From: Chitinibacter fontanus | GTDB taxonomy: Bacteria > Pseudomonadota > Gammaproteobacteria > Burkholderiales > Chitinibacteraceae | NCBI RefSeq assembly: GCF_013423785.1 | Contig: NZ_CP058952.1 | Coordinates: forward strand, 2,321,665-2,385,664 | Reading direction: 5' to 3' | DNA length: 64,000 nt | Part shown: positions 1 through 64,000 of the stretch, piece by piece | How the letters are laid out: each line of letters opens with the position of its first letter | How positions within the stretch are numbered: position 1 is the stretch's first letter | The notes under the pieces: model-generated | Database searches by the model: none | The model's input: the letters and a program-made list of their open reading frames with translations, nothing else | Told to the model about the DNA's origin: nothing | Translations under genes and position numbers: made by a program

Positions 1-867
1 AAAAATCCGCACTGGATCTATCCCGGTGACGTAATTGTACTCGGTAATTGCAATGGCAAGCCTTGTTTGCGTCTACTGAAAAATGCCAAAGCGGATGGAC
101 GGGGCGGTAACGGTAAGTTAAGCCCGCGGGTTCGTATTAGTAGCCTAGAAGGTGATGCTACGCCAAGTATTGCAATGACGTCGATTGAGCCTTTCCTTTA
201 CAAGCCTTTGATTATGGATATGGCTAGCTTTAAAGCGGCACCACGCATTGCAGCCGGTCCAGATGATCGAGTGATGTATACCACCAATGATCAAATCTAT
301 GCGGTTGGTTTGACTGATATTGAGGCAGGTGAAACCTACCAAGTATTCCGTCAGGGTAAAGAAATTATGAACCCGGACAACCCAAAAGAGTCATTAGGTA
401 TGGAAGTGATTTACTTGGGCGATGTGGTGGTGCGTAAAGTTGGAGACGTGCAAACATTGCAGGTGGCTACATCATTCCGCGAGATCCAAATTGGCGATCG
501 CATGGTTAAATCGCCAGAAAAAACTTTCCTCAACTATGCTCCTCACCTGCCGCAACAGGCGATCGAAGGGAAAGTCGCCTCGACGTATGGTGGTGTAAGT
601 GACGTAGGCTCTTTGATGACGGTCGTGATCAATAAAGGTGCGCTCGATGGTGTGGATGTCGGTACTGTGTTCTTTACCTATAAAGCGCCGCGAATGGTTA
701 AAAAAGAAGAGAAGTCAGAGCCAGATCGCATGACTCCGCCAATCAAAAACGCAAACTTGTTTATTTATCGTGTATTCCCGAATATTTCATACGGCTTGGT
801 GTTAGATAGCACGATGCCAGTGAATACGGGGGATCTAGTCAACGCACAAGCGGCAGCAACGGAGTAA
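1..867 (+). CDS. LysM-domain envelope protein, 5'-truncated by window edge
   Basis: The frame is open from base 1, so the start lies outside the window; 288 codons are visible, ending TAA at 865-867. The first residues read NPHWIYPGDVIVL, the typical end of a LysM peptidoglycan-binding repeat. The rest (about 270 residues) has no motif I can name; it is rich in beta-type segments and has a Lys/Glu-rich stretch (KKEEKSEPDRM) near residue 240. LysM proteins of this kind sit just upstream of dprA in Neisseriales and related betaproteobacteria (family knowledge). The dprA start follows the stop by 3 bases, so the two are probably co-transcribed. A role at the cell wall is inferred from LysM only. 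Confidence 0.8.
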   Translation, partial: KNPHWIYPGDVIVLGNCNGKPCLRLLKNAKADGRGGNGKLSPRVRISSLEGDATPSIAMTSIEPFLYKPLIMDMASFKAAPRIAAGPDDRVMYTTNDQIYAVGLTDIEAGETYQVFRQGKEIMNPDNPKESLGMEVIYLGDVVVRKVGDVQTLQVATSFREIQIGDRMVKSPEKTFLNYAPHLPQQAIEGKVASTYGGVSDVGSLMTVVINKGALDGVDVGTVFFTYKAPRMVKKEEKSEPDRMTPPIKNANLFIYRVFPNISYGLVLDSTMPVNTGDLVNAQAAATE

Positions 868-870
868 TCC

Positions 871-1998
871 TTGCTGGATATGGATGAGTTGATCCCGTGG
901 TTACGCCTGAGCTTAGTCAATGGCTTAGGCCCGCGGGGACAGATCCAGTTATTGCGGGCTCTTGGGGAGCCCGCTGCTATTTTGGCGGCACCATTGGATG
1001 TTTTGGTGCAATACGTGCCACGGCCGCTTGCGGTTGAAATCCACGCCAATCAGCAGCGTGATCTGCCACAACTAAGTGCTGCAATCGAATGGGTAAAGCG
1101 AACTGATTGTGCCATTTTGACTCTGGCGGATGACCGTTATCCCAAGAAACTACTTGATCTGCCCGATGCTCCCCCATTGCTGTATGCCATGGGGAATCTA
1201 GCTTTGTTGGATCGGCCAGCAATTAGCATCGTTGGAAGTCGTAATGCCAGTGCACAGGGCATACAAAACGCGGAAGCTTTTGCGCAGCATTTATCTTTAC
1301 ACGCGATCACCATTATTAGTGGTTTAGCTAGTGGTATAGATGCGGCTGCGCATCGTGGCGGTTTGGCAAATACAGGCTCAAGTATCGCGATTGTTGGAAC
1401 GGGCTTAGATCGAGTGTACCCAGCTACAAATCGCACGCTGGCACATGAATTGGCTAATAATGGTTTGATTCTGTCTGAATTAGCTTTAGGTTCTCCGCCC
1501 AAAGCTGAGCATTTTCCACGGCGTAATCGAATGATTGCAGCATTGGGTCTGGGTTGTTTGGTGGTTGAAGCTGCTTTGGGGAGTGGGTCATTAATAACCG
1601 CTCGTCAGGCGGTTGAGTTGGGGCGCGAAGTGTTTGCTATTCCGGGCTCGATTCATTCTCCTCTGGCAAAAGGATGTCATCATTTGATTAAGAATGGTGC
1701 CAAATTGGTTGAGTCTGGGGCCGATATTTTTGATGAACTTGCCGCACCACTGAGTCTGTTTTCACTCCCTAATCTAACCAAAAAACCAGCCCATTCTGAA
1801 GTAGTAGAAAATCATTCCAATGACCCTGTCTTGAGCAAAATGGGCTGGGATCCAATCAATTTTGACGCATTGATTGAGCTAACTGGCTTGACTAGCGAGG
1901 CGCTGTGCGCGATTCTGTTGGGTTTGGAATTAGAAGGGCAGTTGTCTTGCTTGCCGGGTAATCGTTACCAAAGGCTCGCAGGGGCTGTGAGAAGCTGA
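871..1998 (+). CDS. dprA: DNA-processing protein DprA
   Basis: DprA binds incoming single-stranded DNA during natural transformation and loads RecA onto it in the cytoplasm. The 375-residue protein shows the DprA Rossmann core: SIVGSRNAS near 119-127, GLASGIDAAAHRG at 151-163, GTGLDRVYPATNR at 176-188 and RRNRMIAALG near 217-226. The C-terminus (about 305-370) fits the winged-helix domain of longer DprA proteins. The start is uncertain: TTG at 871 has GGAG six bases upstream (861-864), while ATG at 880 would drop three residues and lies further from that site. Smg starts 2 bases after the stop, giving the common dprA-smg-topA order. Confidence 0.95.
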   Translation: MLDMDELIPWLRLSLVNGLGPRGQIQLLRALGEPAAILAAPLDVLVQYVPRPLAVEIHANQQRDLPQLSAAIEWVKRTDCAILTLADDRYPKKLLDLPDAPPLLYAMGNLALLDRPAISIVGSRNASAQGIQNAEAFAQHLSLHAITIISGLASGIDAAAHRGGLANTGSSIAIVGTGLDRVYPATNRTLAHELANNGLILSELALGSPPKAEHFPRRNRMIAALGLGCLVVEAALGSGSLITARQAVELGREVFAIPGSIHSPLAKGCHHLIKNGAKLVESGADIFDELAAPLSLFSLPNLTKKPAHSEVVENHSNDPVLSKMGWDPINFDALIELTGLTSEALCAILLGLELEGQLSCLPGNRYQRLAGAVRS

Positions 1999-2000
1999 TT

Positions 2001-2459
2001 ATGCTAGAAGTGCTGGCCTACCTTTTTGAGCAGTTTTACAACGCCGATGGCCTGCCGGATGTGTCGCAATTGGCAAAAAAACTGTCGTTGGCCGGATTCG
2101 AAGGCGAAGATATTCATGATGCGCTAGCGTGGCTGGGTGAATTAAAACAGATTGATGTCACGCCTTATCGTGCGTTGGATTCACACTCAGGTGTATTGCG
2201 TAGTTTGCAACCGATGGAGCTGGCCCGATTTAGCGATGAAGCCGCCCAATTTTTGTTTTCACTTGATGCAGCCAAAATTTTGACTGCCGGTGAACGTGAA
2301 TTGGTGCTCGATCGAGTTTGGCGTGAGCCTGAGGGCGAGGTGAGTGCCGAGCGAATTAAACTGATTGTATTGATGGTGATTTGGCAAAAGCGTGACGCAT
2401 TGTCTAATCTCCTGATCGAAGACCTCCTCTTTGGCCGTGATGGTGCTGCGCTGCATTAA
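2001..2459 (+). CDS. smg: Smg family protein (DUF494)
   Basis: A 152-residue acidic protein beginning MLEVLAYLFEQF, the characteristic Smg/DUF494 N-terminus, with the family's usual length. Its biochemical function is unknown. It sits between dprA and topA, the conserved location of smg in gamma- and betaproteobacteria, where links to DNA uptake or topology have been suggested only from position. ATG at 2001 is 2 bases after the dprA stop, so translation is probably coupled. No membrane segment or signal peptide is visible. Confidence 0.92.
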   Translation: MLEVLAYLFEQFYNADGLPDVSQLAKKLSLAGFEGEDIHDALAWLGELKQIDVTPYRALDSHSGVLRSLQPMELARFSDEAAQFLFSLDAAKILTAGERELVLDRVWREPEGEVSAERIKLIVLMVIWQKRDALSNLLIEDLLFGRDGAALH

Positions 2460-2522
2460 TTTAAAGCGCCACCATTGGGCACAAAGACCATTAAAACTAT
2501 TGAATCTAAATAACGGGGAACC

Positions 2523-4817
2523 ATGCCCGCAAATCTCTTAATCGTAGAGTCGCCGTCGAAGGCGAAGACGCTGCAAAAATACTTAGGCAAAGATTTCCAG
2601 ATCTTGGCTTCCTACGGTCACGTGCGCGGTTTAGTCCGTAAAAATGGTTCGGTTGATCCTGAAAATGACTTCAAAATGAAGTATCAGGTGATCGACAAGA
2701 ATAAAAAGCACGTCGATGCGATTTGCGATGCCGTTGAGCAGGCGGATAACGTTTACCTTGCATCCGATCCGGACCGCGAAGGTGAAGCAATTTCTTGGCA
2801 TATTCTGGAAATCCTAAAAGCTAAAAAACTGCTGAAACCAGAAAAGCAGTTTAAACGCGTGGTGTTCCACGAGATTACCGAGTCGGCGGTACTCAATGCG
2901 GTCGCCAATCCACGTGATTTGGATTTCAATCTGGTCAATGCGCAGCAAGCACGCAGCGCGCTCGATTATCTGGTTGGTTTCAATCTGTCGCCGCTACTGT
3001 GGCGCAAAGTGCGTACCGGCTTGTCGGCTGGTCGCGTACAAAGCCCGGCGCTGCGCCTGATTTGTGAGCGCGAGAACGAAATCCGCGCGTTTAATGCGCA
3101 AGAATATTGGACGATTCATCTCGATACCAAAAAAGGCCGTAGCAAAGTGGCTGCCAAGCTCACCACTTGGCAAGGTAAAAAACTCGACCAGTTTGATATT
3201 CCGAATGAAGCTGAGCAAACCACGATTCTGAATGGCTTGGCAGGCAAAGATGCCGTTGTACATGCGGTTGAGAAGAAAAAGAAATCGCGTAGCCCAACTG
3301 CGCCATTTACAACTTCGACATTGCAACAGGAATCGGTGCGTAAACTAGGCTTTACCACCGATCGTGCGATGCGCACGGCGCAATCGCTGTACGAAGGGGT
3401 GAATCTAGGCGGTGAAACCGTCGGTTTGATCACCTATATGCGTACCGACTCGGTGGCCTTGTCGAACGATGCGCTGGCCGAGATTCGCGACTATATTTCG
3501 GCGAATTTTGATAAAGAATATCTGCCTAACGCGCCGATTACCTACAAAAATAAAGCCAAAAACGCGCAAGAAGCCCACGAGGCGATTCGCCCGACCTCTA
3601 TCTTGCGCACGCCAGAATCGGTCAAAACATTTCTGTCGCCTGAGCAATTTAAGCTCTACCAAATGATCTGGAAACGTACGCTGTCGTGCCAGATGACACC
3701 CGCTAAGTTTGATACCGTGGCGGTTGATATTGCGGTGGGGACGGCAGAAAACCTGTTCCGCGCCACTGGCCAGACCTTGGTATTCCCAGGCTTTATCGCC
3801 GTTTATCAGGAAGACGCAGATGACGTCGAGGATGATGAAGACGAAGCGCGTCTGCCGGTCTTGACTGAAGGCGATGTGCTGCCGGTCGAAAAGATCTTCG
3901 GTGAGCAGCATTTCACGCAACCACCTCCGCGCTTTACTGAGGCGAGCTTGGTCAAATCGCTCGAAGAATTCGGCATTGGCCGCCCTTCAACGTATGCATC
4001 GATTATTTATACGCTGAAAGATCGCGAATATGTGATCTTGGACAAAAAGCGCTTCACGCCGACCGATACTGGCGAAGTGGTGAATAAATTCCTCACCGAG
4101 CACTTCACGCAATACGTGGATTACAACTTCACCGCCAAGTTGGAAGACAAGCTCGACGAGATCTCGACTGGCTCGCGTGAGTGGGTGCCGGTACTGGACG
4201 AGTTCTGGAAGAAATTCCATAAGCAGTGTGAAGAAAAGCAGGCTTTATCGCGTGCCGAAGTAACGCACGAAGCGATGGATGAAGATTGCCCGAAATGTGG
4301 CAAGCATAAACTTTCGATTCGTTTGGGTCGTCGTGGGCGTTTTATTAGCTGTAGCTCGTACCCTGAGTGTGATTACACGCGCAATATTGGCGATGATCCG
4401 AACGCTGCGCCGCTCGAGCCCGAAGTGGTGCCCGATCGTACTTGCCCGAAATGTGAATCAGCCTTGCACATTAAGGTGGGGCGTTATGGTAAGTTTATTG
4501 GCTGTTCCAATTATCCGAAGTGCAAGCATATCGAGCCATTGGAAAAACCCAAAGACACCGGTATCGAATGTCCGGAATGCCATAAAGGTAGCCTGATCGA
4601 GCGTAAGAGCCGCTATGGCAAAATGTTCTATTCGTGCAATACCTATCCGGATTGCAAATATGCAACGTGGAATCCGCCAGTGGCGGAGGCTTGCCCGCAA
4701 TGTAAATGGCCGATTATGACGATCAAAGTGACTAAGCGTCGCGGTACTGAAAAGGTATGCCCACAAAAAGAGTGCGGTTACAGCGAAGTGCTGATTCCAC
4801 CGCCAGCAAAAGAATAA
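2523..4817 (+). CDS. topA: DNA topoisomerase I (type IA)
   Basis: Relaxes negatively supercoiled DNA through a transient 5'-phosphotyrosine. The 764-residue protein starts with the Toprim motif IVESPSKAKT (about 6-15). It has the acidic metal site DPDREGE near 80-86 and the active-site tyrosine in ITYMRTDSV near 300. The C-terminus (about 585-760) carries four cysteine zinc ribbons, beginning CPKCGKHKL, CPKCESALH, CPECHKGSL and CPQCKWPIM; in the last one the distal pair reads CPQKEC. A possible ribosome site (GGGGAA) lies just before ATG 2523. A strong inverted repeat follows the stop, so topA probably ends the dprA-smg-topA unit. Confidence 0.98.
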   Translation: MPANLLIVESPSKAKTLQKYLGKDFQILASYGHVRGLVRKNGSVDPENDFKMKYQVIDKNKKHVDAICDAVEQADNVYLASDPDREGEAISWHILEILKAKKLLKPEKQFKRVVFHEITESAVLNAVANPRDLDFNLVNAQQARSALDYLVGFNLSPLLWRKVRTGLSAGRVQSPALRLICERENEIRAFNAQEYWTIHLDTKKGRSKVAAKLTTWQGKKLDQFDIPNEAEQTTILNGLAGKDAVVHAVEKKKKSRSPTAPFTTSTLQQESVRKLGFTTDRAMRTAQSLYEGVNLGGETVGLITYMRTDSVALSNDALAEIRDYISANFDKEYLPNAPITYKNKAKNAQEAHEAIRPTSILRTPESVKTFLSPEQFKLYQMIWKRTLSCQMTPAKFDTVAVDIAVGTAENLFRATGQTLVFPGFIAVYQEDADDVEDDEDEARLPVLTEGDVLPVEKIFGEQHFTQPPPRFTEASLVKSLEEFGIGRPSTYASIIYTLKDREYVILDKKRFTPTDTGEVVNKFLTEHFTQYVDYNFTAKLEDKLDEISTGSREWVPVLDEFWKKFHKQCEEKQALSRAEVTHEAMDEDCPKCGKHKLSIRLGRRGRFISCSSYPECDYTRNIGDDPNAAPLEPEVVPDRTCPKCESALHIKVGRYGKFIGCSNYPKCKHIEPLEKPKDTGIECPECHKGSLIERKSRYGKMFYSCNTYPDCKYATWNPPVAEACPQCKWPIMTIKVTKRRGTEKVCPQKECGYSEVLIPPPAKE

Positions 4818-4830
4818 AATGTTTTGACCA

Positions 4831-4864
4831 GTAAAACGGGAATTCGAATGAATTCCCGTTTTAC
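4831..4864 (+). terminator. Hairpin terminator after topA
   Basis: Perfect 15-bp inverted repeat, GTAAAACGGGAATTC at 4831-4845 and its complement at 4850-4864, with a GAAT loop. The run of T lies inside the 3' arm rather than after it, so it may act by structure or as a weak intrinsic terminator. It sits 13 bases after the topA stop. Confidence 0.7.
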
Positions 4865-4912
4865 GTTTGCATTAAGCGAAAACTGACCAAATTTTGACTC
4901 GAGGGTTTCTTC

Positions 4913-7525
4913 TTGTTGTCTGATTCAATTGCTTTTTCTGGTTTGGCCAGCTCTGAACAGCAAGCGCTGGGTACCTACCATACCTATTTCAACGCATTTG
5001 ATAATGTGGTGAGCATTCTTGCGCATCCGGATAACCCTGAGTACCTAGTCGAAATGCTGCAAGTGCTGGGCATTGCTTCGCGCAGTAGTATGACTGGTTT
5101 GTATTTAAACGATGAGCAAGGACGATCGGCAAAATTAGTGGCCGCATGGCGAGATGCCGATTTCCATTTGCTGGAATATACCCCCACCCCGTTTTTGTCA
5201 CTGGATTATGACCAGTATTCCCTACTGGCAGATACCCTTGCTGTGGGTATGGTATTGAATAAATCACTGCTGGAATTGCCGTTAGCCGAGCAGATGTTGC
5301 TGGCTCAGGTGGGGATACGGCAGTTGCTGTGTATTCCACTGCTGCAACGCGGTGAGTTATTCGGGTTTTTGGCCTTTTTGAATGATGATGATAGTCGTGC
5401 GCGCGATTCGATTGAGCTGCGTTTGCTGGCTATGCTGTCTAATCATGTAGCGCAATCACTGGGTAAAGCCAAGCTAGAAGCTGAAGCCATGGCCAATCAG
5501 CAGCGCCTGCGTGCGTTGGTCGGCGCAACTCAGGATATGGTGTTTGAACTGGATGAACATGGTGTGATTCGTCATGTCTGGTCGGGTCATCCTGCCTTGC
5601 CGGCCGCCGAAACCTTGCTAGATCGGCCAATGGCCGCTGTTTTGCCATATGAATTGGCGCATGAATTGATTCGTTACCTACCCAGTATTTTGTCAGGGCA
5701 GGTGAGCAAGCAATTTAATTGCGTGCTCTCCCAGCTCGATATTTGCCTGCTGGTACGAGTTCAGCCCTTAGGTGATGAGCAAAAGCGCAGTGCCGTGGTG
5801 TTGTTGCAGGATGTTTCGGCTTTGATGCATGATGCCGCGCGCAAGAAAACCATGCTCGAAACCCTGAATTTGCTTGAAGAGGCGATCGTTGATTTATTGC
5901 CAAACGGTAGTTTGATCGAGGCCACCGGCGCATGGGCACAGTTGCGTGGTATTGAGCCGCGGTCGATGACGCAAGATTTAGGCCGCTCACTTTGTTCTTG
6001 GGTATTTCCAGAGGATTTATCCCGTGTTACCCAGTTGATCGAGAAACAACTCAAATCCAAAACCGCGACCAGCGAGCGTTTTCGCTTTTTGCGTGCGGAT
6101 GGCGATTTTATCTGGGTTGAGCTGCGCCTGATTACTCATTTTGGCCCTGATGAGCGAGCGACGGCATTGCGTGGCGTGCTCCGTGATGTCACGGTGGCGC
6201 ATTTAAATGAGCAAAACATCACGCATATGGCGCTCTACGATGGCTTAACGCATCTGCCAAATCGTTTGTTGCTGGATAACGAGATTCATCGTGCTATCGA
6301 TGAGGCCGCGCGTGAGCATCGCAAAGTGGGGCTGGGCTTTGTCGATTTGGATCATTTTAAACAAATCAACGATGCCTTTGGCCATAAAACCGGCGATGAT
6401 TTGCTGGTGCTTCTCTCGCAACGCTTACGCGATGCCTTGCCAGAAAATGCCCTACTGGCGCGCTGGGGCGGTGATGAGTTTGTGGCGCTGGTCCCCGATG
6501 TTGAAAGCCAAAAGCAGTTGGCGGGGATTGCCGAGCAGCTGCGTTTGGCTGCTCGCCAGAGCATGATCATCAATGGTATGGAAACCCAGCCGACCATTTC
6601 GGTTGGCTTTGCCATTTACCCTGATAACGCAGAAAGTGGCGAGGAGCTACTCTCCGCGGCTGACCATACGATGTACCACGCCAAGCATGCAGGGCGTAAT
6701 AGCGTGTGTTTCTACAGCGATATTGTCCATCTCAAGGCGCTGGGTCGTGAGCATGTTGCGATTCAATCGCGGCTTTCGAGCGCGATCCGGCATGGCGGGC
6801 TGCAAGTTTTTTATCAGCCGATCGTAAATGCCCGCACTGGCGAGATTATTGCAGTTGAAGCATTGGCACGTTGGATGGACGATAAGAGTGGTTGGATCAG
6901 CCCTGAGTTGTTTATTCCAATGGCTGAGAAAGTCGGCCTGATTCAGGAATTATCCGAGCAGATCATGCTGCAATCGTTTGCCAAATTGCGCGACTGGCGC
7001 GATTCGGGCCTAAGCCAAAAGCTGATGATTAATGTCTCGCGTAGCCAGTTGTATCTGCCCACTTTTGTTACCAGCTTGGTGGAGCGCCTCAGTCAATTTA
7101 AATTGCGCCCCAGTGATGTGATCGTTGAAGTCACTGAAAGCGTGGCATTGACCGATTATGCGCGGCAAATGCGCCATTTACGCCAGCTTAGCGATGCGGG
7201 TTTCGTGCTGGCGATTGATGATTTTGGCACCGGCTACTCATCGCTATCCCAGCTACATGAAATGCCGGCCAAAATGCTCAAAGTCGATGTGTCATTCTCG
7301 CAGCGACTCCACACTGATGAGGGGCGGCGGGTGATGCAAGCCATTGCGCAAATGGCGCAAGGATTGCAGCTGGATCTGGTGATTGAAGGCGTTGAAAGTC
7401 TGGAAACCGTCCGCTTTTTGCAAGGCTTGGGCGTGAATTATATGCAAGGCTTCTATTTCAGCCAGCCAGTTCCTTGCGGGGTGGCTGAGCTGTGGATGCG
7501 TCTGGGGCTTACCGGAAAACTATAA
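4913..7525 (+). CDS. GAF-PAS-PAS-GGDEF-EAL cyclic-di-GMP enzyme
   Basis: An 870-residue soluble signalling protein. About 20-180 looks like a GAF sensor and about 190-300 like a PAS domain. A second PAS/PAC region lies around 310-430 (FRFLRADGDFIWVELRL). The GGDEF domain has an intact WGGDEF near 518-523 and the EAL domain an intact EALARW near 647-652, plus DDFGTGYSSL. Both diguanylate cyclase and phosphodiesterase activities are therefore plausible. The RxxD product-inhibition site expected just before GGDEF is absent (ENALLARW there). No membrane segment is seen. The start is TTG at 4913 or the adjacent TTG at 4916, with GAGGG at 4901-4905. What it senses is unknown. Confidence 0.9.
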   Translation: MLSDSIAFSGLASSEQQALGTYHTYFNAFDNVVSILAHPDNPEYLVEMLQVLGIASRSSMTGLYLNDEQGRSAKLVAAWRDADFHLLEYTPTPFLSLDYDQYSLLADTLAVGMVLNKSLLELPLAEQMLLAQVGIRQLLCIPLLQRGELFGFLAFLNDDDSRARDSIELRLLAMLSNHVAQSLGKAKLEAEAMANQQRLRALVGATQDMVFELDEHGVIRHVWSGHPALPAAETLLDRPMAAVLPYELAHELIRYLPSILSGQVSKQFNCVLSQLDICLLVRVQPLGDEQKRSAVVLLQDVSALMHDAARKKTMLETLNLLEEAIVDLLPNGSLIEATGAWAQLRGIEPRSMTQDLGRSLCSWVFPEDLSRVTQLIEKQLKSKTATSERFRFLRADGDFIWVELRLITHFGPDERATALRGVLRDVTVAHLNEQNITHMALYDGLTHLPNRLLLDNEIHRAIDEAAREHRKVGLGFVDLDHFKQINDAFGHKTGDDLLVLLSQRLRDALPENALLARWGGDEFVALVPDVESQKQLAGIAEQLRLAARQSMIINGMETQPTISVGFAIYPDNAESGEELLSAADHTMYHAKHAGRNSVCFYSDIVHLKALGREHVAIQSRLSSAIRHGGLQVFYQPIVNARTGEIIAVEALARWMDDKSGWISPELFIPMAEKVGLIQELSEQIMLQSFAKLRDWRDSGLSQKLMINVSRSQLYLPTFVTSLVERLSQFKLRPSDVIVEVTESVALTDYARQMRHLRQLSDAGFVLAIDDFGTGYSSLSQLHEMPAKMLKVDVSFSQRLHTDEGRRVMQAIAQMAQGLQLDLVIEGVESLETVRFLQGLGVNYMQGFYFSQPVPCGVAELWMRLGLTGKL

Positions 7526-7563
7526 TGCTATTAGGGTAGGGTATCTGCTGGTAAGGTATGCAG

Positions 7564-8304
7564 TTATTTGCTTTGGTAGTTATACGGGTGGATTTTTGCC
7601 TGCCAAACTGGATCTTTGCTCAGTTGATCTACAGTTTTAACCACATATTTGCTTAGGGCGGGATTGTTAGGGCTGATCAGCACTAGCCGTTCGTAGCGAT
7701 TGCGTGGTTTGTTGGCACTGAGCAAGCCTTGAACTGTAGCAGGGTTGTTGAGCTTTAGTTCAATCCAGCTGCTGTGGGGTGCAAAGAGAAAATCGACGCG
7801 CTTTGCCTGTAGCTTTTTAAAATTCATTTCTTGGTTTGGCGCATCATCGCGCAGTATTTTTCCTGCATTAATGAGTGCTTCAAATTCCGCATAGCGATGC
7901 CCTAAAATCCCGCCTAGCGTCAGCCCTTGCAGGCTTTCCGGGGTATCAAACTGCACGCTGTGACTGCTAATAACCAAATCCGCATCCTGCATCAGCGGGC
8001 TAGTCCAAACATAGCGAGATTTACTTTCGTCCCTAAACCAGACAGGGGAAACCCAGGGTATCAAGCCCTGCCAGTTGGGCTCCTCCAGTAGTTTATCTAA
8101 TCGTTTGCGAGGCAGGATTTGCACTTCAAAGCGATACAGCCCTTTGCTATGTTCGGTGAGCGCTTTGGCCAGGTCCTGACTTAATCCTCTGCCATCGGGG
8201 TACCAGAAGGGGGGATAGTCATATTGTGAATAGATGACGATCTGCTCGCTCGCTATGGCGAACGAACTAAGTAGCATGGCCACAATGAAGGATGGCATCT
8301 GCAT
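7564..8304 (-). CDS. Periplasmic solute-binding protein (SBP_bac_3-like), orphan
   Basis: A 246-residue exported protein with a short signal peptide (MQMPSFIVAMLLSSFAIA) and the opening EQIVIYSQYDYPPFWYPDGR, typical of family-3 periplasmic binding proteins of amino-acid ABC transporters. No permease gene is adjacent. The ATPase gene upstream (8432-9190, same strand) is separated by a terminator, so I would not call them one transporter. Such orphan proteins are common in Neisseriales and often have no known ligand. GGGAG lies five bases before the chosen ATG. Confidence 0.8.
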   Translation of the reverse strand: MQMPSFIVAMLLSSFAIASEQIVIYSQYDYPPFWYPDGRGLSQDLAKALTEHSKGLYRFEVQILPRKRLDKLLEEPNWQGLIPWVSPVWFRDESKSRYVWTSPLMQDADLVISSHSVQFDTPESLQGLTLGGILGHRYAEFEALINAGKILRDDAPNQEMNFKKLQAKRVDFLFAPHSSWIELKLNNPATVQGLLSANKPRNRYERLVLISPNNPALSKYVVKTVDQLSKDPVWQAKIHPYNYQSK

Positions 8305-8381
8305 AAGGACTCCCGCAATTTTGTTTGATTTTAGTTCAAAATCAGATGGGCGCTGAATGCTTTTCGAGTGATGGGTATATT

Positions 8382-8408
8382 AAAAAAGCCAATCAAATGA
8401 TTGGCTTT
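8382..8408 (-). terminator. Intrinsic terminator for the ABC ATPase gene
   Basis: Inverted repeat AAAGCCAATCA / TGATTGGCTTT (8385-8395 and 8398-8408), followed on the minus strand by a run of six T. It lies 24 bases downstream of the minus-strand ATPase stop at 8432. Confidence 0.8.
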
Positions 8409-8431
8409 AGGGTGTATACGCTGAGGGGGTA

Positions 8432-9190
8432 TTATTGATGCATCGGGGCCAGAATCTGGCGCAAGAACTGTTGCGCCCGTTCGGTTTTTGGCGCGGTGAA
8501 GAACGCTTCTGGCGTGGTGTCTTCCAGAATTTCGCCGTGATCGAGGAAAATCACCCGATCAGCCACTTCACGCGCAAAGCCCATTTCATGCGTGACCACC
8601 ATCATGGTCATGCCCGACTCAGCTAGCGACTTCATCACCTCCAGCACTTCGCCGATCATTTCCGGGTCGAGTGCGCTGGTCGGCTCATCAAACAGCATGA
8701 CGCGAGGGTTCATCGCCAAACCACGTGCAATCGCCACCCGTTGCTGCTGGCCACCGGATAGATTACTTGGGTAAGCCTCTTTTTTATGGGCAAGGCCAAC
8801 GCGCTCGAGTAATTCGAGCGCCTTTTTATTGGCCTCTTCAACGGATTGTTTCTTGACCTGAATCGGCGCGAGCGTGATGTTATCCAGTACCGATAAATGC
8901 GGGTAAAGGTTGAAGTGCTGAAAGACAAAACCTACTTCTTCGCGCAGTTTATTGATGTCGGTTTTGGGGTTGTTCGCCTGAATACCATCGACCCAGATTT
9001 CACCGTCATTAATCGCTTCAAGCTGATTAATGGTACGAATCAGCGTGGATTTGCCCGAGCCCGACGGGCCGCACACAACAACCACTTCACCCTGCTTAAC
9101 TTCAAAATTGAGGTTTTTAAGTACATGGTGGTGGGGGCCATACCATTTATTAACTTGCTGGAAGCGGATCATGCTGGTGTTCGTATTCAT
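8432..9190 (-). CDS. Polar amino-acid ABC transporter ATP-binding protein (GlnQ/GltL type)
   Basis: The ATPase that powers uptake of polar amino acids through an inner-membrane permease. All nucleotide-binding motifs are present: Walker [10 protein letters not shown] near 41-49, Q-loop [11 protein letters not shown], signature LSGGQQQR near 144-151, Walker [12 protein letters not shown] and H-loop THEMGF. The length of 252 is standard. I chose ATG 9190 over the in-frame TTG at 9193 because AAGG lies eight bases upstream of the ATG. No permease or binding-protein gene is next to it, so the substrate cannot be told. It lies 55 bases after rsmA on the same strand and might share its transcript. 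Confidence 0.93.
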
Positions 9191-9245
9191 CAATCAAGCC
9201 TTTGATTCTGCAATCTTCTGGGGGCTAAGCCTAGCGGGGAAAACC

Positions 9246-10031
9246 CTAGTTTTTCAGTGCGTTTGATAGCGCGACATATTGTGCCACGCTAACATTCTCT
9301 GGCCGCATGCTCGGCTCGATGCCGACTGCTGCCAAGACTTCATCATTGGCGATGCCTTTCAGATTATTGCGGATGGTTTTACGGCGCTGTGCAAACGCTG
9401 TTTGTACCAGATTGCGAAGATGTTCTTCGTCTTTGGCGGGGTGTGGCAACACATCATAAGGCACCATACGCACCACGGCTGAATCGACTTTGGGCGGCGG
9501 ATCGAAACTTTCTGGTGGCACATCAATGATGTGATCCATTAGGTAGCGGTATTGCAGCATGATGGACAAGCGGCCGTAATCGGTCGTGCCCGGTTCGGCC
9601 ACCATGCGATCGACCACTTCTTTTTGCAGCATAAAATGCATGTCGTAAATCACATCGCCAAAGCTGGCCAGATGGAACAGCAGCGGTGTGGAGATGTTGT
9701 AGGGCAGGTTGCCGACCAGCTTAATCCGACCACCCGGCGCAATCTCGCGCGCCAAAGCGCCAAAATCAAACATCAGCGCGTCGCAATTGTGAATCACGAG
9801 CTGCTCTGGGGTATAACGCGCCGACAAATGTGCGACGATATCGCGGTCGATTTCCACCACATGCAGTTGTGGTACGCGCGCCATCAGTGGAATGGTTAAG
9901 GCGGCTAGGCCGGGGCCAATCTCGACAATCGCGTCTTCTTTGTGTGGGTCAACGGCGTTGATAATGCTGGCGATCACGCCTTGGTCTTGCAAAAAGTTTT
10001 GGCCAAAACGTTTGCGTGGAATATGTGCCAT
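9246..10031 (-). CDS. rsmA: 16S rRNA (adenine1518/1519-N6)-dimethyltransferase RsmA
   Basis: Dimethylates two adjacent adenines in the 3' terminal helix of 16S rRNA late in small-subunit assembly, using S-adenosylmethionine. The 261-residue protein begins [14 protein letters not shown], the family hallmark. It has the SAM motif [11 protein letters not shown] near 36-46, the acidic residue after VVEID, and the catalytic NLPYNIS near 108-114. AGGA precedes the ATG by five bases. It is the last member of lptD-surA-pdxA-rsmA, a gene order shared with many proteobacteria; pdxA ends 67 bases upstream. Confidence 0.97.
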
Positions 10032-10098
10032 GTTGTCCTAATGGGCAGTGCTTGGATTTGCAGCGGTGCGTTGGTGACGGCACGCTGTCGTAGCCAGG

Positions 10099-11112
10099 CT
10101 ATGCAAATGAATGAGTTGATAATTGTGCCGCAAGCTGGGTCGCCGCGATCAGGCTGCCGATATCGGCCTTGCCTGTGCCTGCCAGATCCAGTGCGGTGCC
10201 ATGATCGACCGAGGTGCGAATAATCGGCAAACCCAGCGTGATATTAATGCCCGCGCCAAAGGTTGCGAATTTAAGCACCGGCAGACCTTGATCATGGTAC
10301 ATCGCCAGCACTGCGTCACCTTGCGCCAGGATGGGCGGATTAAACAGCGTATCGGCAGGGAGTGGGCCGATCAAATGCAGGCCTTCGGTGCGCAATTGCT
10401 CTAGCACCGGAATAATCACATCGATTTCTTCACGCCCCATATGACCGGATTCGCCAGCATGCGGATTGAGACCCGCGACAATAATGCGCGGCGCAGCAAT
10501 ACCAAATTTGCTGCGTAAATCAGCATCCAAAATACGCAAAGTAGTGGTGAGTGATGCAGCATTTAATGCGGCGGGCACATCTTTCAATGGCAGGTGTGTC
10601 GTGGCCAGCGCCACGCGCATCTGCTGTTGATTGCCATATTCACCGGCGAGCATCATTACGACTTGCGGAGTATTGGTCTGCTCGGCAAGGTATTCGGTGT
10701 GTCCAGAGAAATACCCCTTGCCATCACCGTGAATGCCTTCGTTAATCACGCCTTTGTGGATTGGTGCGGTCACCATCGCGGCAAATTCACCGTTTACACA
10801 GCCTTGGGTCGCACGATCAAGCAGTGCGAGCACATAGCTGGCATTACGCGGCTCCAGTTGGCCGGCGATGCTCGGAGTGGCAAGCGCAATGTGCAGTATC
10901 GAAACCAGGGCTGGCTGAGTTGGGTCGTAGTCGGGCCACGCTGCGACGCGGCCGACATCCAAGCCCAGTTGTGCCGCCCGAGCGAATAGCAGCTGACGAT
11001 CTGCCAGAATGACGATCGGGCAGGGTATTTGTCCTAGAGCCATCTGCAATGTGATCTCTGGGCCGATACCTGCTGGCTCTCCTGTGGTGATCGCCAGTGC
11101 TTGCTGTGACAT
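10099..11112 (-). CDS. pdxA: 4-hydroxythreonine-4-phosphate dehydrogenase
   Basis: NAD-dependent enzyme of the DXP-dependent pyridoxal 5'-phosphate pathway. The 337-residue protein starts with LAITTGEPAGIGPEI. It contains TAPIHKGVINEGIHG around 115-129, the metal-ligand region HTEYLAEQT, GLNPHAGESGHMG near 210-222 and MYHDQGLPVLK near 270-280, all typical of PdxA. Its ATG overlaps the surA stop by one base (TAATG), so translation is likely coupled to surA. Confidence 0.97.
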   Translation of the reverse strand: MSQQALAITTGEPAGIGPEITLQMALGQIPCPIVILADRQLLFARAAQLGLDVGRVAAWPDYDPTQPALVSILHIALATPSIAGQLEPRNASYVLALLDRATQGCVNGEFAAMVTAPIHKGVINEGIHGDGKGYFSGHTEYLAEQTNTPQVVMMLAGEYGNQQQMRVALATTHLPLKDVPAALNAASLTTTLRILDADLRSKFGIAAPRIIVAGLNPHAGESGHMGREEIDVIIPVLEQLRTEGLHLIGPLPADTLFNPPILAQGDAVLAMYHDQGLPVLKFATFGAGINITLGLPIIRTSVDHGTALDLAGTGKADIGSLIAATQLAAQLSTHSFA

Positions 11113-12410
11113 TACTCGTCCTTCAGTCGGGTGACAACGCGTGCGCGATCACGTAATTGGCGCAGCCAGTCTTCGTATTGCTCTTCCGCTTTGCGCTGAC
11201 CCAATTCTTTGCGGATTTTAAAGCGTGCCTGTTCTTGGGTGACGTCCTGATCGCGGCGTTCAAGCACCTGAATCAGGTGAAAGCCAAATGGCGATTGCAC
11301 TGGCATGCTAATTTCATTGGGCGCTAGCGCATTCATTGCTTCTTCAAACGCGGGTACTGTTTCACCAGGATTGAGCCAGCCCAAGTCGCCACCTTTGCTT
11401 GCGCTGGTGTCATCAGAGAATGATTTGGCCATCACAGCAAAATCTTGCCCGGCAACAATGCGCTCGCGCATTTGGAGTAATTTCTGGCGCGCATCGGTGG
11501 TGGAGATGACTTCATTGCTGCGGATCAGAATATGTCGTGCATGAGTCTGTTTGACGATGACACGCTCTTCCTGACTGCGCTTGTCGACCAATTTGAAAAT
11601 ATGGAAGGCAACCGGGGTACGAACAATATCGGTGTATTCACCAGGCTGAAGCTTATCGAGCAAGGCCGTGAAGGCTGGTGGCAAAGAGCCCGCCGGACGC
11701 CAACCTAAGGTACCGCCTTTGGTGGCATTCGGGTCGTTTGAGTAACTTGCCGCTACGGTAGCAAATGATTTGCCGCCCTCGATTTCTTGGCGAGCAGCCT
11801 GAATACGCGCTCGTTTAGCCGCAATTTGTTCTGGGCTTGCATTTTCTGGAATGTTGATCTGGATTTGCGCCAAATCATATTCCATCTTGGCCTTGCCGGC
11901 CGAGACTTTCAGATAGTCATCGATCTCCGATTCTGTCACCACCACTTTGCTGTCAACTTCACGCTCTTTCAGGCGGCCAAGTAGAATTTCTTGGCGGATA
12001 TCATCGCGAAATTGGCGCCAAGTCACGCCAGTGCTTTCCAAGCGTTTGCGAAACTCTGGCACTGAGAGCTGGTTTTGTTCGGCCAGATTATTGATTGCCA
12101 TTTCTAGCTGTTTATCATCAACCCGTAGCCCGATTTTATCGGCGTATTGCACTTGCACCTGATCAAGAATCATCCGATCCAGCACTTGCTGTTGCAGTAC
12201 CTCGTCAGGAGGGAGTTTGATTTTCTGGCGCTCAAGGTTAGCTTTGATCGTTGCCACTTTATGATCAAGCTCTACTTGAGTGATTGCATTGCGATTGACT
12301 ACCGCAACGACACGATCAACGGTGACCACCTCGGCCAATGCGACGTGGCTCAGAAGCGCTGCCAATAATACGGCGCTGAGTTTTTTACCTGATATCAGAC
12401 TAAATGTCAT
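11112..12410 (-). CDS. surA: Periplasmic chaperone / peptidyl-prolyl isomerase SurA
   Basis: Escorts unfolded outer-membrane proteins, including LptD, across the periplasm. The 432-residue protein has a signal peptide ending ALLSHVALA (about residue 26), then the SurA N-terminal chaperone domain (about 27-170). Two parvulin repeats follow, recognisable from GGTLGWRPAGSLPPAF and GGDLGWLNPGETVPAF. Length and order match the family. It lies 10 bases after lptD, its own major client, and its stop overlaps pdxA. Confidence 0.97.
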   Translation of the reverse strand: MTFSLISGKKLSAVLLAALLSHVALAEVVTVDRVVAVVNRNAITQVELDHKVATIKANLERQKIKLPPDEVLQQQVLDRMILDQVQVQYADKIGLRVDDKQLEMAINNLAEQNQLSVPEFRKRLESTGVTWRQFRDDIRQEILLGRLKEREVDSKVVVTESEIDDYLKVSAGKAKMEYDLAQIQINIPENASPEQIAAKRARIQAARQEIEGGKSFATVAASYSNDPNATKGGTLGWRPAGSLPPAFTALLDKLQPGEYTDIVRTPVAFHIFKLVDKRSQEERVIVKQTHARHILIRSNEVISTTDARQKLLQMRERIVAGQDFAVMAKSFSDDTSASKGGDLGWLNPGETVPAFEEAMNALAPNEISMPVQSPFGFHLIQVLERRDQDVTQEQARFKIRKELGQRKAEEQYEDWLRQLRDRARVVTRLKDE

Positions 12411-12420
12411 ACGATGCCTA

Positions 12421-14610
12421 TTAACGCAGTTTGGGCGAAGAGTAAGTGTCGGCGTAGCCGGGAATGGATTGACGCAATACTGAGATTGGGTTCATCCCTA
12501 TCCCTGCCAAACCACCAAGTTCCAATAAGAGGAAGTAGTTTAATTTGTATTTTTGATCTGTGCGGATATAACGTTGGGTTGCCAAGCGCAATGCCCAACA
12601 TCCGGCATTATATTCAAGCCCTGCTAGTGCCTCTAGCGATTGATTATCTTTGAGCGAGTAGTTGTAGCGGGCTACACCATACCAACCGCCGCCCAGTGGC
12701 CACTGACCGCTGGCATCCAGCTGCTCGGTTTTGCTAATCCGGTTCACGCTATAACGCAGATTTAGCGATTTAAAATCACTTTGTGACCAATTGAAATTCA
12801 GATCCGCGCGTACCGTGCGGTCGTTGCGCAAATCTTGTTGCAGGGTATAGCTTGCACGAATGTCATACGGCAGTGTTCCACCCAGCATTAGCAATAAATC
12901 CGATGATTTCACATCATTAGTGCTATTGGTCGTACTAATGCCAACCTTAGGAGACGATAAGTAAATGCGTTGTCCTAAGCCCGCGTAAAAGCGTTCTACC
13001 CCGTTATCATCATCAAACACTCGGCTGCTGAGTGCTAAAGTAATTTCGTTGGCATCATTAATGCGATCGTTGCCGGAATATTTGTTTTCGGAAAACAGCG
13101 ATGACCAAGACAGATCGGTTTCACCACTGTCATAGTTTGGCAGGTGCGACTGATCTTTGAATGGTACGTACAAATAATACAGTTGTGGTTCCAAAGTTTG
13201 AACAATATTGCTGCCAAATAAACTGCCTTCGCGTTCAAAGAATAAGCCGGTGTGTACGCTGGCGATCGGTAATACGCGGTCTTCGCTACCTAAGTCTTGC
13301 CCAGTCCCAGTTTCACTTCGATAGTGCGTCGCATGCACGCCAATTTTGGGCGTAATAAAGCTGTACTGATTGGCTAGAGGCAGGCTCACTGTTGGATAAA
13401 TCCAGCTGCGGTCGCCTTGTGTTTTGATGTCATGGCCAAAGCGAGTTACTTCTGCTGTGACGCTGGTTTGCGTACCGCCGCCAAGATTTGGAGTATAGCT
13501 GCCATACCATTGAGGCAGGCGTTTATACGGCTCTTCGACTAACGTGCTACTAGTTTGCAGCGTTTGATATTGTTGCGCGCGGAGATACGTAGACCAGTTG
13601 CTGCCGCTATAAGACAGCACCGCTTCCTGCGGCAGATTCACCTGCGAAGCAACCGCTAGACGATCACCAAAATCGCTAAAGTAGTAATCGTCAGAAACTC
13701 GCTGGTAGTTCAAGTCCAGTCGCAGTCGGTCTGCCAATTGCTGGCTGTGCTGAAATAGCACGCTATAGCGCCGATCATCGGTCATGCTATCGTTAATGCC
13801 TTCAAGCTTCACTTGACCTCTAAATTCAGGCTGGAGATAGCGAAATTCGCCGCCCAGCATCAGCCCGCGTTTGCTGAAGTAGCTTGGGAAAATCGTGGCA
13901 TCGTAATTGGGCGCAATATTCCAATAAAACGGCTGGGTGAACTCAAAGCCATTGGTATTGCTGTAATTAAAGTTCGGCATTAGAAAGCCGGTTTTACGGC
14001 TGCCATCGAGCGGGAAATCGATCCATGGGTAATAAAATACTGGTACAGATTGAAACTCCAACCAGCCGTGCCAGGCTTGCCCATAGTTTTGCGTATAGTC
14101 CAGCTGCATTTCTTTGGCATGCATAAACCAAGCATTTTGCTCGGGTGTGCAGGTCGTCATTGAGCCCGTTTGAATGCGGTATTTGTCTTTACCCTCAAAC
14201 AACACTTTGACCGCTTCCCCGCGTGCCATGCCTTGGCCCATCAAGTAGGTTGCATCTTCCAGTTCGCCTTCGCGCGCTGTCACTGCAATATCTAAGCGCT
14301 TACCGGTGAGGGTATCGCCGTCTTTTTCCATCGTGACCTTATCACCGGCATGCACCATATCGGTCTGTTGCTGGTATTTCACCCAGTCCGCTTTAATCTC
14401 GACCGCGTCGCGATTAATGATGACGTTGCCTTTGGCCTCGGTGTAATCCCCTTCTTGCACATTGGCTTGATCCGATTCGATGAAAATAGGTGGCTCGGGC
14501 GTAGCGGCAGGGCTTTGAGCCATGCTGTGAGCGGCCAGAAAACACGGCAGCGCAGCTAGCGAGAGCTTTAAAATAGTGAGGTGAAATGGTGGTGAATGAT
14601 GCACCCGCAT
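12421..14610 (-). CDS. lptD: LPS-assembly outer-membrane protein LptD
   Basis: The beta-barrel that, with LptE, inserts lipopolysaccharide into the outer leaflet. I start it at ATG 14610 (729 residues), where a signal peptide follows (LAALPCFLAAHSMAQ). The frame is open further upstream, but those residues are not export-like. Residues about 45-150 form the LptA-like domain (DQANVQEGDYTEAKGNVIINR). The rest is the barrel, ending in aromatic-rich strands. Only two cysteines are visible in the mature protein, in TTCTPEQNAW and NAGCWALR, so one inter-domain disulfide rather than the two of E. coli is likely. First gene of lptD-surA-pdxA-rsmA, divergent from amgK. Confidence 0.96.
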   Translation of the reverse strand: MRVHHSPPFHLTILKLSLAALPCFLAAHSMAQSPAATPEPPIFIESDQANVQEGDYTEAKGNVIINRDAVEIKADWVKYQQQTDMVHAGDKVTMEKDGDTLTGKRLDIAVTAREGELEDATYLMGQGMARGEAVKVLFEGKDKYRIQTGSMTTCTPEQNAWFMHAKEMQLDYTQNYGQAWHGWLEFQSVPVFYYPWIDFPLDGSRKTGFLMPNFNYSNTNGFEFTQPFYWNIAPNYDATIFPSYFSKRGLMLGGEFRYLQPEFRGQVKLEGINDSMTDDRRYSVLFQHSQQLADRLRLDLNYQRVSDDYYFSDFGDRLAVASQVNLPQEAVLSYSGSNWSTYLRAQQYQTLQTSSTLVEEPYKRLPQWYGSYTPNLGGGTQTSVTAEVTRFGHDIKTQGDRSWIYPTVSLPLANQYSFITPKIGVHATHYRSETGTGQDLGSEDRVLPIASVHTGLFFEREGSLFGSNIVQTLEPQLYYLYVPFKDQSHLPNYDSGETDLSWSSLFSENKYSGNDRINDANEITLALSSRVFDDDNGVERFYAGLGQRIYLSSPKVGISTTNSTNDVKSSDLLLMLGGTLPYDIRASYTLQQDLRNDRTVRADLNFNWSQSDFKSLNLRYSVNRISKTEQLDASGQWPLGGGWYGVARYNYSLKDNQSLEALAGLEYNAGCWALRLATQRYIRTDQKYKLNYFLLLELGGLAGIGMNPISVLRQSIPGYADTYSSPKLR

Positions 14611-14674
14611 GTGGCCTTGTTCAGCTAACTGGTAGAATTGCGTGATATTAGCAGATTTGAGAGTAATTCTTCCT

Positions 14675-15667
14675 ATGAACCGACAAGAACAAATTACCAA
14701 CTGGTTGCAAGCTGAGCAAGGTACAGCTCCGCTTTCCCTCGTCCTCGCAGCGGCGGATGCCAGTGTGCGCCAGTATTGGCGTGCCAGCTGGAGTGATCGT
14801 AGTTTAATTGTGATGGACTTTGACCCCGCCAGCTTTGATGCGCAGCCATTTTTAGCGCGTCAGGCGCAATTGGCTGGTGCAGGTGCTGCAGTGCCTGCGC
14901 TGCTGGGGCAGGATTTGAGTTTGGGGCTGGTGGCATTGGAAGACTTGGGCGATGCCACGCTGGCGAGTGTATTGAACGAAGAGAATGCCAAAGCATGGTA
15001 TCTGCGTGCAATCCATGACCTGGTTCAGCTACAAGCACATACCCTCGATGAGGGGCTGCCTGTATTTGACGGCGCGTTTATTCAGCGCGAGCTCGATATC
15101 TGTCGTGAATGGTATTTTGGCAAACAATTTAATACCGAGTTGGCCGATAAAGAGTTGGCGATCTGGGAGCGCTCATGTGCGCTGATTACGCTGGAAGTGT
15201 TGCAACAGCCTACCGTTTTCATGCATCGCGATTACCATTCACGCAATTTGATGGTCAAAGATGATCAGTTGCGTGTGATTGATTTTCAAGATGCTGTGAA
15301 AGGGCCGATTGCTTACGATTTAGTGTCGTTGCTACGCGACGCTTATGTAACGTGGAACGAGGCCTTTGTGCTGGATTTGGTGATACGTTACTGGGAAATG
15401 GCACGCGATGCCGGCCTGCCTGTGCACGAAGACTTTTCTGACTTTTATCGCGCCTTCGAGTGGGCGGGTTTGCAGCGCCATATCAAAATCTTGGGCCTGT
15501 TTGCGCGGCTTAATTACCGTGATGGCAAAGATCGCTATCTGGCCGATCAACCTCGCGTGTTTGAGTATGTGCGTCAAGTTTGTCTGCGCTACCGCGAGCT
15601 AACCCCACTGGGGCGTTTGTTGCTCAATTTGCACGGCACGCCGGTGGAAACAGGGTTTAGTTTCTAA
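14675..15667 (+). CDS. amgK: Anomeric N-acetylmuramate/N-acetylglucosamine kinase AmgK
   Basis: A 330-residue aminoglycoside-phosphotransferase-fold kinase. AmgK phosphorylates MurNAc (and GlcNAc) at C1 in the cell-wall recycling route that bypasses de novo UDP-MurNAc synthesis and its fosfomycin-sensitive step (known from Pseudomonas). Kinase motifs visible are VFMHRDYHSRNLM (catalytic loop, near 181-193) and RVIDFQDAVKGP (metal-binding Asp, near 200-211). ATG 14675 (MNRQEQ) is chosen over a non-canonical upstream start. Its position divergent from lptD and just before murU matches the Pseudomonas arrangement. A DUF1330 gene is inserted between the two. Confidence 0.9.
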   Translation: MNRQEQITNWLQAEQGTAPLSLVLAAADASVRQYWRASWSDRSLIVMDFDPASFDAQPFLARQAQLAGAGAAVPALLGQDLSLGLVALEDLGDATLASVLNEENAKAWYLRAIHDLVQLQAHTLDEGLPVFDGAFIQRELDICREWYFGKQFNTELADKELAIWERSCALITLEVLQQPTVFMHRDYHSRNLMVKDDQLRVIDFQDAVKGPIAYDLVSLLRDAYVTWNEAFVLDLVIRYWEMARDAGLPVHEDFSDFYRAFEWAGLQRHIKILGLFARLNYRDGKDRYLADQPRVFEYVRQVCLRYRELTPLGRLLLNLHGTPVETGFSF

Positions 15668-15694
15668 CTAGTTCCAAATGCTCGGAGGCGCCGC

Positions 15695-15994
15695 ATGTCC
15701 AAAGTATATTGCATCGTAAATATCCTTAAAATCAACGATTCAGCACGATTTGCCGAATATGTTGCTGGACATGCGGCCTCGATTGCCCAATATGGTGGGC
15801 GCTTTCTGGTTAAAGGCGATGCGGGCGAGGTGCTCGAAGGTACGCTTGCCAGTAATTTGATGGTGGTGCACGAATTTCCCAGCGAAGCTCAATTTCGCGC
15901 TTGGTACGATTCGCCCGAGTACCGCCCGTGGAAAGCGTTGCGCCAATCCTGTGCCGAAGTGACGGTGATTTTAAGTCGTGGCTGCGCCGATTAA
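15695..15994 (+). CDS. DUF1330 domain-containing protein
   Basis: A 99-residue protein of the DUF1330 family (small ferredoxin-like alpha/beta barrel fold, function unknown). Visible family features are YCIVNILKINDSARFAEYV at the start, GGRFLVKGDAGEVLEG in the middle and EFPSEAQFRAWYDSPEY near the end. GGAGG lies seven bases before ATG 15695. It sits 27 bases after amgK and 30 before murU, so it is probably expressed with them, but nothing in its sequence ties it to sugar recycling. Confidence 0.85.
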   Translation: MSKVYCIVNILKINDSARFAEYVAGHAASIAQYGGRFLVKGDAGEVLEGTLASNLMVVHEFPSEAQFRAWYDSPEYRPWKALRQSCAEVTVILSRGCAD

Positions 15995-16705
<711 letters not shown>

Positions 16706-16759
16706 GCTGTGGCGGCATTTTGAGCGTGCACGCAAGGCGAGGCGCATAATTTCGCAAAA

Positions 16760-16787
16760 GTGCATTGAAAAATGCTGCACTGCAGCG
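16760..16787 (+). promoter_or_regulatory. Possible TGC/GCA-rich operator upstream of phaC
   Basis: TGCATTGAAAAATGCTGCAC followed by TGCAGC lies about 35 bases before the PHA synthase start. TGC-rich inverted motifs (CTGC...GCAG) are known targets of PhaR-type repressors in other PHA producers. Assignment here is by resemblance only. Confidence 0.3.
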
Positions 16788-16822
16788 TAGATTGAGAGAT
16801 ATCGCCTGCGGGGAGCACGATC

Positions 16823-18559
16823 ATGCCAGAAACGATTTTTTCTCAGTTTTATGCCGAGCAACAACAGCGTTTTGAGCAGTTACAGCATCAATTGCGTCAG
16901 ACATTCGATCCCTTTGGCTTAGGGGAAACCACGCTAAAAGCACAAAAGGCCTGGCTACAGCACCCAGACCAGCTCTATCAGGCTTATACCAGCTACGCCA
17001 ATGATCTAGTACGGCTGCAGGGTTTTACCTTGCGGCGCTATTGGGGTGAGCCGGATACCGATGTGATTGTGCCGCACCCCGATGATCCCCGCTTTGTTGA
17101 CCCTATCTGGTGTGATTCACCATTTTGGGACAGCCTGAAAGAATGGTACTTACTCAACACCCGCTGGTTGCAAAATAATCTGTATGCCACGCCTGGTTTG
17201 AATGAACAAGAACGCAGCATTTCTGCCTTTTGGTTGCGACAAGTGCTTAATGCGCTGGCGCCGACTAATTTCCTGCTGACTAATCCAACTGCGCTGGCCA
17301 CGGCATTGGAAAGTAAGGGTGTGAGCCTGGTTAAGGGCCTGGACAACTTCATGCGTGATATGGCCAATGGCGATATTGCGATGACCGATCTGGATGCGTT
17401 TACCGTTGGCGAAAATCTGGCCACTACGGAAGGTGCCGTGGTGTATCGCGGTAAACTGCTTGAAGTGATTCATTATGAGGCCAATACCCCCACGGTGCAT
17501 AAGGTGCCGCTGGTGCTGGTGTCGCCGTGGATCAATAAATATTACGTGCTTGATCTCAATCCGCAGAAAAGCATTATCAAATATCTGGTTGACCAAGGCT
17601 TCTCGGTGTTTGTGACTAGCTGGAAAAACCCCGATAGCAGCATGGCCGATGTTAGCCTTGATGATTACCTGACCGATGGGGTCGCGCAGATTATTGAAGT
17701 AGCGCGCGAAATTTCGGGTAGCCCGAAGGTCAATCTGCTGGGTTATTGCATTGGCGGCACTTTAGTGAGCACTTATCTGGCTTGGGCTAATCGTGCTAAG
17801 GCGGCTGGCGTGCTAGCCGATGTACCGGTTGAGTCCGCTACCTTGCTGACCACATTGACCGATTTTGCCCGGCCGGGTGATATTGAAGTGTTTATTGATC
17901 AAGATGGCCTCGATTTCATTGATAACATCATGGATAAGAAAGGCTATCTGGATGGTAAAGAGATGGCTGCGAGCTTTCGCTTGCTGCGCAGCAATAGCCT
18001 GATCTGGAATTACTGGGCTAGTAATTATCTGCTGGGTGAAACACCGATGGCGTTTGATGTGTTGTATTGGAATATGGATACCACGCGGATGCCCAAAAAA
18101 ATGCACCGCAGCTATTTGCGTGATTTGTATTGGTCCAATAAATTGGTGCAGCCCGATGCGCTTCACCTAGCGGGGCAGCCGATTGATTTGGCGCAGATTA
18201 GCCAGCCGATTTATATGGTCAGCGCCGAAGAAGACCATATTGCGCCTTGGAAGCAAACCTTCACTTTGGTGAATCGGGTCTCTGGGCCAGTGCAATTTAC
18301 CTTATCGACCTCGGGCCACATTATTGGCATCATCAACCCGCCCGGGCCAAAATGTAAACGCAGCTACTGGCAAGGTATTCCCACCGCAGGCCAAGATGCC
18401 GACGCTTGGTTGCAAGGCAAACAACAAGTGGCCGGCTCATGGTGGCCTAATTGGGTGGAGTGGCTACGTCCTTATTCGGGTAATCAAGTCAAACCGAAGT
18501 TATCGAGCCGTAAACACGCCAAACTGTGCGCAGCACCCGGAACTTATGTCTTGGAATAA
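16823..18559 (+). CDS. phaC: Poly(3-hydroxyalkanoate) synthase, class I
   Basis: Polymerises hydroxyacyl-CoA into storage polyester at the granule surface. The 578-residue protein has the PhaC N-terminal domain (about 60-230) and an alpha/beta-hydrolase core. The lipase-like box reads GYCIGG with the nucleophile Cys near 310. The other catalytic residues are in SAEEDHIAPW and in TSGHIIGIINPPG. A single long subunit without an adjacent phaE or phaR fits class I. GGGGAG precedes ATG 16823. No phaA/phaB genes are in the window, so monomer supply is encoded elsewhere. A terminator follows. Confidence 0.94.
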   Translation: MPETIFSQFYAEQQQRFEQLQHQLRQTFDPFGLGETTLKAQKAWLQHPDQLYQAYTSYANDLVRLQGFTLRRYWGEPDTDVIVPHPDDPRFVDPIWCDSPFWDSLKEWYLLNTRWLQNNLYATPGLNEQERSISAFWLRQVLNALAPTNFLLTNPTALATALESKGVSLVKGLDNFMRDMANGDIAMTDLDAFTVGENLATTEGAVVYRGKLLEVIHYEANTPTVHKVPLVLVSPWINKYYVLDLNPQKSIIKYLVDQGFSVFVTSWKNPDSSMADVSLDDYLTDGVAQIIEVAREISGSPKVNLLGYCIGGTLVSTYLAWANRAKAAGVLADVPVESATLLTTLTDFARPGDIEVFIDQDGLDFIDNIMDKKGYLDGKEMAASFRLLRSNSLIWNYWASNYLLGETPMAFDVLYWNMDTTRMPKKMHRSYLRDLYWSNKLVQPDALHLAGQPIDLAQISQPIYMVSAEEDHIAPWKQTFTLVNRVSGPVQFTLSTSGHIIGIINPPGPKCKRSYWQGIPTAGQDADAWLQGKQQVAGSWWPNWVEWLRPYSGNQVKPKLSSRKHAKLCAAPGTYVLE

Positions 18560-18605
18560 GCGTCTTGCCTAGGCAATGAATGTTTGTTTTTAAGCAACAT
18601 CAATG

Positions 18606-18645
18606 ACACGCCAGCATCCTACAATGCTGGCGTGTAGTTTTTTTA
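18606..18645 (+). terminator. Intrinsic terminator after phaC
   Basis: Perfect 12-bp inverted repeat ACACGCCAGCAT / ATGCTGGCGTGT (18606-18617 and 18624-18635) with a six-base loop, then AGTTTTTTTAT. Confidence 0.85.
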
Positions 18646-18777
18646 TCTCGCCTCTATGCCATTGGGCTTAGGCTCGGCGATAATGCAGCACCCATTTTTT
18701 ACCTTGGTTTGAGCACGGTTTTCAGACAAACTGTGGCTGAGCAAGGAATTCGTTTTCACACAATAAGGAATACAGTG

Positions 18778-20778
18778 ATGGCAGCAACGCGTACTGACTT
18801 AGCAAATGCAATCCGCGCACTGGCGATGGACGCTGTGCAAAAAGCCAATTCAGGTCACCCAGGCGCACCGATGGGGATGGCTGAAATTGGTCTGGCGTTG
18901 TGGGGCAACAATATGCGCTTTAACCCACAAAACCCAGCTTGGGCTAACCGCGATCGCTTTGTGCAATCTAACGGCCACGGCTCTATGCTGCAATACGCGC
19001 TGCTACATCTCACTGGTTATGATGTATCAATGGATGACATCAAAAACTTCCGTCAATTCCATTCAAAAACTCCAGGTCACCCAGAAGTTCACTACACTCC
19101 AGGTGTAGAAACGACGACTGGCCCATTGGGTCAAGGTATCACCAATGCCGTGGGCTTTGCCTTGGCAGAAAAACTGCTGGCCGCTCAGTTCAATAAGCCA
19201 GGTTTGGACATCGTTGACCACCACACTTATGTGTTCTTGGGCGACGGTTGTTTGATGGAAGGTATTTCACACGAAGCGTGTTCGTTGGCTGGCACTTGGG
19301 GCCTGAACAAACTGATCGCCTTCTGGGACGACAACGGTATTTCTATCGATGGCCACGTTGAAGGCTGGTTCACTGATGACACGCCAAAACGTTTCGAATC
19401 ATACGGCTGGCACGTAATTGCTGGTGTTGATGGCCATGACGTGGATGCATTGAATGCTGCCATTGCTGCTGCTAAAGCGCAAACTAGCAAACCTACGCTG
19501 ATCTGCTGCAAAACGATCATCGGTAAAGGCTCACCAAACAAAGCCGCTAGCCACGATTGCCACGGCGCGCCATTGGGCGAAGCAGAAATTGCTGCTACTC
19601 GTGAAGCCATCGGCTGGCCACACGCACCATTTGAAATTCCTGCGGACGTTTACGCTGGTTGGGATAAAAAAGCTGCTGGTGCTGCTGCAGAAGCTGAGTG
19701 GAACAGCCTGTTTGCTAAATACGCTGCGCAATACCCAGCGGAAGCGGCTGAATTTACCCGCCGTATGAAAGGCGAATTGCCTGCAAACTGGCAAGATCTG
19801 GTGAAAACTGCCGTTGCTGAAGTGAATGCCAAAGCAGAAACCATCGCTACGCGTAAAGCCAGCCAAAACGCGATTCAAGCCTTCGCACCAAACTTGCCAG
19901 AAATGCTCGGCGGTTCGGCTGACTTGACTGGCTCTAACTTGACCAACTGGAAAGGCTCTAGCAGCCTGAAAGTAGAAAACGGCCAAATCAGCGGTAACCA
20001 CATCAGCTACGGTGTACGCGAATTCGGTATGAGCCACATCATGAATGGTCTGGTACTGCACGGCGGCTTCCGTCCATTCGGCGGCACGTTCCTGATGTTC
20101 TGCGAATACGCGCTAAATGCATTGCGTATGGCTGCGTTGATGAAAACGAACAATATCTTCGTTTACACGCACGATTCGATTGGTCTGGGTGAAGATGGCC
20201 CAACGCACCAGCCAGTTGAGCAATTGCAAACCCTGCGTTGCATCCCGAACATGAATGTATGGCGTCCAGCGGATACCGTTGAGTCAGTGGTCGCTTGGGC
20301 TGATGCAATTGAACAGCGCACGACGCCTTCTTCATTGATCTTCAGCCGTCAAAACCTGACGTTCCAGACTCGCACTGAAGAGCAAATCGCTAACATCAAA
20401 CGTGGTGCTTATGTACTGCGCGATGCAGCTCAGCCACAAGTGGTGTTGATTGCTACTGGTTCTGAAGTAGATGTAGCAGTGAAAGCAGCTGAAGCCTTGG
20501 CTGCTGACGGCGTAGCGGCTCGCGTCGTGTCTATGCCAAGCACCAACGTGTTCGACAAGCAAGATGCAGCGTACAAAGCTTCAGTATTGCCAGCAGGCGT
20601 ACCACGCTTGGCAGTGGAAGCGGCAACAACTGACTTCTGGCGCAAATATGTTGGCCTCGAAGGTGATGTAGTTGGTATCGACACCTTCGGTGAATCAGCT
20701 CCTGCGCCATTGCTGTTCAAACACTTCGGCTTCACGGCTGAAAACGTAGCAGCGCGTGCGAAAGCTTTGGTGAAATAA
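18778..20778 (+). CDS. tkt: Transketolase
   Basis: Thiamine-diphosphate enzyme of the non-oxidative pentose phosphate pathway, transferring two-carbon ketol units. I start it at ATG 18778 (666 residues, [19 protein letters not shown]) because AAGGAA lies seven bases upstream; the open frame extends 23 codons further without a site. Features include HPGAPMG near 28-34, the TPP/metal motif [12 protein letters not shown] near 155-166 and [18 protein letters not shown] in the pyrimidine-binding domain. Codon use is more biased than in its neighbours, as expected for a highly expressed gene. Confidence 0.97.
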
Positions 20779-20787
20779 GCCTAGCTG

Positions 20788-20829
20788 CCCCAATAAAAAA
20801 AGCGCCTTCGGGCGCTTTTTTTATTGGGG
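20788..20829. terminator. Bidirectional terminator between tkt and the Kef antiporter
   Basis: Perfect 19-bp inverted repeat around a TTCG tetraloop: CCCCAATAAAAAAAGCGCC at 20788-20806 and its complement at 20811-20829. T runs occur on both strands, between two convergent genes. Confidence 0.92.
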
Positions 20830-20849
20830 GGTATATCTATCAAAATCTT

Positions 20850-22067
20850 TTATGCATTGTTCTCGCTGGCGATACCCCGTTTTTTCATTGCACGATCCAG
20901 AATCGAAAATAGCGGTGGATTAAATAAAATCGAGATTAACGCACCGGCAATAATCAACGCATTGGCATCGCGATTTAGTAGCCCCAGCGACATGCCTACT
21001 GTGGCCAAAATAAATGAGAACTCGCCAATTTGTGCGAGGCTCGCCGAGATCGTGCCCGCCACGCGGTGGCTGTAACCATAAGCACGCACAATCGCCCACG
21101 CCGCCAGCGATTTACCCACCACAATTACCAGCACCGTACCGAGCAAGGCCAATGGCTGTTCAATGATGATTTTTGGGTCAAATAACATGCCGACCGAGAC
21201 AAAAAACAGTACCGCAAACGCATCGCGCAATGGCAACGATTCCTCGGCTGCGCGGTGGCTAAATTCCGATTCGGCCAGTACCATGCCCGCAAAAAAAGCA
21301 CCCAGCGCAAACGACACGCCAAACAGATGCGAAGCGCCATAGGCCACACCCAGCGCAATCGCCAGCACGCCAAGGCGGAATAACTCACGGCTGCCCGTCC
21401 AGACGGTTTTTTCCAGCACCCACGGGATAACACGGCGACCAATAATCAGCATAAAGGCCACAAAGGCGGCGACTTTGGCCAAAGTCACGCCGAGCAATTT
21501 CCACAAGCTGTGATCGCCCGTGTCATACGGATTATGGCCGCCCAGCAAGCCGGCCAGCGCGGGCAACAATACCAGAATCAGCACCATGGCCAAGTCTTCA
21601 ACAATCAGCCAGCCAATTGCAATGCGGCCTTCGTCGGTTTGTTCCAGCTCGTATTTTTGCAGTGCTTTAAGCAGCACCACGGTGCTGGCTACCGACAGCG
21701 ACAAACCAAACACCAGCCCATTGCCCCACGGCCAGCCCATTAGCCATGCCAAGCCCATCCCGAGCAGCGTCGCAATCGTAATCTGAATCACTGCGCCCGG
21801 AATTGCGATGCGTTTTACGCTCATCAGGTCTTTCAGTGAAAAATGTAGCCCTACGCCAAACATCAGCAAAATTACACCTACCTCGGCCAGCTCGGTGGCT
21901 AGCGCTTGATTGGCCATCGGCCCCGGGGTAAATGGCCCAACCACAATCCCAGCGAACAGATAGCCAATTAGCGGCGGCATCCGGCAGCGTTGCGCGAGCA
22001 TGCCGAATAAATAAGCCAGTCCCAGGCCCAGCACTAAGGTGGTTAGCAGCGGGGTGTCATGATGCAT
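20850..22067 (-). CDS. Kef-type cation:proton antiporter, membrane domain only
   Basis: A 405-residue polytopic protein of the CPA2 family (Na_H_Exchanger domain, about 12 hydrophobic segments), related to KefB/KefC and YbaL. It opens LGLAYLFGMLAQRCRMPPLIGYL and contains IGWLIVEDLAMVLIL and FFAGMVLAESEFSHRA, typical of this family. KefB/KefC and YbaL normally carry a cytosolic RCK/TrkA-N domain of over 150 residues after the membrane part. Here the protein stops directly after the last helix (LFSILDRAMKKRGIASENNA). ATG 22067 is chosen because AGGAG lies just upstream; the longer open frame lacks a site. Ion specificity cannot be told. Confidence 0.9.
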   Translation of the reverse strand: MHHDTPLLTTLVLGLGLAYLFGMLAQRCRMPPLIGYLFAGIVVGPFTPGPMANQALATELAEVGVILLMFGVGLHFSLKDLMSVKRIAIPGAVIQITIATLLGMGLAWLMGWPWGNGLVFGLSLSVASTVVLLKALQKYELEQTDEGRIAIGWLIVEDLAMVLILVLLPALAGLLGGHNPYDTGDHSLWKLLGVTLAKVAAFVAFMLIIGRRVIPWVLEKTVWTGSRELFRLGVLAIALGVAYGASHLFGVSFALGAFFAGMVLAESEFSHRAAEESLPLRDAFAVLFFVSVGMLFDPKIIIEQPLALLGTVLVIVVGKSLAAWAIVRAYGYSHRVAGTISASLAQIGEFSFILATVGMSLGLLNRDANALIIAGALISILFNPPLFSILDRAMKKRGIASENNA

Positions 22068-22186
22068 CGTGGCTCCTTTTAAATGGTTGTAATTGTGTTG
22101 GCAGTCGTTGGTGTCAAACAATGCAAGGTATGCCTTAATACGACTCAAACCAATTGTATTCGTTCAGCCCTGATTTGGCGTGATAA

Positions 22187-24094
<1,908 letters not shown>

Positions 24095-24108
24095 TTGGAT
24101 TGATTAAC

Positions 24109-24136
24109 AAAAAAGCGACCGGAAGGTCGCTTTTTT
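24109..24136. terminator. Bidirectional terminator after argS
   Basis: AAAAAAGCGACC / GGTCGCTTTTTT (24109-24120 and 24125-24136) with a GGAA loop. It lies between the argS stop (24094) and the convergent minus-strand gene ending at 24143. Confidence 0.92.
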
Positions 24137-24142
24137 ATGTGG

Positions 24143-25411
24143 CTATGTAATTTCATTTGGAAGGCTAGCAAGAATTTTTTTAAACCAATCTAGTTCTTGT
24201 ATGTTAGTTAGGGTTGCATCAGATGCTAGAGTTTCTCGGCTAGGTAAATTGCCATCAGCAAGTGCTTCTTCGAGTAGACTCTTTGTTTCATTTATTTTTC
24301 CTTGCATTGTTCTTAAGCAAGCTAAATTATATTTGTAGTTTTCACTTGCATTGCATGGCTCACTAAGTTTTTCTTCTGCTTGTACTAAGTATTTTTCTCT
24401 ATCTTCGCCCGAAGCTGCTGCAGCCATTTCTAAAAGAAGTGCCCCGTAGTTTTCATTGAAAAAATGATGTTGTGGCTCTAGTTCTATGGCTTTGATAAAT
24501 TTTTCTTCTGCTTGATAGAAATAATTCCATTTTTCTTCGTTGTATGATTCTTTTGCCAGTTGAATTAGTGTATTAGCCAAATTGTTTAAGGTCATTGGCT
24601 CTTTAGGGTTTATTTTAAAGCTGTGGTCATATGCTTCGAGTACTGAAAGGAGGGGGGCATTGGAAAGATTCAATGAATAGCCCAAATTAAACCAAAATTG
24701 ATAGTTATCCGCATTTAATTTGGTTAGCACTCTCCAAATTTCTGCTGCTTCTGCCCATTTAGCCTTTCTCTCTAATTCCATCGCATGGCTGATTAGAACA
24801 GCTTGTGGGGATGTGTTACCCAGTGCTTCATTGAAGTTTTGCGCTTGTTGCTTTTCATCGGGGCTAGCTTCAGATGATACGACCATTGCTTTTACTTCAT
24901 CATGGACATCCGAAATTCGGTCACTCATTTGTCGCGCATATAAAACGGCTTGGTGCAACTCTTGAATTTTGCTACGTGATTGCTTAAGCGAATCACGCAG
25001 TTCGCGCTCAAGTCCTGCGCGCGCTTTATCAAGCTCGGCAATCGCTTTATTACTTGCCGAGGTGATTTCTGCCTTTTGCTCTTTCCATTCACTTTCGATT
25101 TTCTCTTTAGTGCGCCAAACAAAAAATGCTGCCCCAGCCAAAATCAAGGTCAGACCCGTTAGCCACCAATCAATTGATTTTCTTGGTCCTTCCAGCACAT
25201 CTTTGTCGTATTCTTTTTTTGCGGTAATGCTTTGCTGCAAAAGATCAATTTTTGCACTATTTTCTTGCTGTTTACTGGAAAGCTCATTCTTTAGCTTTTC
25301 TAATTCAAGTTGCTGTTCTGCGCTAAAAGTTGCCAGTTGTTTGGTTCCCGCGAGCGTTGCACCGCTAATGCAAATGAGTATAGTGATTAAGAAAGCTGAA
25401 AGTTGGGGCAT
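24143..25411 (-). CDS. Membrane-anchored coiled-coil / TPR protein, unknown function
   Basis: I do not recognise a named family. The 422-residue protein has an N-terminal signal or membrane segment (LSAFLITILICISGATLA), then a charged coiled coil about 30-75 (ATFSAEQQLELEKLKNEL). A clear transmembrane helix follows near 84-102 (WWLTGLTLILAGAAFFVW), then a second coiled coil about 103-160. The rest carries TPR-like helical repeats from about 205 to 400 (EAAEIWRVLTKLNADNYQFW, NPKEPMTLNNLANTLIQLA). Base composition is clearly AT-richer than argS next door, which hints at acquisition. A scaffold role is a guess from architecture. It overlaps no neighbour. Confidence 0.8.
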   Translation of the reverse strand: MPQLSAFLITILICISGATLAGTKQLATFSAEQQLELEKLKNELSSKQQENSAKIDLLQQSITAKKEYDKDVLEGPRKSIDWWLTGLTLILAGAAFFVWRTKEKIESEWKEQKAEITSASNKAIAELDKARAGLERELRDSLKQSRSKIQELHQAVLYARQMSDRISDVHDEVKAMVVSSEASPDEKQQAQNFNEALGNTSPQAVLISHAMELERKAKWAEAAEIWRVLTKLNADNYQFWFNLGYSLNLSNAPLLSVLEAYDHSFKINPKEPMTLNNLANTLIQLAKESYNEEKWNYFYQAEEKFIKAIELEPQHHFFNENYGALLLEMAAAASGEDREKYLVQAEEKLSEPCNASENYKYNLACLRTMQGKINETKSLLEEALADGNLPSRETLASDATLTNIQELDWFKKILASLPNEIT

Positions 25412-25534
25412 GGCTTGAAAGTCAGAATGAGTTCAGTGTGTGAGTTTAACTGATTGGTATTGAATGTGCTTGAGTTGGAGTATTTGCGCCGTTGGCGCGA
25501 TGTTTTCAATGCGCGTTCCGCCGCGCAGACGGGC

Positions 25535-25562
25535 AGGGGTATTTGCTTCTGCAAATACCCCT
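25535..25562. repeat. 12-bp perfect inverted repeat, TTCT loop
   Basis: AGGGGTATTTGC at 25535-25546 and GCAAATACCCCT at 25551-25562. It resembles the GGTAT...ATACC hairpins found elsewhere in the window but is longer and perfect. Confidence 0.75.
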
Positions 25563-26058
25563 CCACCCCAAAGCAGCCCCCGGCATCTGCGTCGGCTGCG
25601 CCGATGCCCTCGACTGCGGACAATCGGCAGGGCGGCGGGCTTTAACAAAACAGAGCCCGCCGAATTCCCTTGCCGCTTGTTCCTCGCTCGGCGCAGCCGC
25701 AGGGGAGACCATGTGCCCAACGATTGTTGTATATACATGCCTACGTGTTGCTCTATATATCAATCTAGATTTGATTCTGGTTGATATACCCCATTTCTAG
25801 TTAGCATAAATTGCCCGTGGAGCCGCGCCGCTTTAAAAAGTCATGGCGAGGTTTTAAGCCGCAACCTGTTTGAGCTGCGCGACGCTAGCGCACAGCGAGT
25901 TTTGCGGCGCCTCGCTGTGGCTTTTTCAAACGGGGTTTCGCGTCGATCGGGCGCGTTAGGGTTATCAGGGGCAAGGCAAGATTGTCCCTGATTCGTCCGG
26001 TGGGTGAAACCGCCGGTTTACCGACTGCGCAGCAGGCTTGATATCGTTGTACAAACGG

Positions 26059-26088
26059 TCAAAAGCGACTATTTCGATCGCTTTTTGA
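26059..26088 (-). terminator. Possible terminator of the first PEP-CTERM gene
   Basis: TCAAAAGCGA (26059-26068) pairs with TCGCTTTTTGA (26078-26088) with one bulged T. It lies 18 bases downstream of the minus-strand stop at 26106. The following T run is short (TTTTGACC), so strength is uncertain. Confidence 0.45.
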
Positions 26089-26105
26089 TCTGTTGACTGC
26101 CGGAT

Positions 26106-26858
26106 TTATGCTTTGAATTTTCTGCGGTGTGCCGCCACTAAGCCGAGCAGACCCATTCCCATCAGAGCATAGGTTTCTGGTTCTGGTACGGGAGCGACTT
26201 GCAGATCAATACCAAGGGCATTGGTTGTTGTATATGCATAGGAAGGGACTGATGGATCAGTACCTACTACTGCTGCAAGATTTTCAACGAAGAAATTAAT
26301 GTTAAATGGCGTATCAAGTGCTTGGTTGGTAAAACCACTGAATGTCGTTCTGGTATCAGAAACTTTAGGTGTGAAAGGCCCAACAATATTGCTCGGATTT
26401 TGTGGCTGGTTATTGCGAAATAAGCTGATTACATGATCGCTAGTACCTAAAACCTCGCCTGTTGCTGCAGAAAAGGACGTACTCATCCATGCCCAGTTGC
26501 GGGTAAATGCGTACCGATTTCCGATGCCTTCAGCATCTTTTTTAGTGGCCATGAATGCGGTGGCTGCGCTTAATTGATAGCCTGTTTTTGCTTGTACTTT
26601 GATATCGCCATCCAGTGTTTCGAGGCTGGAGGCGGAAGAGCCATTGCCAATCTGCCTATCGCTCATAATTGGCTGCTGATTTTTCCCGTTGAATTTTAAA
26701 TTGTTGCCTTCAATTACAATATCCAGATTTTTAATCCAGGCTGCCGCCAGATTGATCTGGTAAACGACGTTTTGACCTTCAAAAGTGGTTAATGCTGCTT
26801 GCACTTGGCTTGATGCCAATATGATAAATCCTACAGCCAATGGTTTGATGCCAAACAT
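26106..26858 (-). CDS. PEP-CTERM sorting-domain exported protein
   Basis: A 250-residue secreted protein with signal peptide (LAVGFIILASSQVQA, cut near residue 21) and a C-terminal PEP-CTERM tag. The tag is VPEPETYALMGMGLLGLVAA followed by the basic tail HRRKFKA. Such tags are recognised by an exosortase (EpsH/XrtA type) in exopolysaccharide-making Gram-negatives; no exosortase is in this window. The body (about 22-220) shows no domain I can name and is Asn/Thr-rich. GGAG lies six bases before ATG 26858. The C-terminal tag is almost identical to that of the gene at 27925-28680. Confidence 0.88.
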   Translation of the reverse strand: MFGIKPLAVGFIILASSQVQAALTTFEGQNVVYQINLAAAWIKNLDIVIEGNNLKFNGKNQQPIMSDRQIGNGSSASSLETLDGDIKVQAKTGYQLSAATAFMATKKDAEGIGNRYAFTRNWAWMSTSFSAATGEVLGTSDHVISLFRNNQPQNPSNIVGPFTPKVSDTRTTFSGFTNQALDTPFNINFFVENLAAVVGTDPSVPSYAYTTTNALGIDLQVAPVPEPETYALMGMGLLGLVAAHRRKFKA

Positions 26859-26950
26859 TTGACGCTCCGCACTTAGTTGGGGAGGGCTCCCTACCTTTAT
26901 ATTTTCTATAAAATTTCATTTATTGTAAATGTTCGGTGTGTCAGTTGAGT

Positions 26951-27397
26951 TCAGCGTGGTTGCCCGTTGATAGTTTCGGCTTCCAGCTCGCCAAAGGGTG
27001 ATGGCATGTTGTCTGCGAGATGGCGTGGTTTGTGTAGAGAGTGGAATCCATTAAGCCAATGACGAGCGGTGAGGATTGCTCCAGCGATAGTCAACAGAGG
27101 CAGCATTAGAGGATCGCCGCGCAACAAACTGTTCAAGGTGGCGATCAATAGCAGGCATAAGGTAATGGTATCGATACGCCAGCTTCGCCGTGTGGTGCGC
27201 AGGCTGAGTTTAATTGGGGTGATTTGCAATGATTGCCAATCGTTTAGCAGATGGCGGCCAGCAATCGTTAGTAATATCAGGCATAAGCTAGCCGAATAAA
27301 AATCGCCCAGCCAGCTGTAGTAGCCTAAAGCCCCCAAGCTAAGTGCCGTGAATGTGGCGTCGAGTAGTAAAATTCGAGTATTGGCACGGCTTGGCAT
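26951..27397 (-). CDS. Small membrane protein, unknown function
   Basis: A 148-residue protein with about four hydrophobic segments: near 8-28 (LLLDATFTALSLGALGYYSW), 33-48 (ASLCLILLTIAGRHLL), 75-92 (IDTITLCLLLIATLNSLL) and 95-112 (DPLMLPLLTIAGAILTA). A polar C-terminal tail follows. I do not recognise the family. It lies 92 bases upstream of the PEP-CTERM gene on the same strand and could be co-transcribed. Coding is supported by length and the regular hydrophobic pattern only. Confidence 0.65.
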   Translation of the reverse strand: MPSRANTRILLLDATFTALSLGALGYYSWLGDFYSASLCLILLTIAGRHLLNDWQSLQITPIKLSLRTTRRSWRIDTITLCLLLIATLNSLLRGDPLMLPLLTIAGAILTARHWLNGFHSLHKPRHLADNMPSPFGELEAETINGQPR

Positions 27398-27606
27398 TGC
27401 GATGTTTCCATTCCAATCGAGGGATGCTACTTAGGGTAAAGCTGTATGTGCGTTTTGCCTAGTCAATTGGATAGGTTGTATTGCGCGCGTGGTTTTCGCG
27501 GGGATTTTGTTGCAAATGGTGCGCAGAAATGGGTGAGCTGTAGATGCTTGACGTTTGCCACTCTGCATGGACAAAATTGCCGCATCTTTGATGTGGAGGT
27601 GCCTTG

Positions 27607-27864
27607 ATGGCGCATGCTTTCAGCCCTAGTGATCTGTCACGAATTATTGAGATGGCGTGGGAAGATCGCACGCCGTTTGAGGCGATTGAGCGTTTGTATG
27701 GCCTCAACCAGCCGCAGCTTATCCGGCTGATGCGCGCCGAGCTTAAGGGCGGCAGTTTTCGGCTATGGCGGGCGCGCACCAATGGGCGAGCGACCAAACA
27801 TCTGGCGCTGCGCTCACCCGAGATTAGCCGCGCTTATGCCCCAGGGCAGTACAAACCTCGTTAA
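27607..27864 (+). CDS. TIGR03643 / DUF2805 family protein
   Basis: An 85-residue basic protein, MAHAFSPSDLSRIIEMAWED..., matching the TIGR03643 (DUF2805) family by its SDLSRIIEMAWEDRTPFEAI opening and GRATKHLALRS near the C-terminus. Function is unknown; the N-terminal half looks helix-turn-helix-like, so nucleic-acid binding is possible. ATG 27607 has GGAGGT six bases upstream (27595-27600). A bidirectional terminator follows. Confidence 0.88.
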   Translation: MAHAFSPSDLSRIIEMAWEDRTPFEAIERLYGLNQPQLIRLMRAELKGGSFRLWRARTNGRATKHLALRSPEISRAYAPGQYKPR

Positions 27865-27882
27865 GCAGAGGCGCGTAAATTA

Positions 27883-27908
27883 AAAAGGCGACCCAAAGGT
27901 CGCCTTTT
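27883..27908. terminator. Bidirectional terminator
   Basis: AAAAGGCGACC / GGTCGCCTTTT (27883-27893 and 27898-27908), loop CAAA, between the plus-strand DUF2805 gene and the minus-strand PEP-CTERM gene. Confidence 0.88.
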
Positions 27909-27924
27909 CTGTATATGGATTTGC

Positions 27925-28680
27925 TTATTGGCCGCGACGACGACGGGCAGCCAGTAAACCGATCAGACCCATTCCCATCAAGGCATAAGTTTCAGGCTCT
28001 GGTACTGGGGCGACATTAGAAACCGTGTAGCTATTGCCAGTTGGCACATAGTAGAACGTTTTGCCTGCTAGCGCCGCTTGGACTTTGGCACCAGAGTCTA
28101 AGTAAGCATTATTACCTTGGTTCCAAGCAATTGTAGTGGTGGAGTCTTTGGCGATCCCTGCGGTAGCATCTTGAACTAGTTTAGTATCGATGTTGCCGTA
28201 GCTAACAGCAATCGTGCCATCGGCATACCCAAAGCGGTTGCCTTTGCCAAAGACGGCAACTTGGAAGCTGGCTGCGTTATCTGTGCCGCGATTATGCTGA
28301 CCAATATTGTCCCATGTGGCTGAAAACTCGGCCGTACGTGTGTTGTTGTAGCGTAGTGTTCCTGGGTGGTAGACGTGTAAGTCGTCAAACAAGGCAGAAA
28401 TTGCTTTGCCATTGTTTGGTGACGCGCTGCTGCCGTTTGAATAGGTTGTTGAGTTGTTTCCAAAGGTGAGGTAGCCATTGCTGCCCATATAGGTTTGGCT
28501 AAATTGGCTGCCAAAGAAGCTGAAATTGAAATTAAGATTGAGCGCGGAAGTTGAGAAGTCATCCCCAAGTGCGGTCAAAACTACGTCACTATTGTGGTTT
28601 GGGATTAACAAGGCCGCTTGGGCTGCTGAAGTTAAGTTCAATGCAACAAATGCAAGTGCAAGTAATTTTGGCTTATTCAT
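27925..28680 (-). CDS. PEP-CTERM sorting-domain exported protein
   Basis: A 251-residue secreted protein from ATG 28680 (MNKPKLLALAFVALNLTSAA), with signal cleavage after AAQA near residue 22. The C-terminal PEP-CTERM tag is VPEPETYALMGMGLIGLLAA followed by RRRRGQ. Between them lies a region resembling the beta-sandwich found in extracellular nidogen-like or FG-GAP-poor PEP-CTERM proteins (FNFSFFGSQFSQTYMGSNGY, LFDDLHVYHPG). This pattern (an exterior beta domain with SNGYLTFG) is common in secreted matrix proteins. An open frame extends 24 codons upstream but lacks export features. It is divergent from the DUF815 gene. Confidence 0.88.
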   Translation of the reverse strand: MNKPKLLALAFVALNLTSAAQAALLIPNHNSDVVLTALGDDFSTSALNLNFNFSFFGSQFSQTYMGSNGYLTFGNNSTTYSNGSSASPNNGKAISALFDDLHVYHPGTLRYNNTRTAEFSATWDNIGQHNRGTDNAASFQVAVFGKGNRFGYADGTIAVSYGNIDTKLVQDATAGIAKDSTTTIAWNQGNNAYLDSGAKVQAALAGKTFYYVPTGNSYTVSNVAPVPEPETYALMGMGLIGLLAARRRRGQ

Positions 28681-28868
28681 GACAATTCTCTGGTGGCAAT
28701 AGATCGACTTTTTAACCGATATTTCATTTTTATTCAAAATAATATGTAACATAAGTCACAAATAAGTCATTTTCGGGAAAGGTTTCGTTGTAGAGTTCAC
28801 TGATTGCCTTGCCACGACAAGGGGACGAAGCTGCTAAACTTAGCTATTATTTTTCCGAGGCATTCAGC

Positions 28869-29744
28869 GTGGCCAATGAGTTGGAATTGCAATTGCAGCG
28901 CCTAGTCGCGCTGGGCGAGGCGGCATTGCTGCAATGGCAGCAGGGGCAGGCGAGTAGTGCCGAGACGGATTGGCAAGCGTCGGCCTGGCGCTGGCGTTCG
29001 CGTATGGGTGGCGGCTATTTGCAGCCGGTGCGCCAGCCGCATCAAGTGGCGCTGGATGATTTAAAGAATGTTGAGGCGCAAAAGCAGTGCCTGCTCACCA
29101 ATACCCGCCAGTTTGTGGCCGGCTTGCCGGCCAATAATGTGCTGCTCACCGGCGCGCGCGGCACCGGTAAATCATCCTTGGTGAAGGCGGTGTGGCAGGC
29201 CTGCCGCGCCGATGGGCTGAAATTGATTGAGGTGGAGAAAACCCATTTATATGATCTGCCCGAGATTGTGGAGCTGGTATCTGGGCGGCCCGAGCAGTTT
29301 CTGATTTTTTGCGATGATTTGTCGTTTGAAGAGGGTGATCACGGCTATCAGGGGCTGAAAACGGTGCTGGATGGCTCGATTGCCGGCCCGTCGGCCAATG
29401 TGCTGATTTATGCCACGTCCAACCGGCGGCACTTGGTACCCGAGTATTTCAGCGAAAACGCCGCGACCCGCTATGAAGGCGGCGAAATTCATTTTGCCGA
29501 GGCAGTGGAAGAAAAAATCGCCTTGTCCGAGCGCTTTGGCATCTGGCTGTCGTTTAGTAGTTTTAGTCAGGATGAATACCTGCGCGCAGTAGCGCACTGG
29601 CTGGCGGTACTGGGCCCTGCGCCGTGGGATGCTGAGGTGCAGCGCGAAGCCTTGCTCTGGGCGCATACCCGTGGCGCGCGCAGCGGGCGAATTGCTTGGC
29701 AGTTTGTGCGTGATTACTTGGGGCGGCGCGGGTTGGCACAGTAG
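28869..29744 (+). CDS. DUF815 family AAA+ ATP-binding protein
   Basis: A 291-residue P-loop protein of the DUF815 family, widespread in proteobacteria and of unknown role. Walker A is GARGTGKSSL (around 95-104) and Walker B is FLIFCDDLSFE (around 153-163). A sensor-like ATSNRRHLVPEYFSENA follows, then the family's C-terminal helical lid. I start it at GTG 28869 because GAGG lies eight bases upstream (28857-28860). The frame continues 20 codons further without a ribosome site. It may share a transcript with nth, which starts 69 bases later. Confidence 0.88.
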   Translation: MANELELQLQRLVALGEAALLQWQQGQASSAETDWQASAWRWRSRMGGGYLQPVRQPHQVALDDLKNVEAQKQCLLTNTRQFVAGLPANNVLLTGARGTGKSSLVKAVWQACRADGLKLIEVEKTHLYDLPEIVELVSGRPEQFLIFCDDLSFEEGDHGYQGLKTVLDGSIAGPSANVLIYATSNRRHLVPEYFSENAATRYEGGEIHFAEAVEEKIALSERFGIWLSFSSFSQDEYLRAVAHWLAVLGPAPWDAEVQREALLWAHTRGARSGRIAWQFVRDYLGRRGLAQ

Positions 29745-29813
29745 GCTTAGCGGCTTGCAGCACATTTTGCTTGATGCGATAGTGGCGTTCTGATTGCCGC
29801 CGCTGTGATTACT

Positions 29814-30464
29814 ATGAATAAACAAACCCGCTACACCTTTTATGCCCGTTTGGCCGAGCTAGACCCAAATCCGACCACCGAGCTGAACTACACCACGCCG
29901 TTTGAATTACTGACTGCGGTGTTGTTGTCGGCGCAGGCCACCGATGTGGGCGTGAATAAGGCAACTAAGATTTTATTCCCAGTGGCCAATACCCCCCAGG
30001 GGATATTGGCGCTAGGGAAGGAAGGGCTTGAGTCCTATATCAATACCATTGGTTTGTATCGCAGCAAAGCCAAGCATTTGCTAGAAACCTGTCGGATACT
30101 GATCGAGCGACACGGCGGCGAAGTGCCGCGTGATCGCGAAAGCCTTGAGGCGCTGCCTGGCGTGGGGCGAAAAACGGCGAATGTGGTACTCAATACTGCG
30201 TTTGGCGTGCCGACGATTGCGGTGGATACGCATATCTTCCGTCTTGGTAATCGTACAGGGCTTGCACCGGGGAAGGATGTGCGGGCGGTGGAAGATAAAC
30301 TGCTTAAGGTTACGCCGAAGGAATTTATGCTCAACGCCCACCATTGGTTGATTTTGCATGGGCGTTATATCTGCAAAGCGCGCAAGCCCGAATGCTGGCG
30401 TTGTGTGGTTAACGATGTGTGCGATTACCGCAGTAAACAGCTCACCCCACCGCCGGGACGTTAG
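29814..30464 (+). CDS. nth: Endonuclease III
   Basis: DNA glycosylase/AP lyase removing oxidised pyrimidines. It is 216 residues from ATG 29814 (MNKQTRYTFYARL), collinear with E. coli Nth. It contains the helix-hairpin-helix LPGVGRKTANVVL with the catalytic Lys, the catalytic Asp in AVDTHIFRLGNR, and the [4Fe-4S] ligands CKARKPECWRCVVNDVC (spacing C-6-C-2-C-5-C). An ATT/GTG start three codons upstream is possible but unnecessary. Confidence 0.97.
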   Translation: MNKQTRYTFYARLAELDPNPTTELNYTTPFELLTAVLLSAQATDVGVNKATKILFPVANTPQGILALGKEGLESYINTIGLYRSKAKHLLETCRILIERHGGEVPRDRESLEALPGVGRKTANVVLNTAFGVPTIAVDTHIFRLGNRTGLAPGKDVRAVEDKLLKVTPKEFMLNAHHWLILHGRYICKARKPECWRCVVNDVCDYRSKQLTPPPGR

Positions 30465-30512
30465 GGTATCAAGTACTGGCCTATGCTAGTAAAGGCCTTG
30501 CGGTGTATACGT

Positions 30513-31430
30513 CTACTGTTCGAGTAATGAGTGGAAAATAAAATGCTCAAGCACTAGTCGTTCGGCCACGCCAAGAGGCTCAAATTCAATGCCATATTGC
30601 ATCGTTACCGCTGGTGGATCGATATGGCAATTACGTACGGTGGCGGCGATGGTCATCGTATGTTCTTCACCGGCCGCTGGCAGTCGCAGTGCGATCTGAA
30701 TCTGCTGCTGCGATTCCAGTTTAAGGTTGCCGCCCTCCAGCATGGCGCCGCTGGCCGATAGGTTGGTGATCTTGGCGGGTGTCTGTTTTAGCCCGTCACC
30801 GCTAATACTGACGATCAAATTGACATTGACGCGAAAACTATTGCGCAGCTGGTGAATATCTAGCCGCTCCGGCCAGCTTAAATGCAAATACGGAAACGGC
30901 GTAAAGCAGACCTTTTCGACCGTGCCCTGAAACGTAATCACGTCTTTACCGGCGATGGTTTTGAGTTGCAGCGTTTCGCCTTCACGAAACGGCAAAATCG
31001 CTCCTTGTTGATTGAGCGTGCTAATTAGTACGCCAGTTTTTTCCAACCAACCGATCAGTTTGATCGATGATTTGGGCTTGAGCGGGTCGCCCAGCGATTG
31101 CACGTGCAAAGTGGAATTGGGCGGTAGTTTGATTTGAGCAAAATGCTTAGGTGGTTTGGCGACTTTTTTTGGGGTAGGCGCCGCGGGTGTGTCGCTAGGT
31201 ATGATGCGGGTAGCTTTCGGTCGCGTCGGGCTGGCCGCTGCCGTGGCCTGCCACAGCGGATTACGAAATAAGCCTTGCTCGCTAATGGTGGCGAGCTGCT
31301 TTTCATTTTGGATGATTTGCCCTTCGCGCAGCAGCAAGATGCCTTGCCCATCATAAATCGGGTGGGCCAGTGGCACGCCAATTTGTAACTCTTGCTTGCG
31401 CACGGGTAGTAAAGAAGAATCGGTCATCAT
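30513..31430 (-). CDS. PilZ-domain c-di-GMP receptor, YcgR-like
   Basis: A 305-residue cytosolic protein. The C-terminal PilZ domain (about 190-300) shows the c-di-GMP motif LRNSFRVNV (RxxxR) and NLSASGAML (D/NxSxxG). About 110-185 resembles the YcgR-N domain (FREGETLQLKTIAGKDVITF). The N-terminal 90 residues contain a proline-rich linker and a start LPVRKQELQIGVPLAHPIYD that looks like a domain often found in HD-GYP proteins. No flagellar gene is near. It could read the pool set by the GGDEF/EAL enzyme at 4913. ATG 31430 or 31427 are both possible. Confidence 0.85.
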   Translation of the reverse strand: MMTDSSLLPVRKQELQIGVPLAHPIYDGQGILLLREGQIIQNEKQLATISEQGLFRNPLWQATAAASPTRPKATRIIPSDTPAAPTPKKVAKPPKHFAQIKLPPNSTLHVQSLGDPLKPKSSIKLIGWLEKTGVLISTLNQQGAILPFREGETLQLKTIAGKDVITFQGTVEKVCFTPFPYLHLSWPERLDIHQLRNSFRVNVNLIVSISGDGLKQTPAKITNLSASGAMLEGGNLKLESQQQIQIALRLPAAGEEHTMTIAATVRNCHIDPPAVTMQYGIEFEPLGVAERLVLEHFIFHSLLEQ

Positions 31431-31564
31431 CCAACAACTAAGGCAAGTCGATAATTTAGGTTGTAATCTAATTCTTACTACCCGCCAAGTGTCAGCCGAC
31501 CTGCGTTGCAGTTTGGTGACGTGATACCATTTGCGCCTTCTGGTTTTAGCGATTATTCCTGCCG

Positions 31565-33583
31565 ATGTTGCATCTACTCAATGCCCCCCAGCGCGCTGCC
31601 GTACAGTATTTATCTGGCCCTTGTTTGGTGCTGGCTGGTGCTGGCTCGGGCAAAACGCGTGTCATTACGCAGAAAATTGCGTATCTAATTGAAACGGCAG
31701 GCATGGATGCGCGCAATATTGCGGCGATTACCTTTACCAATAAAGCCGCGCGCGAGATGCAAGAGCGGGTGGCCACGTTACTACCGCCTGACCGATTGCG
31801 CGGACTAACGGTATCGACCTTTCACAGTCTGGGCATGAAAATCCTGCGCGAAGAAGCGCCGCACTTGGGCTACAAGCCCAAATTCTCGATTCTGGACTCA
31901 GCCGATGCCAATAAAATCATTGCCGATCAGTTGGTCACCACGGACAAGGCGCTAATTCGCCAAACGGCCAGCCATATTTCAATGCTGAAAAATGACCGCA
32001 TATCGCCCGATAAGGCGATGGCGATGGCGACGTCTGAGGGCGAATTGCAGCTGGCCAAAATTTACCGCGCCTACCAAGACACGCTGTTTGCCTATCAGGC
32101 GGTGGATTTTGACGATCTGATTCGTCTACCGGTTGATTTATTTGAAGACAATGAAGAAGTATTAAAGAAATGGCGCAATAAGCTGCGCTATTTGCTGATC
32201 GACGAATATCAAGACACCAACACCACGCAGTATCAATTGGTGAAGCTACTCACCGACATCACCGGCTATTTCACTGCAGTGGGCGACGACGACCAGAGTA
32301 TTTACGCCTGGCGCGGCGCGAACGTAGAAAACCTAAATCTGCTGAAAACTGACTTCCCAAAGCTGGAAGTGATTAAGCTCGAGCAAAACTATCGCTCGGT
32401 CGCGCGCATCTTACGCTGCGCCAACTCGGTGATCGGTAATAACCCGAAATTGTTCGAGAAAAAACTGTGGTCGGATTTGGGCGAGGGTGATTTGATCAAG
32501 GTGGTCGAAACCAAGAGCGACGAAGACGAAGCCAAATGCGTGGCCGACCGTTTGCGCCAGCATATGCTGCTCAATCGCACTACATATAAAGATTACGCGA
32601 TTTTATATCGCGGCAATTTTCAGGCCCGAATTGTTGAGGCGCAGCTACGCAACGACAAAATCCCGTATGTGATGGCGGCGGGCGAGAGCTTTTTTGATCG
32701 CGCCGAGATTAAAGACATCTTGGCTTACCTGCGTTTGATCGCGAACGAGAACGACGATCCGGCGTTTATTCGCGCGGTTACCACGCCAAAACGCGGTATC
32801 GGTAATGTCACCTTAGAAAAGCTAGGGGCATATGCCGCTAGCAGGCAGATATCCTTATTTGCAGCGGTATACGAGGAGGGGTTTATTCACCAAATCCAGC
32901 CGGCGCAAAATGAGATGCTACATATCTTCTGTAATTTTATTGGCAAATTGCAAGCGCGTGCCGAACGCGAACCGGCAGGGCAATTATTGCAAGAGCTATT
33001 GGGTGCAATTGATTACGAAGCCTGGCTGTACGAAACCGAAGAACAAAAACCGGCCGAGAATAAATGGAAAAGCATTCTCGATCTGGCAGGCTGGGTGAAT
33101 AAGAAAGGCGAAGAGGATGGCAAAAACCTGATTGAGATCGTGCAGACGATTGCGATTATCACGATGCTCGAAGGCCGCGATGAAGAAGAAGTCGACGCGG
33201 TGCGGCTCTCCACTTTGCACGCTAGTAAAGGCCTAGAGTACCCACACGTATTCTTAATTGGTTGCGAAGAAGATATCTTGCCTCACCAAAACTCGATCGA
33301 ATCAGGCATGGTGGAAGAAGAGCGCCGCTTAATGTATGTGGGCATCACCCGCGCACAACGTAGCCTGACGATTACCTATTGCAGCAAGCGTCGTCGTGCC
33401 GGTGAATGGCAAATCACTCGTCCGAGTCGTTTTTTGGATGAAATGTCAGTTGGTGATGTGCACTTCAGTGGGCGCTTATCCGAAAAATACGCACCAACGG
33501 CTGAAATCAAAAAAGAGCACGCCAGCCGAGCTGCAATGTTAATGGGTAGCTTGAACGCACTGATTCCTTCGGCCAAGCGCTAA
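31565..33583 (+). CDS. rep: ATP-dependent DNA helicase Rep
   Basis: 3'-5' superfamily-1 helicase that helps replication forks through protein blocks. The 672-residue protein shows LNAPQRAAV, Walker A AGAGSGKT near 25-32, TFTNKAAREM, the DEYQDTN Walker B, DDDQSIYAWRGAN, LEQNYRS, LSTLHASKGLEYPHVF and EERRLMYVGITRAQ. Length and motif order match Rep rather than the longer UvrD. A hairpin terminator follows at 33620. Confidence 0.95.
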   Translation: MLHLLNAPQRAAVQYLSGPCLVLAGAGSGKTRVITQKIAYLIETAGMDARNIAAITFTNKAAREMQERVATLLPPDRLRGLTVSTFHSLGMKILREEAPHLGYKPKFSILDSADANKIIADQLVTTDKALIRQTASHISMLKNDRISPDKAMAMATSEGELQLAKIYRAYQDTLFAYQAVDFDDLIRLPVDLFEDNEEVLKKWRNKLRYLLIDEYQDTNTTQYQLVKLLTDITGYFTAVGDDDQSIYAWRGANVENLNLLKTDFPKLEVIKLEQNYRSVARILRCANSVIGNNPKLFEKKLWSDLGEGDLIKVVETKSDEDEAKCVADRLRQHMLLNRTTYKDYAILYRGNFQARIVEAQLRNDKIPYVMAAGESFFDRAEIKDILAYLRLIANENDDPAFIRAVTTPKRGIGNVTLEKLGAYAASRQISLFAAVYEEGFIHQIQPAQNEMLHIFCNFIGKLQARAEREPAGQLLQELLGAIDYEAWLYETEEQKPAENKWKSILDLAGWVNKKGEEDGKNLIEIVQTIAIITMLEGRDEEEVDAVRLSTLHASKGLEYPHVFLIGCEEDILPHQNSIESGMVEEERRLMYVGITRAQRSLTITYCSKRRRAGEWQITRPSRFLDEMSVGDVHFSGRLSEKYAPTAEIKKEHASRAAMLMGSLNALIPSAKR

Positions 33584-33619
33584 TCAAGTACCGGTTTATC
33601 CCGATTTATTCAGAAAACT

Positions 33620-33649
33620 CAGCCCGCGCCAGCGGGCTTTGTGCTTTTT
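33620..33649 (+). terminator. Probable terminator after rep
   Basis: AGCCCGC (33621-33627) pairs with GCGGGCT (33632-33638) across a GCCA loop, followed by TTGTGCTTTTT. Confidence 0.7.
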
Positions 33650-33865
33650 AGTTCGGTTTTTGCTCGGTTTGAGCGTTCAATTCAGGTTGTTTCTTCTTGC
33701 TGTTGGCGGTTTGGACCGGTTTTTCTGAGTTTTTGCGTGTTTTGTTGGTTGCTACACTGGTGCTGTGCGTTTGCATTTGGCGTTGTTTGCCAAAATATTT
33801 CGATTTTCGTTTCCTTTCCGATCAACCACTTAGCGCCTTTGTTCGCTTTTCTTCGTCGATAGGTG

Positions 33866-33894
33866 TTGACGTGTTTCAGGCTGGTGGGTATAGT
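33866..33894 (+). promoter_or_regulatory. rRNA operon promoter
   Basis: TTGACG (33866-33871), a 17-base spacer and TATAGT (33889-33894), about 215 bases before 16S and upstream of boxA. It is the best sigma-70 match in the leader. The DNA from 33641 to 33860 is T-rich and holds no gene I can support; extra promoters there are possible. Confidence 0.65.
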
Positions 33895-33941
33895 TCGGCC
33901 TCTCTGCTGATGACGCAACGAAACGAAGCGATGCCAGCAAC

Positions 33942-33953
33942 GATCTTTAACAA
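33942..33953 (+). promoter_or_regulatory. boxA antitermination site, 16S leader
   Basis: GATCTTTAACAA matches the core of the rrn boxA consensus (TGCTCTTTAACA) recognised by NusB-S10 in the nascent rRNA leader. A second copy precedes 23S. Confidence 0.75.
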
Positions 33954-33956
33954 TAT

Positions 33957-33980
33957 ACAGCCGATGAGTGTGAGTGCTTG
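33957..33980 (+). other. 16S precursor processing stem, 5' arm
   Basis: Twenty-four bases (ACAGCCGATG...GCTTG) fully complementary, with one G-U pair, to 35664-35687 downstream of 16S. This is the expected RNase III stem that loops out 16S. Confidence 0.85.
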
Positions 33981-34109
33981 ATTCGTAAGTCGAAACAAGT
34001 GCTTGCACTCAGATGATAGGAAATAAACAAGACGAACTTTTTAAGTTTTTCTCGTTTCTTTCTTTGAGTATTGAAGTACAAGCCAAGTAGTAAAAATAGC
34101 ATAGCGATT

Positions 34110-35644
<1,535 letters not shown>

Positions 35645-35663
35645 AAGAGAAAGACCTGCGGGT

Positions 35664-35687
35664 CAAGTACTCACACTCATCGGCTGT
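35664..35687 (+). other. 16S precursor processing stem, 3' arm
   Basis: Complement of 33957-33980; lies between the 16S 3' end and tRNA-Ile. Confidence 0.85.
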
Positions 35688-35748
35688 AGATTTTGAAGAT
35701 ACAGAGACAGTGCTCAAGGGAACTTGAACACTACTCGGTTGGAAAGCT

Positions 35749-35825
35749 GGGTCAGTAGCTCAGTCGGTTAGAGCACCGTCTTGATAAGGCGGGGGTCGCT
35801 GGTTCGATTCCAGCTTGACCCACCA
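35749..35825 (+). tRNA. tRNA-Ile (GAT)
   Basis: Complete 77-base cloverleaf in the 16S-23S spacer. Acceptor GGGTCAG pairs with TTGACCC, D stem GCTC/GAGC, anticodon stem CCGTC/GGCGG around TTGATAA (anticodon GAT), T arm GCTGG-TTCGATT-CCAGC, encoded CCA. Confidence 0.98.
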
Positions 35826-35863
35826 CTTACCTGTAAGTGGAAACAGCTTAGTAATGCCAGATT

Positions 35864-35939
35864 GGGGGATTAGCTCAGTTGGGAGAGCACCTGCTTTGCA
35901 AGCAGGGGGTCGTCGGTTCGATCCCGTCATCCTCCACCA
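35864..35939 (+). tRNA. tRNA-Ala (TGC)
   Basis: Complete 76-base cloverleaf. Acceptor GGGGGAT pairs with ATCCTCC (one G-U), anticodon stem CCTGC/GCAGG around TTTGCAA (anticodon TGC), T loop TTCGATC, encoded CCA. Lies 38 bases after tRNA-Ile, the usual rrn spacer order. Confidence 0.98.
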
Positions 35940-36040
35940 ATCACAAGAGTTCAGAATTCAGTCAATTGACGAATCGTTTGATTCGGGTAATTGATTTTGT
36001 TCTGGTTTCTTAAATCGGAATGTCGCAAGACATCTGTATC

Positions 36041-36052
36041 GTTCTTTAACAA
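36041..36052 (+). promoter_or_regulatory. boxA antitermination site, 23S leader
   Basis: GTTCTTTAACAA, a second boxA in the 300-base spacer between tRNA-Ala and 23S (35940-36245). The rest of that spacer holds the 23S processing arm and nothing else I can name. Confidence 0.75.
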
Positions 36053-36226
36053 AATAGAAGAAGTAATATCTCCTAATTAAACAATGTGAGCATCAGGTAA
36101 AACTGATGTGAACAGTAAAAAAATTGGGTTGATTGTATCTGCTAGTCGAAAGACTAGCCGTTGAATAGCCTGAGAAACTATTCAACAAGTCGTAAATACC
36201 GATACTCTAAACCGAGATCACGGTAA

Positions 36227-36245
36227 AACGTGTTTGAGGTTATAG

Positions 36246-36253
<8 letters not shown>
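36227..36253 (+). other. 23S precursor processing stem, 5' arm
   Basis: Twenty-seven bases (AACGTGTTTGAGG...CAAGC) of which 26 pair with 39123-39149 just past 23S; the expected RNase III stem enclosing 23S, overlapping its 5' end by about eight bases. Confidence 0.85.
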
Positions 36254-39122
<2,869 letters not shown>

Positions 39123-39132
<10 letters not shown>

Positions 39133-39149
39133 ATAACCTGAGACGCGTT
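39123..39149 (+). other. 23S precursor processing stem, 3' arm
   Basis: Complement of 36227-36253 (26 of 27 positions, including G-U pairs). Confidence 0.85.
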
Positions 39150-39262
39150 GATATGACGTGATACAGTTGACCCAAAGAAATTGTTTGGTGAAGAGAAACA
39201 AGATTACTTCTTCTATTGATTTCGAGTGGTTGTGCATCAAGTACAGCTAACTCACCCAGTTT

Positions 39263-39379
39263 TGTCTGGTGACCATAGCGAGGTGGTCCCACTCCTTCCC
39301 ATCCCGAACAGGACAGTGAAACGCCTCAGCGCCGATGATAGTGCGGATTGCCCGTGTGAAAGTAGGACATTGCCAGACT
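39263..39379 (+). rRNA. rrf: 5S ribosomal RNA
   Basis: About 117 bases, with TGTCTGGTGACCATAGCGAG at the 5' end pairing with TTGCCAGACTA at the 3' end. The internal landmarks GGTCCCACTCC, CCGAACAGGA and GCGCCGATGATAGTG are conserved. Confidence 0.96.
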
Positions 39380-39394
39380 ACCCTAAGTAAGTAG

Positions 39395-39424
39395 AAAGCC
39401 CAGCTAGAAATAGCTGGGCTTTTT
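39395..39424 (+). terminator. Terminator of the rRNA operon
   Basis: Perfect 12-bp stem AAAGCCCAGCTA / TAGCTGGGCTTT around a GAAA tetraloop (39395-39406 and 39411-39422), then TT, 15 bases after 5S. Confidence 0.9.
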
Positions 39425-39519
39425 GCTGTGTGCGAGAAATGGGGAAAGGGATTCAGAATGAAGGTGGGGTGGGTATTTGTCACATGCCATTCTGCAGTTT
39501 AAGGTTAAGCCAATTACCC

Positions 39520-41298
39520 CTATTGAATATCTGCTAAGGCTACCCGTCGATCATCGCGGGTTTGCGCTTTACTCAATAAGCGATGGCTATCAATGGTGTT
39601 GCCGCGCAACACAGCGCAATGATAGGCCAGCAGTTGCAATGCTGCGATGTAGCAAATTGGGGCGAGCTCGAGCAAGCCGGCGGGTAGGCGGATGACGCTG
39701 AATTTATCGCTGGAAGCGAGGGCGCCATCACATAGCACAAACAACTCGCCTTGATTGGCTCGAATTTCATGCAGGTTACTCAGCATACGCTCGGCATGCT
39801 GATTCCAAGGCAGGCATGCAATCACTGGCAGGTTGGCGTTAATTAAGGTGATAGGCCCGTGTTTCAATTCACCAGCGGCGAACCCTGTTGCATATTGGTA
39901 AGCAACTTCTTTAAATTTAAACGCGCCTTCCAGAGCCACGGGGTACATGGCGTGCCGGCCAATCACAAATAAATTTTCATAATTGTGTAGTTGCCCAGCC
40001 CAGCGGCGTAGTTCTTTGCTGTGCTCCAGTGTGGCATGTACCTTCGCTCCCAGGCTTTGCATCTCAGCATGACAAGCTGCGATGCGTTCGCTGCCAAGAT
40101 GATTACGAATTTGCCCGATCTTAACTGCTAATTGAAATAGCACTAACAACTGTGCCGTAAATGATTTGGTAGAACTTACCGATAATTCGGTGCCGCTGTG
40201 TGTTAGCAGTGTGAAGTCTGAGATGCTGACCAAAGTACTGTGGGGGGCATTACACAGTGCTAAGCAATACGGATGCCCTGCCGCTTGAGCATGCCGTACG
40301 GCTTCAACGGTATCTGTGGTTTCGCCTGATTGTGAGATCGCAATTAGTAATTCTTTGTTATCAGGGCGAATATCGCGATATCGATATTCGCTGGCAATAT
40401 CTACCTGAGTCTTGAGGCCTGCAAGAGATTCAAACCAGTAACTAGCGATGAGCGCTGCGTGATAACTTGAACCGCTGGCCACTAAATTGATGCTGCAGAT
40501 CCCGCTTAGTTTTGCCAAAAGTGGGGATGGAAATGTGCGATCGGTAAAATAACGATCAACTAGTGCAGAAAGAATCAGCGGCTGGCTTTCAATCTCTTCC
40601 AGCATATGGTGCGGCACTTGCTGCCCTTTATTAGGGCTTAATATCAGCGTTTCAGGCGCTTGCCGGAAATTACAGCGAGCAGGTGCACTTAAACCGAATT
40701 GAATGACTTCGCCTAGCTTGATTTGGTGGATAGGGTTGGCCACCTGCTGTGCCAAGTGGGTGCTAGTGGTACAGATTTGGCGCAGACCAGATTCCATTCC
40801 GATCGATAATGGCAACCCCAGATTACAAGCGTACCAGTGCTGCGGCTCGTGGGTATCTTGGCAAATTAGCGCTAAATCTCCACGTAGTAGTTTGCTCGTT
40901 TGGATTAAAGCATCGCTCAGGCTGATGCCTTGCTGCAATTGTGGGTGTAGCAGTGTGGCTAGGAGCAGATTGAGAGGGCAATGGCTATCAAGTCGGTATT
41001 CCCGAGCCAGTTCCTGATGGTTGTGACAACTGCCTAGCGCTGCAATTACCAGACGATTTTGATGCAAATAGGGGGGAAATTGCTGAGTAGTACCAACACT
41101 GCTCAGAACCCAGCGACTATTGGCACCGGGGGCAATTTTTTGAACGGGCTGCTCCAGAGTCAACCGCTCCAGTTGAATGCCATCCATACTGTCGAACAAT
41201 ATTGATGCTTGGTTTTCTTGTGTGCCAAGTGCGCCAAGGTGTTCTGTTAATGCGGGTAAAACATTCTGTGGTGCGATGAGGGCAATAAGTTCAGGCAT
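39520..41298 (-). CDS. GlmS-like protein: intact isomerase half, degenerate glutaminase half
   Basis: A 592-residue protein collinear with glucosamine-6-phosphate synthase (GlmS). The two SIS sugar-isomerase domains are well kept: ASGSSYHAALIASYWFES near 268, AISQSGETTDT, SVSSTKSFTAQ, EGAFKFKEVAYQYATGFAAG, ELKHGP near 478, and a Lys in the C-terminal tail (LLSKAQTRD). The N-terminal glutaminase domain aligns in length, but its chemistry is gone. It starts MPELIALIAPQNV instead of MCGIVGAIAQRDV, so the nucleophile Cys1 is Pro. The TRWATHG, HNGIIEN and SETDTEV sites are replaced. The tail runs about 11 residues past the usual VTVE end. It cannot release ammonia from glutamine by the known mechanism. 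It could use free ammonia, act as a sugar-phosphate isomerase, or be regulatory. No canonical glmS is in the window. Confidence 0.85.
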   Translation of the reverse strand: MPELIALIAPQNVLPALTEHLGALGTQENQASILFDSMDGIQLERLTLEQPVQKIAPGANSRWVLSSVGTTQQFPPYLHQNRLVIAALGSCHNHQELAREYRLDSHCPLNLLLATLLHPQLQQGISLSDALIQTSKLLRGDLALICQDTHEPQHWYACNLGLPLSIGMESGLRQICTTSTHLAQQVANPIHQIKLGEVIQFGLSAPARCNFRQAPETLILSPNKGQQVPHHMLEEIESQPLILSALVDRYFTDRTFPSPLLAKLSGICSINLVASGSSYHAALIASYWFESLAGLKTQVDIASEYRYRDIRPDNKELLIAISQSGETTDTVEAVRHAQAAGHPYCLALCNAPHSTLVSISDFTLLTHSGTELSVSSTKSFTAQLLVLFQLAVKIGQIRNHLGSERIAACHAEMQSLGAKVHATLEHSKELRRWAGQLHNYENLFVIGRHAMYPVALEGAFKFKEVAYQYATGFAAGELKHGPITLINANLPVIACLPWNQHAERMLSNLHEIRANQGELFVLCDGALASSDKFSVIRLPAGLLELAPICYIAALQLLAYHCAVLRGNTIDSHRLLSKAQTRDDRRVALADIQ

Positions 41299-41344
41299 AA
41301 GTCGAAGTCCGTGATGAGCGCGATCGCACTATAGACTTAATCTT

Positions 41345-41380
41345 AGGCCATTTCATCGCACTCAGCGGGTGAAATGGCCT
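41345..41380. other. Inverted repeat between photolyase and GlmS-like genes
   Basis: AGGCCATTTCA (41345-41355) and TGAAATGGCCT (41370-41380), perfect 11 bp, with CGC/GCG pairing inside the loop. There is no T run, so it may be an operator, an RNA stability element or a weak terminator of the minus-strand photolyase gene. Confidence 0.5.
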
Positions 41381-41400
41381 CGACTTGAGGAGTTCGATAT

Positions 41401-42816
41401 TTACCCTTTTGCCGCTTTAAATAGCGCTAGCGCCGCCTCACGCTGTTCGGCGTGATCAACAATCGGTGGGAAATAATCGGTGTCTTGCAGGAAGTTAGCC
41501 GAACGACGCGTGCTGGCCTTGGCCTCCCAGGGGGCGTGAATGGCTGCATCGGGCAAATCAGCCAGCTCCGGGCAATAGCGGCGAATAAATTTACCTTGCG
41601 GATCGAACTTTTCGGATTGCGATACCGGATTGAAAATGCGGAAGTAGGGTTGTGCATCACAGCCAGTTGACGCTGCCCATTGCCAGCCGCCATTATTGGC
41701 TGCAAGATCAAAGTCGAGCAGGTGTTCGGCAAAGTATTTCTCCCCCCAGCGCCAATCAATCAGCAAGTCTTTGACTAAGAAACTGGCGACGACCATCCGC
41801 AGACGATTGTGCATATACCCCGTTTGATTCAGTTGGCGCATTGCCGCGTCGACCAATGGGTAGCCGGTTTCGCCGCGACACCATGCCGCGAATAATTCAG
41901 GGTGATTCGGAAAGGGGAGTGCATCGTATTCAGGCTTAAACGCATGTTCGACCACATCGGGGCGATGCCACAAAATTTGCTGATAAAACTCGCGCCATAT
42001 CAGCTCAGACAGCCAAGTTTCTGCACCTGCACCGCCATGGTGATAGGCGTAATTGACCAGCTCACGGATCGACACCGTACCAAAGCGCAAATGTACCGAT
42101 AGATACGATACGCCTTTTACCGCTGGAAAATCACGCGCTTCTTTGTAATCGTCGATACGGTTTTTAAAATCTTCAAACAGCTTTTCTGCCCCAGCCATGC
42201 CGAGTGGGATTTTTAACTCCGATAAATTGGTTTTGGCAAAACCCAGCTCTTTGAGCGACGGAAAATACTGCATCTTCATTGGCATTAGTTTGTGAATAAA
42301 TTTATTCACCGGCCAAGATTTCATTGCCTTACCGTCAAGCTTATTGAGCCATGCGCGCTTGTATGGCGAAAAAACGCTATACATCGTACCCGATTGCGTG
42401 AGTACTTCATCTTGCTCAAAAATGACTTGGTCTTTGTAGGTATTGAAGTAGCGGCCTTGCTGTTTAAGTGCCTCAGCCACATACCCATCACGTTGAATCG
42501 CTGCAGGTTCGTAATCACGATTGCAGTACACCGCGCTGGCATTGTACTGCTCGGCCAAGGCGGGGATTTCAACGAGTGGATCGCCGTGGCGAATCACGAT
42601 ATCGGTGTTGTACTGGCGCAGCGCGGTTTTAATGTCTTTCAGCGCTTCCCAAATAAACTCAACCCGCCGATCTTGCTTGGGCAAGTCAGCCAAAATCGTT
42701 GTATCAAACACAAAAGCCAGCACCACCTGATCGGCATTTTTCAGCGCGGTATACAGCGCTGCATTATCAAAAATACGCAAATCTCGGCGCAACCAAACAA
42801 TCGCGGTGGTGGTCAT
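41401..42816 (-). CDS. phrB: Deoxyribodipyrimidine photolyase
   Basis: Light-dependent repair of cyclobutane pyrimidine dimers with FAD. The 471-residue protein begins AIVWLRRDLRIFDNAAL. It contains the antenna-binding N domain (about 1-130), GETGYPLVDAAMRQLNQTG near 308-326, MHNRLRMVVASFLVKDL, and NNGGWQWAASTGCDAQPYFR followed by IFNPVSQ, all typical of class I CPD photolyases. Normal length. It lies upstream of the GlmS-like gene on the same strand, separated by an 11-bp inverted repeat. Confidence 0.96.
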   Translation of the reverse strand: MTTTAIVWLRRDLRIFDNAALYTALKNADQVVLAFVFDTTILADLPKQDRRVEFIWEALKDIKTALRQYNTDIVIRHGDPLVEIPALAEQYNASAVYCNRDYEPAAIQRDGYVAEALKQQGRYFNTYKDQVIFEQDEVLTQSGTMYSVFSPYKRAWLNKLDGKAMKSWPVNKFIHKLMPMKMQYFPSLKELGFAKTNLSELKIPLGMAGAEKLFEDFKNRIDDYKEARDFPAVKGVSYLSVHLRFGTVSIRELVNYAYHHGGAGAETWLSELIWREFYQQILWHRPDVVEHAFKPEYDALPFPNHPELFAAWCRGETGYPLVDAAMRQLNQTGYMHNRLRMVVASFLVKDLLIDWRWGEKYFAEHLLDFDLAANNGGWQWAASTGCDAQPYFRIFNPVSQSEKFDPQGKFIRRYCPELADLPDAAIHAPWEAKASTRRSANFLQDTDYFPPIVDHAEQREAALALFKAAKG

Positions 42817-42989
42817 GGTGTTCTCTATCTTTTAAGTCAATACCGAATGGTAGCGCATCTGAGGACTGCTGGGCATTGGCGTTTGTGTCTTCGAGTCTTG
42901 GTTCAGGTTTTGCATATGAAGGGGATGAATGAAATTTTTGCTTAGCACCTGACAAGGTGCAGGCGAAATTGATCCCTTGTGCGATAATC

Positions 42990-43568
42990 ATGGCTATGGA
43001 AAATACCGCTGAAATGAATCTCTCGCGTCACTTTCTGGTGGCGATGCCCAGTTTGACCGACCCGATTTTTGCGCGTTCGCTGATTTTGATTTGCGAGCAC
43101 ACAGCAGCCGGGGCGATGGGGGTGATCTTGAATCGCCCGCTGGGGATGAATTTGCAAACACTGTTCGAGCAGATCGAGTTAGAGCTGCATCGCCCAGACG
43201 TGGTCGATTTGCCGGTGCATTTTGGTGGCCCGGTGCAGACTGATCGTGGCTTTATTCTGCATTGCCCGCTTGGTAGCTGGCAGGCCTCGTTGCCGGTGAG
43301 CGATGAGCTGGGTTTGACGACCTCGCGCGATATTCTCACCGCTGTTGGCGAAGGCGGTGGGCCGGAGCAGATGCTGGTGGCGCTGGGCTTTGCAGGTTGG
43401 GAGGCGGGTCAGCTGGAAAAAGAAATCGCCGAAAATTCATGGCTGACGGTGCCGATGGATGATATGAAAATCCTGTTTGAAGTGCCGTCGGACGAGCGTT
43501 ATGAGGCGGCTTTGGCGCTGCTCGGTATTGATGTGGCGATGCTATCGAAAGACGCAGGTCACGCATGA
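42990..43568 (+). CDS. YqgE/AlgH family protein
   Basis: A 192-residue protein of the UPF0301 family; function unresolved although it is nearly always beside ruvX. Family features are MNLSRHFLVAMPSL, RSLILICEHTAAGAMGVILNRPL, VHFGGPVQTDRGFILH and LGFAGWEAGQLEKEI. The start is ambiguous: ATG 42990, 42996 or 43014 (the last gives the E. coli-like N-terminus MNL), and none has a clear ribosome site. RuvX follows after a 164-base spacer, wider than usual. Confidence 0.92.
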   Translation: MAMENTAEMNLSRHFLVAMPSLTDPIFARSLILICEHTAAGAMGVILNRPLGMNLQTLFEQIELELHRPDVVDLPVHFGGPVQTDRGFILHCPLGSWQASLPVSDELGLTTSRDILTAVGEGGGPEQMLVALGFAGWEAGQLEKEIAENSWLTVPMDDMKILFEVPSDERYEAALALLGIDVAMLSKDAGHA

Positions 43569-43629
43569 AATTGGGGCGCTTTGCTACTGCGCCAGCGCTA
43601 GACTTTGTCGTGCGTTGCTCGCAATCCTC

Positions 43630-43646
43630 ATGGACACTGTGTCCAT
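43630..43646. repeat. Palindrome in the yqgE-ruvX spacer
   Basis: ATGGACAC-T-GTGTCCAT, perfect 8-bp arms, in a 164-base spacer that looks like an inserted intergenic repeat (many GC-rich CGCT words, no coding potential). yqgE and ruvX are usually adjacent or overlapping. Confidence 0.5.
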
Positions 43647-43732
43647 TCCGGTTGCTGCGCTACTGGCTCCTTGCTAACTGGCGGCTCGCTACGCTTCTTC
43701 TTGGCGTTTTCTTCTAATAAAAGTGGGCTGGC

Positions 43733-44158
43733 ATGAGCACGATTTTAGGTTTTGATTTTGGTGAAGTGCGCATCGGTGTGGCGATGGGCTCGACTGAGTT
43801 GGGGATTGCGCATCCGCTGGAAACGATTGCGTTTGAAGAAAATGACAAAAAGTTCGCCCGCATTGAGGCGCTAATTCGCGAATGGCAGCCCAGTGCGCTG
43901 GTTGTGGGTTTGCCAGCCTATTTAAACGGGCAAGAACATGAAATATCGCGCCTTGCGCGTAAATTTGCTAATCGCCTTACGGGGCGATTTAATTTGCCGG
44001 TGCATTTGGTCGATGAGCGGCTGTCGAGCGCCGGTGCGACGCAGGCTTTAAATGAAGTTGGCGTGCGCGGTCGCAAACAAAAAACCGCGCTTGATCAGGT
44101 GGCGGCAATGCAGATTTTGCAGTCCTACTTTGATGGGGTAGGGGTAATAACCGAATAA
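43733..44158 (+). CDS. ruvX: Holliday-junction resolvase-like / pre-16S rRNA nuclease YqgF
   Basis: A 141-residue RNase H-like fold protein. In E. coli YqgF trims the 5' end of pre-16S rRNA; a resolvase role was inferred earlier. Acidic sites are visible in LGFDFGEVRIGVAMG near 5-19, the VDERLSSAGATQAL region near 97-110, and KTALDQVAAMQIL at the end. Length is normal. It is third in a yqgE-ruvX-pyrB-pyrC-like order also known from Pseudomonas, where pyrR sits between ruvX and pyrB; here pyrR is absent. Confidence 0.94.
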   Translation: MSTILGFDFGEVRIGVAMGSTELGIAHPLETIAFEENDKKFARIEALIREWQPSALVVGLPAYLNGQEHEISRLARKFANRLTGRFNLPVHLVDERLSSAGATQALNEVGVRGRKQKTALDQVAAMQILQSYFDGVGVITE

Positions 44159-44159
44159 G

Positions 44160-44208
44160 GGGTATTGCTTTGTAGTCTTTATTCAATATTGGCTGTAAGG
44201 CAATACCC
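44160..44208. repeat. GGGTAT...ATACCC hairpin, copy upstream of pyrB
   Basis: GGGTATTGC (44160-44168) is perfectly complementary to GCAATACCC (44200-44208), starting two bases after the ruvX stop. It shares GGGTATTGCT and an internal GTAG with copies at 47280 and 59716. Confidence 0.6.
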
Positions 44209-44275
44209 GGTAGATATTGGGGTCAAAGCGAGTTTTGATCGGTAATGATGTGATGTAATCCGCAGCGAGGATGCT

Positions 44276-45238
44276 ATGTATAACCCGCAGTTAAATGCCC
44301 AAGGTGAGCTGATTCACCTGTTGACGACCGAAGGCCTGCCGCGCCGAATTTTGCATCAAATCTTGGATAAAGCCGCCGAGTTTGTCTCGGGTGGCGAGCT
44401 GGTGAACCAGAAGTTTGCCGATCTGGCCGGTACATCGGTGTTCAACCTGTTTTTCGAAAACTCGACGCGCACGCGCACGACGTTTGAAATTGCCGCCAAG
44501 CGCTTGTCGGCCGATGTGTCGAGCTTGAATATTCAAGCGTCCAGCACAGCCAAGGGCGAAACGCTGCTCGATACCGTACATAACCTCGAAGCGATGGGCG
44601 CGAACTTGTTTGTCGTGCGCCATTCGGAGTCGGGCGCGGCGCATTTGATTGCCAAGCATGTGAAGCCCGGCATCGCGGTGGTGAACGCTGGTGACGGCCG
44701 CCACGCGCACCCGACGCAGGCGATGCTCGATATGTTTACGATCCGCCATTACAAAGGCGACTTCACCAATCTGCGCATTGCGATTGTCGGCGATGTACTG
44801 CACAGCCGTGTGGCGCGCTCGCAAATCCATGCGCTGTCGACTTTGGGTTGCCCCGATATTCGCGTGATTGCGCCGAAAACCTTGTTGCCAACGGGTGTTG
44901 AGCAGCTGGGCGTGCATGTGTATCACGATATGGCCGAAGGCTTGAAAGACGTCGACGTGGTTGCAATGTTGCGCTTGCAAAATGAGCGCATGGCAGGGGC
45001 TTATCTGCCAAGCACGCAAGAATTCTTCAAATATTACGGCCTGACGCCAGAAAAACTCGCACTGGCTAAACCGGATGCGATTGTGATGCACCCAGGCCCG
45101 ATGAACCGTGGCGTTGAGATTGATTCGGCGGTAGCCGATGGTGATCAGGCGGTGATCTTGCCGCAGGTGACTTTCGGTATCGCGGTACGGATGGCGGTAT
45201 TGAGCATCGTCACAGCGAATCAGAAAGGCTTGCTCTAA
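44276..45238 (+). CDS. pyrB: Aspartate carbamoyltransferase catalytic subunit
   Basis: Condenses carbamoyl phosphate and aspartate in pyrimidine synthesis. The 320-residue protein has the carbamoyl-phosphate loop [11 protein letters not shown] near 60-70, [20 protein letters not shown] near 83-102, HPTQAMLDM near 143-151 and [13 protein letters not shown] near 276-288. It ends 12 bases before the dihydroorotase-like gene. In Pseudomonas the equivalent PyrB needs the inactive PyrC' for activity, and the same partnership is likely here. No pyrI or pyrR is adjacent. Confidence 0.97.
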
Positions 45239-45250
45239 GGAAACCCAGAC

Positions 45251-46528
45251 ATGACGAAGAATATCCATATTAAAAACGGTCTGCTGGTTGATCCATTGGC
45301 AGGCACAGAAAACAAGGCTGATTTATTTCTCGCTGATGGCAAGATTGTTGCTGTCGCTAACGCGCCAGCGGGTTTTGTGGCCGATGAAGTCATTGATGCA
45401 ACGGGCTTGGTCGTAGCACCAGGCTTGGTTGATTTTGCTGCGCGTCTGCGCGAGCCGGGTCAAGAATACAAAGCCACCTTGGCGTCCGAAATGGCTGCTG
45501 CGGTGGCAGGTGGGATTTCAAGCGTTGTGTGTACGCCCGATACCGATCCGGTGCTCGATGAGGTCGGCTTGGTGACGATGCTGCGCCAGCGCAGTAAAAC
45601 ACTTGATCTGGCGCGGGTTTATCCAGTTGGTGCTTTAACCCGCGGCTTAAAAGGCGTTGAGATTACCGAGATGGCTCAGCTGCATGAAGCCGGCTGCGTG
45701 GCGTTCTCGCAAGGCGATGTGCCGATTGCCGATTTGCAAGTGCTGTACCGCGCGATGCTGTACGCAGCAAACTACGGTTTCGAGCTGCGCCTGCGTCCGG
45801 AAGAAGCCTCTTTGGTGAACGACGGCGTGGCGCACGATGGCCCGTATGCTTCGCGTCTTGGCCTGACCGGTATTCCAGTGGTGGCCGAAACGATTGCGAT
45901 TGCGCAAATCACGCAATTGATGCGCGCTACCGGTTGTAAAGTGCATCTGGCGCGGGTGTCGAGCGCGGCTGGGCTGGAGCTGATTCGCGCTGCGAAACGC
46001 GAAGGCTTGAAACTCACTTGCGATGTGAGCATCAACCACATTCATTTGGTCGATCTGGATATTGGCTTCTTTGACAGCCAGTATCGTTTTGACCCGCCAC
46101 TGCGCTCAGTGGCCGATCGCGACGCGATTGTGGCCGCGCTGAACGATGGCACGGTGGATATGATTTGCTCGGATCACGCTCCCGTGGATGACGATGGCAA
46201 ATTGCTGCCGTTTGCACAGGCTGAACGCGGTGCAACGGGCTTGGAGTTGTTGCTGCCATTAACGTTGGCATGGGCGCGCGCCAATCAAGTCGCTTTGCCA
46301 CAAGCCTTAGCGAAAATCAGCTCAACCCCAGCCAAAGCGCTCGGTTTTGAAGCCGGTTTAGCGGTAGGCAACCGCGCCGATCTGGTGTTGTTCAACCCGC
46401 AAGCCAACTGGTATGTGATTCCGGAAAAATTGAAATCACAGGGCAAAAACACGCCATTTATCGGCCATGAAATGATTGGCAAAGTGGCAAAAACCATTGT
46501 GAAAGGCAAGGTCGTGTATTCGGCTTGA
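45251..46528 (+). CDS. pyrC: Dihydroorotase-like protein lacking zinc ligands (PyrC'/PyrX type)
   Basis: A 425-residue amidohydrolase-fold protein collinear with class I dihydroorotase. The metal-binding DxHxHxR motif is replaced by GLVDFAARLREPG, losing both His. The substrate/zinc His region reads FELRLRPEEASL where active enzymes have a His. SDHAP and LELLLPL are kept. This matches the Pseudomonas PyrC', a catalytically dead partner that holds PyrB in a dodecamer. A true dihydroorotase must then be encoded elsewhere. Database pipelines would label it dihydroorotase. It lies 12 bases after pyrB and is followed by a terminator. Confidence 0.9.
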   Translation: MTKNIHIKNGLLVDPLAGTENKADLFLADGKIVAVANAPAGFVADEVIDATGLVVAPGLVDFAARLREPGQEYKATLASEMAAAVAGGISSVVCTPDTDPVLDEVGLVTMLRQRSKTLDLARVYPVGALTRGLKGVEITEMAQLHEAGCVAFSQGDVPIADLQVLYRAMLYAANYGFELRLRPEEASLVNDGVAHDGPYASRLGLTGIPVVAETIAIAQITQLMRATGCKVHLARVSSAAGLELIRAAKREGLKLTCDVSINHIHLVDLDIGFFDSQYRFDPPLRSVADRDAIVAALNDGTVDMICSDHAPVDDDGKLLPFAQAERGATGLELLLPLTLAWARANQVALPQALAKISSTPAKALGFEAGLAVGNRADLVLFNPQANWYVIPEKLKSQGKNTPFIGHEMIGKVAKTIVKGKVVYSA

Positions 46529-46564
46529 TGCACTAATTGATCGAGTAGGAATAATCATCACCAC

Positions 46565-46592
46565 AGGGGCGACAGGCTTGTCGCCCCTTTTT
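46565..46592 (+). terminator. Terminator after pyrB-pyrC-like
   Basis: AGGGGCGACA / TGTCGCCCCT (46565-46574 and 46579-46588), loop GGCT, then TTTT. Confidence 0.9.
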
Positions 46593-46677
46593 CTTGGTAA
46601 GTAATTGGACAAAAGTTTTCAAGCAAGGCGAAGCAACGATGCGTGAAGACTTTTGGTTTAGCACTTAAGGACAGGCA

Positions 46678-47277
46678 ATGAAGCAGGGTAAGTTGGTACA
46701 GTGGAATGGCTCAAAAGGCTTTGGGTTTCTTCAGTCAGAAGCGGGCGAGCGGGTGTTTGTACATATCAGCACCTTGAAACGCGCGGGCTATTTCCGCCCG
46801 AAAGCGGGCGATATGGTGTGGTTTGAGCAAGGCAGCGACGCCAAGGGGCGCGTGCAAGCGGTGAATGTCGCCCCGAAAAAAGGTGGCAAGCCTGCGGCCG
46901 CGAGTGGCGCGAAAAAAGACCTGATCGATTATTTGATGTATGGCCTGTTGCCGCTGTTTTTGCTGATGGTGTTGAGCTCGTCAGCGCGCTGGCTGTTGTT
47001 GGCGATTAGCGCGGCTAGCAGTGCGCTGGTATTTGCGATGTATTGGCTGGATAAACGTCAGGCCGCCAACGGTGGTTGGCGCGTACCCGAGGCGAATTTG
47101 CATCTGGTGAGCTTGTGTGGCGGCTGGCCTGGCGCTTGGCTGGCGCAGCAAACCTTGCGGCATAAAACGCAGAAAACGACGTTCCGGGTTGGTTTTCTGG
47201 CGAGTGCGATGTTGTGCATCGTTGCGCTGGGTTTTTTGCTTAGCCAGAAAACACTTTTGGCTAGTTGGATGATTTGA
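46678..47277 (+). CDS. Cold-shock domain + DUF1294 membrane protein
   Basis: A 199-residue fusion. About 1-66 is a cold-shock (OB) domain, KQGKLVQWNGSKGFGFLQ with VFVHIS, carrying RNP1-like and RNP2-like motifs. About 80-199 is a DUF1294 domain with four hydrophobic segments and the family words LDKRQAANGGWRVPE, LHLVSLCGGWPGAWLAQQ and HKTQKTTFRVGF. The CSD-DUF1294 pairing is known in many proteobacteria; its role is unknown, but membrane-tethered nucleic-acid binding is a reasonable inference. The upstream sequence (46613-46656) can form an arm pairing AAAAGTTTTCA with TGAAGACTTTT. Confidence 0.9.
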   Translation: MKQGKLVQWNGSKGFGFLQSEAGERVFVHISTLKRAGYFRPKAGDMVWFEQGSDAKGRVQAVNVAPKKGGKPAAASGAKKDLIDYLMYGLLPLFLLMVLSSSARWLLLAISAASSALVFAMYWLDKRQAANGGWRVPEANLHLVSLCGGWPGAWLAQQTLRHKTQKTTFRVGFLASAMLCIVALGFLLSQKTLLASWMI

Positions 47278-47279
47278 CG

Positions 47280-47326
47280 GGTATTGCTCTGTAGGCTCGG
47301 TTTGATTTTTGCTGCAGGGTGATACC
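47280..47326. repeat. GGGTAT...ATACC hairpin, copy after CSD-DUF1294 gene
   Basis: Fifteen positions from GGTATTGCTCTGTAG (47280-47294) pair with 47312-47326 as RNA (eleven Watson-Crick and four G-U pairs). It begins 2 bases after the stop at 47277. Confidence 0.6.
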
Positions 47327-47503
47327 GCTATACCGTATGAGTTTTGTTGCTGGTATGCCAACTGATTTGAATGAATGCTGATTTATCACAGTGAAACAGC
47401 TAACAGTTGTTCGCTATGATTATATCTTTTGTAATTTTCGCGGCATGCAAATTAATAATTTGCTTTATGCTGGCATTTTTAATCAGCTAACTTGGGAATT
47501 GTG

Positions 47504-48817
47504 ATGCGTCGATATGCACTGGGGATGATGCTGGGCTTGGCCTTGGTAGGGTGTGGTGAGAAAACAGAAACGACTCAAACTGCAAGCGACAAAGCTACGT
47601 CGGTGCAGGCGGCGCTGAGCGCGGCGCAAGACTGGCTCAAAACTAATGCCAAACCGCTGACTGCACTGGATGCCGGACAAGCCGCTGATCGGCAGGATCT
47701 GGCGGCATTTGGTGAGGCAATTGGCGATGCGCGCGTAGTGATGCTCAACGAAGATAGCTACGCCGACGCTAACGCCTTTGAGTTGATGAATCGGCTGGTA
47801 CAGTATCTGCATCAGGATAAAGGCTTTGATGCCTTGCTGATCGAAAGTGCCATGTTTGACGTTGAGGCCATGTGGCGCAGTGCCATGGAAAAAGACGCAA
47901 GCCTGACTGAGCTGGCCCCGGGGCGAGTGTTTTATATGTACTCGCAAACCGATGCTAGTCGCAAAGTGCTGCAATACGCCGATAGCGTGCGTAGTTCAGC
48001 TCACCCCCTGCAATTATATGGCTTCGATATTCCATTGGCAGGCACTACGTCGATTAATGAATTGATTCCGGCTTTAGAAAGCTATCTGCAACAGCGTAAT
48101 TCCCCCGCGCTTAGCGATGCCGCATGGCCGGCCTATGTAGAGGTAGCGAAAAAAGCAATTTCACTCAATAGCCAAGGTGCGGATTTGGCTCAATTTAGCA
48201 AGCTGTCAGCGCAATTGGAAAACGAGTTGTGTAAGGATGCTGCAACTGGCAATGCAATGCGGTCCGATGCTGGCTGGTGGTGCCGACAGGTGCGCGGTAT
48301 TTCTGCCAACGTGATTCGCCAGCAGCATCGTGATGATAAAAACTATGATTATCGCGATACTGCGATGGCCGACAATGTTCAGTGGTTACTTAATCAGCCA
48401 TTGAAAGACAAGAAGGTCATTATCTGGACTAATTCATCGCACGGTATAGCTGCGGTTGCGGGTACCAACCCCGACACCAAACAGGCCATTCACACCATGG
48501 GCTGGCATTTGCAGTCGCAATTGGGCCCACAACTGTATGGCGTCAAGTTATCGCCGTTGGGCGGGCAGGTCAGTCGTTATTGGGATACTGGCGAGCAACC
48601 CGTTACTATTGATGCTAATTCACCCGAGGGGGCTTTAAAAGCGGCGGGCCTTAAGCAAGGTTTTATTAATGCACCTAGTGATCAGGCCATGCTGGCCAAT
48701 TTCGCCCAGTTGAAAAAGCCATATGTATTCGGTAAAGATATTAATGGGGTGTTCTTTTATGAGGCGGCGATCGCAGCCAAGCAAGGCACGCATCCTATCT
48801 TACCATTGCCAAATTAA
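47504..48817 (+). CDS. Erythromycin-esterase-like lipoprotein with altered active site
   Basis: A 437-residue exported lipoprotein from ATG 47504, with signal peptide MRRYALGMMLGLALVGC; the lipobox LVGC puts the lipid on Cys17. The body aligns with the erythromycin-esterase fold: a DARVVMLNEDSYADANAFEL segment, then ALLIESAMFDVEAMW, QLYGFDIPLAG and KVIIWTNSSHGIAAVAG. In classical members the first motif is GExxHG and the last has AHNxH. Here the first keeps Glu but has no His, and the last keeps one His. Antibiotic hydrolysis is therefore doubtful; many relatives have no known substrate. It is convergent with the carboxypeptidase gene across a strong terminator. Confidence 0.78.
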   Translation: MRRYALGMMLGLALVGCGEKTETTQTASDKATSVQAALSAAQDWLKTNAKPLTALDAGQAADRQDLAAFGEAIGDARVVMLNEDSYADANAFELMNRLVQYLHQDKGFDALLIESAMFDVEAMWRSAMEKDASLTELAPGRVFYMYSQTDASRKVLQYADSVRSSAHPLQLYGFDIPLAGTTSINELIPALESYLQQRNSPALSDAAWPAYVEVAKKAISLNSQGADLAQFSKLSAQLENELCKDAATGNAMRSDAGWWCRQVRGISANVIRQQHRDDKNYDYRDTAMADNVQWLLNQPLKDKKVIIWTNSSHGIAAVAGTNPDTKQAIHTMGWHLQSQLGPQLYGVKLSPLGGQVSRYWDTGEQPVTIDANSPEGALKAAGLKQGFINAPSDQAMLANFAQLKKPYVFGKDINGVFFYEAAIAAKQGTHPILPLPN

Positions 48818-48830
48818 GTCTAAAGCGCCC

Positions 48831-48865
48831 AACAAAAAGCCCAGCGAATTGCTGGGCTTTTTGTT
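48831..48865. terminator. Bidirectional terminator
   Basis: Perfect 15-bp inverted repeat AACAAAAAGCCCAGC / GCTGGGCTTTTTGTT (48831-48845 and 48851-48865), loop GAATT, between convergent genes. Confidence 0.93.
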
Positions 48866-48880
48866 GTAGCAGAGTAGGGC

Positions 48881-50038
48881 TTAGCCAAACAGGCCTTTCC
48901 ACCACAGACGGATCGTATCCCAGGCACGGCCAAAAATACTGGCTTCTTCAACCGCCGCTACTGCGACGACGGCGCGTTCACTGAGCACCTTGCCATCCAA
49001 TGAGATTTTCATCGTGCCAACTTGCTGACCTACCTTGATCGGCGCAATTAGTGGTTGTTGCGTGGTCAAGTCGATTTTGAGCTTGGCTGCATCACCTTTT
49101 GGCACGGTGATAAATTGATCAGTCAAAAAGCCAACCCCAATTTGCGATTCCTTACCTTTCCAGACGGGGACTTGCTGAACGGCTTGTTGGGCTGTGTAGA
49201 GCTTGGGCGTTTCAAAGAATTGCGTACCCCAATTGAGCAATTTGGAAGACTCTGCCGCGCGTACTTCCGGGCTGGCCGTGCCAACGACCACTGAAATCAA
49301 GCGACGGTTGTCGCGGTGAGTCGATGCAACCAAATTGAACCCCGCGCTTTCTGTGTGGCCGGTTTTCATGCCATCAACGAATGGGTCGCGGTATAGCAGC
49401 AGGTTACGATTGGGCTGGCTGATATTGTTGTATTTGAATTCCTTGATCGAATAGATGTGATAAAAATCAGGGAAGTCATTGATGATCGCCGTCGCTAAAC
49501 GAGCCAAGTCGCTGGTAGTGACATGCAATGCCGGATCGGGTAGGCCAGTGCTATTTGTGAAGTGTGAATCATGCAGGCCTAAACGTTTCCCTTCGGCATT
49601 CATCATTTGAGCGAAAACTTCTTCGCTACCAGCAATTGCTTCCGCTAAAGTAACGCAGGCATCGTTGCCCGACTGCACAATCATGCCTTTGATCAGGTCA
49701 TCCACTGTTGCGGGTACTTTCGGGTCCAGATACATGCGTGAACCTTCGGTTTTCCAGCCTTTTTCAGAAACTAAAAGCGTTTGATCAAGCTTTAATTTAC
49801 CTTGCTTCACCATTTTGAAAGTGATGTATGCCGTCATTAACTTGGTTAATGATGCGGGTTCAACTTTCATGTCTGGGTCACGCGCGGCCAATACTTGACC
49901 ACTTTGCTTGTCATATAAGTAATATGATTTGGCCGCGATTTCAGGAACTGGGGGCACAAAAGCTTGAGCAATTGAGCTAGAAAAGACCGCGACCAGCGCA
50001 GTGGCAAGAATACTACTTTTCAAAATTTGGCGAGGCAT
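48881..50038 (-). CDS. D-alanyl-D-alanine carboxypeptidase (PBP5/6 family)
   Basis: Trims the terminal D-Ala from peptidoglycan pentapeptides at the outer face of the inner membrane. It is 385 residues from ATG 50038, with signal peptide ending SSSIAQA near 26. Catalytic motifs are SLTK near 64 (SxxK), SGND near 126 (SxN) and KTGHT near 229 (KTG). A PBP5-C beta domain follows. The C-terminus (FGRAWDTIRLWWKGLFG) is the amphipathic membrane anchor typical of DacA/DacC. The frame is open further upstream without export features. I leave the symbol open because dacA, dacC and dacD cannot be told apart. Confidence 0.95.
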   Translation of the reverse strand: MPRQILKSSILATALVAVFSSSIAQAFVPPVPEIAAKSYYLYDKQSGQVLAARDPDMKVEPASLTKLMTAYITFKMVKQGKLKLDQTLLVSEKGWKTEGSRMYLDPKVPATVDDLIKGMIVQSGNDACVTLAEAIAGSEEVFAQMMNAEGKRLGLHDSHFTNSTGLPDPALHVTTSDLARLATAIINDFPDFYHIYSIKEFKYNNISQPNRNLLLYRDPFVDGMKTGHTESAGFNLVASTHRDNRRLISVVVGTASPEVRAAESSKLLNWGTQFFETPKLYTAQQAVQQVPVWKGKESQIGVGFLTDQFITVPKGDAAKLKIDLTTQQPLIAPIKVGQQVGTMKISLDGKVLSERAVVAVAAVEEASIFGRAWDTIRLWWKGLFG

Positions 50039-50171
50039 GATGGAGATCTTTGCTGAAAAGAAAGGTAAGTTTTTAGTGCCGCTCATTATACGGGCAAACC
50101 GTGTTAAAAGACTGCGCAAACGATGAATTGTTCCAGCAAAAACGATGTAATTGTTTGCTCTTGCGCGCCGC

Positions 50172-50200
50172 AAATAAAAAGGCCCACATTGCTGTGGGCC
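50172..50200 (-). terminator. Terminator of the ImpA-type protease gene
   Basis: GGCCCACA / TGTGGGCC (50181-50188 and 50193-50200), loop TTGC. On the minus strand it is followed by TTTTTATTT. Nineteen bases after the stop at 50219. Confidence 0.9.
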
Positions 50201-50218
50201 CGCTGTTGCTGGTGCTAT

Positions 50219-53053
50219 TTAGAATGGATAACTTGGTGTGCTGGCCGCAAGGTCTAGCCACTGACCTGTGGCCAGTTGATTATGTTTGCCTGCTGCCAGA
50301 GCATAAAACTGCTCTGGTGCCATTGGCAGGTTTAAATCGCTCACCGAGTTGAGCGCATTATCCGAGAGGGTAATGCCATACATTGCGAAGATATTGCGCA
50401 AATCTTTGCCAATGATTTTCGAGCTGAGTACGAATAATAGATCGGGGTTGCTGATCTTATTATCCGCAAATCGTGCCATGCCATACTTACCTTTGTTATT
50501 GGCATCCCACGCTTGCGCAACAAGCCGATCGGCTTTGGTCAGCAGCGTGAAGTAATCCAGCGTGCTTTGCATACTCGGTTTGGCCTCGCCTGCACGGTAT
50601 TTACTAAACAAGAAGCCAAGCTGGAAGTGCACCGCCCGCATTGGATCTTGCCCATTGGCCATATCCCATAAGCGGGTTTGCATATCGAGTACTTTAGCCG
50701 CGCCGCTTAAACCACTACTGCGGTTACTCAATACATCCTGATATAAGCCCGGGTGATCGGTTGCGTGACCCGTATCGATGCCACGCAAAGCGTATTGGCG
50801 CAGCATATGCGCGCTGGCCAGAATATTGTTATCACACTCCACGACGCAGCCTTTGCCATTGAACTCGATGTGCATTACGCGTTGTACCGTGTTGTGCCCG
50901 AGTTCATGTGCATGCCCCCAGCCAGTACCACCCACTCCGGCAAAACCATCAGATGGATTACCAGAGCAGAGGAAACCACAGGCGGCAATCCAGCCTACAA
51001 AATGCTGGACGCCTGGTGCGCGGTGAATCGGGCCGCTGCAATCCCAGCCAAATTGGGTACACAGTGTCGCAACATTGCTGCTCAGCGGCATATTGTTGTA
51101 GCCATTGGCGATGTGGTTTGAGTCAAACAGCAGCTCTTTGATTTCACCCACGATGTACTGCTCGGGCGTTTTATTACCCATAGCGCTATTGGCATAGGTA
51201 ATGGTTTGCTGGATCTCGCCACCGACTAATTTGGCGGTTTGCCAGCCAAAGTCTTTGCGTTTCATCGCTGCCACTGCTTCGTCAATCTCGGCTTGTGACT
51301 GTGGTTTGGTAAAGTCAAAGTGCGCATATTTGGCGCTACCACGAATCCGTAAGGTGATCGATTTACCGGCCGTGGCACCGCTATAGTTCAGGTATAGCGG
51401 CCCGCCAAATGGGGTGACAAATGTATTTTCCGTGCCTGTTTGCAATGGAATGGCAAAAGATTGTGGGCGGCGAGGGCGTTTATAGCCTTCTTTCACATCG
51501 TCAGTCAGTGGGTTGCCATAAGCACGCACATAACTGGTTTGCACTTTGAGATTACTTGCTCCCGCAGCGTCAACGACCTCGATATACACCGGTTTACCGG
51601 GCACGGCGGCGCGGCCAATTGCGGTAATGCCACCGCTTTGGGCGATGGTGACTTCAATGGTTTCTGCGCTGCTGCTCACTGGCAGACTTTGCGCCACAGC
51701 AGGCATGTAATCACCCTGACCGGTGCTGGCTACCTTGGTCGTACTACGATTAAATGCCAGCCAAGAGTCGGAAGCAAAGGTGCGCAAGAAGGTGCCCGGA
51801 GCCGTATCACGATTGATTTTTCCGTACTGTATGTCTGGGCGATACATATCCGCCCACAGCACCAGCAAACGATACAAATCGGTGCGAGCATCGGCAAAAA
51901 TATTGATCCCATTGCCTTGCATGGACGCGAGTTCATTATGAACTTGGGTGATCGGGTTGGTCGGGCTGCTGTCTTGGCTTAATGCAAGTGCAGGTTGCTC
52001 TTGCGCCATGAAATTGAGTGTACTGACCAAGGCTGTCATTTGATCGCTGCGTTTGATATTGTCGGCAATAGTGCGCGTATTGCCAATCGAAACTCCCGCG
52101 GCAGGGGCAAAGTAGTTGCCGGGATAGCCACCCAGCGTCATGCCCATACCTGCCAGTACTTTGCGGCCACCCGCTGAATCGCCCCAGCCTAGGTGCATGT
52201 AGATCACCGCCTTGCCGTTTTCCATGTATTTGCGCACTAACTCGGTTAGCGCAGGGTCGTCTTTGCTGCCACTGCCAAACACCAGCAAATCTGCGTCTTG
52301 CCAGCAGGTGTTAGCACTTGCTGTGATGTCACAGCTGATGCTCTGTGCGGTTTTACCTTGCTTGGCGATCATTTTGCTTACGTCGCTTGCACTATACGCA
52401 GCGGTGGCGAATTTGACTGTGCTTGCTAATGGGCCCGCAGCTTTGCTTGTTAGCACCCAATTAAAAGCTCGGGTAAAGAGTGCTGTGTGCTGGGTTTCAC
52501 GGGATTGATTGGCTATCCAGCTCAGTACATCTGCGCCATAGGCTAAGCCGCGGCCTTTGCCATACTGAGCAATCGCTGCCATGCCACTGCCATCATCTGC
52601 GGTGAGCAAGGGGGTGGCGATGGTGCGAAAACCAACGCCGATTTCGCTGCTATTGGTACTGTGATTCAAGCTCAGATTGAGTGTATTTTCGCCAAAAATA
52701 TCCGCAATTGCCGCATTTTGCTGTTGCTGATAACGCGCAGCTAAATCGGTTGCAAGCTTGAGTAATGTCGGGCGATCGGCACTGCTCAATCCGCTTGGAT
52801 CACCCGATTTGAGCGCCAAAATCAGTGGGCTGGTGCTGCCTGCACCTGTGTTGCTGCTTGGGCTATTGAGTCCTGTGTTATCAACTTGCTCTAATTTGGG
52901 CGGAGGCTGCGTGCTTCCCCCTGTGTTGGAGCCGTTGTTGCCCTGATTGCTGTCGGTTGAGGGATTGCCATTACCGCCCCCACCGCCGCCACCACAGCCG
53001 CTGAGCAATGCCAGGGTGAGAATAAGAAACTGCGCTTTTATTTTTAATGACAT
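50219..53053 (-). CDS. ImpA-type zinc metalloprotease, predicted lipoprotein
   Basis: A 944-residue exported protein related to Pseudomonas ImpA, a secreted O-glycoprotein-cleaving metallopeptidase. It has a signal peptide with lipobox LLSGC, then a low-complexity Gly/Asn/Ser linker (about 21-70). The gluzincin zinc motif is HELGH within GWGHAHELGHN near 739-743, with a likely third ligand Glu in VMHIEF shortly after. Preceding beta-rich regions (about 440-610) resemble the mucin-binding parts of ImpA. Cysteine pairs occur around the catalytic region (ATLCTQFGWDC, ACGFLC, CVVEC). An outer-membrane or secreted role on host or environmental glycoproteins is inferred. Divergent from the AraC-type regulator at 53214. 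Confidence 0.85.
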   Translation of the reverse strand: MSLKIKAQFLILTLALLSGCGGGGGGGNGNPSTDSNQGNNGSNTGGSTQPPPKLEQVDNTGLNSPSSNTGAGSTSPLILALKSGDPSGLSSADRPTLLKLATDLAARYQQQQNAAIADIFGENTLNLSLNHSTNSSEIGVGFRTIATPLLTADDGSGMAAIAQYGKGRGLAYGADVLSWIANQSRETQHTALFTRAFNWVLTSKAAGPLASTVKFATAAYSASDVSKMIAKQGKTAQSISCDITASANTCWQDADLLVFGSGSKDDPALTELVRKYMENGKAVIYMHLGWGDSAGGRKVLAGMGMTLGGYPGNYFAPAAGVSIGNTRTIADNIKRSDQMTALVSTLNFMAQEQPALALSQDSSPTNPITQVHNELASMQGNGINIFADARTDLYRLLVLWADMYRPDIQYGKINRDTAPGTFLRTFASDSWLAFNRSTTKVASTGQGDYMPAVAQSLPVSSSAETIEVTIAQSGGITAIGRAAVPGKPVYIEVVDAAGASNLKVQTSYVRAYGNPLTDDVKEGYKRPRRPQSFAIPLQTGTENTFVTPFGGPLYLNYSGATAGKSITLRIRGSAKYAHFDFTKPQSQAEIDEAVAAMKRKDFGWQTAKLVGGEIQQTITYANSAMGNKTPEQYIVGEIKELLFDSNHIANGYNNMPLSSNVATLCTQFGWDCSGPIHRAPGVQHFVGWIAACGFLCSGNPSDGFAGVGGTGWGHAHELGHNTVQRVMHIEFNGKGCVVECDNNILASAHMLRQYALRGIDTGHATDHPGLYQDVLSNRSSGLSGAAKVLDMQTRLWDMANGQDPMRAVHFQLGFLFSKYRAGEAKPSMQSTLDYFTLLTKADRLVAQAWDANNKGKYGMARFADNKISNPDLLFVLSSKIIGKDLRNIFAMYGITLSDNALNSVSDLNLPMAPEQFYALAAGKHNQLATGQWLDLAASTPSYPF

Positions 53054-53213
53054 AAATTGAGATCGTGTTCAGTCAGCGGATCGCTAGAAGTGGCGAATTC
53101 TAAAGTTGATAAGCAAATGCTGATATGATCTGGGTGCGCAAAAATATGACATTAGAAAATACTATGTCGAACTTCACACGTTCCTTTACCCGAGCTAGTC
53201 CATCTTTAAGGGG

Positions 53214-54872
53214 ATGCATGCCCCTGAGCTACGCCATTTGCAACCGTTGTATCAGCGCTACGCTCAGCAGGCAGCACTGCTATCTGAGATGGAACAGCGC
53301 TTTGGCTTGAGTCGGGTCGACCCCGCAGAGTCACGCACTCAGTGTCCAGAATTGGCACTGCAGTTGAATGAGTTTCTCTATGAGCAAGGTGACTGGCATG
53401 CAATGGCATGGCTGGCCATGCAGCTGGACATGGGCGCGGGCGATGGCCTGGTGTATTTTTTACGGAGCGCCCATACCGTTGGTCAGGCCATTACCGAGTT
53501 AGTGCGCTTGGGGCCGATGCTGTTTCCAGATGGCAGTATTGAATTAATCGCTGATGCACAGGCATGGCATTTACGAGTGTACCCGCTGGTGCATGCTGAG
53601 CGACTGGGCATGTTGTTGCGCTACGAAGCCATTAGTTGTTGGCTGGTCAAAGTGGTGCATTATTTGCAAGGCAGTGCGGTATATCCACTGGCCGCAGGTT
53701 TGATGACTGCAGATAGAGGCTCGCGTGAGTTAGAAGCTTATCTTGGGCCGCAGATCAGTTGGGGTGAGGACAGCTTTGTACTGAGCTGGCCTGCTGCTCT
53801 ATGGCAGGTGCAGTTACCGAATGCCAACCCGCCCTTATTTACTAATTTGCGTGCACACTTTGCTAGCTTTCTGGATACCGTGCTCGCTAATGACACCCTA
53901 GCGCAGCAGACCTGTCGTTATCTTCTACAAAAGCAGCGCCTCACCTGTGCCGAGCTGCCGGATGTGGCAAGTGCTTTGCATCTGACCGTGCCCCAGTATC
54001 GGCGCCAGCTAGCCGCCGAGCAGACCTCATTTAGTCGAATTCAATTGGAGCTAAAGCGCTCACAAGCCGTGCGGCGTTTGTTATCGGGCCATCAACGCTT
54101 GGAGGTCTTGGCACAGGAGCTCGGTTTTACCGAGCGCAGTGCGTTTGAAAGAGCATTTAGCAATTGGTTTGCCTGTACCCCCAGTCAGTTCCGGCGCGAG
54201 TTGCAGCGGCAATTTGCTACGATTGATTTCCCATGCTGGGATTCACCGCATGCCTGGCCGTTTCCACTTTGCCAGCAAGCTGCAATTCATCGCGTGCTGC
54301 AAGCTCCAGAGCTGGATATACCGAGTTTGGCTGGGGTGTGGCAGCTCAATCCCAAGCTGTGTGCCTTGCTGTTGGCTGAATTGAATCAACCGGAATGTGG
54401 TGCCATCTCTTGTGAGCAAATCAGTCATGGCTTGCTCCGTTTGGGGCCTGAGCTAGTTCGAAGCCTAGGGTATGCAGCCATGGGGCAGATAGGAGTTGAT
54501 TACACCGATGATACCCAGGTAGGGTTCGAGCGGTGGCGTGCAAGCTATTTTCTGCAACTGGTTTGCCGCGAGCAAGGTTTGGATCCGCATCAGGCGCTCA
54601 GTGCCGATTGGGCGGCTTTTTTCTGTTTGCTGGCTGGCGGCACGTCCGGTATGGATTTGGCCTATTACAGCCAACGTTCGGCGATTTTACTGGCTAGTTG
54701 GGGCGTACCGCACCTGATTGTCCGGCGGCTATTTTTGTGGGGGGCAGAAAAAAGCCCAGAGTATGCGTACCTGAATGCGGCACTGCAGTGGGCGCAGCAA
54801 ACATCGACCGAAGCCGCCGATGCCTGCTGGCCAGCTTTATGGCAGCAAGTCTTGCAGGTCGAAGCAGCTTAA
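53214..54872 (+). CDS. AraC-type regulator with extra HDOD-like C-terminal domain
   Basis: A 552-residue protein, about 200 longer than the usual OruR/ArgR-like AraC regulators. About 1-200 resembles the arabinose-binding-like N-terminal domain (GLVYFLRSAHTVGQAI, LLRYEAISCWLVKVVHY). About 275-330 is the AraC helix-turn-helix: RLEVLAQELGFTERSAFERA followed by FACTPSQFRREL. About 350-540 looks like an HDOD domain (DIPSLAGVWQLNPKLCALLL, ISHGLLRLGPELVRSLGYAA), a fold seen in signalling proteins. I know no common family with this order. The start is doubtful: AAGGGG abuts ATG 53214 with no spacing. The stop shares TTAA with the convergent phzF-like gene. It may control the divergent ImpA-type gene. 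Confidence 0.75.
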   Translation: MHAPELRHLQPLYQRYAQQAALLSEMEQRFGLSRVDPAESRTQCPELALQLNEFLYEQGDWHAMAWLAMQLDMGAGDGLVYFLRSAHTVGQAITELVRLGPMLFPDGSIELIADAQAWHLRVYPLVHAERLGMLLRYEAISCWLVKVVHYLQGSAVYPLAAGLMTADRGSRELEAYLGPQISWGEDSFVLSWPAALWQVQLPNANPPLFTNLRAHFASFLDTVLANDTLAQQTCRYLLQKQRLTCAELPDVASALHLTVPQYRRQLAAEQTSFSRIQLELKRSQAVRRLLSGHQRLEVLAQELGFTERSAFERAFSNWFACTPSQFRRELQRQFATIDFPCWDSPHAWPFPLCQQAAIHRVLQAPELDIPSLAGVWQLNPKLCALLLAELNQPECGAISCEQISHGLLRLGPELVRSLGYAAMGQIGVDYTDDTQVGFERWRASYFLQLVCREQGLDPHQALSADWAAFFCLLAGGTSGMDLAYYSQRSAILLASWGVPHLIVRRLFLWGAEKSPEYAYLNAALQWAQQTSTEAADACWPALWQQVLQVEAA

Positions 54873-55708
54873 GCGCTAGGCAGATTAAAATGGCCGCCAC
54901 CAATTTGCTTTACCTTACCCCCTACCTGTATCTGCTGGTCGGTATTGATGGTCAATGTAAGGCGAGCAATACGGTCAATGGCATGCCCTTGCTCCATCTG
55001 CAACTGTAGCGGTAGCTGCGTATTTTCTGCCAGTAACCAACCACCCAAATTAGCGCAGGCCGAGCCGGTGCCAAAGTCCTCGGCGGCTTGCCCGTGTTGT
55101 GACCAAAAATAACGGGCAATGATGGTGTCACCCGCACGCGCCCAGACAAGTGCGCCCGAGCGTCCTTCCTGATTACAAGCAACGCGTTCAAATTGCGCCA
55201 GATTCAGGCTACAGGCTGCAACACTGGCCGGGCTATCGAGTGGAATCACTAATTGCTCGCTACCCGTATTGACGAACCGAGGTGTTCCCACGATTTGTTC
55301 GGCGTTAATATTCAACGCAGCCGCCAGCTCGGTACTGGCTGGCGCCGCACGGTAGCTTGGTGCGTTCGCGGTCAAAGTGACTTGTGCGCCGTCCACGGCG
55401 ACTGGGATGATGCCCGCCTTCATGGCCAAACTAACTTGTTGACGCCCCTCTGCCACAGCAAAGGCGGTACCCAACGTAGGGTGACCTGCAAAAGGCATTT
55501 CGTAACTTGGGGTGAAAATTCGGACCTGAGCATCGGCAACTGCGCTGTCTTGCACAAAGGTGATTTCCGACAAGTTCATTTGCTGCCCAAGCCGACGCAT
55601 GGTTTCGTCGCTAATCGGTTCTGCAAGCTTAAATACCGCCAGCGGGTTACCCGACCAGATGTTTTCAGTGACAAACACATTCAATAATTGATACTGCAGA
55701 TTTGGCAT
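54869..55708 (-). CDS. PhzF family isomerase/epimerase-like protein
   Basis: A 279-residue protein with the diaminopimelate-epimerase-like double fold. PhzF itself isomerises a phenazine precursor; most members, like this one outside a phz cluster, have unknown substrates. Motifs are NVFVTENIWSGNPLAVF near 9-25, MNLSEITFVQ near 43-52 (catalytic Glu), FTPSYEMPFAGHPTLGTA near 64-81, and EDFGTGSACANLGGWLL near 213-229. Its stop overlaps the stop of the AraC-HDOD gene by three bases. Confidence 0.92.
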   Translation of the reverse strand: MPNLQYQLLNVFVTENIWSGNPLAVFKLAEPISDETMRRLGQQMNLSEITFVQDSAVADAQVRIFTPSYEMPFAGHPTLGTAFAVAEGRQQVSLAMKAGIIPVAVDGAQVTLTANAPSYRAAPASTELAAALNINAEQIVGTPRFVNTGSEQLVIPLDSPASVAACSLNLAQFERVACNQEGRSGALVWARAGDTIIARYFWSQHGQAAEDFGTGSACANLGGWLLAENTQLPLQLQMEQGHAIDRIARLTLTINTDQQIQVGGKVKQIGGGHFNLPSA

Positions 55709-55765
55709 AAGTATCTCATTCGCATTGGGTATGGGGTTTGATCATAGCGCGAGAAAGCCTTGGCG

Positions 55766-55891
55766 CTAAATACAGTCGGCGGGTATTTGTACGGTTACAG
55801 CAAAGCCTGCGCGGGCGTCGAGCGTACTAGAGCGTTTATGGCAAAATTGGGCGCCGATGCGATTGACAAACCCAACGTCAAGATACCCTAG
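55766..55891 (-). pseudogene. Possible remnant of a histidine-kinase C-terminus
   Basis: The minus strand reads LDVGFVNRIGAQFCHKRSS followed by TLDARAGFAVTVQIPADCI and a stop. This resembles the G2-box end of HATPase domains (LAIVKRI...GHRV...STLG.GSxFxVxLP). Nothing kinase-like precedes it, so only about 40 codons would remain. The match is by eye and weak. Confidence 0.25.
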
Positions 55892-55930
55892 TATAATGCA
55901 GGGTTTCGCATCGTTATTTCGATAAAACTC

Positions 55931-57286
55931 ATGATTCGTAAACTGATAGGCAAAGTATTGCGTCGCCCCGGCAAGCGTATTTTGCACGCCAAACACTATG
56001 GCATTCGTCGTGATCAACTGCATTCGGGCGCCTTGAAAGTCTGCGATCGTTTGCAGGACGCAGGCTACGAGGCATATATCGTGGGCGGTGCGGTGCGTGA
56101 TTTACTGTTAGGCAAATCGCCAAAAGATTTTGACGTGGCCACCAGCGCCACCCCTGAGCAAGTGCGCCATGTATTTCACCGCTCGCGCATTATCGGCCGC
56201 CGTTTCCGCATTGTGCATGTGCCATTTTATGATCGTGGCGGTGAAGAAATTATCGAGGTGACCACTTTCCGTGGCAGCGCCGATTCGCCGACCGATGCCA
56301 GCGGGCGCATTATCCGCGATAACGTGTATGGCACTTTGGAAGAAGACGCATCGCGCCGTGATTTCACCGTGAATGCGCTGTATTACGACCCAAATAGTGA
56401 TGAAATCATTGATTTTCACCACGGTGCCGAAGATCTGGAAAAACAACAATTGGTAATGATTGGCGACCCGGTCAAACGTTATCACGAAGACCCGGTACGC
56501 ATGTTGCGCGCTACGCGTTTGTCGGCCAAGCTCGGTTTGCAAATCGCCAGCGATACGGCCAAGCCGATTAAAGAGCATGCCGCCTTGCTGGAAAATATTC
56601 CATCGGCGCGCCTGTTTGATGAAATGATGAAGCTCTTGCTGTCGGGCAAAGCGTGGGATTGTCTGCAAGCTTTGCGCGCCTATGGCCTGCATCGCCCGCT
56701 GTTTCCGCTGCTCGATAAATTGATGAGCCAGAAAGAAACCACCGCGTTTCTCAAGCAAGCGCTGCTCAATACTGATCAGCGTTTGGCCGATGACAAGCCG
56801 GTATCGGCAGGTTTTTTGTTTGCTGCTTTGTTGTGGCATGAAGTCGAAGCCAATTGGCAAAAGAAAATCGCCGCTGGCGAGCATAAAGTACCTGCTTTGG
56901 TTGAGGCGATGAATGATGTGGAAGCCAAAGTCACCAAACGCTTGGCGATTCCGAATCGCTATAGTGCGGCGATGAAAGAAATCTGGCTCTTGCAGCCGCG
57001 CTTTGAAATGCGTGCCGGACAAAAACCATTCCGCTTGATCGAGCAGCCGCGTTTCCGCGCTGCGTATGATTTTCTGCTGCTGCGTGCTGAATGCGGCTTG
57101 GTGGAAAAAGAGCTGGCTGACTGGTGGACGCAATTTCAGGCTTGCGATGACAGCACGCGTGAAGTGCTAATCAGTGATGCGATTGCTGCCGGCAAGGGCG
57201 GTGAGGTGGATAAATCCAAACGCCGCAAACGCTCGCGCCACCGTAAACCGGTATCAGCCAAATCAGCGGCAGCGAAAAGCGAATAA
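55931..57286 (+). CDS. pcnB: Poly(A) polymerase I
   Basis: Adds 3' poly(A) tails that promote RNA decay. The 451-residue class II nucleotidyltransferase has GGAVRDLLLG near 53-62, the metal site DFDVATSA, RRFRIVHVPF, EEDASRRDFTVNALYYD and the RNA-binding stretch EDPVRMLRATRLSAKL. A basic tail (KSKRRKRSRHRKP) favours PcnB over tRNA nucleotidyltransferase. A TATAAT at 55892-55897 with TTGACA at 55863-55868 lies upstream, but the spacer (23) is too long to call a standard promoter. Its stop overlaps folK (TAATG). Confidence 0.95.
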   Translation: MIRKLIGKVLRRPGKRILHAKHYGIRRDQLHSGALKVCDRLQDAGYEAYIVGGAVRDLLLGKSPKDFDVATSATPEQVRHVFHRSRIIGRRFRIVHVPFYDRGGEEIIEVTTFRGSADSPTDASGRIIRDNVYGTLEEDASRRDFTVNALYYDPNSDEIIDFHHGAEDLEKQQLVMIGDPVKRYHEDPVRMLRATRLSAKLGLQIASDTAKPIKEHAALLENIPSARLFDEMMKLLLSGKAWDCLQALRAYGLHRPLFPLLDKLMSQKETTAFLKQALLNTDQRLADDKPVSAGFLFAALLWHEVEANWQKKIAAGEHKVPALVEAMNDVEAKVTKRLAIPNRYSAAMKEIWLLQPRFEMRAGQKPFRLIEQPRFRAAYDFLLLRAECGLVEKELADWWTQFQACDDSTREVLISDAIAAGKGGEVDKSKRRKRSRHRKPVSAKSAAAKSE

Positions 57287-57768
57287 TGACGATAGCCTAC
57301 ATTGCCTTGGGGGCCAATCTGGGTGACCCAAGCGCGCAGCTGCGCGATGCGTTGCGCCTGATCGCCGAGCTGCCGCGCACTCAATTGCTGGCTAGTTCGT
57401 CGTTTTATGCCAGTGCGCCAGTGGGCTACGCCGATCAGCCAGATTTTGTGAATGCGGTTTGTGCGGTGAATACCGAATTAAGCGCACCTGATCTACTGGC
57501 TGCTTTGCTGGCGTTGGAATTGCAGCAAGGGCGTGAGCGCAGCTTTAAAAATGCACCGCGCACGCTGGATTTGGATGTGGTGCTGTATGGCGACGAAATC
57601 ATCGAATTGCCACAGCTACAAATACCCCATCCGCGTATGCATCAGCGCGCCTTTGTCTTATTGCCTTTGCTAGAGATAGCCCCCGATGCGCAGATTCCGG
57701 GGCGTGGTGCGGCGACACAGTTTATTGCCGATGTCATTGATCAGGAACTCTATCGCATCGAAGCCTAG
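57286..57768 (+). CDS. folK: 2-amino-4-hydroxy-6-hydroxymethyldihydropteridine pyrophosphokinase
   Basis: Transfers pyrophosphate from ATP to the pterin in folate synthesis. The 160-residue protein begins AYIALGANLGDP, has SSFYASAPVGYADQPDFVNA, and the signature RTLDLDVVLYGDE near 94-106, then IPHPRMHQRAFVLLPL. Length is standard. It overlaps the pcnB stop by one base, so translation is coupled. Confidence 0.97.
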   Translation: MTIAYIALGANLGDPSAQLRDALRLIAELPRTQLLASSSFYASAPVGYADQPDFVNAVCAVNTELSAPDLLAALLALELQQGRERSFKNAPRTLDLDVVLYGDEIIELPQLQIPHPRMHQRAFVLLPLLEIAPDAQIPGRGAATQFIADVIDQELYRIEA

Positions 57769-57950
57769 CTGGGTTCTCGATTGACTTGCTGCTTGCTGCC
57801 GTGCACTGCTTGCTATGTGATCGTTCAATATTGCCAATTTATGATAAAAACAGTCGATTTTAATGGTCTACTGCTTTAGCATCTCAACACTGGTTTAATT
57901 TTTGCATTGCACCACGAGTGCGCATTTTAAAGACGGCTTGATTACCCATC

Positions 57951-58745
57951 ATGAAAACGACTCTTTCAACGCTTAAGAAAATGAAGCAGGATGGCGCCAA
58001 AATCGCCATGCTGACCTGTTACGATGCCAGTTTTGCCACTCTGCTTGATGAGGCAGGGGTGGATATTCTGCTGGTTGGCGACTCGCTGGGTAATGTGATT
58101 CAAGGTCACAGCACCACGCTACCGGTGACGGTGGACGATATGGTGTACCACACCAAAGCCGTCGTGCGCGGTACGCAAAAAGCGCTGGTGCTGGCCGATT
58201 TGCCGTTTGCCAGCTATCAGGCCTCGCATATTCAGGCCTATGAAAATGCTGCGCGCTTGATGGCGGCGGGCGCTGAAATGGTCAAAATCGAAGGCGGCGC
58301 AGTGATGGTCGATACCGTCGATTTTCTGGTGCAACGCGGGATTCCAGTCTGTGCGCATATTGGGCTACAACCGCAATCGGTGCATGTCTATGGTGGCTAC
58401 AAAGTACAAGGCAAAACTGAAACCGAGGCCGATATTCTGAAGCGCGATGCGTTGGCGTTGCAGGCAGCTGGCGCGGCGATGGTGTTGATGGAAATGGTAC
58501 CTGCCAGTGTTGCTGCTGAAGTGACCGAGTCGCTATGGGTGCCGACCATCGGCATCGGAGCTGGCGTACAAGTCGATGGCCAAGTGCTGGTGCTGCACGA
58601 TATGCTGGGCGTGTATCCAGGTAAGAAGGCGCGTTTTGTGAAAAACTTCATGGGTGGTGGCGTTACCAGCATCCAAGGGGCTGTTGAAGCCTATGTGAAG
58701 TCAGTGAAAGCACTGAGCTTCCCTACCGAAGAACATTCATTCTGA
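57951..58745 (+). CDS. panB: 3-methyl-2-oxobutanoate hydroxymethyltransferase
   Basis: First committed step of pantothenate synthesis, using methylene-tetrahydrofolate. The 264-residue protein has [19 protein letters not shown] near 19-37, [13 protein letters not shown] near 41-53 (metal-binding Asp), KIEGG near 111-115, [19 protein letters not shown], and PTIGIGAG near 200-207. A 182-base gap separates it from folK; panC follows after 72 bases. Confidence 0.97.
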
Positions 58746-58817
58746 TTTGATCTAGCTTGTGGGCCGCCCGATTTGTGATGGGTGGCGCTGGCCTATTGGT
58801 ATTAAAAAGACCGCATA

Positions 58818-59660
58818 ATGAAAATCATCCATACCATTTCCGAGTTGCGCGAATGGCGCAAAACCGTTGGCACTGTGGCTTTTGTGCCGACGATGGGCAA
58901 TTTGCACGCGGGGCATATGTCGCTGATTCATGCTGCAAAAGCCGAGGCAGCACATACCGTGGTAAGTATCTTTGTTAATCGCTTGCAATTTGGCCAAGGT
59001 GAAGACTTTGACCGCTATCCGCGCACCTTGCAAAGCGATGCTGACATCATTGCCGCTCACGGTGGCGTGGATGTGATTTTCGCTCCGGATGAAAAAGAGC
59101 TGTATCCGAATGTGATTCAGCAATATCAAGTCAACCCACCGGCGATTGCTGAAGAGCTCTGCGGCGCATTCCGTCCGGGGCATTTCCGCGGTGTGGCCAC
59201 GGTGGTGACCAAATTATTCAATATCGTCGAAGCTGACGTAGCTTGCTTTGGTAAAAAAGACTACCAGCAGCTCGCGGTGATTCAGGGCATGGTTGCCGAC
59301 CTGAATGTGCCGATTCGCATTGTGCCGGTTGATACCGGCCGTGCGAGCGATGGTTTGGCGCTGTCATCACGCAATGGCTTTTTAAATGAAGCGCAGCGCG
59401 CGGAGGCGCCGCGGCTGTTTTTCCATTTGAGCCGGATGAAAAAAGCCATCGAAAACGGTGAGCGCGATTATTCCAAGCTGGCGATTGAAACCGTCACCGA
59501 TCTGCGCGTGCGCGGCTGGCTGGAGGTTGATTACGTCGAAACCCGCAATGCACTGACGCTCAAACCGGCGGCCAGTACCGACAAACATCTGGTGATCCTG
59601 ATCGCCGCCCGTATTGGGACGACACGCCTGATCGATAATATTGAAGTGAATTTGGTTTGA
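58818..59660 (+). CDS. panC: Pantothenate synthetase
   Basis: Joins pantoate and beta-alanine with ATP. The 280-residue protein has the HIGH-like [14 protein letters not shown] near 24-37, [47 protein letters not shown] near 145-153, and a KMSK-like stretch [12 protein letters not shown]. In most orthologues the motif VNPxQF reads VNPTQF; here it is VNRLQF, a substitution beside the ATP pocket worth noting. A terminator follows. Confidence 0.96.
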
Positions 59661-59683
59661 TTTTATAAACCAACATAAAACAT

Positions 59684-59709
59684 AAAAAGACCGCCGAGGC
59701 GGTCTTTTT
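59684..59709. terminator. Bidirectional terminator after panC
   Basis: AAAAAGACCGC / GCGGTCTTTTT (59684-59694 and 59699-59709), loop CGAG, between panC and the convergent gene ending at 59756. Confidence 0.9.
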
Positions 59710-59715
59710 GTTTTG

Positions 59716-59762
59716 GGTATTGCTCGGTAGCTGCGATTAATAAAGACCTGTAGCGCTATACC
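59716..59762. repeat. GGGTAT...ATACC hairpin, copy at the 3' end of the DUF5610-like gene
   Basis: GGTATTGCTCGGTAG (59716-59730) pairs imperfectly with CTGTAGCGCTATACC (59748-59762), about 12 of 15 positions with G-U. It overlaps the last codons of the minus-strand gene. Confidence 0.5.
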
Positions 59763-60406
59763 TTGCCAGTTTCCGCTTTGGGCTGGCTTGGCGCTAGAGT
59801 TACGGTATCGCCAGTGGGGATGCCTTCTTTCTGCCAGCGATCAAATTCGCCCATGATGGCATCGTAGGTTTGCTGGCTGATTTCTGGCAGCGCCCCACCG
59901 AGTGCTTCTTTGGCCGAGTCAAAACCTTGCTGTACCGCATTGCGAATCTTATCGAGCTGCGCCGGATCATTGCCGATGGCAAATTTGGCAAAGCTTAAAA
60001 TTCGTTCGGCGACTTTTTTCACGCCAAATTCGCCATCGTCGCTGATGGCTGCTTTGGCTGCGTCAATAGTGGCAGGGTCGGCGGTGAGTTTTTGCTGGCC
60101 GCTGGCGACCAGTTTGAAATCTAGCCCTTGCTCTTGCACCAGATTACGCACCAGATTAATCAGGCCTTCGGCCTTTTTTTGCGACTCGGCTAGCAGGGTT
60201 TCCAGGTCGGGTGGCACGATGCGCGTGTTTTTTGGATTGGTGTAGGTTAGGGCCTCATCGGCCTTGCCACTGATATCAACTTTTTCCTGACTGGCGGCCG
60301 GCTCATTCGGATTGCTGCGCGTGGGGGCTGGTGTGGTGCTGCTGCGCAGGCTAAGTGAGCTGCTGCTACTGACATTCACGCCAAGACTGCTAATCATCGT
60401 ATTCAT
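59756..60406 (-). CDS. DUF5610-like protein, unknown function
   Basis: A 216-residue protein resembling the DUF5610 family by its C-terminal half: RNAVQQGFDSAKEALGGALP followed by EISQQTYDAIMGEFDRW. The N-terminal 50 residues are Ser/Thr/Pro-rich and disordered-looking (SSSSSLSLRSSTTPAPTRS). There is no signal peptide or membrane segment. ATG 60406 is chosen because GGAGGT lies six bases upstream (60413-60418); the adjacent ATG at 60409 is too close. The family assignment is by memory of its C-terminal pattern. Confidence 0.7.
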   Translation of the reverse strand: MNTMISSLGVNVSSSSSLSLRSSTTPAPTRSNPNEPAASQEKVDISGKADEALTYTNPKNTRIVPPDLETLLAESQKKAEGLINLVRNLVQEQGLDFKLVASGQQKLTADPATIDAAKAAISDDGEFGVKKVAERILSFAKFAIGNDPAQLDKIRNAVQQGFDSAKEALGGALPEISQQTYDAIMGEFDRWQKEGIPTGDTVTLAPSQPKAETGKV

Positions 60407-60489
60407 CATGACACCTCCACGAAACAACCATATAGATAATTATCGGCGTAATGGCGGAGAAAATCAGCGTAAAAGTGCCGCAATAACAA

Positions 60490-61329
60490 TTATTTAGCTT
60501 GATTTTCGCTGTTGGCCTGATCAGCGGTTGATTCTTGAATCAAGCTGCGTTTGAGTTCACTCTGTGGCAGGTAGCGCGCCAAAATGCGCTGCAGAGTGCC
60601 ATCTTGTCGCATTGCCAGCAGCAAGTTATTCCATTGCTGAACTTCTGCGGCGCTAAAGTGTTTTTTGGAGAAAACCAGTCTTGCCTCTACGCCACGATCA
60701 CTGGGGGCCCAGTCACGTGCGACCGCTTGCTGATTAAATTGCAATCGTCGGAAGTAAAAGTTATAGGCGGTGGGTTGCGCAAACGCGCCTTGAATCTGAC
60801 CATCGCGTAGCCATTGAAATAATTGCTCGCTGTCTTTGGCCTCATCGACTCGGCTTTGTGCGCGGAGTTGATTGATCAGCGCGTCTTGTACTTCGCCGTG
60901 CCGATATGAAGCGACCACTCCCCAGCGCAGCGTCGGGCTGGCTAGAAAGGCATTAAAGTTCGGGTATTTTTCGGCAATGGCCTTGGGAAGTACCGCCATA
61001 TTTTTGAGGCGGATATATGGCACGCTGAAATAGGCAAAAATGTCGCGTTCTGGTGTTTTAATGGCTGATACGCTGAGCATGGTTTGTCCACTGCTCAGCT
61101 CCAACCAGATTTGCGCTCGGGGCAGTGTCGCCATCGTAAATTGGCATTGGCTTCGTTGTGCCAATTCATCAATCACCGCGCGATCAATGCCTTCATCTTG
61201 ATGATAAAGCAGGCCAAACTCGTAAAATGCTACGCTGATTTTTTTGCTGCAATTGGGGTTGGCCCAGCTGAAGTGGCTACCCAAAAATAAACCTATGATG
61301 AGTATCTTCATGAAGCGATTGATAGTCAT
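60490..61329 (-). CDS. Periplasmic solute-binding protein (SBP_bac_3-like), orphan
   Basis: A 279-residue exported protein from ATG 61329 (GGAG seven bases upstream), with signal peptide MKILIIGLFLGSHFSWA after a short lead. The body shows the binding-protein pattern (KISVAFYEFGLLYHQDEGID, AYFSVPYIRLKNMAVL). The C-terminus is Lys/Ala/Gln-rich. No transporter genes are adjacent. It is a second orphan of the kind at 7564, but the two are only distantly similar. The frame upstream of 61329 is open but not export-like. Confidence 0.8.
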   Translation of the reverse strand: MTINRFMKILIIGLFLGSHFSWANPNCSKKISVAFYEFGLLYHQDEGIDRAVIDELAQRSQCQFTMATLPRAQIWLELSSGQTMLSVSAIKTPERDIFAYFSVPYIRLKNMAVLPKAIAEKYPNFNAFLASPTLRWGVVASYRHGEVQDALINQLRAQSRVDEAKDSEQLFQWLRDGQIQGAFAQPTAYNFYFRRLQFNQQAVARDWAPSDRGVEARLVFSKKHFSAAEVQQWNNLLLAMRQDGTLQRILARYLPQSELKRSLIQESTADQANSENQAK

Positions 61330-61511
61330 GATCTTGCTCCATATACACCAAGGGGTATTGTGATATGTCTGCTGGTGGATTCTCAATCTAGCCCGAGGCG
61401 GCGCGCCAGAGTAGCTCAATCGTGGCTTCTTACTTACAGACGGCAGCTGCACTTGCATGTTAAGTAGAACGAACGTACACTTTGTTTTTGCCGTGATTGG
61501 GGAGGGGAGTG

Positions 61512-62570
61512 GTGCGCAAAATTATTCATATCGACTGCGATTGCTTTTACGCGGCGGTAGAAATGCGCGATCGCCCCGAGCTGCGTGATGTACCGATTGC
61601 GATTGGTGGCGCGCCCGATCAGCGCGGCGTGATTTCAACGTGTAATTATCCGGCGCGCAAATTTGGCATTCACTCCGCGATGCCGACCAAATGGGCGCTA
61701 CGCCAGTGCCCCAATTTGGTGTTGCTGCCGCATTCGTTTGAGCGTTACCGCGATGCGTCGCGCCGCGTACATGCCATTTTTGCCGATTACACCGAGCGCA
61801 TCGAGCCGCTATCGCTCGACGAAGCCTATCTCGACGTCACAGATCTACCACATTGTCACGGTAGTGCTACCTTAATGGCGCAGGAAATTCGCGCACGCAT
61901 TGAGGCAGAGGTGGGGATTACCGCCAGCGCCGGCATTGCGCCCAATAAATTGCTGGCCAAAATTGCCAGCGATTGGCGCAAACCGAATGGGCAGTTTGTG
62001 ATTACGCCGGACGAGGTCGCCGCGTTTATGCCAAGCTTGCCTGTGGGCAAATTATGGGGTATCGGTAAAGTAACCGCGGGTAAGCTAGCCAAGCTGGGTC
62101 TCAATACTTGCGGTGATGTGCAGGCGTGGTCACATGCCGATTTGCTGCGTGTATTGGGGCGCTTGGGCGAATCCTTGTATTGGCAAAGCCGCGGCGTGGA
62201 CGAGCGGCCGGTGGCGCGCAGCGAGAAGCGCAAATCACTGTCCGTCGAACATACCTACAATCAAGATTTGCCTGACCTAGCAGCCTGTATGGCCAAGCTG
62301 CCATCACTGTATGCTGATTTTGCTCAGCGTCAGAGCCGATCGCAGCAAGATACCCCCCATAAAGCCTTTGTCAAAATCAAGTTTCACGACTTTACGCAAA
62401 CGACGATGGAATGTATTTGCCCATCACCCGAGCCGGCCATTTTTGAAACGCTGCTCAGCCAAGCCTGGCAGCGCGGCGCCAAGCCCGTACGATTGTTAGG
62501 CGTGGGCGTACGCTTTGCGGATCGCCCCAAACGCCTTATGGGCGAGACATTGCCGCTGTGGGCGAGCTAA
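61512..62570 (+). CDS. dinB: DNA polymerase IV
   Basis: Y-family translesion polymerase. It is 352 residues from GTG 61512 (MRKIIHIDCDCFYAAVEMRD); GGAGG at 61501-61505 lies six bases upstream. GTG at 61509 is an alternative. Catalytic acids are in DCDCFYAAVE near 8-17 and LSLDEAYLDVT near 100-110. The helix-hairpin-helix region GIGKVTAGKLAKLGL is near 182-196, and the little-finger domain follows. No beta-clamp motif is obvious at the extreme C-terminus. The 3' end overlaps the convergent PAP2 gene by 35 bases. Confidence 0.95.
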   Translation: MRKIIHIDCDCFYAAVEMRDRPELRDVPIAIGGAPDQRGVISTCNYPARKFGIHSAMPTKWALRQCPNLVLLPHSFERYRDASRRVHAIFADYTERIEPLSLDEAYLDVTDLPHCHGSATLMAQEIRARIEAEVGITASAGIAPNKLLAKIASDWRKPNGQFVITPDEVAAFMPSLPVGKLWGIGKVTAGKLAKLGLNTCGDVQAWSHADLLRVLGRLGESLYWQSRGVDERPVARSEKRKSLSVEHTYNQDLPDLAACMAKLPSLYADFAQRQSRSQQDTPHKAFVKIKFHDFTQTTMECICPSPEPAIFETLLSQAWQRGAKPVRLLGVGVRFADRPKRLMGETLPLWAS

Positions 62571-63174
62571 GTTGGCTGTAGATCAGCCCGAGCGTAATCA
62601 CCACAATGCTGGCCATTAAATAGCCCGCCAAAATATCGCTGAAATAATGCACGCCCAGCACCAAACGAGCCGCCCCGCTGAGTACGACCCACGTGAGCGC
62701 CAGTAGCAGGCCCACGCGACGAGATGCTGGAAAATGGCGGCTGAAAATAAGCCAGACTAGCACGCCCAAAGTGAGTGCCGCCATCGCATGTCCGCTCGGC
62801 AGCGAATTACCCGTGGTGTGAACCAGATGCTCAAATTCGGGGCGTGGACGGCCAAGGAGCCCTTTGCAAATTGCATTCAGTATCCAGCTCAGTGCTACGC
62901 CGCCCACAATCAAGCCCGCTGCAATGCGGTCTTGCAAACGGAAATACAGAATCAGTGCCAGGCTTGTTGCAATGATTAGGCTGCCCACGCCGCCGCCGAG
63001 TTGGCCGAGTAAAATACTTAGTTGAATGCCGAATGCGCTGTGTGCGTAAGCCCATTGCCCCAGTGCCAAATCAACCGGAGCCAGTCGCGGGTAGTTCAGG
63101 AGCAAAAGTAGCAGCGTAATAGCGCAAGCGAAAAGCGCCGCTATGGCGCGAGGATGTTTGATGTGCATCGCCAT
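62536..63174 (-). CDS. PAP2-family membrane phosphatase
   Basis: A 212-residue polytopic protein with about six helices and the three phosphatidic-acid-phosphatase motifs: KGLLGRPRP (KxxxxxxRP) near 104-112, PSGHAM near 125-130, and ARLVLGVHYFSDILAG (SRxxxxxHxxxD type, Ser replaced by Ala) near 168-183. Likely substrates are undecaprenyl pyrophosphate or lipid phosphates; which one cannot be told. Either ATG 63174 or 63168 could start it, neither with a clear ribosome site. Its last 35 bases overlap the 3' end of dinB. Confidence 0.92.
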   Translation of the reverse strand: MAMHIKHPRAIAALFACAITLLLLLLNYPRLAPVDLALGQWAYAHSAFGIQLSILLGQLGGGVGSLIIATSLALILYFRLQDRIAAGLIVGGVALSWILNAICKGLLGRPRPEFEHLVHTTGNSLPSGHAMAALTLGVLVWLIFSRHFPASRRVGLLLALTWVVLSGAARLVLGVHYFSDILAGYLMASIVVITLGLIYSQLSSPTAAMSRP

Positions 63175-63259
63175 ATTTAATCTAATTTTGTAAAGGCGTG
63201 CACGATACCGAATGCGTATGGGAATGGCATTGTTAGTATTGCCATAGATGATTTTTTTA

Positions 63260-63308
63260 GGGTATAGCTTGGTGGCGCTGCTATATAAAGGGCTATACAG
63301 TCATACCC
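63260..63308. repeat. GGGTAT...ATACCC hairpin, copy upstream of the PAP2 gene
   Basis: GGGTAT (63260-63265) pairs with ATACCC (63303-63308), and GTATAG (63262-63267) can alternatively pair with CTATAC (63293-63298). Lies between the GyrI-like stop and the PAP2 start. Confidence 0.45.
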
Positions 63309-63352
63309 AGTAGGTCAATTAGATATGACTGCCGCTGCTTGGCTAGAGGTAC

Positions 63353-63826
63353 TTATTGGCGCACTTTGACTGGTGCACACAGTCGGCAAGAAAATGCCCC
63401 TGTTTGCTGATCAAAACAATCGGTCGGTAAATAGTGCTCAAAGCCCGCACGTTCACAATCAAACACATAATCACTATTGGGCAACCATTCGGTGAGCAGG
63501 TTTTGCCAAACCGCGCGGCAATCATCAGGTAAGCCAGTAAATTCGGCACAGGCATATAAGCCTCCGGGCATCTCCATCGTCTGCATTTCGCCACTAGCGA
63601 CAAAATCAGCCCCCACTTCAGTCGCGGTGGCGTAGCGACATTGCTCAGGTGGGGTTTGCAGTGGGTTGTCGTAGGAAATGCCGAAATGTTGCAGAAACGG
63701 TAGTTGCAAAGCCTGAAGTTGCCCCATAAATTGCTGCCACAAACGACCAATGCTGTCATCGTAAGGGCCAACCTGGTGCAGATAGGCAACGCGAGTAGGG
63801 GGTAGCTGCTGTACTGTGACTTTCAT
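63353..63826 (-). CDS. GyrI-like (SbmC) effector-binding-fold protein
   Basis: A 157-residue protein of the GyrI-like/AraC-effector-binding fold. It starts at ATG 63826 (GGAG six bases upstream) as MKVTVQQLPPTRVAYLHQVG. Family features are VGPYDDSIGRLWQQF, FGISYDNPLQTPPEQCRYA, MPGGLYACAEFTG and a C-terminal FEHYLPTD. E. coli SbmC protects gyrase from some poisons; many relatives bind small molecules instead, so the role here is open. An 11-bp inverted repeat lies upstream at 63922-63960. Confidence 0.85.
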   Translation of the reverse strand: MKVTVQQLPPTRVAYLHQVGPYDDSIGRLWQQFMGQLQALQLPFLQHFGISYDNPLQTPPEQCRYATATEVGADFVASGEMQTMEMPGGLYACAEFTGLPDDCRAVWQNLLTEWLPNSDYVFDCERAGFEHYLPTDCFDQQTGAFSCRLCAPVKVRQ

Positions 63827-63921
63827 CTGAAGCTCCAAAAGCGCCAAAGAACAGCCATTATCGGCTGATTGCTGGTGGGCGAAAAGCCAGCTGAATGAAT
63901 TTTGTGTTGCGGGCTTGCTTG

Positions 63922-63960
63922 GGTATCTGCCTGAGGGGGGCTTATCTATAGGCAGATACC
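63922..63960. repeat. GGTATCTGCCT...AGGCAGATACC inverted repeat
   Basis: Perfect 11-bp arms (63922-63932 and 63950-63960) with a 17-base loop, upstream of the GyrI-like gene. It belongs by sequence to the GGTAT...ATACC hairpins. The last 24 bases of the window (63977-64000) hold another inverted repeat, AATAAAC/GTTTATT, probably a terminator cut by the edge. Confidence 0.65.
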
Positions 63961-64000
63961 TTGGTTAGGCTTGGATAATAAACACCGTTGGGCGTTTATT

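Follow-up and report, generated by a model that had tools for sequence, protein, structure and literature searches.

The structured block between a TPR gene and a PEP-CTERM gene in the window (the whole 64,000-nucleotide stretch of Chitinibacter fontanus DNA that was analysed) is one copy of a dispersed mosaic repeat, and the mosaics each adjoin a variable gene slot; this association is the main point that the original prediction had missed. The block itself appears, with a probability that we put somewhat above even, to be a constant, polar element forming the right-hand border of a slot whose single gene varies, and this cargo would be swapped by recombination anchored in the mosaic.

A dispersed mosaic repeat of constant order and polarity

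The block had been described as gene-free, dense in short inverted repeats, and sharply changing in composition, and each of these descriptions holds. Positions 25412–26105 contain no convincing gene, just overlapping alternative-frame ORFs of at most 106 aa. Eleven inverted-repeat seed hits (arms of at least 8 bp, loops of at most 30 bp) fall at five sites, as compared with a mean of 0.33 hits in dinucleotide shuffles (n = 200); two perfect 12-bp inverted pairs were detected independently in the block, and its RNA folding energy gives z = −7.2 for the + strand and −6.5 for the − strand. GC content passes from 0.41 (25412–25480) to 0.63 (25481–25728), 0.34 (25729–25815), 0.60 (25816–26040), and 0.42 (26041–26105). 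The repeat proper is narrower than the limits originally drawn and spans 25483–26037 (Table 1); 25412–25482 belongs to the TPR gene as its 5′ flank, and 26050–26105 contains the 3′ hairpin of the PEP-CTERM gene.

Table 1. The argS slot in the window, from anchor gene to right-hand neighbour. Coordinates of argS are those of the ORF as listed; its true start is probably further in.
Feature	Position	Strand	Evidence
argS (arginyl-tRNA synthetase), conserved anchor gene	22199..24094	+	orthologue beside mosaic in all five congeners
argS intrinsic terminator	24109..24136	+	junction comparison
Slot cargo, TPR protein, 422 aa, low GC (0.40), N-terminal hydrophobic segment	24143..25411	-	
Module A, hairpin AGGGGTATTTGC-TTCT-GCAAATACCCCT at 25535-25562	25483..25580	+	
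Module B, GC-rich, hairpin 25633-25662, long-range pair 25593-25604 / 25688-25699	25581..25712	+	
AT-rich core, fixed length, ATATAC...GTGTTGCTCT...GATATACCC	25713..25792	+	ungapped alignment and genome search
Module C, structured, 56 consensus pairs, 25 with compensatory change	25810..25997	+	
Module E (CCGGTGGGTGAAACCGCCGG...GCGCAGCAGGC), right-hand repeat end	25996..26037	+	
Hairpin with flanking A/T tracts, outside the repeat, probably the PEP-CTERM gene terminator	26061..26085	.	
PEP-CTERM protein gene, right-hand (E-side) neighbour	26106..26858	-	

Elsewhere in the window, a second PEP-CTERM protein (27925–28752) lies near the one at 26106–26858, and the C-terminal sorting segments of the two are nearly identical; a complete rRNA operon (16S, two tRNAs, 23S, 5S) occupies 34110–39378.

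The same-genome search that the original prediction had proposed returned 27 matches at about 15 loci, and each of the five congeners holds 24–33 matches. The block is thus a multi-copy sequence, as the option of a dispersed chromosomal repeat had it, and it does not appear to be a fragment of a known insertion sequence. The further option of the remains of a mobile element was not demonstrated: neither defined ends, nor a target duplication, nor a transposase belonging to the repeat was found in this genome, although RAYT-type (REP-associated tyrosine) transposases adjoin mosaics in four congeners (see below). A reading of the modules as MITE ends was set aside, no constant terminal repeats being seen: copies vary, starting with module A and finishing with module E or with an inverted module. 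No target duplication was noticed at the junctions of copies examined by eye.

Modules were recognised by side-by-side reading of the copies, some in interchangeable types (A or A′, B or B′). They follow the order A/A′, B/B′, an AT-rich core of about 60 bp, C or inverted B′/A′, and E; order and polarity are constant in 78 oriented mosaics from six species (this genome and its five congeners), although tandem duplications and incomplete copies occur. An alignment of 60 core copies requires no gaps, the motifs ATATAC, GTGTTGCTCT, and GATATACCC being nearly invariant and the two ATATAC boxes 53 bp apart. A sequence model of the core (R1) scored 18 copies in this genome as strong and a further 30 or so solitary copies as weaker. 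Many solitary cores lie between ordinary genes; one of them, a near-perfect palindrome (about ATGGGTATATGGCTGTAG...CTACAGACATATACCCAT), keeps its position at uvrA in all six species. Matches to the core model were restricted to this genus and two related genera among 61 genomes. Two functions proposed for the core were discarded: inspection by eye found no matching −35/−10 pair of a promoter across the fixed 53-bp spacing, and column covariation was weak for an attenuator with alternative pairing.

The consensus fold of module C, built from 36 sequences, comprises 56 pairs, with 97% of cells paired and double compensatory changes at 25 of the 56. Sliding the partners by 1–3 columns as a control reduced pairing to 37–51% and the number of double-change cells from 269 to 8–40. 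The A′ hairpin likewise shows compensatory change at 9 of 17 pairs. Since stems are kept by compensatory change, the structured RNA that the original prediction had listed among its options is compatible with these alignments as a candidate. On the A-to-E strand of module C, G·U cells outnumber A·C cells (73 versus 10) at those pairs that are mainly Watson–Crick; this excess points to the A-to-E strand as the folded one, in a test where the structure was itself predicted on that strand and the cells are non-independent. Module A′, for its part, folds better on the strand opposite to A-to-E. In A′ modules (alignment A4; e.g., L153:9433–9505), a third occurrence of the stem sequence lies immediately downstream and covaries with both arms (e.g., TTTCCTT / AAGGAAA / AAAGGAA), so that two mutually exclusive hairpins are possible. 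Comparison of the block with the Rfam 15 covariance models returned no match above the gathering score, the best sub-threshold match being BjrC68 at 20.1 bits (cut-off 39).

Variable slots beside conserved anchor genes

The anchors beside the mosaics are the same in six species and include argS, polA, aspS, uvrA, gatB, metH, nrdA, nrdB, exbD, uvrC, hrpA, and others, the gene names reflecting our reading of the translations. The layout nearly always runs from the stop codon or terminator of the housekeeping gene, through a low-GC accessory gene, to the A end of the mosaic; in this genome, 13 of 14 anchors are oriented towards it. Taken over the six species, A-side ORFs have a median GC content of 0.40 and fall below 0.45 in 53 of 77 cases, as compared with a median of 0.535 and 9 of 78 cases on the E side (paired Wilcoxon p = 1e-9).

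The cargo turns over between species while the anchors stay. The argS slot holds six different genes in the six species (422, 361, 223, 174, 165, and 138 aa), and at its left junction all six share the sequence as far as the final T of the argS terminator, with no relatedness past that point. In ten slots, a low-GC ORF is present in 54 of 56 species–slot combinations, though a few of these 54 are short, possibly spurious ORFs. Same-slot cargo is homologous in 3 of 121 species pairs, two of which rest on partial matches of ATPase-type proteins only, and differs in the other 118. Despite this difference, the anchor ends are 87–92% identical on average; of the genes lying upstream of these anchors, 51 of 53 pairs are homologous. 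The right-hand neighbours of the mosaics are intermediate, 28 of 97 pairs being homologous. Plasticity therefore extends beyond E, and it follows that the mosaics may simply mark breakpoints, which counts against reading them as slot borders.

Several states of a single slot were observed at nrdA: a core without A or B modules in G003; a mosaic without cargo in G001, G002, G004, and G005; and a mosaic with cargo in this genome (G000). Cargo genes occur in both orientations, and IS elements also occupy these places. At L160:9972–13508, a low-GC ORF of 111 aa next to a mosaic lies between two copies of the same IS transposase (487 aa), an arrangement resembling a composite transposon within a slot. 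A two-gene cargo (292 + 98 aa) is shared by the nrdB slot of this genome and the gatB slot of G002, with 73 and 63% identity. This pair (L164:2246–3408 and L155:9962–11130) encodes a HATPase-like and a DUF4325-type protein (Pfam names by inference) and is a candidate defence or signalling pair; the member that was tested has no strong PADLOC match.

Models of anti-phage defence systems recognise at least 16 of the 80 cargo proteins (E ≤ 1e-12) and none of 72 E-side genes (Fisher p = 2e-5 for sets that are not GC-matched). Matches in this genome include Shedu SduA and an AbiU-like protein; among those in congeners are a dCTP deaminase, a dGTPase, a ThsB-like TIR protein with a caspase, FRG, a PifA-like protein, and several ATPase systems. 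The TPR cargo protein in the window matches TPR_17 only and none of the defence models. A relative of it (28% identity) is found in the aspS slot of another species.

Module shuffling and the proposed exchange of cargo

Modules have been shuffled among the mosaics. Under quiet inheritance along with the slots, orthologous C modules would be the most alike, and this is not what is observed: identity is 0.835 for modules of the same slot, 0.845 for modules of the same genome in other slots, and 0.826 for all others. The nearest neighbour of a C module lies in the same genome in 21 cases, as compared with 7 expected. This pattern fits frequent ectopic exchange or conversion among mosaics. For modules A and B, the nearest neighbour occupies the orthologous slot in 12 cases each (3.5 and 2.5 by chance, respectively); some vertical inheritance therefore remains.

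Cargo is probably swapped by recombination anchored in the repeat. Dispersed mosaics would supply long shared homology, at which incoming or ectopic DNA carrying another cargo gene together with a mosaic would recombine on one side; a second crossover would fall in or near the 3′ end of the housekeeping gene. Such an event would replace the cargo, leave the flanking operon unharmed, and shuffle the modules. RAYT transposases may have spread the hairpins; the folded A-to-E strand, as RNA or single-stranded DNA, would be what selection maintains, and anti-phage and other accessory genes would be parked in the slots. No recombination event was observed, nor was a common left-hand sequence found that would permit slot-to-slot exchange by two crossovers. 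The repeat may aid either the swapping of genes at slots or their separation.

A rather unlikely alternative is that mosaics are selfish palindromic repeats of the REP/BIME kind, spread by RAYT transposases into permissive spots behind operon terminators, where foreign genes share the niche without mutual help. Polarity argues against this: it is strict, and low-GC cargo accompanies the A side but is rare on the E side, where defence models find nothing at all. RAYT genes do adjoin mosaics in G001, G002, G003, and G005 (directly beside them at L183:489–1019, L079:2338–2868, L070:2078–2668, and G003:C1:1923917–1924435), and GTAG-tagged palindromes lie next to several mosaics; the presence of IS elements in the same places and the variability of the right-hand neighbours also speak for selfish repeats. 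However, mosaics occur without any RAYT in this genome and G004, in neither of which a RAYT gene was found, and RAYT as the sole driver was rejected because this genome has none. Moreover, module C, at about 190 nt and with a branched predicted fold, is unlike a REP of 20–40 bp.

We consider it improbable that the mosaic is a transcribed functional RNA, the A-to-E strand of which would fold and would insulate or regulate the cargo through 3′ stability, a block to read-through, or a small RNA. Compensatory change in the stems, the G·U excess on one strand of module C, and the orientation of 13 of 14 anchors in this genome towards the mosaic would all suit such a transcript, but several anchors end in a conserved intrinsic terminator ahead of the slot, cargo genes face either way, the opposite strand gives the better fold for module A′, and no promoter was identified. 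Site-specific recombination, with the fixed-length core as attachment site and the cargo as cassettes inserted by a dedicated recombinase, is very unlikely: the rigid 53-bp spacing, invariant boxes, and solitary copies of the core, along with the occurrence of one cargo family in different slots, are in its favour, but the cargo is located outside module A and away from the core, the core is present in both the occupied and the empty state of the nrdA slot, most slots lack a duplicated core flanking the cargo, and no recombinase gene was seen travelling with it.

Relation to known repeats and gene-exchange systems

Individual modules differ in how widely they are distributed. At least 119 stretches, from Betaproteobacteria and a few Gammaproteobacteria, carry the A′ hairpin, which is often arranged in inverted pairs. 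Together with a downstream CAAAGAAAGGCGACC and a CAAACAG/GAGTT hairpin, it was found in Variovorax, Polaromonas, Dechloromonas, Gallionella, Jeongeupia, and others. The inverted pairs are separated by about 280–700 bp and enclose GAACTC...CAAACAG hairpins (L184–L263, e.g., L194, L219, and L250). No name for the A′ hairpin was found in the literature searched. At L224:1554–3137 (Sideroxydans) and L184:5727–7264 (a Burkholderiales MAG), low-GC DNA lies between two facing A′ hairpins. As a general rule for A′ hairpins, the slot association was rejected, the flanks of 80 loci in other genera not being low in GC on average. The mosaics of this genus share the A′ hairpin with its downstream CAAAGAAAGGCGACC and the CAAACAG/GAGTT hairpin with this widespread proteobacterial repeat, but differ from it in their low-GC neighbours and in the core and long module C, which are almost entirely limited to this genus and close relatives. 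A search of 120 genomes of the order for long module C placed it in one distant genome besides this genus and the sister genus. Named neighbours (Jeongeupia, Deefgea, and Silvimonas) put the present genome close to the Chitinibacteraceae. Occupied slots built in the same way exist in the sister genus (G015, G052), those of G015 at polA and aspS, while no mosaics were found at the sampled polA, aspS, uvrA, or argS loci of seven other genera.

REP/BIME elements with their RAYT (TnpA-REP) transposases (e.g., PMC3733652, PMC2817692, PMC8266576) resemble the mosaics in being intergenic, dispersed, palindromic, and combined into mosaics, and in four congeners a RAYT lies nearby. The mosaics differ from them in that their modules measure 70–190 bp rather than forming 20–40 bp units, stand in a fixed polar order around a conserved core, are tied to variable gene slots, lack a GTAG or CGTC head on inspection, and exist in this genome without RAYT; separate GTAG-headed palindromes adjoin some mosaics. 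Minimal mobile elements and core-genome defence hotspots of Neisseria (e.g., PMC10250203) are similar in placing different accessory genes, including defence cargo, between conserved genes. The system described here differs in having many slots at once, usually of one or two genes each, and a common structured border repeat. Its left anchors are conserved and its cargo is different in 118 of 121 species pairs, but conservation of the right-hand anchor is partial (28 of 97). Integron cassettes with attC sites are comparable as small accessory genes, each beside a structured repeat, but the slots here are dispersed, the repeat is polar while cargo takes either orientation, and no attC consensus was seen by eye. 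No tandem cassette arrangement was seen in the loci read. In the open-licence literature, we found no description of such repeats, of the hairpin sequence, or of repeat-bounded defence slots.

Tentatively, these features could amount to a gene-cassette system unlike an integron, a transposon, or a phage-borne hotspot, with a dozen or more fixed docking slots across the genome, interchangeable and mostly single anti-phage or accessory genes, and one polar structured border repeat whose folded strand would be under selection. An apparently junk repeat is linked to sites of defence-gene gain and loss, and most cargo proteins here have no strong defence-model match. If the border repeat drives or tolerates exchange, it would provide a simple sequence tag by which new single-gene defence systems could be found, as well as an experimental route to how bacteria maintain neutral landing sites beside essential genes.
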